DNA of 64,000 bases, taken from positions 3,472,001-3,536,000 of the forward strand of contig NEEC01000010.1 in NCBI GenBank assembly GCA_002189035.1, given 5' to 3'. A model generated the notes under the pieces. That model was not told the DNA's origin, made no database searches, and was given only the letters and a program-made list of their open reading frames with translations. How positions within the stretch are numbered: the first letter of the stretch is position 1; each line of letters starts with the position of its first letter. Source of the DNA: Utricularia gibba (taxonomy: Eukaryota > Streptophyta > Magnoliopsida > Lamiales > Lentibulariaceae). Of the stretch, positions 1 to 64,000 are shown in pieces. Both the position numbers and the translations under genes were made by a program.

Positions 1-297
1 TGATTCCCCCTTCCCATTCATTTTGATTATCTGACAAGCGCGATCCCCGAATTCTGATATTATGAGCAGGCACCGAGCGTCTCACAAGAGAAGATCGATA
101 AAATGGTGAAGGAACTGAAGGACAGAGAAGAGAAATCAAGGTCCTTTAGCAGAAGGAGAAAGTTCCGGGAGGAAAAGGATATTGACTCGATCAACGACCG
201 TAACGAGCACTTCAACAAGAAAATCGAACGAGCATTTGGCAAGTATACACTCGAAATCAAGAACAATCTCGAGAGAGGAACTGCTCTGCCAGATTGA
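1..297 (+). CDS. SYF2: Pre-mRNA-splicing factor SYF2, last exon (partial)
   Basis: This is the C-terminal exon of SYF2, a component of the NineTeen/Prp19-associated spliceosome complex. The exon probably starts at about 70, after an acceptor ending in GAGCAG: upstream of that the frame has a TGA at 55-57, so 1-69 is read as intron. The open frame runs to TGA at 295-297. It contains the hallmark SYF2 blocks KIDKMVKELKDREEK-like, RSFSRRRKFREEKDIDSIND, and the C-terminal end KNNLERGTALPD, which is nearly invariant in the family. The protein is highly charged and helical, as expected. The rest of the gene lies left of the window. 298-440 is probably its 3' UTR. Confidence 0.88.
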
Positions 298-445
298 TGG
301 CTTCACAAGCTGAATCTATGAAAAGGAAGTTAAATCCAGGTAACGGTAGTGTTGAGAAAATATTTGGCTTCTCTGAGGTCATTTATCTTCATGTGGTTTG
401 CTGCAATGCGGTGTAAACACAGTAAGACTCTAGCTTTCCGCATTC

Positions 446-841
446 TTATCCAAACTTGCTGAATGCGAGAGCCATCAAGACTTTTTCCCTTGTAAAGCTG
501 AGCACAGCTTCATCACCTCGCTGTAATCGCCCTACCAAATAGGACAAGCTTATGATCTCAAAGCGTCTCCATCTTCTGTCCTTTGCAAACTTCTCCATGC
601 CCTTCTTGACCATCTCATCTCAATCTTTCACCTTCATTGCATCGCCCAGCACAACCCGGTAACGCTCAAAAGTCCCAGCAGACTCAAGAACCAAACTCCG
701 AATGTCCGTCCAATCTCATCGATCCATCCATGTGGTGACAGAATGTTGTGCTTGTGGTGTGCTGCATTACTCGCAGCTAGGCCAGCAACATGTGCACCGA
801 GCAGACGAGACGATCACCACCTCCTCCTCGATTTCCATCAT
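446..841 (-). pseudogene. FAD-dependent monooxygenase (MO1/CTF2-like) pseudogene
   Basis: Read on the minus strand, this stretch holds the two ends of a plant FAD monooxygenase (MO1/CTF2 family) but not the middle. It opens with ATG ATG and MEIEEEVVIV. After a frame change come GAHVAGLAAS, a decayed GxGxxG FAD-binding turn, and RSLVLESAGTFERYR, the usual second strand. The sequence then jumps to a VVLGDAMK-like piece of the GD motif. After an in-frame TGA it continues as the C-terminal block KKGMEKFAKDRRWRRFEIIS and ends at TAA. At least two frame changes, a stop and a large internal deletion make it non-functional. It lies in the gap between SYF2 and VHA-B. The family call rests on motif recall, not alignment. 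Confidence 0.6.
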
Positions 842-1095
842 CTTATCAAGGGATCGAGCTCCAATTACAGAAGAAAGCCCATCAAGAAGCAAAAGTCGGA
901 GCCCAAAATGGTGGCCTCATGGCCCAAAATAACTGATGTTGCCACGTTGCAACTTGCAAGTGAAAAAAATGGGCCAATCGATTACGGCACGGCTATCTTG
1001 GATCGCGCTTTCAGCTTCTCTACAACTTGTACTGCCTGGTTGGACGCTTGTACGCTATTCGTCAGCTTCCAATCTCACCAGGCAGAATATTCCTG

Positions 1096-1808
1096 TAAGC
1101 GGTTCACGATCATCTCGTCCCTTTTCATTCTGTTTTATCTGGTGTCTCTTCTCTGGGTTGGTTTGAAAGGGCTCGGAATTTTCAGATCCGCTATAGTATG
1201 TTTCTTTTTTGAAAAAAAATTCTTTTGAGCGTGAATGTGTAATGAAACTGCTTCATTTCGCTCAGTTGGCCCGGTCCTAGGAAGTTTTCTGGTTTTCAAG
1301 TTTTATTGCCTTTTCTAGATTATTTATTGCCCAGATTTCCAGTTGCTGCTCCATTTCTATCTAGGCCGGTGTGGGGGCTGGTCCCATCATGAAGTTGAAT
1401 TCTTGATGAATTAATTGGTCGATATATGAAAGCGAATTATAGAAATTGCCTTAGGTCGGTGCTTATTGACCGATTTAAAGAGAAAGAGTTATTCTGTTAT
1501 GATTACTGTGTCTTGGACAATTCCAGGTTTGAGATGAAATAGAGTAGCAGTGTGGGGTGTATGAACGGAAACTTTGACCTGCTTTCGTCATCTGACGTTA
1601 TCAATCAGTGGCTTGCTACCAGTTAAATTATAACCTTGATGTTGCCCTTGTTATTTAGAGTTCTGGCTCAGTGTTGTAATGTTGCAACCTCCGTCCCAAA
1701 TTTTATTTTGCGCAGAAACATGAGACCATTGTTTCCCGAATCATTTCCTTCTTATCTTTTAAAATATTCTTGTTGCTGTTAAAGTTATTATTAATTTATA
1801 GGTTGAAC
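1096..1808 (+). other. VHA-B: Predicted leader exon junction and 5' UTR intron of VHA-B
   Basis: A good donor (ATTCCT|GTAAGC) at 1095/1096 and a good acceptor (AATTTATAG|GTTGAAC) just before the start codon suggest a roughly 700-bp intron in the 5' UTR. The leader exon would lie at about 950-1095, a C/T-rich stretch. Leader introns are common in highly expressed plant housekeeping genes. This is inferred from splice signals only. An alternative is simple leader sequence without splicing. Confidence 0.4.
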
Positions 1809-4605
<2,797 letters not shown>

Positions 4606-4864
4606 TCCGGTGCCTCAGCCTTTCAACCCGGTGCTTCTGTTAAAAGAATGCCTTCTTACATAATTAATACCCATCTGTCTGGTTTGCAATAAGATGAGTG
4701 ACCCACCCCTCCATGTAACTAGAAGAGAAGCATTTTTAGATCGGTGGTGTTTTGGGTATTTTTTGTGCGGATTTTTCGTCAGCTGTAAGGAAATTCTCTT
4801 ACTCGAGTGTTTTGGTTTATGCACGTTTGCATTTGCTAGTCTTTTCAATTCACACCCATCGGCC

Positions 4865-6041
<1,177 letters not shown>

Positions 6042-6261
6042 GGGAGAATTTTGTTTCCCCTTGGTCGGGGACGGATGTTAGGGAAAAGGAGGAAGAAGCC
6101 CCAGCCGATCGACCGGAGATAGGGTATTGAACTTGATATATACGCGATCAGCGTATCTCTGCCTAACCAATTGTTGAGATCAAAAACATGGATCGTGCGT
6201 ATTGGTATCCCTGAATGCCCCTGCCAGGTATTGTTTTGGGCAAGAAGTGGAGGATATGCTG

Positions 6262-8977
6262 CTACATGGTTTGAGGATGAGCAGCAGCAGCAGCAAGAGC
6301 AGTGGTGATTTCTGTGATCCGCTGCAAAAGCTCTTCGTATACTTTCAAGGAATCGGCTGAAAATTTCTCCATGGCCTCCAAAACGCGGTGCAGACTGGCC
6401 TGGATGCTCCCTGTTTTACTGGTCTCGCTCTGATAAACAGCACGGCGGGTTGTGCCTCCCCGAGAAAACTGCACAATTCTCTTCTCCATAGCTTGGATTT
6501 CTTTGCCTCCCTTTACGTCCTCACGATGACATGATTGAAGCATACTTCTCGCAAGTTCCTGCATCGACTCCACCACCCGATACTCTGAAATGGTGTCTAA
6601 TAGTTGGGACCATTGGTTGCAGATCACGAAGACTCGAGGAGCTCCCATTCGACCTGGCGAAAATGGGACTAGACCATCGGGAGTCTCTTCCGGGATGTAG
6701 ACAAGGCATTTGAGGAGCCAGTTGTTCAAGGAGCGAACGAAGGATCTTTGTGCGGTGAACCAGTCAGAAAACGCCATCGCCCAGGTGATTAAATCGTGTT
6801 CAAGCTGAGGAATGGCTTCCAACTGGGGAGCAACGGAGTCAAGCCCCTTGGCTTCCTCCAATGCTTCTCGCTGTGAACGATGGCATTCGAGCATGGATTT
6901 CCACATCCTCGTTAGCCTGTTCAACCCAAGCCAAGCCAAGCCACCGCATTAGGATTCATTCGTGTATCCCAAACACAAGAACGTAGGCAATGGCAATAGC
7001 AGTCTTGGTGGTATTTACTACCTGTGGACGAAGTCATAAAGCTGTGGGTAGAGGACTTCGTCTCTCAGGACGTTGATCTTCATCGAGATTCTATCAACGA
7101 CCTGAATCGCGATGTTCATCTTGGTGGCCAGGCTCCTCACCAGACTTCTGGTTGCATCAACTTCCCTGTCCTCAGCACCATTTCTATCTAAATGCTTGAG
7201 TTTTAGCGATTTCCGGTGGTGTTGAACTCTGGTCTTCTCCTCGACCTGGATGAATCAGTCGAGGTGGATTGTTACTAGAAAAATTTCACTCGAGGTGAAT
7301 CGTACAAATGAAGGTGGAAATTAAAGAGCATTGATGCCCTGTGGAACGCAAGAAAACTACATCTTTGTTAGCAGCAGCAGGTGGGATTTGGGGACCAGCA
7401 CAAAACTGTAGGTGCAACGTGCAGGCATAATGGAGCTACTAACTACACTTGTCCAAAGGGATTTAAAAGCAGAGAATATTGCAGGCCCACCAAAAGATAC
7501 ACATCGACAAAAGGAGAGAAGGGATGGAGGCGAATAACTCTGTTGTACCTTGACTTCTTCATACAGCTTTTTCTCCCAGATATAGATCTCATGTAAAGTG
7601 GAAGAAAGGTTTTTAGACTTGCGTTGATCCATCTCGGAATCTTGGTTTTCAGACCCCCCTGTTTTCAGCAGCCCTGGTAGATGCAGATGCAGTATCTTGT
7701 TCGGACTGGGAACTGCGATGATGCGGGGATTATCATCATTTTCCGAGGACAACTTACTTGACATGAAAAACAGAATCCTTACCATGAACGAGGAGGCTGC
7801 TCTTCCTGTGCTTGGGTTTATATGGAACATTTCCAGCATCAAGAAACTCAGAAATCTCCTTCCCAGACTCTGAAGCATGCAGGAATTGGGTTTCAATCTC
7901 CTTTACAGCGTTGGAATCACCCTTGATTTCACTGCGCCCACGAGCTTTCACCGTGGAAGAATTTACTCTGTTTTGGGGGCTTTCCTCATCACTCGGAAAA
8001 TTGTGCTCCCCCTCTGTATCACTTGGACCCGCTCCACGATCTTCATTAATGGCGGCAGGATGCTGTTCCTCAGGCGCCACCGTCTTCGAGTGACTGCTAC
8101 TTGTTTGACTACTAACAACCTTCCGATCTCCGTGGACTTCCTTCACTGCTTCCTCGTCCTCTTCCTCCAGATCAGGAATCTCTTCTTTCTTGCGAATCTC
8201 CTTTAAGTCCTTGCCGAAAGGAAGATAATACCTATCGAATGCTTCGAATGGGTTTAGGAAATCCCACATCGATGTACTCGGAGGCGGAGGTGGCGCCGCC
8301 GCCGCCGCCGCCGGTTTTAGAGAACTTCGATCTCCACCACCATGGTAATCTGCATACCCATTATGATATAGAGGAGGATTATCCCGCTTTGGATTATCAC
8401 CAACATCGGCGTACTTGAAATAGACAGAAGGAGAAAATTCATTAAGACGAACAGTCGTGGCGCTGATGGGTGTCTGCGAATAAGCTACGGAGGGGGTGGC
8501 TTGGTTTCTCATGTAGTTGATTCTCATAAAGCCTCCATCGTCACCGTCTCCTGGACGATTTAAAAAGGAAGCTTCGTAACGTGGGACGCTGCCGCCGTAA
8601 GGGTACCAGTGGTCGTCGATTTCCAGCGGTGTCTCGTCATCAAGATGGTGGAAAGAATCCGTGTCTGAGAGAAAGTGGAGATGGGACCCAGAATGTGACA
8701 GTGACTGAATATGGTGCCCAATCTTCTCCGGCGAATCAGGCTCCCCCTTCGTCTTTCCCGGGAGTTTGAGAACAGGGGAAGAGGGCCCAGGGAGATCCCG
8801 CTCCAGGTCGAGAAATCGGTGAAGGGATACGCCAAAGGCGCTGAGGGAATTGAGATAAGCACCATGCGACTGAGCGAGGGCAAAGCGGTGTCTGAGGGCG
8901 TCGTCGAGAAAAGCGCAGCGGTGGCGGCAGAGAGTCACCGCCGGGGAGTCGTTAAGCTTGGATGCGGTGCAACCCAT
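6262..8977 (-). CDS. DUF630/DUF632 (bZIP-like plant) protein
   Basis: This is a plant-specific protein of the NRG2/ROLLED LEAF-like family, with DUF630 at the N-terminus and DUF632 in the C-terminal half. Four exons: 7783-8977, 7549-7712, 7022-7245 and 6262-6916, giving 745 residues. I chose the ATG at 8977 because it begins MGCTASKL, the conserved N-myristoylation and acidic-helix start, so membrane anchoring is likely. Residues 1-60 are DUF630. A proline/alanine-rich and acidic linker follows (AAAAAAPPPPP, DLEEEDEEAVKE). DUF632 runs from about residue 380 with LSSTLHEIYIWEKKLYEEVK and LTRMWKSMLECHRSQREA. Intron 1 is only 70 nt. Family members act in nitrate signalling or leaf development, but the role here is not shown by the sequence. 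No defects seen. Confidence 0.9.
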
Positions 8978-9072
8978 GTTCAAGGGAGGGGAAAAAGGAA
9001 GAAGGAACCTGGGCTTGTTTGTTTACTATGTCGCCGTGGAAATGCCGCCGGGGAGCACCATGAGAGCTGGAA

Positions 9073-9480
9073 AACCGATGATAGTGATGTTAGGATTCTG
9101 CGTAGGAGCCACTGTGTATTATTGTCCTTGGTCCTTTATCTTTCCTTATTTTTATGTTAGAGACAGAAATCTCTGCTTTTCACTTCGCCTTTTCAAAAAA
9201 TAAGAAATCTGCATTTCCTCTTTACTGCGGCCGCGGGGGCGACGAAGGAGGGCTTACCACGAACGCTATTAAGCCGATCCAGGGGCATCGGGGCCGAGTC
9301 CTTGAAGGAATCCCGACCCGACCCATTTCTGGTCTGGTCTACCTGAGGCTGAGGCTGTGCTGAGAAACGTGAGGCCAGGGCTCCGCTGGAACCGGAGAGT
9401 TGGTCTTCTGAGAGGGCAAGTAACTTGTCGTCAATCTGATGGATATACTTATTAAAGGTGAAAGTCAAATGGGAGAAGCA
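9073..9480 (-). other. Probable spliced 5' leader of the DUF630/DUF632 gene
   Basis: Upstream of the MGCTASKL start there is an acceptor (GGTTTTCCAG, about 9073-9080) and, further out on the same strand, a donor (GTTCGTG|GTAAGC) near 9257. An open frame at 9193-9468 has no ATG near its beginning and is best read as leader exon rather than protein. Removing the stretch between would give a short spliced 5' UTR. This is inference from splice signals only. Confidence 0.3.
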
Positions 9481-10247
9481 AGGGAGTGGAGATAGTGGTG
9501 TGCGAGCACTGAGCAGGGCAAAAGAAAAAGGAAAAGGTGGCCATTTTTGTCAGGATTACATCCCGGGAACAACACACATACGGAAGGGAAGGGAAGGGAT
9601 GCTTGAAGCAAAGCAAAAGCTGTGGTGGGTTTCACTCAGAGTGGGCGATGGCGATGCAATTCTGGAATATGCGCTTCCATCCATCCCCATCCCCATCTGT
9701 GGTTTTCGAGTGCAATGCCCCCTGCATCTTACTTGACCCATCACAAAAGGCATCAGCTGTTCGTTTGTTCAGCAGCAAGAGATAACCAATACACCTCAAT
9801 GTTGCCTACTACGTAGATAAGACAGCACATTTCCCCTGCGCTCAGAACCCATCATCAAGTAAGGCAAGGCAGGTTGGAAAGAAAAATATGTTTGAATGTT
9901 TTTATTTTTTTAAGAAAAAGAGCATGATCATGAGTCAGACAGAAACAAGATTGTGTGTGGGGTCCCATTACATTCCAGCGTCAGGGTACCGTATCTACCG
10001 CATTTCAATGTTAAGCAAGCTCGCCATCCCTATTCCGAGTGGCTTACCATCTACAGAACAACTGGATTTTAATCGCCTGACGCACACAGTGAGTACTCTT
10101 CTCTATTCATGGAAGGGATTAGGATAGGAATAGGATAGAGCCTGGTAACTGAAAACATAACTGCTATGAAAGGAGAAACTGCTCCATTGGGCATTGGTAT
10201 ATATGCACACCGGCAACCCCATTATTCTCAAATTTCCGACTTTGCTG
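9481..10247. other. Shared upstream region, DUF630/632 (-) and C2H2 gene (+)
   Basis: No convincing coding frame. Two divergent genes face away from it, so it should hold both promoters. It contains simple CCATCCCCATCCCCAT repeats near 9675-9700 and a TATATA stretch at 10198-10204 that could serve the + strand zinc-finger gene. No other clear element recognised. Confidence 0.4.
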
Positions 10248-11132
10248 ATGGACATGAACTACTCTCTTCCTTCTCATGGTTGCAACGCCTCAGGCACTTC
10301 GCCTTCTGTTCCAGAGGAAGAAGCCAGGCACCAAAAACCCAAGAAGAAACGCACCAGGTTCCCTAGTATCGACTCCCGCGGTGGTTCAGGTGGGGTTCTC
10401 ATTCAGACGCCGCGGCCGAGAAATACAGCCCGGAATCCACCGGACCCCGACGCTTCTGTTGCTGTTGCGACTAAGATCATTCACCCCTGTACGGAATGCG
10501 GGAAGAAATTCTGGTCGTGGAAGGCACTGTTTGGACACATGCGATGCCACCCAGAGAGGCAATGGCGGGGAATAAAACCTCCGACCAACTCGCATCGAAG
10601 GGCAGGGGCCGAGGATGACGGGGAGGAGCCGCTGTTGTGGACGGAGGAGGATCACGAGGTGGCGACGTGGTTGTTGATAATGGCCAACGGTGCAGCTGCT
10701 GATCAGTGTCTACCACGGTCCGAAAACTGCTCCTACAGAGTGGGCGATAGCCACTCGGAGAACATGGTGGGCCCCAGCCCCAGCCCCAGTTCCTCGGCGG
10801 TGGCTGGACGGTTTGAGTGCTCCAGTTGCAAGAAAGTTTTCGCTTCCCACCAGGCTCTTGGGGGCCACAGAGCGAGCCACAAGAACGTTATGGGCTGCTA
10901 TGCGATCACAAAGAACGACGGAGAAAACGAAACCGGCGGGGGTGGGCGTTGCTGCTCCAGGCATTTCTCGAATGGGCAACAACCTGGTTGTCACATGAGG
11001 TGCCGCCACCAGCAGCGGAAGGCCGAGGAACTGCCGTTTGCTGTCGGTGGGTTTGATTTGAATGTGGAGGCCGACGCGGACAATGGTGACGGAGGGATGA
11101 CGTTGGACTTGAGATTAGGCTTAGGACGTTGA
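10248..11132 (+). CDS. C2H2 zinc-finger transcription repressor, ZAT-like
   Basis: This is an intronless plant C2H2 protein with two widely spaced fingers. Finger 1 is CTECGKKFWSWKALFGHMRC plus H, with the KALFGHMRCHPER form typical of the ZAT2/ZAT3 group. Finger 2 is CSSCKKVFASHQALGGHRAS plus H, with the plant QALGGH motif. A basic KPKKKRTR stretch near the N-terminus is a likely nuclear signal. The C-terminus has two EAR-type repression motifs, FDLNV and LDLRLGL, the latter at the very end. The start is uncertain: ATGs in frame lie at 10203, 10248 and 10254. I prefer 10248 because a TATATA element sits at about 10198-10204, upstream of it. Predicted length is about 294 residues. It is convergent with the PBL kinase. 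Confidence 0.88.
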   Translation: MDMNYSLPSHGCNASGTSPSVPEEEARHQKPKKKRTRFPSIDSRGGSGGVLIQTPRPRNTARNPPDPDASVAVATKIIHPCTECGKKFWSWKALFGHMRCHPERQWRGIKPPTNSHRRAGAEDDGEEPLLWTEEDHEVATWLLIMANGAAADQCLPRSENCSYRVGDSHSENMVGPSPSPSSSAVAGRFECSSCKKVFASHQALGGHRASHKNVMGCYAITKNDGENETGGGGRCCSRHFSNGQQPGCHMRCRHQQRKAEELPFAVGGFDLNVEADADNGDGGMTLDLRLGLGR

Positions 11133-11645
11133 TTTGGAATGGATCAACTCTGTATTACTACTAACGTTTACTGGTTCACTTGAGAACCCGCTGTAGTCTG
11201 TACCCCGTATCATCATCCTCTTCACAAGCTACGACAAATCTGGATGATTGATTCAACTCGTGATCATGAATATGTCAAATGCCCTTTTTCTCTTGCCATA
11301 TAGCAGCTGTATGTAGCTTGGTATGAGACAGGTTCTAATGAAAACAGTCGGATCAAACACTTCAACAGAACCATAAAAACGACTGAAGCCCATGGAATCA
11401 ATATATGCAGAGCAAACCCGTGTACAGATTGGTGGAAAGTTAAAGAGATAGCCATGCAACTTGTCCAGATTCATTCTTGATCACCATAGTTTTTACAGGA
11501 AAGTAATCATTCTACCTACACAGTACACACCGAGGGTCGCACAAGCATTCTCCCTGAAACCGGCCATGATGGCTGAAACTTCGCACACCAGAGTTCAGGG
11601 TCTGGATGTAGCATGCGCATATACAACAATGAAGATATGTGATAC
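11133..11645. other. Convergent 3' flank, C2H2 gene and PBL kinase
   Basis: This 513-bp stretch lies between two stop codons of convergent genes. It has no supported coding frame and should hold both 3' UTRs and polyadenylation sites. I see nothing else in it. Confidence 0.4.
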
Positions 11646-13423
11646 TTATCTGGGAGTAGGAAGTGGATACCCAAAATCTTGTTCCTGCCTGTAGTGAAGT
11701 GGAGAGTGTTGCTGCTGCATATTTCGTCTTCCTTGAGTAGAAGGATCATTAGTTTTTGTATTACTGGAATGCACTCTTTGTCCTCCATGCTTCTCGCTAG
11801 CAGAAGCCAATCTCTCCAGTGTCTCCACGACTTGTTGCATCCCTGGTCGGTGCTTGGGTTCATTTTCAAGGCATTTCAGAGCAAGTTGAGCGATTTGTAG
11901 TGCACATCTCGAGGAGTACTTCCCTTCCAAGCGTTGATCCATAATGCTCTTCAGCTTCCTGCGGTCATTGAGTTGCGGCCTTACCCAGTCGGCTAGAATG
12001 TGTTGGGCGGCAGGCCTGTTCGTGTCCAGGGCACGTAGACCAGTGAGCATCTCCACCAGCACCACACCAAATCCATACACATCACTCTTCACATACAGGT
12101 GACCTGAAACACAAGTATGAATTATCTTCATGTCGGACCTAGAAATGATGGTGAATCTAGTCGAAGGACTTAAAAGCTGAAAATGAATCTATTTCCAACA
12201 TCATTGAAGTCCCATCTGCTCTTAGGAAGATCAAGTGTGGATCCTTCACCTGTTGCTACATATTCAGGTGCAGCATATCCATATGTTCCCACCACCTGCG
12301 TTGTTACATGAGATTTACTTGCAGTTGGACCCATTTTTGCGAGCCCGAAGTCCGATAACTTGGCATTGTACGACTGCAACGCAATATATCAGATGAACAC
12401 AAAACAAAATCGAAGTCCAGAAGCAACAGCAAACAGTAAAATTTAAAGCCTAAAATATAGCGTAATCATGCGAACAATCAGTAGATTCCATGGTGATTTC
12501 TAATACACTTACCCCATCGAGCAATATGTTGGATGCCTTGAAGTCTCTGTAAATTACTTTTCTATCTAATGAATGCAGGAATGCAAGTCCACGAGCTGCG
12601 CCGATCAGTATCTTAAGCCTGATTTCCCATGGGAGTGGTTGCACGGCAGAACCCTCTACCAGAAAAAAGCAAGCTTAGAGAGAGAGATTTATTTTATACA
12701 GACTAACTTGTTAAATCTGCAAGGAAAAGAGATCGTTACTCCAAAACAAGTGATTCTCCAAGCTTCCCTTTGGCATGAACTCGTACACGAGAAGCAGCTC
12801 TTCATCCTCCCAACAGTAGCCCAAGAGTTTAACCAGATGCGGATGAGATAGATTTCCAAGAAAATTGACCTCAGACTGCAAGCAATGAATAGCTATCCAG
12901 AGTTGATTCTCTGCTGTATGTAGACAAGTGGGGAAGTGGAGATATAGGCGCACCTGCCATTCTTGAAACCCCTGCATGCTCTCCGGGTGCAACTTCTTTA
13001 TGGCAACAGGAGTGATAGGAGTTCCATTTTTGGAATCGAACCAACCCTTGTAAACTTTGCCAAAGCCACCCTCCCCAAGAACCGAATCATTTTTAAAGTT
13101 TCTGGTGGCAGCCTTGAGCTCAGAAAAAGAGTAAATCCGCAGATTTGGATGGGGTAACATGAGAGATGTTGGGGCAGCGACATCGTTTCCACTCAACGTC
13201 GACAGCTTACTATTACCAGAAGCGTTACTGGCGCTGGAAGAGGATGTTGTTTCCGTCAACGTCGAGGTGGTCTGAAACGCCGCACCTGCAATTTCAGGAC
13301 GGACTCAAGATCATCGATTTCTGTCAAACCAGCACAACCAACGAAAAATCCATGTAAACTAGGGGGACCTGAAACAGGAGGCGTTGGGCAGCGAGAGCGG
13401 GGGGTGCTCCAGCAAATCCCCAT
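11646..13423 (-). CDS. Receptor-like cytoplasmic kinase, PBL/RLCK VII type
   Basis: This is a serine/threonine kinase of the PBS1-like (RLCK subfamily VII) group, which relays signals from plasma-membrane receptor kinases. Six exons: 13369-13423, 12954-13285, 12740-12875, 12513-12655, 12250-12373 and 11646-12103, giving 415 residues. The short first exon encodes [12 protein letters not shown], an N-myristoylation/palmitoylation signal for membrane attachment. A serine/threonine-rich linker leads to [20 protein letters not shown]. Kinase motifs are complete: [11 protein letters not shown] (P-loop), [19 protein letters not shown] (catalytic loop, RD type), DFGLAKMGP, and [10 protein letters not shown]. 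The C-terminal 70 residues are low complexity and basic. No defect seen. Which PBL orthologue it is cannot be settled by eye. Confidence 0.93.
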
Positions 13424-14136
13424 TACTAACCGAAAAAAAGATCAAGAATTGTTCCAGGAAGGGGATGTTCTTCGTTTGAACAAAGCACTGATTTTTCAAA
13501 CAGCAACAACTAAGACGGGGGAAGAGAACTCCTTCAATCCAGTACAAACCCCAAGTTCGGAACGCGTTCAATGAGTCTCAGGGGGAAAGCATCGCACACG
13601 CTTGCTCCAAAGTCCCACCAGAAGTCATCGTATGACCGGCAACTTGAGCAAGCCGAAAGGCGTCGTCTTTCGGAAAGAAAAGAAAGTCCAAGTCAAAGAA
13701 CGCGTGGGTCGGAATTAGAGGCCGAACATTTGACCAAGGCAGGAGAAGTAGATCCATTATGTCAGGGCTGACGACAGTGGAAAGGGTAAACCCATCGAGG
13801 GATTGGGGTTGCAGTTGAGCGTCGTCGTCAGTCGGCGGCAAGAGGATGGGATCGTAGATGACGGCGAATTATCACCGCCACTAGGAAATTGCAGACTGAA
13901 GGAGGGTAACTCGATGAATCGACCAAAGCCGCATATCGCGCCAGCCAGCCAGCCACAGTTCCGTTGATCTATATATGCATTGAATCTAATGTATAATAAT
14001 AATAACAATAATGTCTTGGAGGAAACTCCAGCTTTCCCCCCAACTCTCAAGAATGCTGCCATCTCTCTACATATGGCATTTTCATTATCGCTACGGACGA
14101 TGGAAGTCCCGTTGGAATCCTGCAGTAGGTACGTTT
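13424..14136. other. Upstream region of PBL kinase
   Basis: This is the gap between the PBL start codon and the NOC4 stop, both on the minus strand. It must hold the PBL promoter and leader and the NOC4 3' UTR. Open frames here have no recognisable family. A short ATAATAATAATAAC run sits near 13993. Confidence 0.35.
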
Positions 14137-17100
14137 CTATGTTTCTACAGCAGCGTCATTCTGGCTGTGGGATGTATGCGAGAATTCCCAACCAGGGAAG
14201 CAGCTCCCGGAGAACAAACTTGCAGGAGCTGAACTGTAGAATGCCAATGGGACCTGCTTCACTCTTCTTCTTATCTGCATCACACAGAAAACCAACAAAT
14301 AAATGCCTTGGGATGGCCACTCATACCAGAAATCTATAGACAGGTGGTGATAAAGCCATGCTTCGAGATATTGCACTTCACCTCATCATGAAAGATTGTT
14401 GCATATGAACCTGAGCAAAAATCTTTGACAACAATTTCTGCAGCCTTTGATTTGGAGGACAAATCATTCTCAAGAGACAGGGCAAATCTGAATGAACGGA
14501 ATCGTCTTTGTTATGTTATTGGAGGAAAGAATCCAGAAAAAAACAAGCAGAAGCCTTGCTCACGGATTGGTACCTTGACACCGCAGGGCAGTAATGATGG
14601 CGAAGAGTGTCCAACTCCCAGAGAGAGCTCCCTGTCAGAAATTTCCCAGTGAAGGAAAAAAAAATGTTACCTTCTCTTCAAAAAGCTAAAGAAACGAAAA
14701 GCAGTTGCCCAGCACTAAGCATGAAGCTCGGCAGGATTAGATGACATTGCAGTTCAAAAACGAAACCGCAGTTAAAAACTACAGGAAGTGTCATGCTCGG
14801 AAAAATCGATAAATATTGTTAGAAAAGAGTACGGACTCTCCATGAATGATGATTGGACAGAAAAAAGAAAAGAAACTCGAACTCACTCAAAGCGTTGGTA
14901 CTTCTAGGATCACTTTCTTCATATCTGAAGTGATCCAGTCCTGGCTTCCCCTGAAGTAGATCATTATCAGCACCACGTTTGTTGGAGCTTCCCAAACTGA
15001 TTTCCACTTCTGTAGAAGTTCCATTGCCAATAGCGTTACCACCTTCCTGCTTGATAAATGGGAGTAGTTTAGATATTTAAAGTTTATGATACATCATGTG
15101 AATCTATTCCTTAATACTTAGTTGGTGATCTGTAGCTTTTCATAAAACATGCATTCTCAAGGAACAGAAAACTCATCCTTCATGCCGTATGTTGCCTTCC
15201 ACACACACACACACACGCACACAAAACAACCATCATGAGAAAACAAGATCATGAATGTGTACTAGTTCAAATTATTTCGCACATCAGGAAAGTTCATTAT
15301 TAATATATGACTCCAGAAAATCCCGATTCCACAAAGAAATTGAAAACCAAGAATTAGCACAAAAGAAATTAGCTACCTTATGAACCAAGAAGTAGACTGA
15401 AGGATGTCTCTGTAGAAGATTATGGACCAGAGCAATTACAACAAGAGCTCCTGATGGAGGGATAAAGAGAGCAAGCCTGCTCAGTTTCTTACAGAAGGAA
15501 GCAGCCAAATAAGCTGGAAGGAGAGACGATTTCAAGCACGAGTCGAGGAGCTGAGAATGTTAAGAAAAAAGCACGTTCTTAATAATAAAATTTAGTATAC
15601 GGTATAACAAATACTACATCAAATAAGGCAATAAATCAATTGTCTATATCGATGCTTTCAGCTCATCGTCATGGCTTGACAATGATGAACCAGTAAAGTA
15701 ACATTGTTTTCAGTTCCGGTCGAGAGCAACCTACAGTTTATACACACAAGTTCTACAGAAAAAAAAAAGAAGAAATGCAAGGAAGAGAAATAATATCATG
15801 TCGCACGTTCAGTACCTGGAAAAATTTTGCTCGATGCTTAGCTATAAATATAGAGGGCTCTAGCAGACCATAGAGTTTATTATAAAAATTTGGGTACTCA
15901 AGTCCATGTTGTGTCATAAGGATGTACAGACTGCTCAGAGCCATAACGCTGACAATGCCACCAATATCGTATGAGAGAGTTAAGAAGTCACTGAGAGGAC
16001 GAGCAATTAAAGAAATAAAGTGGTGTTAGGAGGAAATCAAATGAAAAAAAATAATCTACTCATGATGAACATCCGCATGACTTGCCATAACACTGTTGGA
16101 TTAGAAAGATTTGGAATGACGTCCTGATGAAGCGTGGCTAGAACCTACAAGCCAATGGAAGCATCGGTGACCTGCTAGAATATATGCATGACTTCCTTAA
16201 ACTTGCACATGCATGCACAAGGTGATCGCTTTTTTTGTGTTGTTGGGTACTGGTATACAAATAATTTATAGTAGAGGAAACCTGAAAGTAATGATAATCA
16301 TATGGACCCATGGAAAAAAAAGCACTCTGCTTCACCTCCTTGTAGACATCAAGGGGAAGCTCCAGTTTGAGAAATGATATCCACGCATTGCTAAACTTAA
16401 GTTTCATTTTCCTTGCCACCTTTATGGGTGAATGACCCTGAAAATAAAATTATATATATATTGATTCATGAAGAAAACCATTTATATGTGCATAAGGGCA
16501 AGGCCAACGTGAAGAAAACCATGTATACCTTGTCATTGAACTTATCAGAACTAGGGTTCTTATATTCCGTGTCAGTATGCTCATCTTTTCTTTTGCTGTT
16601 GAACATGCCTATTGAAGACATGTGTGGAGAGAAGTTGAGCAAAAATAACGACTACCCAAAATTAACCTGAAAAGTAGTGCGCCATTGGAAATCAACTATT
16701 ACCGAGTGAGCTCCACATCTTGGAATTTTCATCTGAATCTCCAAAAGGCGGCACCTTACTCAGCAAATGATGTATCATGCGAATGGAGAGCTCCTTGCTT
16801 CATTAAAAGAAAATCAAGGATAGTATTTAGACCAACCTAGGGGAGCAAAATCTGGTGAAAGTAATTGCACAGCAGCGTTGAGTCCAGATGCATTCAAATT
16901 TCATTAACTCGTAAGTAGAAAAATATTTAGCTGAAAATGAAACTGACCATTTCAGGAGATGTGATAACGCTCCAGATATATTTAGGTCAATAATTAAGTT
17001 AAATAAATCTTATTACACATTTTAAGATAACTAATTCTAGGAACCTAATTCAAAATGCTAGCTACTCTTTATTACCTTGTCAATGACTGAGTGTTGCCAC

Positions 17101-18311
17101 CAGCATCTTGATTGGAATCATCAGCTGTGGGAAAGGAAAAGAGGAAAAAAATCTGATTGGTGAACAAATAAGATGTTGAATAATTTTTTGGCCTCACTAA
17201 AACGAAAGAGGGGCTTGCCTTTCCTTTCAAGGGTTCGAGCTAGTTTATCCAAACTTATATACGTGAAATACCTGTACAAAAATAAATATTACTTTGCTAG
17301 CAATTTGAACTAAATACTATAGAAATGCACTTTCCGTATAACATTTTCAAAAAATTTGAAAATTTTACACAAAATGAGTGGTTGTAAACAAAAAAAAAAA
17401 AAAAAAAGCCATCGAGCAAAGGTAGACATACCGAACATCAATATACATAAAATATTTGCTAGTGAGCGAATCCAATACGATGTCATCAACGCTTAGCACA
17501 GAATGCGCCTACATCAATATAAAAAATAAAATCAGAGAACACAGGATAAAACAAAAAAGGACAAATATTTCAATGCAATCAATGGCGTAAAAGGAGACTT
17601 ACCAAGGCACTGAGAAGCTTGTGATAAATAGCAGAGTGAAACCTTCCCCCATTGCCATTTTTCACAAATTCCATGATGGAGTCAAGCACAACCTCCTGTA
17701 GCAAGATAGGCAGACTAATATCAAATGATAATAAAGCCGTATCAAATTATCTTCAATTCTCAGTAGGGCCAGACTTCAAAACCTATGTCCAGTAATACAA
17801 TAATGCCATATGAAAAAAGATGACCTTTTTTTTTAAAAAAAAAGGAATAACAGAAGTCATCTAACGAATACAAAACAGCAACTCTTACTCTAACAGCATC
17901 CTCAGAATCCGAGACAGCAAAGCCGATGAGAGATTGAGCAAACTCGTCAAACTTAGAGGTAAGCCAAGTGCGGTAAACGACCTCAGGGTGAGAGTCTGTA
18001 TCGCCACATTTAGACAAAGACAAAGATCCCAACTCGGAAAGTAAGGGAGTGAAGAAGGACTGCAAGGAAAGGAGAGACTCGAGGACATATTGCGGCGGAG
18101 AATTAGGATTGATAAATTCCAGGAGGATCGGAAGGTTGTTGATGTGTCTTCTGGAGATAAGTAACTGCTCTCCTAGAACCTTCAAACCTGATAGGCTCAA
18201 ATTTCCCACCTTATTCTTCTTCTGCTTTCGACTCGTCGTCGGAGAACTGTGCCACCCGGCGGCGCGTTTCATGGAAGCCATGGAGGAGGAAGCTGCGGGT
18301 GGGGTTTGCAT
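14137..18311 (-). CDS. NOC4: Nucleolar complex protein 4 (NOC4/CBF-Mak21 family)
   Basis: This is a homologue of NOC4, which with NOP14 helps mature and export the 40S pre-ribosome. I place 15 exons: 17889-18311, 17603-17695, 17432-17508, 17219-17271, 17076-17124, 16703-16797, 16529-16608, 16336-16437, 16086-16144, 15816-15990, 15377-15550, 14887-15046, 14574-14631, 14382-14487 and 14137-14274, giving 613 residues. The CBF domain is clear: YDIGGIVSVMALSSLYILMT, QHGLEYPNFYNKLYGLLEPS, KHRAKFFQ, SSLLPAYLAASFCKKLSRLA. It continues SSLWELDTLRHHYCPAVSRF and ends RRRVKQVPLAFYSSAPASLF. Two introns require GC donors, after AAAG at 17219 (GCAAGC) and after TTATG at 16086 (GCAAGT). Only these keep the conserved joins ERK|ADDSNQ and NPTVLC|DFLTLSYD. 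The frame is intact throughout. Confidence 0.93.
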
Positions 18312-18578
18312 TTTATGATAAAACGAAAAATGAAATTTGGGCCTTTATTCTGGAAGTTTGTTGGATCCAGCCCAAGAAGGAGCGATGGAGGAGAAGTGAC
18401 GATTTGGAAAAGGCATCCAAAAGGGATTCTGGCAATCTGTTGGATCAAGGAAAACGAACAAGTGCTGTAGCTGTACAAAAGGGATTTTCACAAGTCTCTG
18501 TCTGATCTTTGAAACAAAAGGGATTTCGGCCCCGACACACAACACACACACACACACCACGAGTCAGGGTTGAAAATG

Positions 18579-19930
18579 TCAGTCTTGTTCATCATCCAAG
18601 TCCAAGTATGAGAGTGAGACTGGAGACTGCTCACCACTTTCAGCACAGTGCTCCCCAAGTTGGCGTCGCATATGCTTGATGTAAACATCATCAAACGCAT
18701 CAATGCTCAGGCCGGAGCCCATGAAAACCTCCAACTCACTCACAAACCTCGCTGTCCTGCCACTCAAGAAAGCTTTGCTTACTTCATAGACTCTTGTTCT
18801 AAACTCCTCCCGTGCCCTGTCTTTCGAACAACTTCCCTTGTCCTTCAACCAACCTCTGCTCGTTCCACGATATCAACCCAGTATTACGCTTTCTTATCCT
18901 GTGGATGCTATACTTCAAGATCAAGAAATGCTGCTTCGTACCTTCGCAATGCATCCAGCGCTCCACTTATGTGATGGACAATAATATCCACATCCTCATC
19001 CTGCAGGATAGCCTGAATCTCTCTTCTCAGCCAGTCACCAAGAAAGCTATTTTGTTGTAGATATTTTCTGGCCTTCCAATAACTTGGCACCTTCAGCTCA
19101 TCACCCAGATTACCTGCCAACCCACAATCACCAAAAAGTATGACAACCAAGATTCATCCTCTCAACACAACAACCAAGAGCTGGGGTGTAACAAAGATCA
19201 AATACCCTGTTCAACGTAGTAGCATTTCAATCTATACCTATGGGCTTCTGTAAAGAACCCACTGCAGAGATAAAGATACATATCAGTCAACAGGAAATGA
19301 CACGATCTACAAACACAAGCATGCCGTAAAAAACACTCAGTACCTATTCTTCAACTTCTCACCCGCGTAATCTCGTTGGAATGCAGCCCCATCATATCCA
19401 TGAATAATAGACAGATTCTCAGTCTGAAGATAAGAATGAAAGAATGTCTGATCATGGCGAAAATCACAACGGGGAAATCTGGGAGAGATTGGAGTTTTTT
19501 AAGTGTTGATCAACAAAAAACCGCTAAGGCACAGCCTTGAACAGATAAAACCTTCGACACCGAAACCAGGAGATGAAGCTAACCTTGCAAAGTGGGCACT
19601 TGAAAGATGAACGTGGACCGGATCCGCTGGCTGCAACTATATCGATCCATTTCTTGATGCAGCTATAACAAAACTTGTCTGCAAAATAAAGTCTCTTGAA
19701 TCAATTTCCAGGCAAATCTCGAGGATTCTTTATTCCCGGTACTGAGTATGCTTACTGAGTATATACTGTACAGTCAAACCCCTCACCAATATCACTATAG
19801 CAACTATGGAAAACGAAGCATGTTACGTACGGAAGCATTGGTCCAAATATGAGTCGCGAGTGACTTGCGACAGGCAGATGGGGCAGGGATTTTGGTCGGA
19901 AAATGTCGAGCTTTCATCCCCAGCCATCAT
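18579..19930 (-). CDS. RING-type E3 ubiquitin ligase, uncharacterised plant family
   Basis: This is a C3HC4 RING protein predicted to transfer ubiquitin from an E2. Six exons: 19831-19930, 19584-19678, 19344-19423, 19206-19261, 18914-19113 and 18579-18842, giving about 264 residues; the last intron is 71 nt. The start has two ATGs in a row (19930 or 19927). The RING occupies residues 15-65: CPICLSQVTRDSYLDQC, FHKFCYSCIKKWI, then FKCPLC. The rest is a conserved plant C-terminal region with RRYEAAFLDLE, a helix pattern FLSGRTARFVSELEVFMGSG, and a poorly conserved acidic tail YLDLDDEQD. No membrane segment. It is head to head with TON2, 230 bp between start codons, so the two may share a promoter. 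Substrate unknown. Confidence 0.85.
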
Positions 19931-20160
19931 CGCAATTTCACCGCGGGCAGACGGAAGAGACGTGGAGGAGGAGAGGGCATAAATGTTAGAGACTACATAC
20001 ACAGTGGGCTTACAAAATAATTTACTTGTTACTGCGATTTCCCTGCGATAAATAAGGATTCTTTCTGGTGTGGTTACTGGTCCCTTTTCTCATTTCACAT
20101 CTCACCAGTTCCCTTCACTGCATTAGTTGGGGTCGAGGGGGGCTTTCGAGTCCATCGGAA
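19931..20160. promoter_or_regulatory. Short divergent promoter, RING E3 (-) and TON2 (+)
   Basis: Only 230 bp separate the two start codons, so this interval must hold both leaders and at least the core of both promoters. No strong TATA box is placed symmetrically. The TON2 side is C/T-rich. It is a candidate bidirectional promoter; the boundary is inferred from the gene calls. Confidence 0.5.
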
Positions 20161-22948
20161 ATGTACGGCGGCTCCGGCGATGGCGATGCCCCGGCGCAGA
20201 GGAAAATACCGGCTGCATCTTCAATGCTCTGGGTTCGGAATCTCCGCCGCTACATAGGATCTGGGGCTGGGCTCGGATCCGAGGCTCTTATGGGTGAAAT
20301 ACGCTTTGAGAAAGTTTTTTTTTTTTTTACTCCAAAGGAAGCACTTCCGTATCTGATGATTCTAAAATTATGCATTGCAGAACTTGAGACCAAGAAGATT
20401 TTGCTTGACATATTTAAAGAGAAGCAGCAGAAGAACGCTGAAGCTGGCGGCATTCCAAGCTTCTACAAGAGGGTAGCTTTGGTGTTTGTTTTACTCGCTT
20501 CCGTTTACTGGTTGTTCATTCCTTTTCCGTGGTTTTAGAAACCTGAAGAGGGTTCCATCAGCCACAGGGTTCAGAGGCTCGCTAAGTATCGATTTCTAAA
20601 GGTAATTTGGTTTAATTTCCTCTTGGTTCCTGTAGCACCACTCCTAAGTTTCTTCTCTTAAGAGATACTATGACTTTCTTGAATTTGTTTTCCCTACTTT
20701 TCTGATGCTTTCATGTTCTCCAATCAGAAACAATCTGATCTTTTGCTGAATGCTGATGACCTGGACGCCATGTGGGTATGCCTCAGAGAAAATTGTGTCA
20801 TTGATGATGCAACTGGAGCAGAGAAGGTAGCTACTTAAGACACTATATACATTAATGTTCAGCCAAGATGCGAACTTTTGGTTGGTTGAAGCTGACCTGA
20901 AACGCGTTCCATGTATGGCTTAGATGAATTATGAAGACTTCTGCCACATTGCTTCTGTGTGTACAGAACAAATAGGAGTGAAATGCCGACGTTTTTTCAG
21001 CCCCTCTAACTTCATGAAGTTTGAGAAAGACGAATCAGGAAGGATTTCCATCCTTCCTTTCTATCTCTATGTGATGCGTACAGTAAGGCATTTTTCCTCT
21101 GATCCATGTAGTGATGCACGAGGGAATAGAAAAAATTATGGCTTGTGCCTGTGGTCTGTGAATACAGGTTTCGCTAACCCAAGCCAGAATTGACATGAGC
21201 GAGCTTGATGAGGATTCTGATGGATTCCTTCAGCCTCATGTGTGTGGTTTATGTTTTTTATTTTAACACTGTAAATATCTTCTTTTTGATGATTTTTTTC
21301 TCTTATATTTTGAGCCTTTCTCTTCTTGAAATAGGAAATGGAGTCCTATATACGTGGTCTTATTCCTAACCTGGCGCAATTGAGGGACATGCCCACAGCT
21401 TTTGTGCAAATGTATTGTCGCATAGCAGCACACAAATTCTTTTTCTTCTGTGATCCACACAAGCGAGGTTTGTCTTTCATCAATTCTCTTAGGTTTACTA
21501 TTGAAGTCTTATATTTCAAGCACGGTAACTCATGTCAATGAACAGGTAAAGCATGCATAAAGAAGATCCTGCTTAGTAATTGTCTTCAAGAACTAATGGA
21601 ACTGCATCAGGTAATCCATGGTTGTGTATTCAGAAATTGTTCATTTGGGTCGTCACTTATTTAGGCATGTTATGATTAATACATTTAACTCTGTTTTATT
21701 AATTTTGAAACAACTTTTTCTGCTTTCCGCCCCCTGCATCAAGTGTTACAACCTTTTATCATGCCGTGCTGCTGTCTTTGCTTTCTCTGCTGGTTTTGTT
21801 TTTCACTGCCCCAGCTTAACGTTTGCTGTTGTTCTTACCTCTGGCTGAATCCAGGAAAATGAAGAAGAGGCAACTGATACTGAACAAGCAGAAAACTGGT
21901 TCTCCTTGACATCAGCCCAGCGCATATGCGGTATTATCAGTTTTTTAGTCTGAGTCACGTTTCTGCTGCCTCTTGAATAATTTTCGCGCTGAGTAGGGGG
22001 ATCCTGAAATTAACCAAATGTTGAATTGGGGAATTGCAGACATGTTCCTTGCGCTTGATAAGGATATGAACGGAACGCTGAGCAAACAGGAGCTTCGTGA
22101 TTATGCAGATGGGACATTGACTGACATTTTTATTGAGAGAGGTACATCCATTCTAATTGACTGCCATTTGCTAAATATGCGTGAAAGATGACTGTACATG
22201 GAAATAGTTAACTTTCCCTGAATGAAATGATAACCATCATGTCCCGTATTCTTCCATTTAGTTTTTGATGAGCATGTCCGCCGAGGCAAAAGTGGAGGTG
22301 GTAATGCCCGGGAAATGGATTTTGAAAGCTTCCTTGACTTTGTTCTTGCTCTGGAGAACAAGGACAGTACTGAAGGCCTCACATACTTATTCAAGTGTCT
22401 TGATCTTCAAGGCAGGGGATTCCTGACAACTGCTGATGTCCATACACTCTTCAGGTTAGTTTTGACTGTTTTTCCAAATGGAGATAAATTTACAAGTCAT
22501 TGTACCTCAGACATCAGTTTTGTTACAATAACAACGGTCCAATCTGGAAGTGAAGAATATTAATACGAAGAGCTTTCCATGTTTCCTGTTGTGTTATTCC
22601 TGCTTGTGACAATGTGTTAGCTGCATCCCTCAAGTTACCAGATACATAAGGCGTATGATTTGTGCCATGTCTCAGCAACCCTTGTCAATTTGCGTTTCAT
22701 GAAACAGAGATGTCCACCAGAAATGGATCGAGGGAGGTAATTACGAGCTGTGCATTGAAGATGTACGGGATGAAATCTGGGACATGGTAAAGCCAGCAGA
22801 CCCGCTGATGATATCGCTCTCTGATCTGCTTGCTTGCAAGCAGGGAGGGACTGTTGCAAGCATGCTTATAGATGTGCGTGGGTTCTGGGCCCATGACAAC
22901 AGGGAGAACCTTCTTCAGGAAGAGGAAGAACCTGAAGAGGAACAGTAG
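20161..22948 (+). CDS. TON2: PP2A regulatory subunit B'' TONNEAU2/FASS
   Basis: This is the plant B''-type regulatory subunit of protein phosphatase 2A, part of the TTP complex that organises cortical microtubules and the preprophase band. Twelve exons: 20161-20293, 20381-20472, 20539-20601, 20728-20826, 20924-21082, 21168-21239, 21335-21467, 21546-21610, 21855-21930, 22040-22141, 22262-22454 and 22708-22948, giving 475 residues, the normal length. The start MYGGSGDGDAP is followed by the invariant SSMLWVRNLRRYIGSGAGLG. Further blocks are NADDLDAMWVCLRENCVIDD, an EF-hand-like DEDSDGFLQ, a second calcium-loop-like region ALDKDMNGTLSKQEL, and LLQEEEEPEEEQ at the end. All introns are GT-AG. No defect seen. 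Confidence 0.97.
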
Positions 22949-23418
22949 CTGCACCATGTTGAATTCAAACGTGTAATCCTAACATCATCCAGTGTGAAGC
23001 AGGCGTCACTTTTATTCGGTTCTCTTTCCCTTTCTAGTAAAAGATATTTGTGTTTATTCTGTGTATAAGAAACTCTTAAGACCAAGGGGTCAAAAGTTGA
23101 GTTTGGCTCATCCGACGCGTACATGCCATGGGAACGTCTTTGCGTTTTGGCATTTAATAATTCGTATGTTGTGTAATACTGTTCTATTTATGACTAGGCA
23201 GAACTGCCATAAGGTTCACTGATTTCTCAAGATCTTCTAGTCTTGCCTCAAATGTTGCAAGTACAAGTACTAAAAGACCAACATCAGTATAACATGGGCT
23301 GCGTTCAATTACAGCTACAAGGTTGAAAAACAAATGCTGTTACTTTCTGTGGGCTCTTGCATCCATTTTTGTGAACATAAGCAAGCAAACAGCTCACACC
23401 TATTTGATAATGAATAGG
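22949..23418. other. Convergent 3' flank, TON2 and XRN4
   Basis: This 470-bp stretch lies between two converging stop codons. It is AT-rich with no supported coding frame and should hold both 3' UTRs. Nothing else noted. Confidence 0.35.
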
Positions 23419-29550
<6,132 letters not shown>

Positions 29551-30228
29551 CCCCTCTAGCAGCGAGCCGTAGCTGAAACAGGTAATTAAGTGCGGAGGAG
29601 GGTAGGATAAAAGAGAAAACCGCAAAGAAGAAAAAAGAAATCTCCCGCACGAACGTTCAAAACCAAATTCTCGTCTGTTCAATTGTAATATATATGTCTT
29701 GCTTCTCCGTCAAACCTTCTCTCCCAACTTTCTTCCATGGGCACATAAAACTCGATCTGGAGTGGTAACCACTAGAGCCAACATGTTACGGTGGAAGGAT
29801 GCGAAGCTCTCGATCCCCATGAAGGCAGCCTATTCATTAATTAACCAGTCCAAGTTCTCCCCAGTTCACATTTCGACAATTTTGTTAGAATCCATACCAT
29901 GGAACTGGTGTAATCTCCCACTGGAACAGAAGAAATTGGCATCTAGCTCGTATTATTCTGGGCAATTGAATAAGGATCCATAATAAAAATTTGACAATCC
30001 GGATATTATAAACGCAGGCAGCATTGGCTGCCCCACGTGGCAACGACAGCAGTAGCCACTGCCCGCCTACGTGTACACACTCCATTGGCAGTTCATGTTT
30101 TTCTTCTTCCCTCCTCAACGGCGGTGGCAGTGTGGCACCAAATGATGGGGAGCTACGGGTGTCCGGAAACTGGCACAAACGCAGTAATCCTGGCATCCGT
30201 ACCGTTTCCTTTGTCTTCCTCCCTTGTT
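29551..30228. other. Upstream region of XRN4
   Basis: This is the gap between the XRN4 start and the stop of the Raf-like kinase, both on the minus strand. It has no supported coding frame. A perfect CCACGTGG palindrome (30033-30040), a G-box/ABRE-type core, sits about 485 bp upstream of the XRN4 start. Its role is unproven. Confidence 0.4.
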
Positions 30229-33200
30229 TCATCTTCTACCCCTTTCATATTTCTTTGACGGCAGAGTGGTTGAGAGAACTCTCAGTCTTCTCGTTATTTC
30301 TGTGAAGGATGGTCTTGCTGTTGGATCATGGGACCAGCATTCCTCCATAAGTTTTCTCCACTCCACATCGCACCATTCCGGAATCGTTGGCCGCAATGTG
30401 TTGTTCACAATTCCACCTTCATCAAAATCACACACCGACAACATCAAGCTGCTCCTGTCTGAACGAGAACGTACATAAGCATGTGTTTTTGTGTTGCACA
30501 CCTATGATTGCACCACAGTGCATATTCATGTACGGCTCTTCTCCCGTCAATATCTCCCACATTGCAATGCCAAAAGAGAAAACGTCTACCTGGATCCACA
30601 GTCAAGCAAGAGATTTTAATCACATGCCAAAATTAAAATCCCATAACATGGACACGCGTCTAACCTTTTCGGAAACCCGGTTGCTGCCTCCATTTAGCAG
30701 CTCCGGAGTGTTCCACGAACACCACCAGACACAAGAGTATTCTGTTTTATTCTTGACAGTCCAAAATCACCAACCTGAGAGTAGCAGCATCACGTTGATT
30801 GGTAAACCAAATTGATGCAAAGCTCAGCAATTCCTTACAGAAATCTGGGAAACAACCTTGCATATGGGACGTTGGGGATCACCCAATTTTACTAGCAAGT
30901 TATCGCACTTCAAGTCAAAATGAACGATATTTTTCAGGTGCAGGTATTCCATGCCAAAAGCAGCATCTAGTGCAATCATAGCCTTCCTTCTCCTGTCCAG
31001 TGATCTGCTATGGAAATAAACTAACCATCTCATGGAATCAAACTAAAAAGAAACCAACAAGAAGGAAAGCACAAATAATAGGGAGAAGAAATTAAGAACC
31101 AACCGATCCTTCCTCAATATAGCACGCCTTAGTGATCCATTTGCCATGTATTCGGTCACAGTGGCAAATGCGCAGTCAGGTCCATCAGGAACCACCCCGT
31201 AGAATGCAACTATATTGGGATGATGGAGTCTAGACAGAATTTTATCCTCCCTCCAGAAATCATTGGTCTGAAGAATGCAGCCAGTATGAACTTATTATCT
31301 TTCATAAATCGGATTATATTCTCCAAAAAGCTTTTGATAATAGTCATATGTCTTTTACTCGGGACTAACCAAACTTTCCTGTTCGGAGGACCTTCCAGCA
31401 AAGCAATTCTTTCTTATTCTCTTAATGGCAACATCGGTTCCCCTCCATCTTCCATGGTACACGGTCCCAAATGTGCCAGATCCCAACTCCTTCAGATCTT
31501 CAAGATCAGCATTTCTTATGATCTGTGCGGTAGAGAGAGCACATGAGTTTTTTGGAAAATGCATGCTCTGGAAGGGAAACTAGGATACGAACTACCACGA
31601 AAATAGAATTAAAGCACGAGCATAAGATCACCTGCAAACCATATAGGCTGGCTTCCATTTCAATCATTGTAGCATCACGTAATGAGACATCCATATCTTC
31701 GACATCAGCATCCTGCATCCACGTGAACAACCAAACAAGTTTCTCTTTATTTACTTAGATGGTTTATTTAATCACCAATAAAACCATACATCGTCATCAG
31801 AATCATGCAACACACTTTCTACTTCTGTTTCTTCCGAGGATCTGATCTCATTAAGATCATCCTGTTGCACACGAGGGCTTATGGAGGCAGCAGAGCTTTC
31901 AAATGACATCTCCGTGGCTGCATCAATTATAACTTGAGTTTCTTGTCTGAAGGTTCCAGAAAATTTTCCTGAGGACAGAGGGTTGGCAAAGTTCTCACTT
32001 TCATTATCTAAGTCCTGGAAAGGGTATCTACCAGATCTTATTTCCACTACACTTAAATCATCGTTCAATCTTTTATTCTGCCAAGAGACTTCAGCCCGTA
32101 AAGCATCAACTTGCGTAACTCTAGGATAAATACTGCAGTCATCAAGACCTGCAGGTGAACTGGATTCATATTTGGACGAGATATATGGCCTCAGGAAATC
32201 TAGTTTGTTTACGCTCTTCTCATCTGTAATTTGCACTGCAGAAGGATTACAGCCAGCAACAGATGGATCACTGTCAATCAGATCATGAATTTGATTATGT
32301 ATATTCTGTTCTGGCATTTGATTCTTCACTGCTAACGGGTGTGAGGTCGTTTGATCAGTCACAGACATCATTGTCAAATCTTGAAGTGAAGTCTTCATAG
32401 AAGTAGATAGAGATGAATTCTTGCAGCCATTAACCTGCCTAAATGGACGACTGCACATTTGCGACAAGCTTGTTTTCTCTTCCAAGATGTTTGCCTTTGA
32501 TACACAATTCTTCCCAAGAGAATAACCTTCACCATCATTATTATTCTTTTTTTCTACGTTAAGTGTTGCCTTCTGGGTTTGGTCACCCCAGTAGATAAAG
32601 TCCTTATTAGGTGTCAGTGTCTCTTGCGACACTGGTACCTTATATGTGAATGAGACACGTTTCTCAGAAATGATCTTGTCTTCCAATATTCCTTCCAGGG
32701 ATGAACGGGACAGTCCATGTAAATGGGACTGTTCTGGGAAAAAAACTACAGATTCCTCGGATTGGAGTGGCACTGCAACTTGATCACTTCTAACTACACC
32801 CGAATCACTGGGACAAACATATGCTGATGTGGAATGAAAATCATTGTAGAACCAATTGGTTGTGCCTAAAGTAGGAGGTGTACAAGACTGTGAGCAGCAG
32901 GCTTCTTGCAAGGGAGGAGAAATCTGAAATCGGGATGCATCGAGCAAACAAGAATTGTTACATGATTGATCATCCTCAAGACGTTGGCAACTGACGTCTG
33001 ATCCATGCTTGCTTCTGGCATCTCTATAGCCTCTAAAGCTTGAAGTCCATAGGATATTCTGGAACCATCATGGAGGAATGAAGGCTTAGAATGGATTCGC
33101 TGAGCATTAGAATCTTCCACACATGGAGAGAGAAGCATATATTCCATAATGTTAAAATTGCATTTTTTTGTTTTTAAAATGAGGAAATGAAGTAGCATAC

Positions 33201-34085
33201 CACCAGTGGGGATGGTTTATCATCCACACTCTCCTTTCCTGTGCTTCCATGAAATCCTGGATCAAGAATCTCATTGATAGCAACTCCAGAATGATGATCA
33301 GCATCAATATGCAGCATGGTCCCGAGTGGTGGCTCAATATCATTATAAGAAATAAGGAAGAGTCTCAATCTTTGTGAACATCTCTCTAGGTCATTATACT
33401 CCTCAATCATATTACGGAGATCCTCATCAGAAGCCACAGATATCAGTGCATCCAGGTCTTCACCAGGAAGCTGGTACTTAGTGGTATGCGGATAGTTACA
33501 CATTGCAGCCGTTTTTTTAAGAAGTTCAGCATAACTTAAATCTGCTCGGATAGAGGCAATCTTTGTGTCTCCACCAATGTACCTAAGCTTCCCATCATTT
33601 GGCCGCGGACCTATCTTGCCCCCATAACTGCATAGGAATTTCACTTGTTTAGAGAAGCAACTACGGGAGTCAGAGGAGCGAATAGATGGACTAGATGTAC
33701 ACAATTTATCCAAGTCATCAGAGAGAAATCTTCTGTGATGTGTATAGGGATATGTTTCTGCAGTATATCCACCTGCAGGGCCAATATCCATTTTGAAGGC
33801 AAATCCATTTCTGGGACTAAAATCAGCGAATTCAGTTGGGCAGTCAGAATTCCTCCTCCGTGTCCCATGGATGCCTGCTATATTTTTGGAGGCATCCAAG
33901 CTTGGGTCCACTACTACATCTGCAAAATGATTTCTTCTAGACAAAGCACGAGTAAGCATAAAAGCAGGACAGAATTCCTCTCCTGTCCGTAGTGAAATAT
34001 TCTTGAGGCTCGTATCTACATTGTTTTGGTCGTTTGGCATGACCGCGGAAAACTCAATTCCACCACCAGGTAACTCACTTTTCAT
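30229..34085 (-). pseudogene. PB1-domain Raf-like protein kinase with disrupted kinase domain
   Basis: This is a B-group Raf-like MAPKKK with an N-terminal PB1 domain. The main N-terminal exon (ATG 34085) carries the conserved ISLRTGEEF, then PB1 at about 33340-33660: VKFLCSYGGKIGPRPNDGKL, YIGGDTKIASIRADLSYAEL, GEDLDALISVASDEDL. A long low-complexity middle follows (31772-32947). Kinase motifs: [24 protein letters not shown], a [12 protein letters not shown] catalytic loop (HFD is normal in this group), and [11 protein letters not shown]. Next should come VRGTLPWMAPELLNG. Instead 30690-30710 reads VRGTLRSC and stop. The codons for the missing P-W-M-A are gone with a 13-nt loss that shifts the frame; coding sequence in the old frame resumes at once. 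The distal exons ([20 protein letters not shown] to the end at 30229) are intact. The result is a truncated protein or an assembly error. Confidence 0.82.
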
Positions 34086-35495
34086 TTGTACGATATAAAA
34101 AACTCGCCATCATCTAAATTCGGTATGCTCAAGTCTGACTCCATTCTCAAATTGACCAACCAAACAAGACGTGCTACGTTCCATGCTTCAAGACCAGCAA
34201 CATTTGCACGGTTTCGCAATAAAAGTTTTTCCATTTCCTAATTTGAAGCCCATTGCACTGCAGGCACTTTCTGAACAGTAGAGTATTGAATGACGTACAA
34301 TGAATGAATTGCGCATCCGGGATACGCATCCAACTTCCTAGAGCATTCAGGGAGAGAAAAAAAATCGAGGCCATGTAAGGCAATTGAATAGAATGGCAAG
34401 GAAACGAATTGCAACACATGTTTGATCTCCCCCACCCCCCCCACAGGAATTTGTTCAAAAATAACTAACGGAATCGTGAGACAAACCGAAATTTCCCTCT
34501 CGTGCCAGAAGCGAAGTGGAAAAGGAATCATTCCCTTGCGTCTTCTCCAGCCTCAATCTGACCAGAACAAAAAGAAAATGTTGCAATTGAATAAAAAGGA
34601 GCAACCTTTGCGGATGGAAATTGGAAAAAACAAGAAAAGAAGGCATGGCACGGTTTTCGGGGTATCGCTGGAGCGCGATGGCATGCCGCATGGACATGAA
34701 TCCCAAATAATACCCTTGGTTTTAATATTTGTACGTCAGCGGTAGCGACCCGCAGCCCATACATCGCATGACATCAAGAATTGGGCCTTTGAGGAATAAA
34801 GTCGTAGTTTCCCATCATGGGCTTTTGTTAATGAGGCCCGTAAATGTATGTGGACTGTGGAGTCGTGTAGCATTAATTATTCATAAGGGGTAAGACAAAA
34901 TTCTACTACACAAAGTTGTGGCTGAATGGATAAAAGAACATAAATAGGAGAGTTACTACTACTAGGGCATTCATTGTTCCATGCGTATGTATTAATTATT
35001 TATTACGTGGCCTGATGGATGGGTGGATGCCGGATTTCAATAAATCCAAACAAGGAAATGAAGCACCAAGTCGGCCTGGTGGAGAGCCGGCAGCGGCACG
35101 TGGTGCGATCGCTCGAATACCTGAAGGAGGCAGCCGTTTGTCTCGTTTTGCCGTTGCGGGCACATGCACAAGTTGTAACCTCGTCCAGCCTGTCTGCACC
35201 CACGCAAATTAATTCGCGGCACATGCTCTGGTCTCGCCTCCTTTCCTTCGTTTTTGGTCACCTCCAAATGGATTTACACATCAACACCGTCACCCGCCAC
35301 TGCACGTCACCCACGATCCTCATCCAGTCATAATCTATCCACGTATATTGTATAACCTTATTATAATGAAATTATTGTTTGCATGATTTGCAACTATTAT
35401 TAAAAAAAGAAGAAGAGAAAGAAAAATAACACATGCGCTCGATGTTGTTGGTGGTGGTTAAGAAACAGCCCATCTTTCTGCATATGTCGCCAGTC
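34086..35495. other. Intergenic region, Raf-like kinase (-) and pectate lyase (+)
   Basis: This 1.4-kb divergent gap should hold both promoters and the kinase leader. It has no supported coding frame. Visible features are a poly-C/A patch near 34430-34445 and a CACGTGG core near 35098. The octamer GCGATCGC at about 35104-35111 is palindromic. I see no gene or repeat here. Confidence 0.35.
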
Positions 35496-35503
35496 TATAA
35501 AAT
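35496..35503 (+). promoter_or_regulatory. TATA box of pectate lyase gene
   Basis: TATAAAAT lies about 210 bp upstream of the pectate lyase start codon, followed at the right distance by a C/A-rich leader with CA repeats. This is a normal plant core promoter layout. The transcript would start near 35525-35535. Confidence 0.5.
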
Positions 35504-35704
35504 CAGGGGCAGGAGCATATCTCTTGCTCTGAACTCGTGCGTCCCCATTTGTCCCAACTTCTACTCTCCATCACACTCACACCTCTGCATACATTGAACC
35601 TTCTCCTTACACGGAAACACCCTCTATCTATATATACACACACACACCCACACAACAACAGAGTAACCCTACACAGAGATAGACGCAAAAAAGCAATACC
35701 AAAG

Positions 35705-37482
35705 ATGACTTCCGGCAAGTGGAATACTCTCCTTTCTTTCCTGCTAGTAGCTCTTCTACACGCTGCACCAATCCATGGGTACGCTCTTTTCTCTATTCTG
35801 ACAGAGTACCATCATTCATTCAACACACGTTGAACTCATGGTTCCATTGTTCATTTCAATCAGCTTAAGAGGAAGTGGTGATCCGAAGGCCTTGAGTGGA
35901 GGAGGAGCGGTTGAAGATCCAGAAAGAATTGCGAGGATGATGAAAGTGGAAATGTAGGTGTCCTCTCTCCATATCCCTCACCCCACATGCTCTGTTTTTT
36001 CTTGAAAATTGATGACACTGTGGAGTCCTTGTCTGGAGTTAATGCAAAAAGTTGGACGTCGAAGCTACCGATGCCTCGACAACTGATGTTTTCATTCACT
36101 TTTAAGTGTTGTTTCTACCTTTATGTTGTATATTTCGGTAGGTACTTCGTTTGCATAGACAATGAAAGTTTACCGGTTTTTTCACTCACTCACTCTACTG
36201 CTCGGTCTATCCATCTCACACACAGGGAAAAAAAAAGGAGAAATTCTAAAGTCTTCTTCTATTAATGGCTTTGATTCGGTGTGACCTGCAGGGGGAAGAG
36301 AAACGGTACACAACAGAGGAGAAATCTGGGATACTTTTCATGCGGGACCGGTAACCCCATCGACGATTGTTGGCGATGTGATCCTAACTGGCACAACAAC
36401 AGGAAGCAGCTCGCTGACTGTGGAATTGGTTTCGGACGCAACGCCATCGGTGGCCGTGACGGTCATTACTATGTAGTCACAGACCCAAGTGATGATGATG
36501 CTGTGAATCCCCGACCGGGGACTCTGCGCCATGCGGTTATTCAAGACGAACCCCTGTGGATCATATTCGAGCGCGACATGGTTATAACACTGAAGCAGGA
36601 GCTGATCATGAACAGCTTCAAGACCATTGATGGTCGTGGAGCTAATGTTCATATTGCATATGGAGCTTGCATCACCATACAGTTCGTAAGCCATGTTATC
36701 ATACACGGTCTGCATATCCACAACTGTATACCAACGGGGAATGCCATGGTTAGAAGCTCACCCTCTCACTATGGTTGGAGGACCATGGCCGATGGCGATG
36801 CAGTTTCCATCTTTGGCTCCAGCCATGTTTGGGTTGATCACAACTCGCTATCGCACTCCGCCGATGGCCTTGTTGATGCGGTCATGGGATCGACTGCACT
36901 CACAATATCAAACAACTATTTCACAAATCACAATGAGGTTATGTTGTTGGGACATAGTGACTCCTACGTCAAGGACAAGCTTATGCAGGTGACTATAGCA
37001 TTCAACCATTTTGGCGAGAACCTCATACAGAGGATGCCAAGGTGCAGGCATGGATACTTCCATGTGGTGAACAACGATTACACACACTGGGAGATGTATG
37101 CCATCGGTGGAAGTGCAGCACCTACTATTAACAGCCAAGGCAACCGATTTCTTGCCCCATTCAACCCTTTTGCTAAGGAAGTAAGAGCCTCTTTCTTTCT
37201 TACTCTGCTCTGTTACAAGCTCACGAGTGTTGATTAATCGGTGCTGGCAATTCTATGGTTCAGGTAACAAGGAGAGCAGAGACGAATGCGGACTGGAGAA
37301 ACTGGAATTGGAGATCAGATGGTGATCTGATGCTCAATGGAGCTTACTTCATCCAGTCCGGAGCCGGAGCTTCGACCAGCTATGCCAGAGCTTCAAGCTT
37401 GGGAGCCAAACCTTCAACGCTGGTTGGCTCAATGACTACCAATGCCGGCGCCCTTCTTTGCTACTCGGGCAGCCAGTGCTAG
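35705..37482 (+). CDS. Pectate lyase (polysaccharide lyase family 1)
   Basis: This is a secreted enzyme that cleaves de-esterified pectin by beta-elimination in the cell wall and needs calcium. Four exons: 35705-35778, 35864-35953, 36292-37180 and 37264-37482, giving 423 residues. The first exon encodes a signal peptide ([19 protein letters not shown]). The mature N-terminus has [17 protein letters not shown]. The core contains [59 protein letters not shown] (calcium-binding Asp region), [15 protein letters not shown], and the catalytic-Arg motif [18 protein letters not shown]. The C-terminus is [20 protein letters not shown] then SGSQC. All introns are GT-AG and no defect was seen. Such genes often act in pollen, fruit softening or vessel formation; tissue cannot be inferred. 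Confidence 0.95.
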
Positions 37483-39143
37483 CAAGCAACCATGGCATGA
37501 TGAATACAACATATACTTGTAACTACACCACACAAAGTCATCCATAAACACTCTGTGCAACCTCGGCCTGGTTCAGTTGAAAGAGAACAACTCCATACAT
37601 AGAAACAGGTGCAGCAGCGTTGTCCAAGATTTTCTTCTTTGTAGCTTTGTATTACAGTCATTTGTCCAGACATCCACAGGATTGTCATTGCTTTCCTGTT
37701 CACAGGAACTACATGATTGTGTGTTATAATGTTTCTTATTATATGTAAAACATAAGGTTCACTTGTCAGATATCTACAAAAAAAGAAAACCAATACCAAT
37801 TTATCAGTCATTCTACTTTGCATCAGCAGTCTACCTTTCTCTTTTCTAGTGATTTTGAAATGAAACGATACATCTTCCCTTACAAAAGTTCCATTTTAAA
37901 GGCAGAATTACAAAAGATATTGAAAGGCAGAGCAAAAGTTTGATGCAGATATAATCTGGAAATCAATCATCATCAAGAACAGCGGCTGCATAAACTGCTC
38001 CAATGAACAAACACGAATAAAATACAAAGGTTGGAAGTTGCCTAGTTTGTCCATGACCCTCCTCCTTCCACCAAGTATTTACCTTAACAATTGCAAGTGA
38101 TTATAATCCCGTGAGATCTTTACAGGCATATCAAAAAGAAGAAATCTCACTTCATGAGTAGCAAAACTTTGAAAAAAGAGCATTTGCATCCCTCTTTCCC
38201 AAATTGCACAGGCAAGAAACAGAACACTATTCAACAATCAATCATCATCAGATTCAGTGACTGGAAAGACTACTCACATGCACAACCAAATCTAAAGCTG
38301 GAGCCTATGTTAGGGTGGTCCAACCGATGACAATTTCTATGTCTCTTCCTGTCAACATTACAACAATAGTACATTCTGATTCTGGGAGAAAAAGGTTTCC
38401 TTCATACGTCATATTAGCTTGCAAGCAGTACTTAGTGCCCTCACAATCAGTACAGCCCTGTGATTAACCACTCCCATATCCCATCTCCAGTGCCCCTGTC
38501 ATGGAAGCCTATCAAACATAATTACACAGATGGTGATTAAAGAATGCTTAGAAGATTCAGTCGATCTACAATGGTGGTATCTTGCTCAACATATAGCTTT
38601 TGGTGATCAAAGATATCATAAAACTAATCCCTTTTCTGTTCTAAACAAATTAACAAATGTCACACATTGATTATGGAAATTAAACATAACTGAAAAGAAT
38701 GCAGTAGTCTCATTCGGTTTCGAATGCACCAAAAGTATAATCAATGAAATTTGGAGCTTGGGATTGTGCATGCTGTTCTACATGTATCATCAGAAGAGAA
38801 ATTTCATGGTTAAGATTCAAGACCAGTAAAATAAAAATGTAAATGGGCTGCACTTGCTCCAATTGTCATACCCCCTCCATTTCTATTCCCGGGTTGGAAT
38901 TCCTCTGAACCAAGAAAAAAAAAACGTAGGGTGAGAAAAAGATTCTCAAAAAAACAAAAATGGAAATGGACTTCGCAAGGGAAGCTGAGGCAGCGGAGAG
39001 CCATTACGGGCTAAATGGCCCAATTTTGCGGAGGCCCGCACAAAATCACATTGGGCGGCTGCGGATGGACAGTCTTTGTTTCTTAAACCCCACTGCCCAC
39101 TGGAGTCCGGGTTAACCCCCTTGTACCTCACTTACACTCACAG
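37483..39143. other. Intergenic region without recognised gene
   Basis: This 1.66-kb AT-rich stretch lies between pectate lyase and the RRM gene. I found no family match in any frame, no tRNA-like pattern and no clear repeat. It could hold a non-coding transcript, but nothing in the sequence shows it. The last 200 bp should be the promoter of the RRM gene. Confidence 0.35.
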
Positions 39144-40216
39144 ATGGCTCTGAGAACGGTGGCGGAAGCAATTTCGTCCGGTTGTCGCATGGGACGTGGG
39201 CTGGGCGTTTTGTATTCATCATCAACTACGGGTTTTCCGTTTAATCTGCCTCAGCCTAAAGTCGAGAAGCCTCCTGCAGCTGAGCCTTCCACCAATCTCT
39301 TCGTTTCCGGTATATCTCTCTCCGCTCCGGCCTTATTCGGTGTGATTTTCTTAAATTATCTTGTTTTTTTCGAAGTCGAGGAAACACGGAGATAAAAAGG
39401 TTCCGTTATTGGAACTTGAATCGAAAATGAGTTGCTTCAGACATTTTTTTTACTGGGATTTAATAATTGGAGGTGGGCCTCCATCAGATTAGCGATTACT
39501 GGGATTTCCCATCCTGGTATACTTTTGAAAGCTAAATACGCCACCTTTTTGTTTGTTAGCTCTCAAAGTTCTCATCTTTCCTTATTTTTGCCACCTTGAG
39601 CATCATCCCAAATTTGTGTTGGTGTCCATCCCACGATATCATTATTCTTCCCAAATGCTAATCATCTGCAGGGCTTAGCAAGCGTACAACAACAGAAGGT
39701 CTTCGTGATGCATTTGCAAAGTTTGGAGAAGTTGTTCATGGTCCGATATGCTACCTTTGAAAGGCATTTTTTTTGGACTCCTGCTTGTTGGCATCAATGA
39801 AAAGTAATGAGTTTTGTATATTTTGCAGCTAAAGTGGTGACTGATCGTGTATCTGGCTACTCAAAAGGTTTTGGTTTTGTGAAATATGCAACTATGAAGG
39901 AAGCTGAAGCAGGGCTTAAAGGGATGGATGGCCAGGTAGAAAAATAATTAGGAAAAGTACACAGCTGTGCTAAGTTATTTGTCCTTGCAAACGTCAAATC
40001 AATTTTCGGATGCTGACTAAATGTCCCTGCTTTTTTTTCCCCTCTTGATTGGCAATTCAGAAGCTGGTGGCGATGTGAACACCTTTTAAGCCCTGAATTC
40101 TCTCTTGTCATTTGCAGTTTTTGGATGGTTGGGTTATTTTTGCGGAATACGCAAGACCGAGACCGCCTGTACCTCCTTTGAACAATGCACCTTCTCAGGA
40201 TCAGTGGGGTTCCTGA
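39144..40216 (+). CDS. Organelle RRM-domain RNA-binding protein, ORRM2-like
   Basis: This is a small single-RRM protein with an N-terminal organelle-targeting leader, like ORRM2 and related factors that support RNA editing in plant mitochondria. Four exons: 39144-39309, 39672-39740, 39829-39935 and 40118-40216, giving 146 residues. Residues 1-45 are Arg/Ser-rich and lack acidic residues at first, as in a mitochondrial presequence. The RRM spans about residues 50-130: RNP2 is LFVSGL, followed by SKRTTTEGLRDAFAKFGEVV; RNP1 is KGFGFVKY. The end FLDGWVIFAEYARPRPPVPP is the usual C-terminus of this subfamily. No glycine-rich tail. All introns are GT-AG. Orthology to ORRM2 in particular is likely but not proven. 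Confidence 0.88.
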
Positions 40217-40519
40217 TAGCGAAGATGCAGAACTCGGAAGGTTCCATATTTGCACGTAAATTGTTTTGCGAACCCGGTGCTCCTTTTCTGTTCCATGATA
40301 ATTCTACGTGCTTCACTCCTGTATTCTTAGTGTGTTCCATGCGATGATGGCATGGAGGTGATGCCAAAAGAAGGGAAAAAAAAGTTTGTGTGCGACGTTG
40401 TGCTATTGTGAAACCGGCGACGTATATTTGCGTCATCGAAAGCTGAGAAGGATACTTAGCATCGCTTCATGTTAATCAAATTTCCCCACAAAGCTGGAGA
40501 AGCGGTCCAGGAGGGTCAT

Positions 40520-40623
40520 TTTGAAGAGTACCCACTGTCCATTTCTCTCTCACACACCACGCACAAAAATTTGCACACAGGATGGGTATATTTCTAACAC
40601 ACACAAAACGGTATTTTTCAAAA
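40520..40623. repeat. MITE-like short dispersed repeat, copy 1
   Basis: The left end TTTGAAGAGTACCCACTG is nearly the reverse complement of the right end of copy 2 at 50631-50722 (CAGTGGGTATTTTTCAAA), and this copy's own right end reads ACGGTATTTTTCAAA. The inner part is rich in CACACA and AAAAAT and lines up loosely with copy 2. Similarity seems to run a little outside both ends (GGTCATTTT on the left, GGCCCC on the right), so the true element may be longer. No coding capacity. Confidence 0.5.
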
Positions 40624-40962
40624 AAACCCAGGAGGTCCGTTGATGGCCCCTGCGGCTACGCTATCCCCGTCTTCGCAGGCAACTACTACACAGCCCACAG
40701 AAGTACGTACACACGCCACGCAGATATGTTAACAAAGAGAGGATGACTCGTATAGTGTTTATATTGTAAATGTAGACGTGCGGATTGGATGGGATTGATC
40801 AAATGGATGAGGCCAGACACGACTTCTATTTATGGGTCATCTGTTTCTCTCCAGAAATGAGAAGGAAACCAGAAAACTCCCTCCTGAGATCGGGTCGTTT
40901 CCGATTCTTCTCCTAGCCCCCCTTTTTTCCCCTGGCGATCGGGTCTCTCCTCCTGCTCCGCA
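40624..40962. other. Upstream region of small conserved protein gene
   Basis: Contains the leader and promoter of the small protein starting at 40963. No TATA box stands out. A C/T-rich leader directly precedes the start. Confidence 0.3.
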
Positions 40963-41220
40963 ATGAAGTTTTTGCTGGCTTGCTGCGGCGCTGGGGCGCG
41001 GCCGGAGGAGAAGAGATTGCTTGAACCTGCCCCTCGCCATCGCAGAACTCCCAGATTTGGCCGTCACAGGTGGAGCCCTTCGCTGACGTCGATTTCAGAG
41101 GACATATCGACGGCAGACAAAAGCAGCGGCGCAGGCGATGGGGGTAACGTTAAGAAGTCCAAGGTTTTTTCCGCGCATCAAGATGGATACGATTCTTGTT
41201 GCAGGGGAGGAGTCTGGTGA
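40963..41220 (+). CDS. Small conserved plant protein, function unknown
   Basis: An intronless 85-residue frame from ATG to TGA. The N-terminus MKFLLACCGAGARPEE has vicinal cysteines in a form shared, as I recall, with a family of small uncharacterised plant proteins. The middle has a basic patch (RHRRTPRFGRHRW) followed by SPSLTSISED, which resembles the conserved W-R-P-S-L-x-x-I-S-E-D core of that family. There is no signal peptide or membrane segment; the cysteines could be lipid-modified. The G/C-rich leader and strong start context support translation. Function unknown. It could be a chance frame, but the motif order argues against that. Confidence 0.62.
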   Translation: MKFLLACCGAGARPEEKRLLEPAPRHRRTPRFGRHRWSPSLTSISEDISTADKSSGAGDGGNVKKSKVFSAHQDGYDSCCRGGVW

Positions 41221-41957
41221 TCAATCATGCGTTAAGATATTGCATTCCATTCCATTATCAATGATGCTAGCTCGTGTGTGTTGATTGATTGGATGATGTT
41301 CCGTGTTCAACGTTTGTTGTACAGGCAAACCAAGATCCGGTTTTCAGCCGTGCTTCATTCTTGCCCTCCCACTCCATTTATGTTCTAACCTGCCTCTCCT
41401 CTCTGCCCTGCCCTGATTTTCAAGCGCATCGAAGCAAGCAGCAGTCGGTGACTAGTGAGTAACAAAGCAGTGAGCACAATAGATCTGGAGCTTGATGTGT
41501 AGGAGAAGGAAGGGGGTTGTGCGTTGCATTGAGGCCTGAGGGGAAGGATCACAAAGACTTGGAGCTTTGCATTATCATGGTTAATTAGCAGCCTCTTGGT
41601 GTTGTACTTTAAAATGCATCAATTCCATTCTGAGGAACATCCAAGATTCATTAAAAGGAAAATTGTAAAATAAAACGTTTTTCAGAATCCACACACCCTC
41701 AACATTTTTTTTTCAATGGCCTCAACAACAGTTCTCCGCAAGGAGCGTATGTTCCAGAGTGCGCCACGTAGCTTGCCTCCGCCACGCGCCTGACGCCTCC
41801 CTCATCTCATCTCCTCCTCCTCCTTTTCTGGGCGAATCATTTCTCGATCGTCGATTTCTACCCTTCGTCGATCTAGATTCCTTTCCTCTCTCCTTGTTTT
41901 CACGAATTCCATTGGTGGTTTCGTTTAACGTGTCTCTTGAAAGGTTTTTCGGCCAGG
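41221..41957. other. Intergenic region before bHLH gene
   Basis: Holds the 3' end of the small-protein gene and the promoter and leader of the bHLH gene. The leader just upstream of 41958 is C/T-rich (TCTCATCTCCTCCTCCTCC). No gene seen. Confidence 0.3.
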
Positions 41958-43267
41958 ATGGATGCGCCGGAAAACACGAATTGGTTTTACGATTACGGGA
42001 TTGAGGATATTCATGTTGTTGATGCCATTTTTTCGGCTCATAGTCCCGGGCTTCCACGCCCAGGGGACGCCGTGAATGCGACACCCGATGCTGGGTATTT
42101 TTTTAACTTCTGAGTTTACTCGTTTCCATGTTTTGTTTTACACCTTATACGCATATGATTGCTTAGTGATGGTGTCTATTCTCGGTAGATATTACTAATG
42201 ATTCTTGCTGGTAAGTTCATCGGGACTCTCCATACCTTTAATTATGTCAGTTTTATGTAACTGGATGCTGCAGGATTTTCTCAAGTACCTGTTTTTGTCT
42301 GCATGAACTGATGATGGATGTGAACATGGATTTGAAATGCCGCATGACACATGCGTTATATATTCTTTGCGTGTATGGTCTATATGTTCTTTGCTTTCTC
42401 CCCGTTTTAAAAATCATTGTTGGTTTCTCATATGCTGGCAGCGTGGAAATCGATGGATCATTTGGAGAGTCAGAAAGGGAAACTTCATCAAGGAAGAGGT
42501 GGCAAAAATATAAAGTTTTCCACGATATTGTGAAACATGCCATGATTTCTTAGATGATCATATGGCGATTTGATCTGAAATTTTATATTGATCATTCGTT
42601 TGCTTCACAGAACTAGAAATGACACACGTGTCCCATCAAAGGCATGCAGAGAGAAACAGAGAAGAGACAAGCTAAATGACAGGTGATGTTTTACTAGGTT
42701 GGTAAACGTTGCTTAACCATGTTTATAGCAGTAATTTCAAAGAGGGTTTTTTGTGTTCCAGGTTTATAGAATTGGCCGCTCTTCTTGACCCTGGGAAGCC
42801 TCCCAAAACAGACAAATCTGCAATTTTGGTTGATGCAGTTCGTGTGATAAGCCAGCTAAAAGCTGATGCTGAGAAGCAGAAGAACTCAAACTTGAATATC
42901 CTGGAAAAGATCAAGGAGCTGAAAGTAGGAAACCATTGCCCCCCTTTTTTTTTTATCTCCAAAATCTACCCTTTGACAAATGACCAAGTTCTTTGTTGTG
43001 TGCTGGTGATTGCAGGCAGAAAAAAATGAACTTCGAGAAGAGAAGCAGAAGTTGAAGGCAGAGAAGGAAAAGCTTGAGAAGCAGCTGAAGACAATGAGCG
43101 GTTCACCATCCAACTTCATACCGGCTGCATTTGCTGCACAAAACCAAGCTGCCTGCGACAAATTGGTACCTGTCATCAGCTACCCCAGCGTAGCTATGTG
43201 GCAGTTCATGCCGCCTGCAGCTGTTGATACATCTCAAGACCATGCCCTCCGCCCACCAGTCGCCTAA
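41958..43267 (+). CDS. bHLH transcription factor, clade IVc (ILR3/bHLH104-like)
   Basis: This is a plant bHLH of the group that includes ILR3, bHLH34, bHLH104 and bHLH115, regulators of iron-deficiency responses. Five exons: 41958-42094, 42442-42498, 42611-42682, 42762-42924 and 43016-43267, giving 226 residues. The start MDAPENTNW matches the usual clade start M-x-x-P-E-N-x-N-W. The basic region is SKACREKQRRDKLNDRF, with the H position replaced by A as is common in this clade. Helix 2 is PPKTDKSAILVDAVRVISQL, followed by a long leucine-zipper-like coiled coil KNELREEKQKLKAEKEKLEK. The C-terminal MWQFMPPAAVDTSQDHALRP then PVA is the clade signature. All introns are GT-AG. Which paralogue it is cannot be settled here. 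Confidence 0.92.
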
Positions 43268-43516
43268 GTTGACACACAAATCATATCACCATGGTTCCAT
43301 TATTTCTTGTCTCTGATATCTTTTTTTGAAGTCTTTTAATGTGGTATCAGACTAGTGATGGAAATTGGGGAACTCTCTGCTGACCAAGTTTGGTGCGTAA
43401 TCGCTAGTTTCTTATGTTTGCATTAGGTAGCCTACTTGTAGTCCCATTGAAAAAAAAAAAAAAACCTTATACCTATCTCTGGGGATGAACCTTATCCAAA
43501 GTACGCATGTCTTCTT

Positions 43517-44491
43517 ATGAGCCTCCCATTCTGCGATGCTCCTTCGTTTGCAGTGTGCACGGAATTGCTCCCCATTTTCGCACCCAGTATGACTCACATG
43601 CTACTTCAAATCCCAAACATAAACCAAACTTCTTCGTTGTACTCGTGTCGATTATCTCTGAAATCTAGTATTGAATCTCCGAAACCTCCCACCACGAAAG
43701 AGGAAGCCATTCTCCAAGCCAGGAACTCTTTGTATTCAACCTTAAAGAAGCCACTAAACAACACCAGACAGACAGGAAAGTTCAAGAAACTAAAGCAGCC
43801 ACGATATCGGGTGGAGATTCCGGTGCTTGATGACTCGCCATCTTCGCTATCTCAGTTGGCTCTTGAAGTCTTTGGGGAGATGCCATCGGAAAGAAAAGGA
43901 GGGGCTATCAAAATTCTTGTTTTATGGCCTGGAGAGGAGTTTACACAGGTTGCTAATGAGGCATTCGGGGGTTTTTCTTCGAATAATGTGATTCGGAATC
44001 TGGATATGCGATCAATTCTTGACGGAGACGGGAGGACTAGTCTGGATTCCTCGTTTGATTTGGTTGTTTTTTTGGCACCTCAACTATCTCAGGTGGATGC
44101 CCTGCGCATTATTAGTGCTCGTGTGTTTCCAAAGCCAGTGGTGATATTCAATCCACAGTGGAGTTTCGAAGAGGAAGGGGATGCTGCAGGGTTTGTGGAA
44201 TCATTTGAAGTGGTTTACTGTTTTATGGGTTTGGAGGTAAGAGGGATTTTGAGTAAGAGGAAAGGTGTGATCTTCAAGTGCGTGAAAGATGGGGGTTTGA
44301 GTGGAGAAAAGTGGAATGCGTTCGTCGAGGAAGATGGAGGGGAAATGCGAGTTGTTTCTAGTTTCAAGACGAGGCCGTCAATTGCTCAAGTTGAGAATGT
44401 GCTCTATAATGTGATGGCGATGAACTCTCCCATTGCCAAGTCTTCCAAGTTCTTGAAGGATTTGGTTTCGAATGTCACTGGCAGAAGATAA
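43517..44491 (+). CDS. DUF1995 protein, probably plastid
   Basis: An intronless 324-residue frame. The core has the DUF1995 pattern: AILQARNSLYSTLKK, QPRYRVEIPVLDDSPSSLSQ, LALEVFGEMPSE, KILVLWPGEEF, and DLVVFLAPQLSQVDALRII. Family members in Arabidopsis (for example the LPA3-like proteins) are chloroplast proteins linked to photosystem assembly, but functions differ among members. The first 60 or so residues are Ser/Leu-rich and poor in acidic residues, fitting a transit peptide. Two start codons are possible, 43517 and 43589; I use the longer. No transmembrane segment. Starts only 250 bp after the bHLH stop on the same strand. Confidence 0.82.
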   Translation: MSLPFCDAPSFAVCTELLPIFAPSMTHMLLQIPNINQTSSLYSCRLSLKSSIESPKPPTTKEEAILQARNSLYSTLKKPLNNTRQTGKFKKLKQPRYRVEIPVLDDSPSSLSQLALEVFGEMPSERKGGAIKILVLWPGEEFTQVANEAFGGFSSNNVIRNLDMRSILDGDGRTSLDSSFDLVVFLAPQLSQVDALRIISARVFPKPVVIFNPQWSFEEEGDAAGFVESFEVVYCFMGLEVRGILSKRKGVIFKCVKDGGLSGEKWNAFVEEDGGEMRVVSSFKTRPSIAQVENVLYNVMAMNSPIAKSSKFLKDLVSNVTGRR

Positions 44492-45093
44492 ACAGTTTTT
44501 CATGTGACACATCTGCTGCTTAATCCTTAATCAGCAGGAACTGGGAGCATTCTTCATCTTCGTACGTGATGCTACTTGAAGCTGGAATGCCTCACAGATT
44601 AAATCTTTATGCTTTTGTTAATGAAAACATTATCTGCCGCCCGTTCACGCCTAGTAAGATGTCAAAAATATTTTAACTCAGAATATCTGATAGCTCAGGT
44701 ACCAGATCATATTTCATGGATCTGGGAAGCACCTGACGGGCCTCCTCGCCATTGTGAGCACTTCTTCAACCGTTTTCCTTGACTTCATCTTTGGTTGCTA
44801 TGCAGCTTTGGGTACATTAAAATTTTATTAGCTGATTCTTCATGCCATTTAGTAGTTTGTGTTGATTTTGCCGGTGGTTGATGAAGGAAATGGTCACCTC
44901 ACCTCCCGGTCGAATCCTACACCAGACAACTGTTCAAGTGGATAAATAAGCAACGCCCTTGAAGAACATAATTTGTTCTTGTAAAATCACTCAGAAAAAA
45001 GAAAAAAACAAAAGAGTCTAGATTTAAGACAAGAATCATCATGGAAAGCCCCAGGCGGCAGACTGTGTTGTGTTGATCGGACCCTTCAGACAG
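44492..45093. other. Intergenic region, convergent side
   Basis: Lies between the DUF1995 stop (+) and the stop of the small gene on the minus strand. No coding frame or repeat recognised. Confidence 0.3.
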
Positions 45094-45378
45094 TTAAGAG
45101 AAGCCAAGCACCTTCAGCCATGTCCTGTCCGGGTGTCCACATCTTATGTCAACAATCTCCACCCTTCTCATCCGCTGCCGCTGCCGCTGCTGCTTATCTC
45201 GCTTGGCAGGATTTGGGTCTGGTGAGTGTTGCCGCCGGTGTTCTGGGATCTTCAGACTTGAGCCGGTGAACTTATTTTCAGAAAACTCAATTCCTAATTC
45301 CCTGGACACAAGGGAACCGATTGTCCCTGTACTTCCTATCTCAGCACCACCTCCAATATCTTCTAGCGTCTGAACCAT
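45094..45378 (-). CDS. Small conserved plant protein, EDIGGG / VEIVDIRCG type
   Basis: An intronless 94-residue frame. The ATG at 45378 gives MVQTLEDIGGGAEIGSTGTI followed by SLVSREL. The other end has VEIVDIRCGHPDRTW and stops after LKVLGFS. From memory, an uncharacterised plant family has the same two blocks, usually separated by a longer Ser-rich linker and with a longer tail containing NRLKKLGFSKLSE. Here the linker is short and very basic (KRDKQQRQRQRMRR) and the tail ends early, so this may be a compact or eroded family member. No targeting signal seen. Function unknown. Confidence 0.6.
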   Translation of the reverse strand: MVQTLEDIGGGAEIGSTGTIGSLVSRELGIEFSENKFTGSSLKIPEHRRQHSPDPNPAKRDKQQRQRQRMRRVEIVDIRCGHPDRTWLKVLGFS

Positions 45379-46180
45379 AGTGATCACTCCCCCTTTTCAG
45401 TGTAACCGCCGATTATGAATACGGGCGGGATATCGTTGTACCTGCCCGGCAACAGTTTCAGTTAAACGGGCAATAAAACGGGCATTTACGTTGAAAGTCG
45501 TCTCTAACAATCAACAAGATAACCACCCTTCGCTTTCTTCTAGCATTACTGGAAAGTTATACCATACCGACAAGAAAAAAGAATGGGTCAGGTGATCGGA
45601 GAGGCCATGGCATTTTTCAATCCAACGGGGAAAGTAGAGAAGAGAAAATATGGGAAGCTCGTTAGCTAGAGGATACCCAGAAGTTTTCTTCCTTTTCAGC
45701 GCGGAAGACGATGGGATGACTTGAAGTTCGACCGCGTTAACGGGGAAATCCGCTCCTGTCCTCCTGGCGAGATTTGGATGAGTTGGGGATCTAAGCTCTT
45801 ACCTTCCTCTCTTTCTTTAATAGCATGCTTTAAAGCCATCGGCCCAACAACCCCTTAATCCTGATTTGCTTTTTCACAGTTGAGGCCTTCCGTGTACTTC
45901 ACTATTCAGCAACGGCATAAGGCATTTGAACTTTACAAAAGCCGAGGTGGGGGGAATAGAATTCCACTGTTTCTTGCGCTAGCCGTTACTTCCCACTCAC
46001 TCAAGAATCGCGGCGCCGTTCCACCTCTGTCGAACCTTCTTTCACCTGACCGGAGCTGATTGGATTGGATCCCATTTTCGCTGTCTCTCCACCCTCCCGG
46101 ATCAACCCTACTCACTACTTGCGGCTTACCACACTCCTTCCATCTTTGTTGTTCATCTTTCAGGGTACGAGAGCTCGGAA
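45379..46180. other. Divergent upstream region, small gene (-) and TORTIFOLIA1-like gene (+)
   Basis: This 800-bp gap is between divergent genes. It has no supported coding frame. A possible leader acceptor (CATCTTTCAG) at about 46154-46163 lies just before the TORTIFOLIA1-like start. Confidence 0.35.
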
Positions 46181-48239
46181 ATGTTCTTCAAAATGAATAT
46201 GGTTCAGAAATCCGCGAAGCCCACAAAATCTGCACCAGTAGTACCAACGCAACATGCCTCTTCTTCTTCTTCTTCTTCATCATCCCAAATGCCCATGATC
46301 CAACTCACACACCGAATCCTTACTTCTCTGTCCAAGCTCGCCGACCGGGATACCCAACAGATCGCCGTTGAGGACCTAGTGAACATCGTGCATTCTCTCC
46401 CAAACGATGGACTACCCATGTTTCTCAACTGTCTATACGACGCCGTCAACGACCCTAAGCCCGCCGTCAAGAAGGAGACTCTCCGCCTCTTCGCCGTGCT
46501 ATGTTCTGCTCACACTCATGTTGCCACCACCCATCTCACAAAAATTATTCCCCAGGTCGTGAAGAGACTCAAGGATACCGATCCCCAGGTCCGCGATGCG
46601 TCCATCGACGCCGTTGGCTCGCTGGCTCGGCTTTACTTGAACGGCGGTGATGCTTCTCTGTTTATTAAACCTCTGTTAGAAGCCATGAGTGAGAATAGCA
46701 AAGCCTCTCAATGTGGTGCAGCTTTGGGCTTAGGCAAGGTGGTGGAGTGTGCTGCGGTACCGCCTCTCGCTGCTTTCTACAAGCTTCTTCCCAGGGTCTG
46801 CAAGTATTTGAATAGCCCCAATTTTATGGCCAAGCCTTCTCTCTTGCAGCTTGTTTCCAGCTTTTCACGGGTTGGTTCAATACCTTATATGTGCCTCTCT
46901 GCTGTGTTGGCTTTGTTTTTTCATGTTTGGGTGAATGACTGTTCTTCTTCATCTAAAAGTGGGCTTTGGAATACAGGTAGGAGCAGTTACGCCACAAAAT
47001 TTTGAGTCATTGCAGCAAAGTGTGCATACTTGTCTCTTCAGTTCAGATTGGGGAACCAGGAAGGCTGCAGCTGACACATTGGCGACCTTGGCCTCGGGAT
47101 TGAAAACCAGGTCCGGCATAACGCAAGAAGCAGCTAATTCTACTTTGAAGATGCTTGAGACATGCCGCTTTGACAAGGTATCATTCCATTCGGTATATGG
47201 CGACCTTCCTGAATATGAACCACAAGTGGCGGCTTTGTTTTTCTTTTCCCCAGATAAAACCAGTTCGAGACAGTATGAATGAAGCGTTGGATCTCTGGAA
47301 GAAAATTGCTGGTAAAGCAGCAGATGGCGGCACGACTCTAGAAAGTATGTTCCTGAAAAACTGTGATGGAGAATCTGATGCACTGGAATCATCTTATCCC
47401 AAATCCAGAGAAAATGGCGATAACAACAACATGGACAAGGCTGTTCAAATCTTAAAGGAGAAGACACCAGCTTTAAATGGAAAAGAATTAAACCTCGGGT
47501 TTTTCTTCCCGAATCTCGGTTCTGAAATTTCCAGTGAATTGCCTGTTGAAGTGATTCTACCTCGTCGGTGGGTCAATGCTTCTGCGGATTCTAAAACTAT
47601 GAAGACCAGATCAGAATCGGGTGCTGCTCAAGATGAGATATTTAACAACGGCCATAATGAAAGCATGGACAGGGTAACTGCTCCGGGAGTCGGTGGTGGT
47701 GAAACTGAAGGATTTGTGGATGGCAGAGGAAATTGGTTAGCCCTCCAGACACAGTTATCCTTGCTTGAGAGACAACAGGCTCGTCTCATGGACATGCTGC
47801 ATGTTTGTTCCTAACTAAACTTATCCTAAAACTCACAAATGAATCATCATACTGATTTGTCGAAATGATTCTTCTCTTGAAGGACTTCATGGGTGGATCA
47901 CATGATAACATGGCAACCTTGGGAGACCGAGTATGTGGGCTTGAGAGAGTTGTTGAGGACCTGCTACGAGACATATCCACAAAGACCAGCAGGGCTTGTT
48001 CGACTGATGTAGATGAATGTTCAGGTAGTCATCTCGGGAGGTGCAATGGCTTTTCTTCGTACCGAAGAAAAGACAGCGATCCGTGCAGCATCGACTTTGG
48101 TGAGAGGTTTTCTTTGAGATCTGATGAATCCAACTCTTGGAACTTGCACCACGCATGTGCTAGAAACGGGGGTGCAACCGTAGGCTCAAGAAGAGCAGCA
48201 CCCGCAAGGTTTTTTGACGGTCCCGGGAAAAGCTTTTAG
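46181..48239 (+). CDS. TORTIFOLIA1-like microtubule-associated protein
   Basis: This is a plant-specific HEAT-repeat protein of the TORTIFOLIA1/SPIRAL2 family, which binds cortical microtubules and controls their dynamics and growth direction. Four exons: 46181-46870, 46977-47177, 47254-47802 and 47883-48239, giving 598 residues. After a Ser-rich start, residues 40-295 form TOG-like HEAT repeats: LTHRILTSLSKLADRDTQQI, AVKKETLRLFAVLCSAHTHV, DTDPQVRDASIDAVGSLARL, SSDWGTRKAAADTLATLASG. The middle is polar and unstructured. Near the C-terminus are LALQTQLSLLERQQARLMDM and FMGGSHDNMATLGDRVCGLE RVVEDL, a conserved coiled coil of the family. All introns are GT-AG. The gene seems intact. The exact paralogue is not settled. 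Confidence 0.9.
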
Positions 48240-48376
48240 CAGGCATCCAAGAATTGATTTGTATCAGATCTGAGGTTGCATTCGTTTCATCGTTTGCTTG
48301 GAAGTCACCTGGATTCCGAGGAACTTGTTGTCGGATTAGCGAATATCAATATCTCAAAGTTTGTTACTTTTCACGT

Positions 48377-50423
48377 TCATGTAAAGCCAATTGTCTGGTT
48401 GGGCGAGAGGTGATGATTCCCGTTGAGGCAACCTGAACTAAACAGAGATCTTATCCAGACACTATCTGACATAACAGGTTCATCGTCGTCGTTCCGATGC
48501 CAACTCCAGAAGGCATGAGTTGAGTTGATAATTATGAACTCCCCGTGGCCAAAACTTGCTTCACGAAAGATGGACCACTTGGGCTGCGGATGGTAGTACC
48601 TGCAAGTTCTTGCATCTTTTAAGGTTGCTGCATTAACTAGAACAAAACTAGCGTAAATTGGAAGAATTTACTCTCGAGCTAGTCCTTCTCTGTTCCCACC
48701 ATCACCAATTGTTATATGAACAGCTCCACATGGATCTGAATCACCATTATACACACGATCCTGTAACAAAAACAAACTGGCCTATGAGCAGTCTAGCATT
48801 ACCTTCGCTAATAGTTGCACTTTTTTTTTTCTCAATTACCGATCGCTCATATGCATGTACATGCCCAGCAAACACCACATCAACACCAGCAGCAAAGAGC
48901 AACGGCTCCATTGCTGCTCTCATGTCATCACATTCACCTTGATGTGCCTTGTTACTGTTGTACCAAGGAGCGTGAAACAGAACAAGCAGCCATGGTGTTC
49001 TTTCTCTATCCACCCTAGAAAAATCAGTCTGCAAACCAAGATTGGATGTGAGGACCAAGGAATTCATGCAAATAAGAATAGTCCGGAGTGCAGTATGATA
49101 AGAAAAATGTGAAATTACGTGAAGACCATTTTGTTGATGGATTAGAAATTTTAAGTTCAGGAACGGACCTGTAGCCAGGCATACTGGTCCGAATTCTCGT
49201 CATAATCTGTATAAGAACCAAGCATGACAACATGAGCTCCAGCAACTTCAAATGAATAATAAAGATTAGACCTAGAACCGCTCTCTTGATATGGCATCTT
49301 CCATCTGGAATTGTAAGATTTGAAGCTGTCTTCAAACAAGAGAAGGGCCTCCTTCTCATGGTTCCCTTGAGTTACCATCCACGGCCTTGTACTTGCAAGT
49401 GGTTGAACCAGATCCCCAAATGTGTCCCATCTTCGCTGTATATAATCAGCATAGGAGAGGTCTCCAGGAAGCAAGTGAATATCATACGTGCCCTGGTCTA
49501 TGTGACTCAAAGTTGACTTGGTCCATCCAGTCTGACCCAGATCCCCAGCCACGGAGAAGGTAACTGGGAACTTAGAGGGTGGGGTTTTGAGTTGAAATTC
49601 AGGCCCTTCTCCTCCACAACGGTAGAAATATGTGGTATCATAATCAAGTGGACCAATGACAGCATGATGTATCTTCCCCGAGCTGTATAGCAAGTAACGG
49701 TAAGAAGTACTCTCACCAATAGCGGAATACCTATACTTGCTTGATGATGTTCCATATTCAACAATGGATGGAGAGTTTTTGTCATTTGTGATCCATGAGA
49801 TACGCATATGCTTATCTCCAGCTAAGGATATGTGCACCTACAATTGCCATCACATCAACATTATATATCAGGGTATGAACCCATTGATAGTGAGCCTTGA
49901 AACCCTGTGTCAGATTTATAGGGTATGCAATTAGCTAAAAAAAATAAAAAAACTGGGTCTCAAAACTTCTGTGAACATTTTTAACTTTTTCAATTATATG
50001 GAAAACTGGTCAGCTAGTTAAACCGTTCCAGATTTTGAATGGCAAAAAAAGTAAGAAAAACCAAGTTCAAAGTGGGAGGATGGTCACCTCGCATAGCATC
50101 TGACGCAATAAGATCATTTGAAAAAAGCCCAAAAAATCTAAAATTTTGATCAAGCTATCTATTGCTCCGAGCTTCAATTAACCAAGTATAATTTGGAAGA
50201 AAAAGGCGTATTACCCAAAAGGCATAGCGCAATTAAATATTAATCTCAAAATCAGGAAAGACAAAGGACGGAAATTGACCTGCTGAGGATGAGATGAGGA
50301 TTTCATGCTCGACGGAAAAGACAGCGCCTTCCTAGGCAGTGGCCGCACGTAGCGATCGGCGGCGCCGGCGGCTTCCACTGGCAGCAACAGAAGCAAAATC
50401 AGGCACCAGGGGACTTCCATCAT
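48377..50423 (-). CDS. Purple acid phosphatase
   Basis: This is a secreted or vacuolar metallophosphatase with a binuclear metal centre that releases phosphate from organic esters. Five exons: 50280-50423, 49169-49837, 48840-49028, 48672-48760 and 48377-48599, giving 437 residues. The first exon encodes a signal peptide, [17 protein letters not shown] fibronectin-like N-terminal domain follows ([19 protein letters not shown]). The five metal-ligand blocks are all present: [28 protein letters not shown] (His), and GHVHAYER. The C-terminal part includes [20 protein letters not shown] and [14 protein letters not shown]. It resembles the PAP18/PAP22 size class. The intron between the first two exons is 442 nt. 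Everything is in frame. Confidence 0.94.
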
Positions 50424-51076
50424 GGGAACGAACTATGTGATTCAGCAATTAATCAACAAACGCACATAGCTGCAGTGTCCGACGGTTGAGCTTGAGTGAG
50501 AGAAACGTCTTTTCATTTGGGCTTGTTTTTCGATGCGCTGTTGCTGTAGTAAGGTCCCGTTTTCATCAAATTGGACGGGCCAGAGAGGGTCCTAGTTTTG
50601 TTTTTCAAGGCATAAAGAATGGGGGTCATTTTTAAAGTTAACCACTGTTAATTTATCTCACATACACTAAACACAAAAAAATACACGTAGGCTGCATTAA
50701 AACACAGTGGGTATTTTTCAAATTAACTAAAAGAAGGGGTGGTTGGGCCCCAGGTATCACATACGCATTTGATTTGTGGCTCCTGGCTGACGCCGAATCA
50801 CAAAAAACAAAACACAAAACGCGTCTGATGACAAAATATCATCCTTGTTCTTAAAAGAGGACCGACCACGCGCACAGGCGACCGACATTAGCTGGTGGAT
50901 GCATTCACGCCACAAGCATCACAACAATCGGGTTCTGAGCATACAACACAGCGCACGCTGCGGATATTTTTCTACAGATGACGGAAAACAGGCAAGCCAA
51001 TGTCTGGAGGAGAAGTGATGTATGCTACGTATATCTGAAGGAGTAGGGTTTTCTTCAAACAACCGACGTCCCAGGT
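50424..51076. other. Upstream region of purple acid phosphatase
   Basis: Lies between the phosphatase start and the eIF1 stop, both on the minus strand. It contains one copy of a short inverted-terminus repeat (listed separately). No coding frame recognised. Confidence 0.35.
50631..50722. repeat. MITE-like short dispersed repeat, copy 2
   Basis: The left end TTTAAAGTTAACCACTG and right end CAGTGGGTATTTTTCAAA form imperfect inverted termini. The right end matches, in reverse, the left end of the copy at 40520-40623. Inner sequence is AT-rich with CACA runs and lacks coding potential. Flanking GGTCATTTT and GGCCCC are shared by both copies, so the limits given are minimal. Confidence 0.5.
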
Positions 51077-51418
51077 CTAGAACCCATGAATCTTGATTTG
51101 ATCCTTCTTCACAATCCCTGCGTTGACCAAGAACAGGGAAGCATTCTTGCGTTGATCACCTTGGAGCTGAATCACCTTCCCAAGTTCCTTATCCTGCACA
51201 ACGTTCCCGTTGCAACAGAAATCTTTCTTCAAATCTTTAAGGATTTTGTCGTAGCTGAATTCCTTCCTCAATCCTTGCACCGTCGTCAGGCTCTTCTTTC
51301 CGTTCCTCTGCTGAATCCGAATATGCACATATTCCTTAGCCCCAGGGGCACCAGCTGATTCCTTGGCCTCCGCGAAGGGATCGAATGCACTTGGAATTTG
51401 AACCTCCAGATCAACCAT
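51077..51418 (-). CDS. Translation initiation factor eIF1 (SUI1)
   Basis: This is eukaryotic initiation factor 1, which binds the 40S subunit near the P site and enforces start-codon selection. A single 113-residue coding exon; ATG at 51418 gives MVDLEVQIPSAFDPFAEAKE. The SUI1 domain is complete: EYVHIRIQQRNGKKSLTTVQ, then GLRKEFSYDKILKDLKKDF, CCNGNVV, GKVIQLQGDQRKN and the end KKDQIKIHGF. The length is normal. A 3'-splice site (TTTGTGGCAG) lies just before the ATG, so the leader is probably spliced, with its first exon near 51700-51760. A TATA-like TTATATAA sits at 51790-51797. Confidence 0.95.
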   Translation of the reverse strand: MVDLEVQIPSAFDPFAEAKESAGAPGAKEYVHIRIQQRNGKKSLTTVQGLRKEFSYDKILKDLKKDFCCNGNVVQDKELGKVIQLQGDQRKNASLFLVNAGIVKKDQIKIHGF

Positions 51419-51789
51419 CAAACTTGCTGCCACAAACCAAACAAATTAAGCAAAACCGCAAGGTTTATATGTTCCATTTTACACCAGTAATCAAAAGAAA
51501 ACAAAAAAAAAAGGCCACACCAGCCACTTGGAAGATTAAAGATCCAGAATCCAAACAACAAGAAACGGGTCCTTTTTCATTTGTAGAAACCGCTAAACCA
51601 AAAGACACAACAGACTCAACAAAATGATCCGAGAAGCAAGAAAATCTAAAGGAAAGCAAAGATGCGGTGCTGTGCTGTTCGTGAGAAGAAAGATGCGTAC
51701 CTACACGGGCACAGGCGAGACGCGAAGACGAATTAGTGCCGGAGCGTTCGAATTAATCAATGGTAAATGAAATGGAGTTGTGCACAGAT

Positions 51790-51797
51790 TTATATAA
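51790..51797 (-). promoter_or_regulatory. TATA box of eIF1 gene
   Basis: TTATATAA is placed about 370 bp upstream of the eIF1 start codon, just beyond the inferred leader exon. Being a palindrome it reads the same on both strands; strand is assigned from the neighbouring gene. Confidence 0.4.
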
Positions 51798-52252
51798 GCG
51801 CGGCCTTAGACGCCATGGATGGATGGATGAAGAAGCTGTATGCATTCTAGGCCCTTCGACACAATTTGCCAACAAAAAAAAATAATAATAAAACATGCGG
51901 CCTAGGCTTGATCTGGGTGGGCCCATATCGGGATCCCAACGTGCGTTCTTCGAATCCAACTTTGATACATCTTTTAACCTCTAAAATGTCATCCATCCCC
52001 TTGAATTTTTCATTAGGTTTTCCAAATTCACTCAACATGCAAAAACGAAAAGGAATTTGCCACCCCCCCCGTTGACTTGGAATGCCCCTCTAATAGCCAC
52101 GGCCTACTACGGTACACGAAGGAGCAATACTTACTTTTCATTTCTCTTGCTACTACCAATATTACTTTCAGCTGCTGATAGCCTTGCCGCGCGGCGCACC
52201 GACCGGCGGCATGGGGAATAATTAATAGCTAAACCAGGGTGGGACCAGAAGA
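51798..52252. other. Gap between eIF1 promoter and GLK-like stop
   Basis: No gene seen. Holds distal eIF1 promoter sequence and the 3' UTR of the GLK-like gene. A C8 run lies near 52064. Confidence 0.3.
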
Positions 52253-54586
52253 CTAGTGTGTAGGAGAGATTTTCAAGATCCCTTCCCGCTGCAGCTCAAC
52301 CAAGACGCTGTCCAAAGACGGAGGTCTCAACCCGATCGGGAGTGGCAGCCACGGCCTGGCTAGAACATCCTCAATTGCTCTGTCCACGCTTTCTTTTGAC
52401 TGTTTCACATCATCACCAACAACCCATTATAAAACCACAACTCTACTTGGCTTTCCTTGTCTCAAGAGAACTGAACAAAATGACTCGTGCCCTTTTCTCG
52501 GCCCTCGCCAACACAACCCAGCACAAACACAACTTGAAAACACAGAAGAGACAGATAGGTGACTCACTGGCGGAATTGGAAAAGACGGTTGGGCAGGAAG
52601 TTTCGGTAGACCATGGAGAGGGCTTACTCTATATATATCAGTCTGCGGCACTCCGGGAACTGGAAGCGTAGTCGAATAGTTCTGTATGAAAAAGAAGCGC
52701 ATATCAAGATGGCATTGTTTTTTCATGAACGCAACAATTTGAAATACACTCACATATCGACCGTGGTGGTGGGAATAATACCAAAAATACGGGTCCATGA
52801 AAAGTGGGGCTTGAGGTGGTTGAGGCCATCGCCACATATGCGCGAATGGCTGATCCGTGGATGGATGACCCCAGACACAGCAAGGTGTCAAGTTAGGCGG
52901 GGGAAACCCCATCGTTGGTACATTGCAATCACTGGCATCAGCAGCTCCGTGGATCAGGTGCCTCTGCTTCGAGCTAGCAAGCTGAGCTTCTCGAGCTAGC
53001 AACCGCCTCTTATGCGTTCGATATTTCTGTTATCAAATGATGAATATATAGCTAGTAAATTACCAGATATTCTGCACTAGAACTTCAAAAGGGCACTCCA
53101 AGACTATGCAAATCGCTTTTAACAAAATAGAAAAAAAAAAAAAAAGCATCCCCACGGTCTGTAGATCATTGCTGTTTTGCTATAGTAGATACTAGATTGT
53201 GTAGCTGGACAGTCAATTGCACTGGATGTTCTTGAGACGGAAAGGGGTCTAAGAAATGGCTTCATGAAATTTGGCTCATTTATAGCCATCGAAACGTTTG
53301 AACGAAAGAACCGTGAAAATAATACGTATGTCCAAGAAATAAAAAATTCAAGTAGACTTGGGAGATGCTAAGATACGACAGGAAGGTGACCAGTGATTGG
53401 AATCCGGATTTCATTCAGCAGAAGATGAGATTCTAACGTTCCTTATTGATAGTAGAACTATCAAGTTTAAATCAGGACAAACTTTTGAGAGAAGACTGAA
53501 AATATCAACTAAGTTAGGTTTATATAACGAAAAGCCAAGAATCATAGATGATCTCACACTAAACTTCCAGTGACCATCAAGCAGCGCATCTTACACATGA
53601 AATTGTATGATTAAACCAAGGCACCAACAGGTAAAGCAAGCAAACATACTTGGAGGTGGCTAGCCACATTGTGCCTTGTGAGACAGTTGATTCCCATTAG
53701 CTCTAGAATCCTGGAAGGAACAGCCTTTTCCAATCCTAACTCCTCCACAGCTTGTACGAACTGCTTGTGGAGTTCTGGAGTCCAGTCAACCTACAACCAT
53801 TTCAAAGAAGCAATCACTGGAGGCTTCAAGTATGTGTAACGACTGCAGAACAAAGGCAAGCGGTTGCTCAGATCATAAATATTGAGCACATTCTATGAGT
53901 GATACTCTTTTAGGTAACCAAGGACGCATAAGTTGGAAGCTCTCCAGATAAATGCTCGGATTCCCATGAACATGAGACGAGAGGGACCATAAAACACAAT
54001 TCTTTTGCTCCAAGCTTTTTCTAAGACAGTATATTAAATCACTTGTTTGTGCCCCGTCTAACTGACATTTCAGCTGCAGCTATTTATATTCATTCTTAGT
54101 ATAGGAAAAATAAAATAAAATGAAAATCCAATTGTGTTTTGGGGAAACTTCGGTTAGCATTGAAACTTTGTGATGAGCAGGGGAAACATTTTGGATTTTC
54201 TTTTTTGGAGATGACCAACGTCTACAACAAAAACTGGACTTTTTCTTATTTGGCCAGTGAGTTTTGGTTCAACTACGAGCTCGGACAATTCTTTCTTTCA
54301 CAGCCTAAAACCAAACTCGAAATTATGGAGAAATAGCGTATTGTAGAATAAGTGCGTGATAGCGTACCCCCATCACGAATCCCGCAGATGAGGATCCCTA
54401 ACTTACCTTGATTTTCCTCTTCCCAGGAGGATTCTTAGTTGATTGTCCACCTCGGCCAACTTCCGGATCAACCACAGCAGCTTCCATCTTTGTTTTCGAT
54501 CCGGAAGCTGTTTCTGCAAACGACTTCTCACTGGACCCCGATGCCTCATTCTCGTGAGTCTGCATCTCTTCAGAATCTGACTCCAT
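52253..54586 (-). CDS. GLK: GOLDEN2-like (GLK) GARP transcription factor
   Basis: This is a GARP/MYB-like factor of the GLK group, which activates chloroplast-development genes. Five exons: 54407-54586, 53650-53790, 52754-53026, 52628-52681 and 52253-52399, giving 264 residues. The DNA-binding domain follows a basic [65 protein letters not shown]. Next are the GLK-typical [23 protein letters not shown] and [13 protein letters not shown]. The last exon is the GCT box: [20 protein letters not shown] then [20 protein letters not shown]. All introns are GT-AG. Compared with usual GLKs (about 400 residues) the N-terminal region is very short: just 60 acidic, Ser/Glu-rich residues precede the DNA-binding domain, with a TGA closing the frame 9 nt upstream of the start. 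Confidence 0.92.
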
Positions 54587-55637
54587 TTTAAATCACAGGT
54601 CACGGCCTGTACCACCACCAGAAGTAGCAACTAGCAAGAACTCAGTGAAAATTTACTGAGTGATGGGTGAGCAATAGGGAGCACCCCGCCAACTCCATGA
54701 GGGTTGGCCAATGGCTGGGCTGGAATGACTCGTCCGAAAGACGAGTAGTTTCTTCTATTCCGCAATCGTATGCACTTCGCCTGTTGTTAGAAATTCTCCC
54801 ACTTGCTCTCACTAAATTGCACATTACTCTTTTCCTCGATCGCGACTGCGGTGCCCCCGTGGACCAGACCAGTCTTTGGAGCGAGTTGCAGGGTGTGGGG
54901 ACCATCAGCTTGTTGGTGCTCGGTCAGTGGGTGTGGAATGGCGAGGTAGCTGGGACCAATCGCACTGTTGATTTACTTTTCCTTTTTGAAAGTGATGGGA
55001 GCCGGTGGCGAAGTTAATTATCATCCTCATGAGTTCCTTTGAAATGTGAGGCCCCATCCTTTTACTTTGGCTAAAAAGGGCTGGGTTCCTATTAAGCATA
55101 CCTATGAAATGAAGCAACGTATCAATTAGGACAGATGTAACATCGCCGCCACCGTTTCTCCTCGGCCGGTGGCAGTGGTTGTTGTGGCCGTGGGAAAGTA
55201 CATCGACGCCAGACGTGGATTGCAAGAAGCCGAAAATCCACCCCCTTCCATTTCAATGGCTTCTAGCTCTTCGAGAAACGATTGCATTGCTCATCGTCAT
55301 GTTGGGGAATGAGCGGAGGTCACTGATCCCCTTCAGCCATCTCTTCACACCGATAACATGGAGTGATACTCCGCAACGTTGATTCTAAAATCCGTTTTCC
55401 AGGACGCTTTTTCGGCCACTGAGTGCTTTCATACAGTGCAGAAGCCAAAATCCGAGATCACAATACATAAACCAGCATGCTTTAGCACATCTTCTTCAGC
55501 ATAAATGTAGATACAATAATACAAAAACTAGAGGCCCAATGCAGGTGTTTAAAGCATCCACCGAGTCCCTTTATTAAACACTTCATCATGAGATTCAAAA
55601 GATGTAACTCGTATACATACCAACCACTGCTTTTTGT
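54587..55637. other. Upstream region of GLK-like gene
   Basis: About 1 kb between the GLK-like start and the 3' end of the DUF1421 gene, both on the minus strand. No supported coding frame. An acceptor-like GGTGGTACAG just before the GLK start leaves room for a spliced leader or a further 5' exon. Confidence 0.3.
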
Positions 55638-57644
55638 TAACTAGACCAGCCTCTCTGAGAGCCACCATTCAGTCTGTCAAGTACCGAGTTGAAATCGACC
55701 GACTGACCACTCTCCTCCAGTCTCTGGATTGCGCCAGCAACATGCTCCCCCTGTATCCCATGCTGACAAGCTTCTCAATCAGTTCATTGTATGGATGGCT
55801 TCGTGTTGACTGAGGAGGTGCCATATTTTGGATTTGGATGCGTGGTGGGTTTTGTAGAGATGGAGGGTAAGGCCCTTGTTGGTAATGTGCTGTCCTTCCT
55901 CCTTCACCGCCATAAATCATGAAGTTATTTCCAAGTGGATGTGCAGGGCGGGGGCCATTAGGGATATATGCATCTCCAGATTGTGCACCGTACCCAACCT
56001 TGACTTGCTGTGCAGATAATTGTTGAATTTGCTTACCAGAGTTTCCATATACAAAAGACATAGCCTCAGGGCTAGCGGAACCAAGCAGTGGTTGAGCAGA
56101 AAATGGCACTTGCACAGGAATGCTGCCAGGTGCCATATCTGGTGGTGTAGAATTTGACTGGCCAGGTAAATATGAGGGATACAGAAGCTGCGAGGAAGTT
56201 CTGCTCTGAGGTTGTTGCATTACTTGCTGCTGGGAAGGTTGAGGTGTTTGTTGCAGCTGGTGGGGCCATTGTTGCTGATAGGGGCAACAGACTGGATCTG
56301 CGGGCTTTGGTTTATTTGGGATTGTCCCTGCATTCTAGCAACCTCTTGCACTTGTGATTGATTTGGTAGGTACTGTGACTGGGATGGTTGGGGAGGAGTG
56401 GCCAATTGTGTTGGGGTCATGTAATATCCCTGCACTTGTGGCATACTTTGTGGTGGCATACTAGAGGAGGGTTGCGTAGGTGGCTGCTGAGGGAGTGGTG
56501 GTGATGGTGCAGCAACTTGGTGAGGTACAAGTGCCAATCTCTGATCATGCGACTCAGTAGACAAGTCAAGGTTTGTTGTTTCAGAAGAGGGCACTGGAGC
56601 TCTATCCTCGTTTTGCTGAGGTTTGGTAGGGGAAGGGCTTTCTTTTTGAGCAAGCTGAAGCTTTGCTAGTTCCTTTTGAGTATGTGCAAGCTCTTGTTTA
56701 TCCCTCAGGATCTGTACGGACCTATGGACCTGCATTTGGAACGAACGTCAACCGTTTATCAAGCAATGAAAGAGATCTAAGCTAGTAGTTGCAGTCATCC
56801 ACCATAAATCCAGGAAAACAATGGGTAAAGGCGAAATAGTTGTGTTTAAACAAGATAGAAACGTGCCTCTTTCACATGCTTTTCCAGGGACTTAAGCCTA
56901 GATTCTGACTCCTGACGATCACGGTTTAAATCTGAACGCAGCTCTCCAATTGACTTGTCAACATTGTAGCAGTAAAGTTCCAACTGTGACAAACGAGAGC
57001 TAATACCCTCCAGAAAACGCATAAGATTATCCGTGTACTTCTTCACAGTGTTTTCCACAACAGAAGTAACTTCTTGATTGAAAGAAGATTCTTCAGGAGG
57101 ACTGTAAGTTGATGCAGGAAAAACTGATAATCTGGACATCCTACTTTTGTGAAATTCCTGGTAAAAAATAACACGCCACTCTCTTTAGAAAGCATGACCA
57201 TAGAGCTTAATTGTTAACAATCTTAATATAAGCACAAGCTTCCACGTAATGGCGATTGAATGGCACACAAAGAAAATTCGACGAAAAGCAGCCACTCAGC
57301 GGAATAGCGGGTGCACAAAACTCAGAAAATTAAAAAGATAACTAAAAAGGCGATAATCATCAGCATACACAAGAAAACCCTAAAAATCACACCCCCCCCC
57401 CCCCCCAACGAAAACAGTAAACACGATGCAACAACGAGAACCTAATTACATGAAGATTATCTGAAAAAAAAGGGGAAAAAAAAACTGCCTTAGAGGAGTC
57501 AGGCGCTAGCGAAGAATCGACATGGCTTCCGTTGTTTCCATCCTGGTTCCCGTAATCCTCGTAGGAACAAAGAATATCATCTGATGCGAAATCGAAAGGT
57601 TTGGAACCAGCAACATTTCCTCTCCCCGAAGGACCTGATGCCAT
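55638..57644 (-). pseudogene. DUF1421 / UBA-like protein, frameshifted
   Basis: This is a plant DUF1421 protein: coiled coil, long Gln/Pro/Ser-rich middle, and a small C-terminal UBA-like domain. Exons: about 57488-57644 (MASGPSGRGNVAGSKPFDFA), 56867-57158 (LMRFLEGISSRLSQLELYCY) and 55638-56729. The join KHVKE|VHRSVQILRD needs a GC donor at 56866. In the last exon the frame breaks twice. First near 56290 in a CCCC run, where VAPIS should run on into QQWPHQLQQ. Then near 55750 in a GGGGG run, where MGYRG should run on into EHVAGAIQRLEESGQS. Each break is mended in principle by one base in the run, after which the frame reaches a stop at 55638. As written, translation stops at 56220 after the first break. 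So either a recent pseudogene or two consensus errors. Confidence 0.8.
57395..57408. repeat. Poly-C homopolymer
   Basis: A run of about 16 C inside intron 1 of the DUF1421 gene, flanked by ACA and AACG. It is unusually long and likely to be length-uncertain in the assembly. Confidence 0.8.
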
Positions 57645-58260
57645 AGATGATCTACCTAGATGAGGGTTGAAATGAAAGGGGTCGTCAACGAGAAGTGCTT
57701 CACCTGCCTTAGACCGGAAGGATCATAAATAAATAAAAACAATCATTGCAGGAATTCTTATTGGAATTGGGCCTTTGCGCCACAGAACGATGTAAATTAA
57801 AGGATGAGTATGCCCAGTGGGAGAGCCCATTAAAGACAATCTAGGCCCAAGGGGCATTACGCTATTCTCAACTTTAGGGAAAGAATTAAATCATCATGAG
57901 ATAAATGCTGGCTTCCAATTGCGGGGCTTGAATCATCGGACAGGGCTTGTGGTGCCACTGAACCCTTTGAAATGGGATATGCATGTAACGCCCAAAATCT
58001 GCTTACCTGTTCTGATGCATCCAAATGTGCATTTTGGTATTCACTTCACCTACGAAACACAACGAAGAACATATACTACACTACAACCGTTACATACTTC
58101 GAAGTATATGTTCATGCCTTCATGTTCTTAATCCGCTATGCATCGTAAAACGAAACTGTTGTACATTTGTAACTTGGAATATCAAGCAGCAAAAAATGTT
58201 CATCCGGTTATTATATCTCATAGCACCTTATCCCATCCAACATGGCGGAGGCGACATCAT
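57645..58260. other. Gap between DUF1421 gene and small membrane-protein gene
   Basis: No supported coding frame. Holds the DUF1421 promoter and leader and the 3' UTR of the small gene. Nothing else recognised. Confidence 0.3.
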
Positions 58261-59243
58261 CTATTTGCTCCACCCTGCGGGGCCCCCTGGGCAAGTTTTC
58301 GCTCCATTTTCAGCCGGCTTTGTTGTCATTTGTGGTCTTCTCAAAAACTTGAGCGGCCATCTTCTCGGTTTCACTAAACCCCCTAATTTCATTTGCTCTT
58401 TCATAACCCTGCGGTTGGTAAACCATGCTCCCCCACGCCAACCAAATAAATACCTGTTGTGACATTGGGAAAAGGGGCCTGGAAATTAGAAACCAAGGGC
58501 TGCTGAGAAGCATACAGGAAACACTGTCTCACTCACCCGAGGATGAAACTGGTTCCGGCCGTAGCGACACAAGCTTGAAGACTCATACTTCCTGAAACCA
58601 GATTCTTAACCACGTGTTCATCCATAGATTTGTTTTTCATCTGACACATGAAGACCACAGTGCCACCATGAGGGAAAAAATGGAATCATCAACACTGCCT
58701 CAAAGACTGAATAAAGCAGCAGTGATTGGAGGATGCATTTGATCAAGAATAACAGTAACAAAAAATTACAGCTTTCTCAATGGATTCAAGCCTTCGGTCA
58801 ACTCTTGACTCGTGAAAGTGACGCAAGGTATACCCTGTCAAAAAATAGCAATCAATCACCCTGGAATTTCATATGAACTCGGTTTTCTCAACGCAAACCT
58901 GCATAGCCGTAAAATCTTTCAGGAATGAGAAATTTTCTAAATCGAAATCAATACTGGAAAAATTCCAGACTTGCACATGCTTTCGTTAGTTTGAATCAGA
59001 GCCGCAGTAGCTGTTAGCCAACAAAGTAATCAAATCAAGATCATAGAAAGAAAGAGAGACCTGCCCAAGCTGTAGCAACAGAGGCTACGGAAGTGCAGAC
59101 AGTGAAAACCACCTTATGCCTCTCAAATAATTCCTGAAATACCACAAGTAACAACCCGAACCAAAACATTTGCCTAAAAAAAACTCATCAAAGGTGCTTC
59201 GCTATACCTTGGAGGCAAAGAATGTGTCCTGGACGGCATGCAT
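58261..59243 (-). CDS. Small conserved plant membrane protein, function unknown
   Basis: Five exons, 59208-59243, 59061-59133, 58770-58834, 58537-58640 and 58261-58453, give 156 residues. ATG at 59243 starts MHAVQDTFFASKELFERHKV. A first hydrophobic stretch follows (VVFTVCTSVASVATAWAGY), then LRHFHESRVDRRLESIEKA, a short helix. A second hydrophobic stretch is SLQACVATAGTSFILGYLFG, ending in WRGGAWF. The C-terminus is basic (VMKEQMKL, KPRRWPLKFLRRP). As I recall it, a plant-only family has the same exon pattern and motifs (FFASKELFERHKVVFT, GWRGG), without assigned function. Two-pass membrane topology is likely; a mitochondrial or plastid location is possible. All introns are GT-AG. Confidence 0.72.
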
Positions 59244-59779
59244 CGATTTTAAGGCTTTTCGCCTAAACAGAGGCACGGAAAGACAATTCGTGATCACAAA
59301 GCCTGAGGCCCTCAACCGTCGCAACCTACCGTACATTGAATGAAAACCTGCTGATTTTGACTTCGATCCCTTGGTTGATTAGAGTTCCGAAATTGGCGGT
59401 CTCCAAATGGCTTGCTGAGAAGCAACAGTGTCAAATAGGGTTGGGGAAGGAACCTCTTCGCTTGGGTGATTTAAAGTCTTTTTGAAAATCTAAATCCACC
59501 CCCGAAAACAATATTTTTATTCAACAATATCACTCTAACGGCAGAAAAACAAGACATGATTGCTTTTCGTTTTGAACTAACGATAAGCTGCCGGCCATTT
59601 TATGCCAGCACCCAGCAGGGCGGAGGGAGGCGATTAAGGAATGGATTGCTTGTTCCGGAGTATCTGGATTTAGACGAGGTGTTGGAATAGGAAGTGCATC
59701 ATCAGTAAATGTGTTGGGTCGAAATATATTTATCTCAAAATCTAGAGCTACGATCAGTCTTGTTCTTGAGTCTGCCTGG
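59244..59779. other. Gap between two minus-strand genes
   Basis: Holds the promoter of the small membrane-protein gene and the 3' flank of the ubiquitin-like gene. No gene seen. Confidence 0.3.
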
Positions 59780-60562
59780 CTATGGGTTTCTGATAACGCT
59801 TCCTTTGAAAACGTAAACTATGTCACCGGTTTTAACCCCGTGCCAACGAAGGCTGTGATGCTCCCTCATAATTCTCTGTTTATGAACAAATATGTAGTCA
59901 TCTGCAGGCAGCATTCTCCTGTCAACCACCATCTCTCTCATCTGCTCCACCATCGTCGTCTCCATAATCTCCAAATCGATCCTCCTGCCGTTCAACACAC
60001 TCAACGAGGTCTGCAACACTACACATACCAGAGTCTTCATAAACACGTATATTTCCGACATTTCTCTCACGCCATACTCGTGTAAACTTCTCGTATCATC
60101 TTCCAATTCTACGGCTCCCCTGTCCAACAGCACTAGTGTCACTCTCCCAATGGGGGTGCCATCGATGATGTGGATTTTCTCCTTGAGGCTTCGGACTGTG
60201 TCCGAAATGTCGACCTCTAAGTCGATTCTCCGGGAGGGGAATCTGACATTTATCTTTAATTTGATGGGTAGGTAATGGATCGCCGGCATTGGTGGTCCGT
60301 TGTAAACAAGGACCATTCTCATGCCATCAGTGATTGCCGGATAGTCGGCCAAATCTAGACCATCAAGAAGCTCGCACCCATAGACACTAAGCAGTTGGCA
60401 ATCAACCGGAATTCCCACGATGCGTTGGATCCTTCTCTTGATCTCAGTGATGGCTTCTTTGCTACCCACATCAATCGGGAACTCGAACTTCTCCATTACC
60501 ACAGTAATCTTCATGATTCTCGCAATGTTTTTTTTAGGCAAACGGTCACGACGATAAGACAT
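59780..60562 (-). CDS. Tandem (three-domain) ubiquitin-like protein
   Basis: An intronless 260-residue frame, ATG at 60562. It is built of three diverged ubiquitin folds. Domain 1, about residues 17-90: MKITVVMEKFEFPIDVGSKE, ITEIKRRIQRIVGIPVDCQL, and LSVYGCELLDGLDLADY. Domain 2, about 100-175: INVRFPSRRIDLEVDISDTV, LKEKIHIIDGTPIG, TRSLHEYGVREMSEIYVFMK. Domain 3, about 178-256: VLNGRRIDLEIMETTMVEQM, LPADDYIFVHKQRIMREHHS, KTGDIVYVFKG. None ends in Gly-Gly and the protein ends RNP, so it is not conjugated like polyubiquitin. Arabidopsis has a cluster of similar intronless ubiquitin-like proteins (near At4g05230-At4g05310). The lack of introns and low similarity to ubiquitin fit a lineage-expanded family. 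Function unknown. Confidence 0.8.
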   Translation of the reverse strand: MSYRRDRLPKKNIARIMKITVVMEKFEFPIDVGSKEAITEIKRRIQRIVGIPVDCQLLSVYGCELLDGLDLADYPAITDGMRMVLVYNGPPMPAIHYLPIKLKINVRFPSRRIDLEVDISDTVRSLKEKIHIIDGTPIGRVTLVLLDRGAVELEDDTRSLHEYGVREMSEIYVFMKTLVCVVLQTSLSVLNGRRIDLEIMETTMVEQMREMVVDRRMLPADDYIFVHKQRIMREHHSLRWHGVKTGDIVYVFKGSVIRNP

Positions 60563-60748
60563 TTAAGGGGGGAATCATATAAAACAAATGACGGAAAATG
60601 CAACCCGTTTGTTGCATTCATTGCACTGGAGGAGCAGAGCAAAGGCATGACTTTTTATCATGCTAATTATCCTTGCTAATCTCAGAATCCCAACACTGAC
60701 AGGTTTAGGCTACCAATTACGGCAAATGGGATTGTTCATTCATTAAGC

Positions 60749-60756
60749 CTGGGCAA
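60749..60756. repeat. Target-site duplication, left, of hAT element
   Basis: CTGGGCAA directly before the left terminus of the transposon, identical to 62077-62084. An 8-bp duplication is the hallmark of hAT insertion. Confidence 0.85.
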
Positions 60757-62076
60757 TAGAGATGTTCAAAATATCCACCCAGACCCGGTTTGGATCGGTT
60801 CTGACCGGTTCTGGGTGTGGGTCGGTTTTGGATCCATTAAATGAAGAGTCGGTCGGTTCTGGGTCGGTTTTGGATCTACTGGAAAATATCCAGACCCGAC
60901 CCAAAACCGATAATATTTTTTCACTAAGAATGTTGGATCATGGGTTGTAAATAATTATTTATTTACTCATCATGTTTTCATCATATTATTTATTAACATT
61001 TATTATTATTATTACTTAAATAATTAAATGACAATGGGGCTCATATTTGTGGAAATAAGTGGGGGCTTTGCAGCGATGAAGATAGCCATGTAGATTTGGG
61101 TTTGTGGATTTGAGTAGTCTTTTGATTTTTCTTGTTGCCTGGAATTTGGTTGCAGACTCGCAAACATCCTCCCGAAGCACCCATATGAGGGAAGTGGATG
61201 TATGAAAAACTGTCTCAAATACTTCTTTCCAGACATCCAAATAAGAGACGTGGGTGCCTTGAAATCACTCTTCCCAGATACCCACACATTGCATTTTTTT
61301 GTAGGTGCCATCCAACTCTTATTTCAAACACCCTCCCGAGTCACTCACATGAGGGAAGAGGGTATCTAAAAAACTGTCTCAAATATTCCTTCCCAAACAC
61401 CCATATAAGAGATGTGGGTGCCTGGAAATCACTCTTCTCAAACACCCACACGAGGCAATGCACCCGTCTGGAAAATGGTTTAAGAGACAAACGAATATTC
61501 TTTATTTATTGAAATTATTTTGTAGTATTTAAGATATATAATTTCATTTTCAAATTTTTATATTCCAATTAATGCACCCAAAAATTTTTATATTTCTGAA
61601 AATTAATAATACTTTCAAAAATTGCACAATTCCCAATTTTTGGGTACGGGTGCCTAATTTTGCATTTATGGTTCTAGTCGCCCACATTAGCGATTCTGGG
61701 AGTATTAAAATTAATTACAGAAAACGTTTGTTTTCAATGTGAATTTTCAAAACATGTGTGTTCAAATGTACGAAATAACCCTACTTTTGTATCAAAATTA
61801 AACGTAACCCTTTTAATTTGTGTGAACATTTTTCCTAGTATTTATCAGTTTTTTGAGACTTTTAATACATTGTTTTTATATTATTTGAAAACTTTCAAAT
61901 TCAATGTTTTTAATAAAAATCGGAACCAGTAAGGATCAAGAACCGACCCAAAACCATGGTTCTGGGTCTATCGGTTCTTAATGGGGTCTGGGTCGATTCC
62001 AGGTATTTATCTTTATAGTTGGGTCGGTTCTGGGTTGGCATAGAACTGACCCAGAACCGACCCATGAACAACTGTA
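60757..62076. mobile_element. hAT-superfamily non-autonomous DNA transposon
   Basis: A 1,320-bp element with short inverted termini: left TAGAGATGTTCA, right TGAACAACTGTA (reverse complement TACAGTTGTTCA, 10 of 12 matching). It is flanked on both sides by the identical 8-bp CTGGGCAA. The TAG-g/a-g-TGTTCA terminus and 8-bp duplication are typical of hAT elements. The subterminal regions carry many copies of GGGTCGGTTCTGG/CCAGAACCGACCC in both orientations (60780-60915 and 61920-62065), the usual clustered binding motifs for a hAT transposase. The interior is AT-rich and has no transposase frame, so mobilisation would need a transposase from elsewhere. The left end lies about 190 bp upstream of the ubiquitin-like gene start. 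Confidence 0.85.
61164..61460. repeat. Diverged tandem duplication inside the hAT element
   Basis: Two copies of a unit of about 164 bp. AAAACTGTCTCAAATA occurs at about 61206-61221 and again at about 61370-61385. Matching pieces before and after include CCTCCCGA, CATGAGGGAAG, GAGACGTGGGTGCC versus GAGATGTGGGTGCC, and GAAATCACTCTTC. The copies differ at many sites, so the duplication is older than the last insertion. Confidence 0.7.
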
Positions 62077-62084
62077 CTGGGCAA
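62077..62084. repeat. Target-site duplication, right, of hAT element
   Basis: CTGGGCAA directly after the right terminus, identical to the left duplication at 60749-60756. Confidence 0.85.
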
Positions 62085-62320
62085 TGACCACAAGAAATGG
62101 CCTGTCTTTTAATCAGTATGATATGCTAGAGTTTGGAAAACTGGCAAAACATATGTAAACACATGAAGTAGCCCCTTCGAACTTGGTTTCTGAGAGTAGC
62201 AGCGGCAAATCTGGTTCATGGAATTAGAAGCTTAGTATCCGTCGACGAAAGCACTCATAACTCTGTTTGCAAACAATAGCAAAAGAGGAATCTGGCAATT
62301 TAATAATTAGGCAACCTTGA

Positions 62321-63947
62321 CTAGACCACGCATCCAAAGAATTGTTCCAAACTATTGGAGGTGAAGACATTAGAAGGGGGACGTTCAAGCTTGGCCGATG
62401 AGATGTGAAGCTGATATTTGATGAACCTCTGCAAAACAAGGAAGTTTGGTTCACGCAAAAATTGTATTCACAATTATAATACTGAGATATCTATGCACAA
62501 GTAGTTCATTTCTCCTTCAACTTAATCCATACGGATATACAAATATCTTCGTTGTACATGCAAGTTCTTTTACGTACGGATAACTGTGTAACAATTTCAG
62601 GGTTCGAGTCTATATGCCAATCTGGTTCAAGTTGCCTCACAAAAGATGTACGCCCATTCTCTGTGCTGCAGAAGAGAACCTGCACAAAAAATTGAGTGCA
62701 AAACATAACAGCTAAATTGATACTTCCACCAGCAACCTAGATATACAAAATAAAGGGTTTTGGAAAGTTTCTACTAAACAGAAAGAATATCATTATGATA
62801 ACCATGCAGTCACTAGAATCACCGTCAACAAGGGCAAAATAGCAACACACAATGTACTAGTCCTGTTATTTTTGAAAAACCATTTTTCGAAAAATATAAT
62901 AGTAAAATAAAAGTAAAAACTTTGCAGAAATAATTCTAAATTTCTATATTTTTCAAGATAAAAATTAGTTATATTTGATAATAAAACTATGTTTAAGATG
63001 CTTTTCTAAAAGCAAAAGCTATTCCAATCAAGTACTAATTTATTCGTCTATCTTTTGACAAGGACTTATCATGTACGTACTACGTGAGTGTTCTGGAGAT
63101 TGTCAGGAGCATGTTTTTGTTTTTGTGCAAAAATAGAAACAAAAATTTCGGTGTTACTCGTGGTTTTGGATTTACTAGTGTAAAAATAATAAATAGAAAC
63201 AAGGAACAAAAGCACAATATGTAACCGAAGTGCTCCATGAATAAATATAAACACGGATTAGAGAATACACACTAAATCCGGCAGCAAATAGCACGATGGA
63301 AGATCATAGATCACCATTCACCTTATCCTTAACCAGGCCTCCAGATGTAAAGAGCCCTGCATCTTCCAAAGCTGTAAGAACTTTTTTCTACACATTACAG
63401 CAATTATAAAGTGTAAATAAAACTGCAGGAGAGCTCTGGCGATAGCCAGCTAACAGTTGTAGGAATTGATACTCTGGCGATAAGCAAGAACAAATGATAT
63501 AGTTGCCACAAGATTAGAAATTAAACTGGACAGCAAGATTACCCTATAATAACATTATCCTTCTTTCATATAAATTTTTACAACAAATGGAACAAGAAAT
63601 ATAACCCTACAGTAGCCACTTCATGCTGCGTAACTACGGAAAAAACTTGTTGACAAAAAATGAAGCCATAAAAGCCAGGTTATGTACCCTCAACTTAAGT
63701 CATTACAGAAGTTACGATGTATAAAAATCAAGAGAAGACGATTGCATAACAAGTTGTTCTTCCTAGGATTACTCTTAAGTCACAAGGTTCAAAAATGACA
63801 TATACGCAGGAAAAAAAAAAATACATGAGAATTAGAGCACTATACCTCACTTTCATCATCTAGCACCCTTTCCATCAAATAAAAATCACATAATTTTGTG
63901 ATCTCAAGCAGCACTTCCAGAACACATGGCCTTACAGTCGCCTGCTT
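62321..63947 (-). CDS. PEX22: Peroxisome biogenesis protein 22 (PEX22), 3' part
   Basis: This is the C-terminal part of PEX22, the membrane anchor and co-activator of the peroxisomal ubiquitin-conjugating enzyme PEX4, needed to recycle the PEX5 receptor. Four exons are seen: 63846-63947, 63322-63387, 62578-62679 and 62321-62428. They encode TVRPCVLEVLLEITKLCDFY, LMERVLDDESE, KKVLTALEDAGLFTSGGLVK, VLFCSTENGRTSFVRQLEPD, WHIDSNPEIVTQLS, and RFIKYQLHISSAKLERPPSN followed by VFTSNSLEQFFGCVV and stop. These match the cytosolic Rossmann-like domain of plant PEX22. The N-terminal membrane segment and first exons lie to the right of the window. All introns here are GT-AG and the frame is clean. The intron between 62680 and 63321 is the longest, with no gene in it. 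Confidence 0.88.
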
Positions 63948-64000
63948 CTGGAAAAGGAAATGTCACACGAATCAATTTTCTTTTTTTAATCTGATTGACC

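Follow-up and report, generated by a model that had tools for sequence, protein, structure and literature searches.

A 13-nucleotide loss breaks the kinase frame of a PB1 Raf-like gene in the Utricularia gibba assembly: recent inactivation or consensus error

Introduction

The B4 Raf-like kinases of Arabidopsis (RAF16/18/20/24/35/40/42) combine an N-terminal PB1 domain, a long linker and a C-terminal Raf-like kinase domain, and single mutants of all seven retain normal overall osmotic-stress kinase signals (PMC6992735). PB1 domains of plant kinases are reported to be likely type 1, without the conserved lysine (PMC7051960). Another group of plant PB1 proteins, the "Kinase-derived" family, comes from angiosperm ancestors and has been conserved in a kinase-less state; its member PAL OF QUIRKY (POQ) binds QUIRKY (PMC7051960).

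A gene with the same domain order as the B4 kinases lies in the window analysed here, a 64,000-nt stretch of the Utricularia gibba genome (contig NEEC01000010.1, positions 3,472,001 to 3,536,000). It is probably a gene for a Raf-like MAP3K, B4-type in its architecture. Unlike the B4 kinases, the copy in the window cannot make a complete kinase domain, since its reading frame breaks after VRGTL. It shares with the "Kinase-derived" family a kinase-related PB1 domain without a working kinase (PMC7051960), but whereas that family is kinase-less, here all kinase exons remain and 13 nt are missing; with every kinase exon present, and with sequence conserved after the lesion, the gene was not assigned to that family. 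With its one frameshifting indel, the gene being intact in all other respects, and with intact paralogs elsewhere, it resembles recently inactivated duplicates, that is pseudogenes or null alleles. The best solved relative of an intact paralog's kinase is the kinase domain of Arabidopsis CTR1 (PDB 3PPZ, 3P86; E=2.6e-54), which is complete and reads GTPEWMAPE at the corresponding place, whereas the window copy lacks that segment and all in-frame sequence beyond it.

Results

Gene structure and domains

The Raf-like gene was modeled on the minus strand with nine exons between 34085 and 30229. Downstream of it, in tandem and likewise on the minus strand, lies a gene for an XRN 5'-3' exonuclease, whose N-terminus falls within the open reading frame at 29290-29709. 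Exon 1 (33201..34085), which ends in a GT donor, carries the start methionine, the N-terminal region and the PB1 domain, the last at approximately 33354-33599 (PF00564, E=1e-20, profile positions 2-81 of 84). The linker occupies exon 2 (31790..33058), with 423 codons in an open frame, and is followed by exon 3 (31632..31712; DADVEDMDVSLRDATMIEMEASLYGLQ). The kinase N-lobe starts in exon 4 (31370..31522) with the G-loop GSGTFG and the VAIKR lysine, exon 5 (31104..31267) runs from helix C (FWRE) to the hinge, and exon 6 (30857..31004) holds the catalytic loop HFDLKCDN. Exon 7 (30665..30774) is the DFG exon, and exons 8 (30502..30589) and 9 (30229..30416) encode the helix F region and the last C-lobe helices including RPSFTEI, respectively, the natural stop (30231-30229) forming the end of exon 9. 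All introns of the model are GT-AG and 75-142 nt long.

The suggestion in the earlier note that this is a PB1 plus Raf-like kinase gene with intact PB1 and N-lobe agrees with the Pfam matches and with the exons themselves. Pieces of the kinase domain were recognized by Pfam in those kinase exons that were scanned, and the N-lobe and catalytic motifs (GxGxFG, VAIK, the helix-C Glu) can be read directly in exons 4-7. The match of the truncated kinase domain (PF07714, E=2.9e-34) stops at Pfam position 153 of 258, as compared with coverage of 3-258 of 258 in the intact paralog L025. In a comparison within the plant's own genome, L025 and L026 are the nearest relatives of the gene, with a dN of about 0.15.

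The putative first intron (33200-33059), which joins the PB1 and linker exons, was placed from GT-AG and phase alone. L025 and L026 carry PB1 and linker in one long exon and have no counterpart of it. An alternative frame (EDSNAQRIHSKPSFLHDGSRIS...) is likewise open across 33200-33059, and the coding score at 33067-32960 favours neither frame 1 nor frame 2. Since two paralogs are intronless there, an additional frameshift separating the PB1 exon from the linker exon was considered; it is not claimed, because the coding scores are indecisive and an in-phase GT-AG intron suffices.

Elsewhere in the window, a single minus-strand open reading frame of 260 amino acids at 59783-60562 has 3 stretches matching Pfam ubiquitin, each a divergent ubiquitin-like domain.

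A 13-nt loss in exon 7 creates a premature stop

Exon 7 (30774-30665) measures 110 nt. The same exon is 123 nt long, or 41 codons, in each of five paralogs in the genome (L025, L026, L027, L028 and L029), all of which read VRGTLPWMAPEL, or more fully VRGTLPWMAPELL(N/S)G. The window copy instead reads VRGTLRSC followed by a stop, the TAA at 30696-30694 that results from the frameshift. The codons for PWMA are absent at the deletion junction (30704..30709), the exact breakpoint of which is ambiguous; the sequence observed at 30711-30701 is ACACTCCGGAG. The loss of 13 nt with its frameshift and early stop, as described in the earlier note, is thus present in the assembled sequence, and the loss of the PWMA codons is confirmed by PWMAPE being kept in all five paralogs. 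The old frame was also correctly said to continue: it picks up right after the junction as the third frame of exon 7 and stays open across exons 8 and 9 until the natural stop is reached. No further disabling lesion was found in the gene model.

The predicted product of 926 amino acids comprises an intact PB1 domain, the kinase N-lobe and half of the C-lobe. A complete kinase domain in a single frame, with P+1 loop, APE and helices F to I, is absent from the window copy. The loss of the C-lobe that had been proposed therefore applies to these elements, which make up its C-terminal half, and not to the C-lobe as a whole.

Ribosomal frameshifting was rejected as a rescue of the frame. GTL-PELLNGG would result from a -1 shift at ACACTCC, but the site does not have the X-XXY-YYZ form of a slippery sequence, and PWMA would still be missing. 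Microhomology at the junction was dropped as proof of a deletion, since its length varies with the codon positions assumed for the original sequence; microhomology of 4 nt or more occurs in only about 2% of 13-nt windows drawn at random here.

Is the loss present in the plant?

A real deletion, whether it left a null allele, is bypassed at the RNA level or produced a dominant form, appears to us the rather more probable explanation. A short deletion would be unsurprising, since in the Utricularia group the repair of DNA breaks is proposed to be biased towards deletion (PMC11688529). On the other hand, there is a weighty possibility, albeit one that we lean against, that the living plant has an intact exon and that the 13 nt were dropped in consensus building. 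U. gibba has been assembled from PacBio reads only with HGAP, giving 581 contigs with an N50 of 3.4 Mb (PMC5793159). Small frameshifts do occur in the assembly. In the window, the GGPP-synthase-like (polyprenyl synthetase) gene on the minus strand at 4868-6077, the coding sequence of which is otherwise well kept, is 2 nt short in a CACACA run near 5447-5452 as compared with its intact paralog L054, which shifts its frame. The sister PB1-Raf paralogs L028 and L029 each lack one C of a C run, at different places in exon 1, and their frames are broken; the kinase domains of these two differ by a dN of 0.008 at a dS of 0.42. The single-C losses in L028 and L029 are likely consensus errors, and the small indels in all three genes fit residual errors of long-read consensus, recent inactivations being possible as well. 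Such frameshifts of 1-2 nt in otherwise well-kept genes suggest that indels in this consensus may not be trustworthy, and they lend weight to the earlier note's own reservation that the assembly could be at fault. The clean remainder of the Raf-like gene is compatible with an artefact too. Against such an error, a gap of 13 nt outside a homopolymer is atypical for long-read consensus, and the three other indels are of only 1-2 nt and lie in runs or short repeats.

A search of the genome assembly (100.1 Mb, 516 contigs) for copies of the locus found one at 100% and no second copy, the other DNA matches being at most 77% identical. A haplotig or homoeolog bearing an intact exon was rejected on the basis of this single full match and the next best of 77%.

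The same assembly includes mitochondrial cox1 (L050/L051, contig C515, approximately 183500-185900), which reads SLLLLCCSALVE, the double cysteine of the Utricularia type, and also holds an intron with a LAGLIDADG-like open reading frame. Two contiguous cysteines at this site were reported from all Utricularia examined and from some Genlisea (PMC11688529).

The loss is recent or artefactual

Because synonymous sites are saturated between the window gene and its paralogs, dN before and after the lesion was compared instead. The ratio of dN after the lesion to dN before it was 0.90-1.24 when the window gene was paired with the individual paralogs, and 1.18-1.84 for paralog against paralog. Among residues that do not vary across the five paralogs, 15 of 113 before the lesion and 2 of 50 after it differ in the window gene. 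The sequence beyond the lesion is thus as conserved as that before it; the C-lobe was accordingly under selection until very recently, and the loss is either recent or artefactual. Given that the model shows no second lesion, the rough 95% limit on the time since inactivation is 0.005-0.009 neutral substitutions per site, presuming that the first intron is correctly placed. These ratios and the invariant sites bear out the earlier view of a recent event followed by well-kept coding sequence. An old pseudogene was rejected in view of the single lesion, the conserved C-lobe and the dN ratio of 0.9-1.2. The remaining paralogs are old, with dS saturated against the window gene, which therefore does not belong with recent tandem or homoeologous copies; in this respect it is unlike recently inactivated duplicates.

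Predicted fate of the transcript and protein

Counted from the premature stop, exon 7 ends after 29 nt and the last exon junction follows after 117 nt; two introns lie beyond the stop. Plant introns situated 50-55 nt or more beyond a stop codon favour nonsense-mediated decay (NMD) (PMC5040709). Since the 117 nt exceed this distance, the transcript would be expected to be subject to NMD and mRNA levels to be low.

The anchor of the C-lobe core in kinases is helix F. With helices F to I missing, the remaining part of the C-lobe should neither fold nor work. A dominant role as partner, which the earlier note had envisaged for the truncated protein, finds no support here, in view of the predicted NMD and of the absence of the remaining C-lobe core, helix F included. 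Such a stable protein of PB1 and half a kinase, acting as a dominant-negative or scaffold partner, would have a complete PB1 domain and a kinase fragment whose Pfam match reaches position 153 of 258, and plants do have kinase-less PB1 proteins, the "Kinase-derived" ones, with PB1 domains resembling those of kinases (PMC7051960). We nevertheless think it very unlikely: besides the NMD-prone stop and the missing helix F and C-lobe core, the C-lobe sequence is still conserved, which leaves no room for a long life as a truncated protein, and self-association is not a given if plant kinase PB1 domains are likely type 1.

There is hardly any probability, in our estimate, of a bypass at the RNA level, in which skipping of exon 7 or use of an internal acceptor, CGGAG|CTG, would restore the frame and yield a kinase-dead protein with the remaining C-lobe. 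Phase-0 introns on both sides of exon 7 would keep skipping in frame, and CTG-CTA-AAT sits in the old frame, but both products would be without DFG and activation loop and hence inactive.

Discussion

We lean slightly towards the reading, drawn from sequence, that this copy of a PB1 Raf-like MAP3K gene, B4-type by architecture, was inactivated recently and constitutes a null allele of a redundant gene. The 13 nt would have been lost by deletion, probably through error-prone repair of a DNA break, taking one nucleotide besides the PWMA codons of the P+1 loop, and a stop would have arisen four codons later. Most of the transcript would presumably be destroyed by NMD, and any 926-aa protein made would be catalytically dead, with a C-lobe unable to fold. 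The loss may have been tolerated since other PB1-Raf kinases persist, the allele thus acting as a null and not as a dominant form.

Were the deletion real and fixed, and the transcript to escape decay, the locus could encode a newly arisen regulatory PB1 protein of Raf kinase origin, at an early stage of the route behind the angiosperm "Kinase-derived" PB1 family; we regard this as extremely unlikely. Most likely, what is seen here is an ordinary broken gene copy or an assembly flaw, and no new kind of protein. In the case of an artefact, small frameshifts in this assembly would be unsafe as calls of gene loss without reads. The understanding of Raf-like kinases is unchanged whether the deletion is real or artefactual. 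If real, it would be a further case of a gene inactivated recently in a plant with a small genome, for which deletion-biased repair has been proposed, and the gene affected would be a kinase of the osmotic-stress type in what is probably an aquatic plant.
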